Shown here piece after piece: positions 1 to 5,349 of a stretch of DNA of 5,349 nucleotides (the first letter of the stretch is position 1; each line of letters opens with the position of its first letter). The DNA is taken from positions 1-5,349 of the forward strand of contig JAJRDC010000024.1 of the NCBI GenBank assembly GCA_028678635.1, in the 5' to 3' direction. Under the pieces are notes generated by a model that was not told where the DNA came from, made no database searches, and worked only from the letters and a program-made list of their open reading frames with translations. The DNA comes from Methanomicrobiales archaeon (GTDB lineage: Archaea > Halobacteriota > Methanomicrobia > Methanomicrobiales > JACTUA01). The position numbers and the translations under genes are program-made.

Positions 1-65
1 CCGCTGGCCTGGGTGGCCACGATCTGGCCGACGTTCCCGCACCCCATGAGGCCGATCCGGATCAT
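1..65 (-). CDS. N-terminus of an NAD(P)-dependent dehydrogenase, possibly L-aspartate dehydrogenase (partial, runs off window)
   Basis: Only the first 21 codons are present; the reading frame continues past base 1. The peptide reads MIRIGLMGCGNVGQIVATQA followed by Ser. A short beta strand (residues 2-7) is followed by GCGNVG (8-13), which fits the GxGxxG dinucleotide-binding turn of a Rossmann fold at the extreme N-terminus. A GCGN(I/V)G turn beginning within ten residues of the start is typical of archaeal L-aspartate dehydrogenase (NadX, first step of NAD synthesis from aspartate), but homoserine dehydrogenases and other oxidoreductases start in a similar way. The ATG at 65-63 is chosen because it gives the usual short lead-in to the fold and because a box A lies about 30 nt upstream; Met7 is a less likely start. 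The Rossmann call is firm for so short a piece; the enzyme identity is inference. Confidence 0.6.
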   Translation of the reverse strand, partial: MIRIGLMGCGNVGQIVATQAS

Positions 66-90
66 CTCACTGTACTCGAAGGCGATGCCC

Positions 91-99
91 GTTTTTAAG
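91..99 (-). promoter_or_regulatory. Candidate archaeal box A (TATA) for the Rossmann dehydrogenase gene
   Basis: The minus strand reads CTTAAAAAC, an A/T island in GC-rich surroundings. Its centre is about 30 nt upstream of the ATG at 65. Archaeal transcription usually starts about 25-27 nt downstream of the box A centre, which would place the start within a few bases of the ATG and predict a leaderless or nearly leaderless mRNA. The lack of a well-placed Shine-Dalgarno sequence before this ATG agrees with that. Confidence 0.5.
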
Positions 100-272
100 C
101 GTTATGCTCTTCTCCCCCCGAGGATGCTGCGGATCGGGCACAGATGAATGCTCCGGGGGCTGTCCGGTTTCCCGTCAACCTCTGACGACCAAGGGGACGC
201 TCCGGGGGGAAACCTGACGGCCTCCCCCCGCCGCGTGGACGTCCCCGCCCCTGCGGTGGATGAATGGATCAA

Positions 273-310
273 CGGTTTCTTGGATCTCTGCCACAGGCGG
301 TTTCTGGGAT
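273..310. repeat. Short direct repeat, 13 nt with 25-nt period
   Basis: CGGTTTCTTGGAT at 273-285 recurs as CGGTTTCTGGGAT at 298-310, with 12 of 13 positions identical. There are only two copies, so this is not a CRISPR array. It ends six bases before the hairpin at 316-341. Confidence 0.55.
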
Positions 311-315
311 ATGGT

Positions 316-341
316 ACGGGAGGGGGCGCTGCCCCTCCCGT
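316..341. repeat. Perfect 10-bp inverted repeat (hairpin)
   Basis: ACGGGAGGGG (316-325) and CCCCTCCCGT (332-341) are exact reverse complements around a 6-nt loop. The stem is GC-rich and would be stable in RNA on either strand. It is followed on the plus strand by a C-rich stretch, not a T run, so it does not look like a classical intrinsic terminator. It could be a structural element of an unrecognised RNA. Confidence 0.6.
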
Positions 342-602
342 TCCCTCCCCCCATGAGGATATCTCGCCAGTCCGGGTAGCGGGAAAGAGAGATCACCGGT
401 TCCCGGAACACCGGCGGGGGGAGCCTACGCGGCGGGGGGCGGAGCCTCGGCGGAGCCCCCGAGAGCATCCCAGTAATACACTCACGCATGACACCGCCAT
501 GCATCGATGAATGAATACTTCCGGATGCCAGCGGAAGATGGATCCGGTTGCCCGGACGCTTCCAGAAAAAAGATGCATGGGGAAGGTGCATTCTACAGAG
601 GG

Positions 603-1073
603 ATGGCGTTCGTCTGCGCCCGGTGCGGGAGCTGCTGCAGGTACCTGGGGGACTACCTGGTGATCGAGCGGGAGACGGCCCCGTTCGAGTTTGACTGCTG
701 TGCGGTATCCACCGGGACGGAATTCCGGGCCAGGATCGACGACGACAAGCGGGACCTTTTCCTGGACCGGAGTTTCCCCGCGGCACATCCCGATGACTGT
801 CCCTTCCTCCGGCCGGACGGCGAGCACGTGGTCTGTACCATCCATGAAACCCGCCCCTCGCAGTGCCGAAAATACCGGTGCGTGATCCTGCGGATCTCCC
901 GGTCCGGGGGAGGGGAGATCGGCCGCGTTCACGGCACCTTCGGACTTTTTTCTGACGATCCCGATCTCCGGGTGGCGTGGGACGAGGCGCTGCGGGTGGT
1001 TCCCCTCGCGGCGCCGGATGCAGAGGAGCAGCTGCAGCGGTTCCTGGAAAAACGGGGATTCCGCGTCAGGTGA
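603..1073 (+). CDS. YkgJ-family Cys-cluster protein (putative zinc/iron-binding)
   Basis: This 156-aa soluble protein carries the Cys pattern of the YkgJ/UPF0153 family. The N-terminal knuckle is CARCGSCC (C5, C8, C11, C12). It is followed by C32-C33, then CPFL (C66), C78-x2-H81, RP (84-85), C88 and C93 in CRKYRC. Family members are thought to chelate a metal or an Fe-S cluster, but their biochemical role is not established. The start at 603 places the first CxxC five residues in, as is usual for the family; it has AGAGGG directly before it. Upstream in-frame ATGs at 507, 525 and 573 would add up to 32 residues that look unlike protein. An A-rich stretch at about 566-573 might serve as box A. 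The gene converges on cbiM with only 24 nt between the stop codons. Its substrate is unknown; proximity to a metal transporter is suggestive, but the genes are on opposite strands. Confidence 0.85.
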   Translation: MAFVCARCGSCCRYLGDYLVIERETAPFEFDCCAVSTGTEFRARIDDDKRDLFLDRSFPAAHPDDCPFLRPDGEHVVCTIHETRPSQCRKYRCVILRISRSGGGEIGRVHGTFGLFSDDPDLRVAWDEALRVVPLAAPDAEEQLQRFLEKRGFRVR

Positions 1074-1097
1074 GGAAAGGATCCGGACGAAGGCGCA

Positions 1098-1748
1098 TCA
1101 GGGTCCGGTCTCCCCCAGGAGTGCGGGCCGGGCCCGGGCTATGAACGCGACCATGAGTGCCGTCACCATGGCCTCGACCACCGCCACGACCATGTTCACG
1201 AGGACCACGAGGGAGAGGCCTGCAAGGAGCGACGAGCCCTCCTGGCTGACGCCCTGGATACCGGAGACCATGATGATCCCAACCATCGCGGCATTGCCCA
1301 CGGCAAGGGCCGCGAAGGTGGCGATCCCTGCCCGTACCCCGGGGGAGGTCCCGGCACGTCGCAGGCCGGTGAAAAGGAGCGCTGCCACCGCCACCTCTGC
1401 CATGTTCACCAGGGTATTGGCACCGATCATCCCCCAGCCGCCATGACCGAGGCCGGCCGAGAGAAGGTTCACGAGAAAGACGATGATCCCGCCGATGACC
1501 GGTCCTGCCAGGATCCCGATGAGCGGTGTCAGGTTCAGGTGGATCCCGCCGAAGAGGGGGAGCTCGATCTGGAAGAACGCGAACGCTGCCGCGGTGCAGA
1601 GAGCGGCCACCGTGATCTCCCGGGACGGGAGTCTTTCGGCCCTCCTGAGCAGGAGGAGGCAGGCCAGGAGCAGGACCAGTGCCACTGCCCACCAGAGGAG
1701 GGTGAAGGAAAGAGGGAAGGCCCCGTCCTGGAGGTGGATGTGGGCCAT
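1098..1748 (-). CDS. cbiM: CbiM/NikM-type S-component of a cobalt/nickel ECF transporter
   Basis: This 216-aa integral membrane protein has about six or seven hydrophobic segments (roughly 13-35, 45-63, 74-97, 108-127, 138-162, 173-203). It is the substrate-specific component that captures Co2+ or Ni2+ for uptake with CbiQ and CbiO. Family marks are the N-terminal MAHIHLQDG, GGIHLNLTPLIGILAGPVIGG (68-87) with H70, and the block GHGGWGMIGANTLVNMAE (101-118). In canonical members the N-terminus is MHIxDG, and the amino terminus, His2 and a loop His bind the metal. Here an Ala is inserted between Met and His and a second His follows (H3, H5); H70 is the likely loop ligand. The ATG at 1748 has GGTGA 3 nt upstream and a GGAGG-containing stretch further up. 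It is the last gene of the operon, 76 nt after cbiO. No CbiN/NikN gene is present. Family is certain; whether the metal is Co or Ni is not. Confidence 0.93.
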   Translation of the reverse strand: MAHIHLQDGAFPLSFTLLWWAVALVLLLACLLLLRRAERLPSREITVAALCTAAAFAFFQIELPLFGGIHLNLTPLIGILAGPVIGGIIVFLVNLLSAGLGHGGWGMIGANTLVNMAEVAVAALLFTGLRRAGTSPGVRAGIATFAALAVGNAAMVGIIMVSGIQGVSQEGSSLLAGLSLVVLVNMVVAVVEAMVTALMVAFIARARPALLGETGP

Positions 1749-1759
1749 GGCTCACCCCA

Positions 1760-1778
1760 CCTCCCGGCGGCAGGGAGG
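1760..1778 (-). promoter_or_regulatory. Hairpin covering the upstream ribosome-binding stretch of cbiM
   Basis: On the minus strand CCTCCC (1778-1773) can pair with GGGAGG (1765-1760) around a 7-nt loop. The 3' arm contains GGAGG, a Shine-Dalgarno-like sequence about 11 nt before the cbiM ATG; a second one, GGTGA, lies between the hairpin and the ATG and remains free. The hairpin could modulate translation of cbiM relative to cbiQO, or it may be a chance product of the GC-rich spacer. Confidence 0.3.
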
Positions 1779-1813
1779 GACCGGGATCCGGATCACGGAA
1801 CCTGTAGTACAGA

Positions 1814-1838
1814 TCATGTTGGCATCACCCCAACTTTT
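1814..1838. promoter_or_regulatory. Candidate second metalloregulator site at the cbiO-cbiM junction
   Basis: CAACTTTT (1831-1838) is identical to the right arm of the palindrome at 4069-4093. GTTG lies exactly 9 nt before it (1818-1821), as in that palindrome. Across both 8-nt arms, 13 of 16 positions match. The site spans the cbiO stop codon and lies 66-90 nt upstream of the cbiM ATG. Part of the sequence is constrained by the last codons of cbiO (Lys-Lys-Leu-Gly-stop), so chance cannot be excluded. No clear box A was found between it and cbiM. Confidence 0.35.
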
Positions 1839-2757
1839 TCCCGGCCGGGGGGGTTTCCCCCTCCCGGGAGAAGACGGGTAACCGGCTGATCTCCTCAAGT
1901 GTCAGCGGACGGTCCGTGGTCTCGATCCCGTACCTCTCGCAGAGATCGCGGAAGAACTGCACGGGCGCCGGTTCCAGGAGCCCAGCCTCCCTGAGGAGAT
2001 CCCGGTTGTAGAAGATCTCCCGCGGATTCCCGTCCGCGATGAGGGATCCCCCCTTGACCAGGCAGACCCGGTCGGCCAGCCGGGATGCCAGGTCAAGGTC
2101 GTGGGTGGCGAGGACCACGCTCTTCCCCCGGCGATCCCGGAGATCCCGGATGATCCCCTCGATGATGGCACCGTGGACCGGGTCCAGGTCTGACGTGGGC
2201 TCGTCAAAGGCAATGATCAGGGGATCCATGGCCAGGATCCCGGCGATGGCCACCAGCCGTTTCTGCCCGCCGCTCAGGTACGCGGGCATCTTCGTTTCCA
2301 GGTCGGAGGCTCCCACCGCTGCCAGGGCATCCCGGGCCCTGCGGGCTGCCTGGTCCGGCGGGAGGCCCAGGTTCAGGGGCCCGAACATCACGTCATCCAG
2401 GACGGTGGGGGCAAAGAGCTGGTCGTCGGACCGCTGGAAGACCACCCCGACGAGGCGCCAGAGCTCCGGGCCCTCCTTCGCCCCGGTCTCCTTCCCGAGA
2501 ACCGTGACCCTGCCGGAAGAGGGCGTGAGGAGGCCGTTCAGATGCTCGATGAGGGTGGATTTGCCGGCGCCGTTCGGTCCGCAGAGCGCGATGATCTCCC
2601 CCTCGTAGACCCGGAAGCACAGCTCATGGATGCCCCTGGTGCCATCGGGGTAGACGTGGCTGGCACAGTCCACGTGGAGCAGTTCCCCGCGCTCCGGCCG
2701 GGCCGGGGGACAGTGCGGGATGCCCTCTCCGGGTCCCCCCGGTACGGATCCGGTCAT
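1825..2757 (-). CDS. cbiO: CbiO-type ATPase of the cobalt/nickel ECF transporter
   Basis: This 310-aa cytoplasmic ABC ATPase powers metal uptake through CbiQ and CbiM. All nucleotide-binding motifs are intact: Walker A GPNGAGKST (60-68), Q-loop Gln at 108 in VVFQRSDDQLF, signature LSGGQ (161-165), Walker B LIIAFDEPTSDLD (180-192) with catalytic E186, and switch His219 in ATHD. The FQxxDDQLF stretch is typical of the CbiO/EcfA group. After the ATPase core, about 70 residues form the C-terminal extension common in CbiO proteins. About 25 N-terminal residues rich in Pro and Gly precede the first beta strand. The ATG at 2757 is preferred because it overlaps the cbiQ stop as ATGA and has GGGGAGG about 8 nt upstream, pointing to translational coupling. 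A longer in-frame start at 2808 would lie well inside cbiQ. There is one ATPase gene, so a CbiO homodimer is expected. Confidence 0.95.
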   Translation of the reverse strand: MTGSVPGGPGEGIPHCPPARPERGELLHVDCASHVYPDGTRGIHELCFRVYEGEIIALCGPNGAGKSTLIEHLNGLLTPSSGRVTVLGKETGAKEGPELWRLVGVVFQRSDDQLFAPTVLDDVMFGPLNLGLPPDQAARRARDALAAVGASDLETKMPAYLSGGQKRLVAIAGILAMDPLIIAFDEPTSDLDPVHGAIIEGIIRDLRDRRGKSVVLATHDLDLASRLADRVCLVKGGSLIADGNPREIFYNRDLLREAGLLEPAPVQFFRDLCERYGIETTDRPLTLEEISRLPVFSREGETPPAGKKLG

Positions 2758-3572
2758 GGCCCTGTCCTCCCCAGGGTGACGGCAAGGAGAAGGATCCCGA
2801 ATGCCCATGCGCCCATGAGGACCAGGGCATCGCGGGTCCCCGGCCGTCTCAGCCGTGTTCCCGTGGAGAGCGACCCGGTGTACCCCCGGCTCTCCATGGC
2901 CTTCCCGATCCGCTCTGCACGGTCATAGGACCGGAGGAAGACGAGGGCCCCGGCATCGGCAAAGATCCGGGTCTGCCGTGCCGCGCCGGAGAGGAGGCTG
3001 CCCCCCCGGGACCAGAGGGCCTTCTGCATCGATCGGACCATGCCAAGGGTGATGAAGATGAACCGGTAGGCCAGGAGGAGGATCTGGTCGGCAGGATAGG
3101 GGAGGAGCGCATCGATAAGCGCGGCGAGATCCGCGTACCGTGTGGAGGCGAGGACCGCCAGGGTGGCGGTGAAGGAGGCAAGGGCCCTGAGAAGAAGGGA
3201 GACGGCCAGGGAGACACCCTGGTCGGTGAGGGTGAGGGTGAACCCCCCCAGCGGGATCACAAGGATCGGTGTACCGGGTTCACCCCAGATGAAGAGGAGG
3301 ACCAGGGAGAGGACCGCGAGGGCGGGGAGGAGGGACCAGGCCAGGAGCTGCCGGAGTGAGAGCCCTGCCGAGAGGGCGAACGCCAGGGTGACCAGGTACA
3401 GGAGGGCGAGGAGGGGGGAAGCGGGCATGACGATGACCAGCACCACGACCTCGGCGAGAAGGAGCACCCTGGTCCACGGCGAAAGGCGCGAGAGGAAGGA
3501 GGTGTGGTGCTCGGCCGTCCAGGTGATGAGATCCGGGTCCGGCAGGTGGTCGCCGGTCCACGACCTGCTCAC
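2754..3572 (-). CDS. cbiQ: CbiQ/EcfT-type transmembrane coupling protein of the cobalt/nickel ECF transporter
   Basis: This 272-aa membrane protein connects the CbiO ATPases to the CbiM S-component. Hydrophobic segments lie at about 36-50, 52-70, 75-97, 118-144, 162-180 and 246-267. Between the last two is a cytoplasmic helical region carrying two SRG tripeptides, S188-R189-G190 in KALWSRGG and S228-R229-G230 in AMESRGYTG. These match the paired xRG coupling motifs of EcfT proteins that dock into the ATPase grooves. The start is GTG at 3572, preceded by GGGGGAGGGGG about 5 nt upstream. It follows the regulator gene after 37 nt and overlaps cbiO by 4 nt. An alternative ATG lies only deep inside the protein, so the GTG start is favoured. 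Confidence 0.92.
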   Translation of the reverse strand: MSRSWTGDHLPDPDLITWTAEHHTSFLSRLSPWTRVLLLAEVVVLVIVMPASPLLALLYLVTLAFALSAGLSLRQLLAWSLLPALAVLSLVLLFIWGEPGTPILVIPLGGFTLTLTDQGVSLAVSLLLRALASFTATLAVLASTRYADLAALIDALLPYPADQILLLAYRFIFITLGMVRSMQKALWSRGGSLLSGAARQTRIFADAGALVFLRSYDRAERIGKAMESRGYTGSLSTGTRLRRPGTRDALVLMGAWAFGILLLAVTLGRTGP

Positions 3573-3609
3573 GGGATCCCCCTCCCCCGGGCCGAATGAA
3601 CCGGGAACC

Positions 3610-4041
3610 TCATTCCCCCTCCGGGCAGCAGTCGTGGTCGCGGGAGATCTCGCCGCAGACGCCCATCACCGGGTGTCCCATGGAGGCACAGATCCGGTCC
3701 ACCGCGTCCCGGGATACATAATCCTCGAACCGGGATGCCTCCCTGCAGGCATCGTCAGGAGTGAACCCGTAATGGGAGAGAAGCAGACCCAGGATCCGGT
3801 GCCTGCGGAGCAGGAACCGTGCGTACCTGATCCCCTCCCCGGTCAGTTCCACCCCGCCGTAAGGCCGGTGGGAGAGGTAGCCCCGGGCGGTCAGGTCTGC
3901 GATGGACTTTGTCACCGTGGAAGGGTCCACCCGGAACTCATCCGAGAGTTCTCCAACCTTCGCGTGGCCGCCCCGTTTCAGGAGCGAGATCAGGTACCGG
4001 GACTTGGCCGGGGGGAGCTCCAGGCCGTCAATCTCCTGCAT
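3610..4041 (-). CDS. DtxR/MntR-like metal-dependent transcriptional regulator, probable sensor for the Co/Ni transporter operon
   Basis: This 143-aa protein has an N-terminal winged helix (about 8-72; recognition helix in DEFRVDPSTVTKSIADLTARGYL, wing GGVELTGEG). A DtxR-type dimerisation and metal-binding domain follows (RRHRILGLLLSHYG 79-92, EASRFEDYVSRDAVDRI 101-117, GHPVMGVCGE 122-131). There is no C-terminal SH3-like domain. Compared with DtxR, the His of RRHR (H81) and one Glu (E106) are kept, but the Cys and His of the CxxEH motif are replaced by Ser103 and Asp107, and no Met or Asp ligand is apparent near the N-terminus. The C-terminus is rich in Cys and His (C118, H123, C129, H136, C138, C139), so a different coordination set is likely. 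The ATG at 4041 fits the family start and lies 29 nt from a box A, predicting a leaderless mRNA. First gene of the cbiQOM unit, which implies autoregulation. The ligand assignment rests on alignment by eye. Confidence 0.82.
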   Translation of the reverse strand: MQEIDGLELPPAKSRYLISLLKRGGHAKVGELSDEFRVDPSTVTKSIADLTARGYLSHRPYGGVELTGEGIRYARFLLRRHRILGLLLSHYGFTPDDACREASRFEDYVSRDAVDRICASMGHPVMGVCGEISRDHDCCPEGE

Positions 4042-4065
4042 GCAGGGGTATCGGCACGCCGGCCA

Positions 4066-4074
4066 GATAAAAGT
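4066..4074 (-). promoter_or_regulatory. Candidate box A of the regulator-cbiQOM operon
   Basis: The minus strand reads ACTTTTATC, centred about 29 nt upstream of the ATG at 4041. The predicted transcription start is thus next to the start codon. Six bases of it (4069-4074) lie within the left arm of the palindrome at 4069-4093, so a protein bound there should block TBP. Confidence 0.6.
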
Positions 4075-4093
4075 TGCCCCATAGCCAACTTTT
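4069..4093. promoter_or_regulatory. Perfect 8-bp palindrome, probable operator of the DtxR-like regulator
   Basis: AAAAGTTG (4069-4076) and CAACTTTT (4086-4093) are exact reverse complements separated by 9 nt. The 25-bp span is typical for a site bound by DtxR-type dimers. It lies in the 113-nt gap between the divergent regulator operon and the 173-aa gene, and overlaps the box A of the former. Repression of the operon at high metal is the natural reading. Whether it also controls the plus-strand gene is open; it lies about 62 nt before that ATG. Confidence 0.6.
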
Positions 4094-4154
4094 TGCTCCC
4101 CGGGGGAACGATAGGTATTCATGGGCCGGCGTGGATGTACCGGGGGAGTGGCCC

Positions 4155-4676
4155 ATGGACGATATCGAGAAGGGATTTGATCAGCTCCTGGAGATGGTGG
4201 AGGAGATGAACCGCAAGAATATTCCGCTCCTCGGCGAGGTGAGGGAGAAGGCGGCAGCGCTCCTCGCAAAGATGGGGAAGACCACGGTGCCGGTGGTTCA
4301 GCGGATAGGGATGACCATGGTGGACCGGGCCAAACTGGACGGAAAGGGGGAGCCCTACGATGCCCAGTACCACCCCCGGAAAATGATCGTCCTGGGGAAG
4401 TCCGAGCCCGCTCCCTACCGCCCCGACGATCCCGGGAAGAAGGTGACGGACCAGTTCTGCGTCCTCTCCGAGGATGGGAACTTCTATGAGATCATGTACA
4501 GCACCGACGGGATGTTCCTGGACTCGTACTTAAATCCCCTCACGCCGGAGCAGGTGCTGGACATCTACGGTCTGGAGGTCATGTTCATGCTCTACCGGGC
4601 CATGAGGGACTACCTGGAGGACCAGAAGGACCTGGTGGATGCCCTGGGTCGGGTGCTTGACTACATCAAGACGTGA
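4155..4676 (+). CDS. Conserved-looking protein of unknown function, 173 aa, divergent from the metal-transport operon
   Basis: I do not recognise this protein. It appears soluble, without signal peptide or membrane helix. The first 60 residues are charged and helical (MDDIEKGFDQLLEMVEEMNR, then EVREKAAALLAKMG). A central part contains several Pro, Tyr and Asp residues (67-100), followed by a likely beta hairpin, FCVLSEDGNFYEIMYSTDGMF (101-121). The C-terminus is a long amphipathic helix (about 131-172, EQVLDIYGLEVMFMLYRAMRDYL). It has a single Cys (C102). The ATG at 4155 has GGGGGAG about 6 nt upstream; extension to an earlier ATG at 4074 would run through the operator palindrome and is rejected. 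Base composition and the clean reading frame support a real gene. A weak box A may lie around 4109-4119 (GATAGGTATTC). The shared control region suggests, but does not show, a link to metal supply. Confidence 0.8.
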   Translation: MDDIEKGFDQLLEMVEEMNRKNIPLLGEVREKAAALLAKMGKTTVPVVQRIGMTMVDRAKLDGKGEPYDAQYHPRKMIVLGKSEPAPYRPDDPGKKVTDQFCVLSEDGNFYEIMYSTDGMFLDSYLNPLTPEQVLDIYGLEVMFMLYRAMRDYLEDQKDLVDALGRVLDYIKT

Positions 4677-4740
4677 AACGGCCCATGGGGATTCAGAGGT
4701 TTCCCCGCGCCCCCCCGCACCCCCGGGTGTGCACATCCCG

Positions 4741-5205
4741 TTATTTCCAGCCGAAGAGGGGGATCATAGGCTTTAACAGGTCCTCATCGCCCTCTCCTGT
4801 CGCCGAGAGGATGACGGTCCGGGAGTACTGTTTCCCGGCCTCGTTCTGGAAGGTGATGGCCGCCTTGGCCTCGCTAATCATATGGGGCATTGCGAGGGTG
4901 GCAGTCTCTTCCGGTGCCAGCGGGGGAATATCGAACTCCATGTCCATGGGTACCAGGGCCAGATGGATCGCGACGGCCTTTGCATTCCCCCGGTTCCGGA
5001 CCATGATCCCCTTTGCATCATTCTGGAGCCGGCACGTGACATCGGGAAAACCCTGGGTCTCCCGCATGATCTGCAGGGAGAAGAGGATTACGATAAGAAA
5101 CACGAAGAGCATCAGGGCATAAAAGATGCCCTCCGGGACGATGACGGCGATGAGGACGCACACCAATAAGCCCGCGGCAAGGATCCATTTCTGGGTCTTA
5201 TCCAC
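4741..5205 (-). CDS. Small membrane protein with two N-terminal helices and a beta-rich soluble domain
   Basis: This 154-aa protein is of unknown function. Two hydrophobic segments (about 7-23 and 26-46) form a hairpin in the membrane with a short VPEG turn. Residues 50-154 look like a single beta-sandwich domain: the strands VTCRLQND, GIMVRNRGNAKAVAIHLAL, LAPEETATLAMPH and AAITFQNEAGKQYSRTVILSA resemble Ig/CARDB-like modules by pattern only. The C-terminus ends in PMIPLFGWK. With both ends on one side of the membrane, the domain is probably cytoplasmic, but topology is not settled. The GTG at 5205 is preferred, with GGGGTGA about 5 nt upstream; GTG at 5214 would add three residues. A longer frame beginning with ATG at 5289 reads through the tRNA gene and is rejected. 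It converges on the 173-aa gene with a 64-nt gap. Confidence 0.75.
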   Translation of the reverse strand: MDKTQKWILAAGLLVCVLIAVIVPEGIFYALMLFVFLIVILFSLQIMRETQGFPDVTCRLQNDAKGIMVRNRGNAKAVAIHLALVPMDMEFDIPPLAPEETATLAMPHMISEAKAAITFQNEAGKQYSRTVILSATGEGDEDLLKPMIPLFGWK

Positions 5206-5234
5206 GCCTGTCACCCCGAGAGGACGGAAGAATA

Positions 5235-5308
5235 TGGGCCCGGTGCGGTTCGAACGCACGACCTCCCGGTTATCAGCCGGGTGCACCACCAGGCTATGCT
5301 ACGGGCCC
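5235..5308 (-). tRNA. tRNA-Ile, anticodon GAU
   Basis: The 74-nt sequence folds completely as a cloverleaf. The acceptor stem is GGGCCCG/CGGGCCC (7 bp). The D-stem is GCAU/GUGC with a G-U closing pair, the anticodon stem CCCGG/CCGGG with loop CTGATAA, the variable loop AGGTC, and the T-arm GTGCG-TTCGAAC-CGCAC. The anticodon GAT occupies 5274-5272, so it reads AUU/AUC isoleucine codons. The discriminator base is A at 5235, and CCA is not encoded (TATT follows), as is common in archaea. No intron is present. The small membrane protein gene begins 29 nt downstream on the same strand. Confidence 0.97.
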
Positions 5309-5322
5309 TCGGGTGGTCACCC

Positions 5323-5331
5323 GGTATAATA
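5323..5331 (-). promoter_or_regulatory. Possible box A for tRNA-Ile
   Basis: The minus strand reads TATTATACC about 20 nt upstream of the mature tRNA 5' end, closer than the usual 25-35 nt. A second candidate, ATAAAAACC, lies at the window edge (5341-5349), about 37 nt upstream, and would give a short 5' leader for RNase P to remove. I cannot decide between them. A 6-bp inverted repeat, CGGGTG-GT-CACCCG (5310-5323), lies between the nearer box and the gene. Confidence 0.35.
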
Positions 5332-5349
5332 GAGCACAGGGGTTTTTAT

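What the first reader, a model, noticed from the sequence alone, without database searches (positions are those of the whole stretch)
4069..4093. Perfect palindrome over the box A of a metalloregulator-transporter operon
AAAAGTTG-N9-CAACTTTT is an exact 8-bp inverted repeat, A/T-rich at its ends, in an otherwise GC-rich window. It covers six bases of the likely TATA element of the DtxR-like gene and sits in a divergent control region. It is a concrete candidate operator for an archaeal cobalt/nickel regulator and might also control the unknown plus-strand gene.
Basis: partly seen in the sequence, partly recalled or inferred. Interest (0 to 1): 0.72.

Follow-up and report, generated by a model that had tools for sequence, protein, structure and literature searches.

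The report
Conserved operator of archaeal zinc-type regulator
A short DNA palindrome in a methane-making archaeon is very probably the docking site of a metal-sensing repressor, and comparison with many related genomes suggests that the repressor and the "cobalt-type" importer it controls handle zinc rather than cobalt or nickel.

Summary
The palindrome AAAAGTTG-N9-CAACTTTT is exactly where stated (4069-4093) and is not chance. Sites of the form AAAnTTTGG-N7-CCAAAnTTT lie about 52-90 bp upstream of related DtxR-like regulators in Methanomicrobiales and Methanosarcinales. A matrix trained only on 51 loci without cbiQ finds two sites in the window: this one and an unreported one at 1814-1838, upstream of cbiM; a cbiM site recurs in 17 of 18 related loci.

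The operator idea is supported; the cobalt/nickel assignment probably is not. In relatives the same regulator and motif stand before znuACB-type genes, and Haas et al. 2009 predicted a zinc role for such a regulator, ZntR. Of 62 genomes examined, strong ZnuA occurs in 0 of 21 with the cbiQ arrangement and 39 of 41 others. The linked CbiM is a divergent extra paralogue starting MAHIHL, not MHIM/MHIP. Best reading: a ZntR-type operator pair controlling a candidate zinc ECF importer. Binding, repression and the metal are inferred, not measured. Control of the plus-strand gene is not supported.

The parts
4069..4093 (.). operator 1: palindrome at the promoter of the regulator-cbiQ-cbiO transcript
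   Evidence: exact match and shuffles; matrix score 16.6 with a matrix that never saw the window
1814..1838 (.). operator 2: second site, 65 bp before the cbiM ATG, overlapping the end of cbiO
   Evidence: 3 mismatches to operator 1; matrix score 18.2; counterpart upstream of cbiM in 17 of 18 related loci
4065..4072 (-). TATA-like TTTTATCT of the regulator gene, overlapping the edge of operator 1 (inferred)
   Evidence: sequence; TTTTAT kept in the window and L001-L003; position in other loci
3610..4041 (-). DtxR-like metalloregulator, 143 aa, ZntR-type by neighbourhood and motif
   Evidence: PF01325 and PF02742 above cut-off; model mean pLDDT 85.1; nearest solved fold DR2539, TM 0.79
2754..3572 (-). 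cbiQ, ECF T component
   Evidence: PF02361, 103.6 bits
1825..2757 (-). cbiO, ECF ATPase; start taken at the in-frame ATG 2757 that overlaps the cbiQ stop (the open frame begins at 2808)
   Evidence: PF00005; open frame; start is my reading
1098..1748 (-). cbiM-like S component beginning MAHIHLQDG; candidate zinc type
   Evidence: PF01891, 114.8 bits; NCBIfam best 61.4 against a cut-off of 205; N-terminus
4155..4676 (+). divergent 173-aa protein of unknown function, probably not part of the circuit
   Evidence: no Pfam or NCBIfam match; unlinked copies without the site
4103..4129 (+). block conserved in four close loci, perhaps the divergent gene's own promoter (inferred)
   Evidence: alignment of the window with L001-L003

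Best explanation
The palindrome is the operator of the DtxR-like repressor encoded beside it, which belongs with the group that Haas et al. named ZntR. When metal (most likely Zn2+) is sufficient, the metal-loaded dimer sits on 4069-4093, covers the edge of the TATA box and keeps the archaeal initiation factors off the regulator-cbiQ-cbiO promoter; it also sits on 1814-1838 and controls cbiM separately. When zinc runs short it leaves and the CbiMQO importer is made. Shown: the two sites, their conservation, the shared regulator, the alternation with znuACB. Inferred: binding, repression, a separate cbiM promoter, zinc.
For: A matrix trained on 51 loci without cbiQ finds only the two sites above 8 in the window, 21 of 22 cbiQ-type regulator sites and 17 of 18 cbiM sites at 12 or more, against 3 of 2059 control stretches. 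Sites precede znuA in Methanosarcina loci. Where cbiM has left the regulator (G001) or cbiQOM lies apart from it (G168) the genes still carry sites. Strong ZnuA in 0 of 21 cbiQ-type genomes and 39 of 41 others. Arrangement changes several times on the regulator tree. ZntR prediction. The ZnuA-like protein's best solved match is a zinc-uptake protein, 244 bits, against 92 for the best manganese one.
Against: No binding or expression data. The strict motif is not more frequent than its reversed control over 150 genomes (25 against 28). NCBIfam scores zinc and manganese models almost equally for the ZnuA-like proteins, all below cut-off. Only 1 of 4 Methanosarcina genomes shows clear sites at a COG0523 gene. 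L063 has no cbiM site and L012 a poor regulator site; 7 of 81 upstream regions do not reach the shuffle level. Assemblies are incomplete. The published motif could not be read.
Confidence: 0.7

Rival explanations
1. Same repressor and operator, but the metal is cobalt or nickel and CbiMQO is an ordinary Co/Ni importer.
For: The transporter genes fall in the CbiM, CbiQ and CbiO families, annotated as cobalt transport.
Against: Same regulator and motif before znuACB-type genes; 19 of 21 cbiQ-type genomes have at least two other, higher-scoring CbiM matches of 150 bits or more; altered N-terminus; no cobalamin riboswitch at gathering score in the window.
Confidence: 0.1
2. Same repressor and operator, but the metal is manganese or iron, as for the best-known DtxR/MntR members.
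For: Nearest solved relatives are MntR and DR2539, manganese repressors; ZnuA-like proteins score nearly as well with a manganese model.
Against: Several MntR ligand positions are not kept; zinc-uptake protein is the clear best solved match of the substrate-binding protein; published zinc prediction.
Confidence: 0.15
3. The palindrome is a chance inverted repeat or has another use, such as a hairpin in RNA, and does not bind the regulator.
For: A single 8-bp palindrome can arise by chance; no binding has been shown.
Against: 0 of 200 shuffles; conserved place and arms with a variable middle in close loci; recurs before regulator, cbiM and znuA, also when these are unlinked.
Confidence: 0.03

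Closest known systems
ZntR (MA0022) and its predicted zinc regulon in Methanosarcina (Haas et al. 2009, PMC2770081, passages read)
   Same: DtxR-like regulator beside and predicted to control znuABC; a COG0523 gene among predicted targets; in my loci the same motif precedes znuA and, in G168, a COG0523 gene
   Different: Here the target is an ECF importer (cbiQOM) with a second operator at cbiM. The published sites and logo were not readable and MA0022 itself was not compared.
CbiMNQO/NikMNQO cobalt and nickel ECF importers
   Same: CbiM, CbiQ and CbiO families
   Different: CbiM begins MAHIHL instead of MHIM/MHIP and scores below all curated NCBIfam cut-offs shown; controlled by the same regulator type as znuACB
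MntR/DR2539 manganese repressors (DtxR superfamily)
   Same: Same fold and two-domain Pfam architecture
   Different: Several metal-ligand positions changed, extra conserved Cys and His; operator sequence TTTGG-N7-CCAAA

Membership tests
ZntR-type archaeal zinc regulon | DtxR-like regulator | tested here: met
   Pfam PF01325 and PF02742 above cut-off
ZntR-type archaeal zinc regulon | regulator adjacent to znuABC | tested here: not met
   In the window it is beside cbiQOM; related regulators are beside znuACB-type genes in L022 and L049
ZntR-type archaeal zinc regulon | shared binding motif at regulator and importer genes | tested here: inconclusive
   One motif found by me covers both arrangements, but the published motif is in a supplement I could not open
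ZntR-type archaeal zinc regulon | COG0523 gene under the same motif | tested here: inconclusive
   Clear sites at one gene in G168, none clear in the other 3 genomes tried; not tested for the window, whose genome is not held
ZntR-type archaeal zinc regulon | responds to zinc | not testable with these tools
   needs binding or expression assays
Co/Ni ECF importer (CbiMNQO/NikMNQO) | CbiM, CbiQ and CbiO families | tested here: met
   PF01891, PF02361 and PF00005 above cut-off
Co/Ni ECF importer (CbiMNQO/NikMNQO) | CbiM beginning Met-His, part of the metal site (recalled; structure paper not held) | tested here: not met
   begins MAHIHLQDG; alignment puts three extra residues before the shared His
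Co/Ni ECF importer (CbiMNQO/NikMNQO) | curated cobalt CbiM score | tested here: not met
   best 61.4 bits against a cut-off of 205
Co/Ni ECF importer (CbiMNQO/NikMNQO) | small N component (CbiN/NikN) | not tested
   No profile search for CbiN was made; no further open frame was named in the operon from the list
MntR manganese repressor | metal ligands D8, E11, H77, E99, E102, H103 (recalled) | tested here: not met
   By the gapless alignment only the H77 and E102 positions are constant in 81 rows; D8 is R/K in nearly all, E99 mostly Ser, H103 mostly Ser/Ala, E11 acidic in 60 of 81 but Arg in the window

The most novel reading that the evidence does not exclude
The regulator-linked CbiMQO is a zinc-specific energy-coupling-factor importer, with a remodelled AHIH N-terminal metal site, that has repeatedly taken the place of ZnuABC in methanogens while keeping the same ZntR-type repressor and operator.
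Probability: 0.58. Interest if true: 0.68.

Novelty: new variant of a known kind. Interest (0 to 1): 0.52.

Why it matters
CbiM-family proteins are routinely annotated as cobalt/nickel permeases (sources' names). If this reading holds, an easily recognised subset beginning AHIHLxDG is mis-annotated, and ECF transport of zinc becomes directly testable. It would also give archaeal zinc control, predicted in 2009 as an unpublished observation, a defined operator, a two-site arrangement and a clear case of an importer exchanged under a constant regulator. I saw no report of a zinc ECF importer in the open-access library (searches, listings only), which lacks most subscription papers.

Tried and rejected
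Searching the window's own genome failed, none is held. The strict motif as a genome-wide regulon finder was rejected: 25 sites in 23 of 150 genomes against 28 reversed-pattern matches in 25 genomes. 14 of the 25 sites lie at regulator, znuA or cbiM (the second site of G072 is placed at cbiM by distance only); of the other 11, 10 lie inside an open frame of 60 aa or more and one (L086) between two genes, and I recognised no metal gene beside them (no profile search). A role for the plus-strand gene was rejected. A cobalamin riboswitch was looked for at gathering score; the only RNA family match is the tRNA. COG0523-type genes (PF02492) in 4 Methanosarcina genomes: clear sites upstream of one gene in G168 (L171), weak or stray ones elsewhere. 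No solved structure matches the window CbiM by sequence at E up to 1. A G001 site near 313.9 kb lies inside a long open frame. The stretch of G005 with a weak ZnuA match was fetched but not analysed.

Full report
Observation. The window holds AAAAGTTG-CCCCATAGC-CAACTTTT at 4069-4093, a perfect 8-bp inverted repeat. Up to three mismatches to its 16 fixed letters gives two matches in the window and none in 200 shuffles. The second, 1814-1838, was not in the finding. On the minus strand lie a DtxR-like regulator (4041-3610), CbiQ, CbiO and CbiM; on the plus strand a 173-aa protein with no Pfam or NCBIfam match.

Conservation. A scan of one genome per species with a profile of the regulator gave 97 relatives, of which the best 80 were kept. 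An iterated matrix on the stretch upstream of the regulator in these 80 loci plus the window converged on AAAnTTTGG-N7-CCAAAnTTT; 74 of 81 exceed the 99% level of letter-shuffled stretches. That matrix scores its own training set, so I trained another on 51 loci that do not have cbiQ beside the regulator. In the whole window it finds two sites above 8: the palindrome (16.6) and 1814-1838 (18.2). It finds sites of at least 12 at 21 of 22 cbiQ-type regulators (L012 scores 7.2) and upstream of cbiM in 17 of 18 loci (L063 fails), against 3 of 2059 control stretches of 150 bp from the same loci. In the window and L001-L003 the arms are kept, one end base of L001 apart, while the bases between them vary.

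Two partners of one regulator. Besides cbiQOM, related regulators stand before znuA-znuC-znuB-type genes, seen in L022 and L049; in most other loci without cbiQ only a distant ABC-ATPase match lies at a similar distance, and some show none. L022, L008 and L014 have two sites 40 bp apart downstream of the regulator. On a tree of 81 regulators the two labels (cbiQ or other) need 7 changes, at least 4 forced by well supported branches, against 20 with shuffled labels; the alignment is short and some branches are long. So the importer seems to have been exchanged more than once.

Alternation. Of the 80 loci's genomes I examined 62 (12); 18 were not examined. A ZnuA match of 190 bits or more is in 0 of 21 cbiQ-type genomes (two have weak matches of 58 and 72 bits) and in 39 of 41 others (missing in G164 and G185). 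A CbiM match in the band of 105-140 bits is in 19 of the 21, with a contig-end fragment in G188 and none in G195, and in 1 of the 41 (G168). 19 of the 21 also have at least two CbiM matches of 150 bits or more (not G183 and G186). The banding is by score; the MAHIHL start was seen directly in seven of these loci (L135-L139; L140 and L141). Assemblies are incomplete, and often the ZnuA counted is presumably the regulator's neighbour; the informative facts are its absence from cbiQ-type genomes and the near absence of the divergent CbiM from the rest.

Sites that follow displaced genes. In G001 the regulator-cbiQ-cbiO locus (L060) has no cbiM match; a divergent CbiM lies elsewhere on the chromosome with a site of score 22.6 ending 75 bp before its ATG. 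In G168, a Methanosarcina whose regulator locus (L021) has sites at the regulator and downstream of it, a separate cbiQOM cluster has a site upstream of cbiQ (24.3) and a close pair before cbiM (19.2, 21.5), and a COG0523-type gene has sites of 14.6, 22.3 and 19.6 some 225-437 bp upstream (L171). The L140 and L141 scores use the matrix.

Which metal. Haas et al. 2009 (PMC2770081, passages) give, as an unpublished observation, a small group of DtxR-like repressors in Methanosarcina, ZntR (MA0022), predicted to regulate znuABC and a COG0523 gene. I did not compare with MA0022 and could not read the supplement, so the link rests on neighbourhood and motif. The ZnuA-like protein of L022 matches a solved zinc-uptake protein at 244 bits and the best manganese-named one at 92; NCBIfam, below cut-offs, scores zinc and manganese models almost equally (150.6 and 147.3). 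The window-type CbiM begins (M)AHIHLxDG in 120 of the 120 listed relatives (best 120 of 1056). The comparison set was picked by the motif [MVL]HI[MP][ED][GAS]F, found in 23 of 24 stretches with high-scoring CbiM matches tried (not in L118; L133 and L135 left out), so it shows the usual start but is not an unbiased count; that MHIM marks cobalt and MHIP nickel types is recalled. In the regulator (numbered without the first Met) H80, C98, E105, C117, H122 and C128 are the same in all 81 rows whichever gene follows; the loci were found by patterns that contain the surroundings of H80, C98 and E105, so only C117, H122 and C128 are free of that bias. One shared metal fits. I put zinc at about 0.7, manganese or iron at 0.15, cobalt or nickel at 0.1.

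Mechanism. Inferred: a metal-loaded dimer binds 4069-4093, overlapping the TATA-like element, and blocks initiation; the second site would do likewise for cbiM. A separate cbiM promoter is not shown, and I found no convincing TATA box there. The divergent gene is probably outside the circuit: found in 21 of 25 genomes, beside the regulator in 7, and 14 of 14 unlinked copies lack a site.

Literature. Nine library searches (listings) showed no zinc ECF importer and no experimental study of this regulator among the papers listed. Passages of PMC2667541, PMC2770081 and PMC7689651 were read; no paper was read whole.

Noticed in passing
L014 5929-6545: Methanosarcina sp. Ant1 keeps the regulator and two tandem sites downstream of it, but no znuA follows and the genome has no ZnuA match: apparently orphan operators.
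   Followed up: partly
window 4069-4093; L001, L002, L003: In all four close loci the site reads GTTGG-N7-GCAAC on the regulator's strand: one half-site has its inner base flipped, a shared asymmetry that the second site at cbiM lacks in the window. Unexplained.
   Followed up: no
window 4155-4676 (+): A 173-aa protein of unknown family, one match in each of 21 of 25 genomes tried, mostly away from the regulator.
   Followed up: partly
L171 1058-1294: Three operator-like sites (14.6, 22.3, 19.6) upstream of a COG0523-type GTPase gene in G168, in line with the predicted ZntR link to COG0523.
   Followed up: partly
window 507-1073 (+): CxxCxxCC-domain protein (PF03692), convergent with cbiM and found at the same place in L001-L003.
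   Followed up: no
window 5235-5308 (-): tRNA-Ile with anticodon GAT.
   Followed up: no
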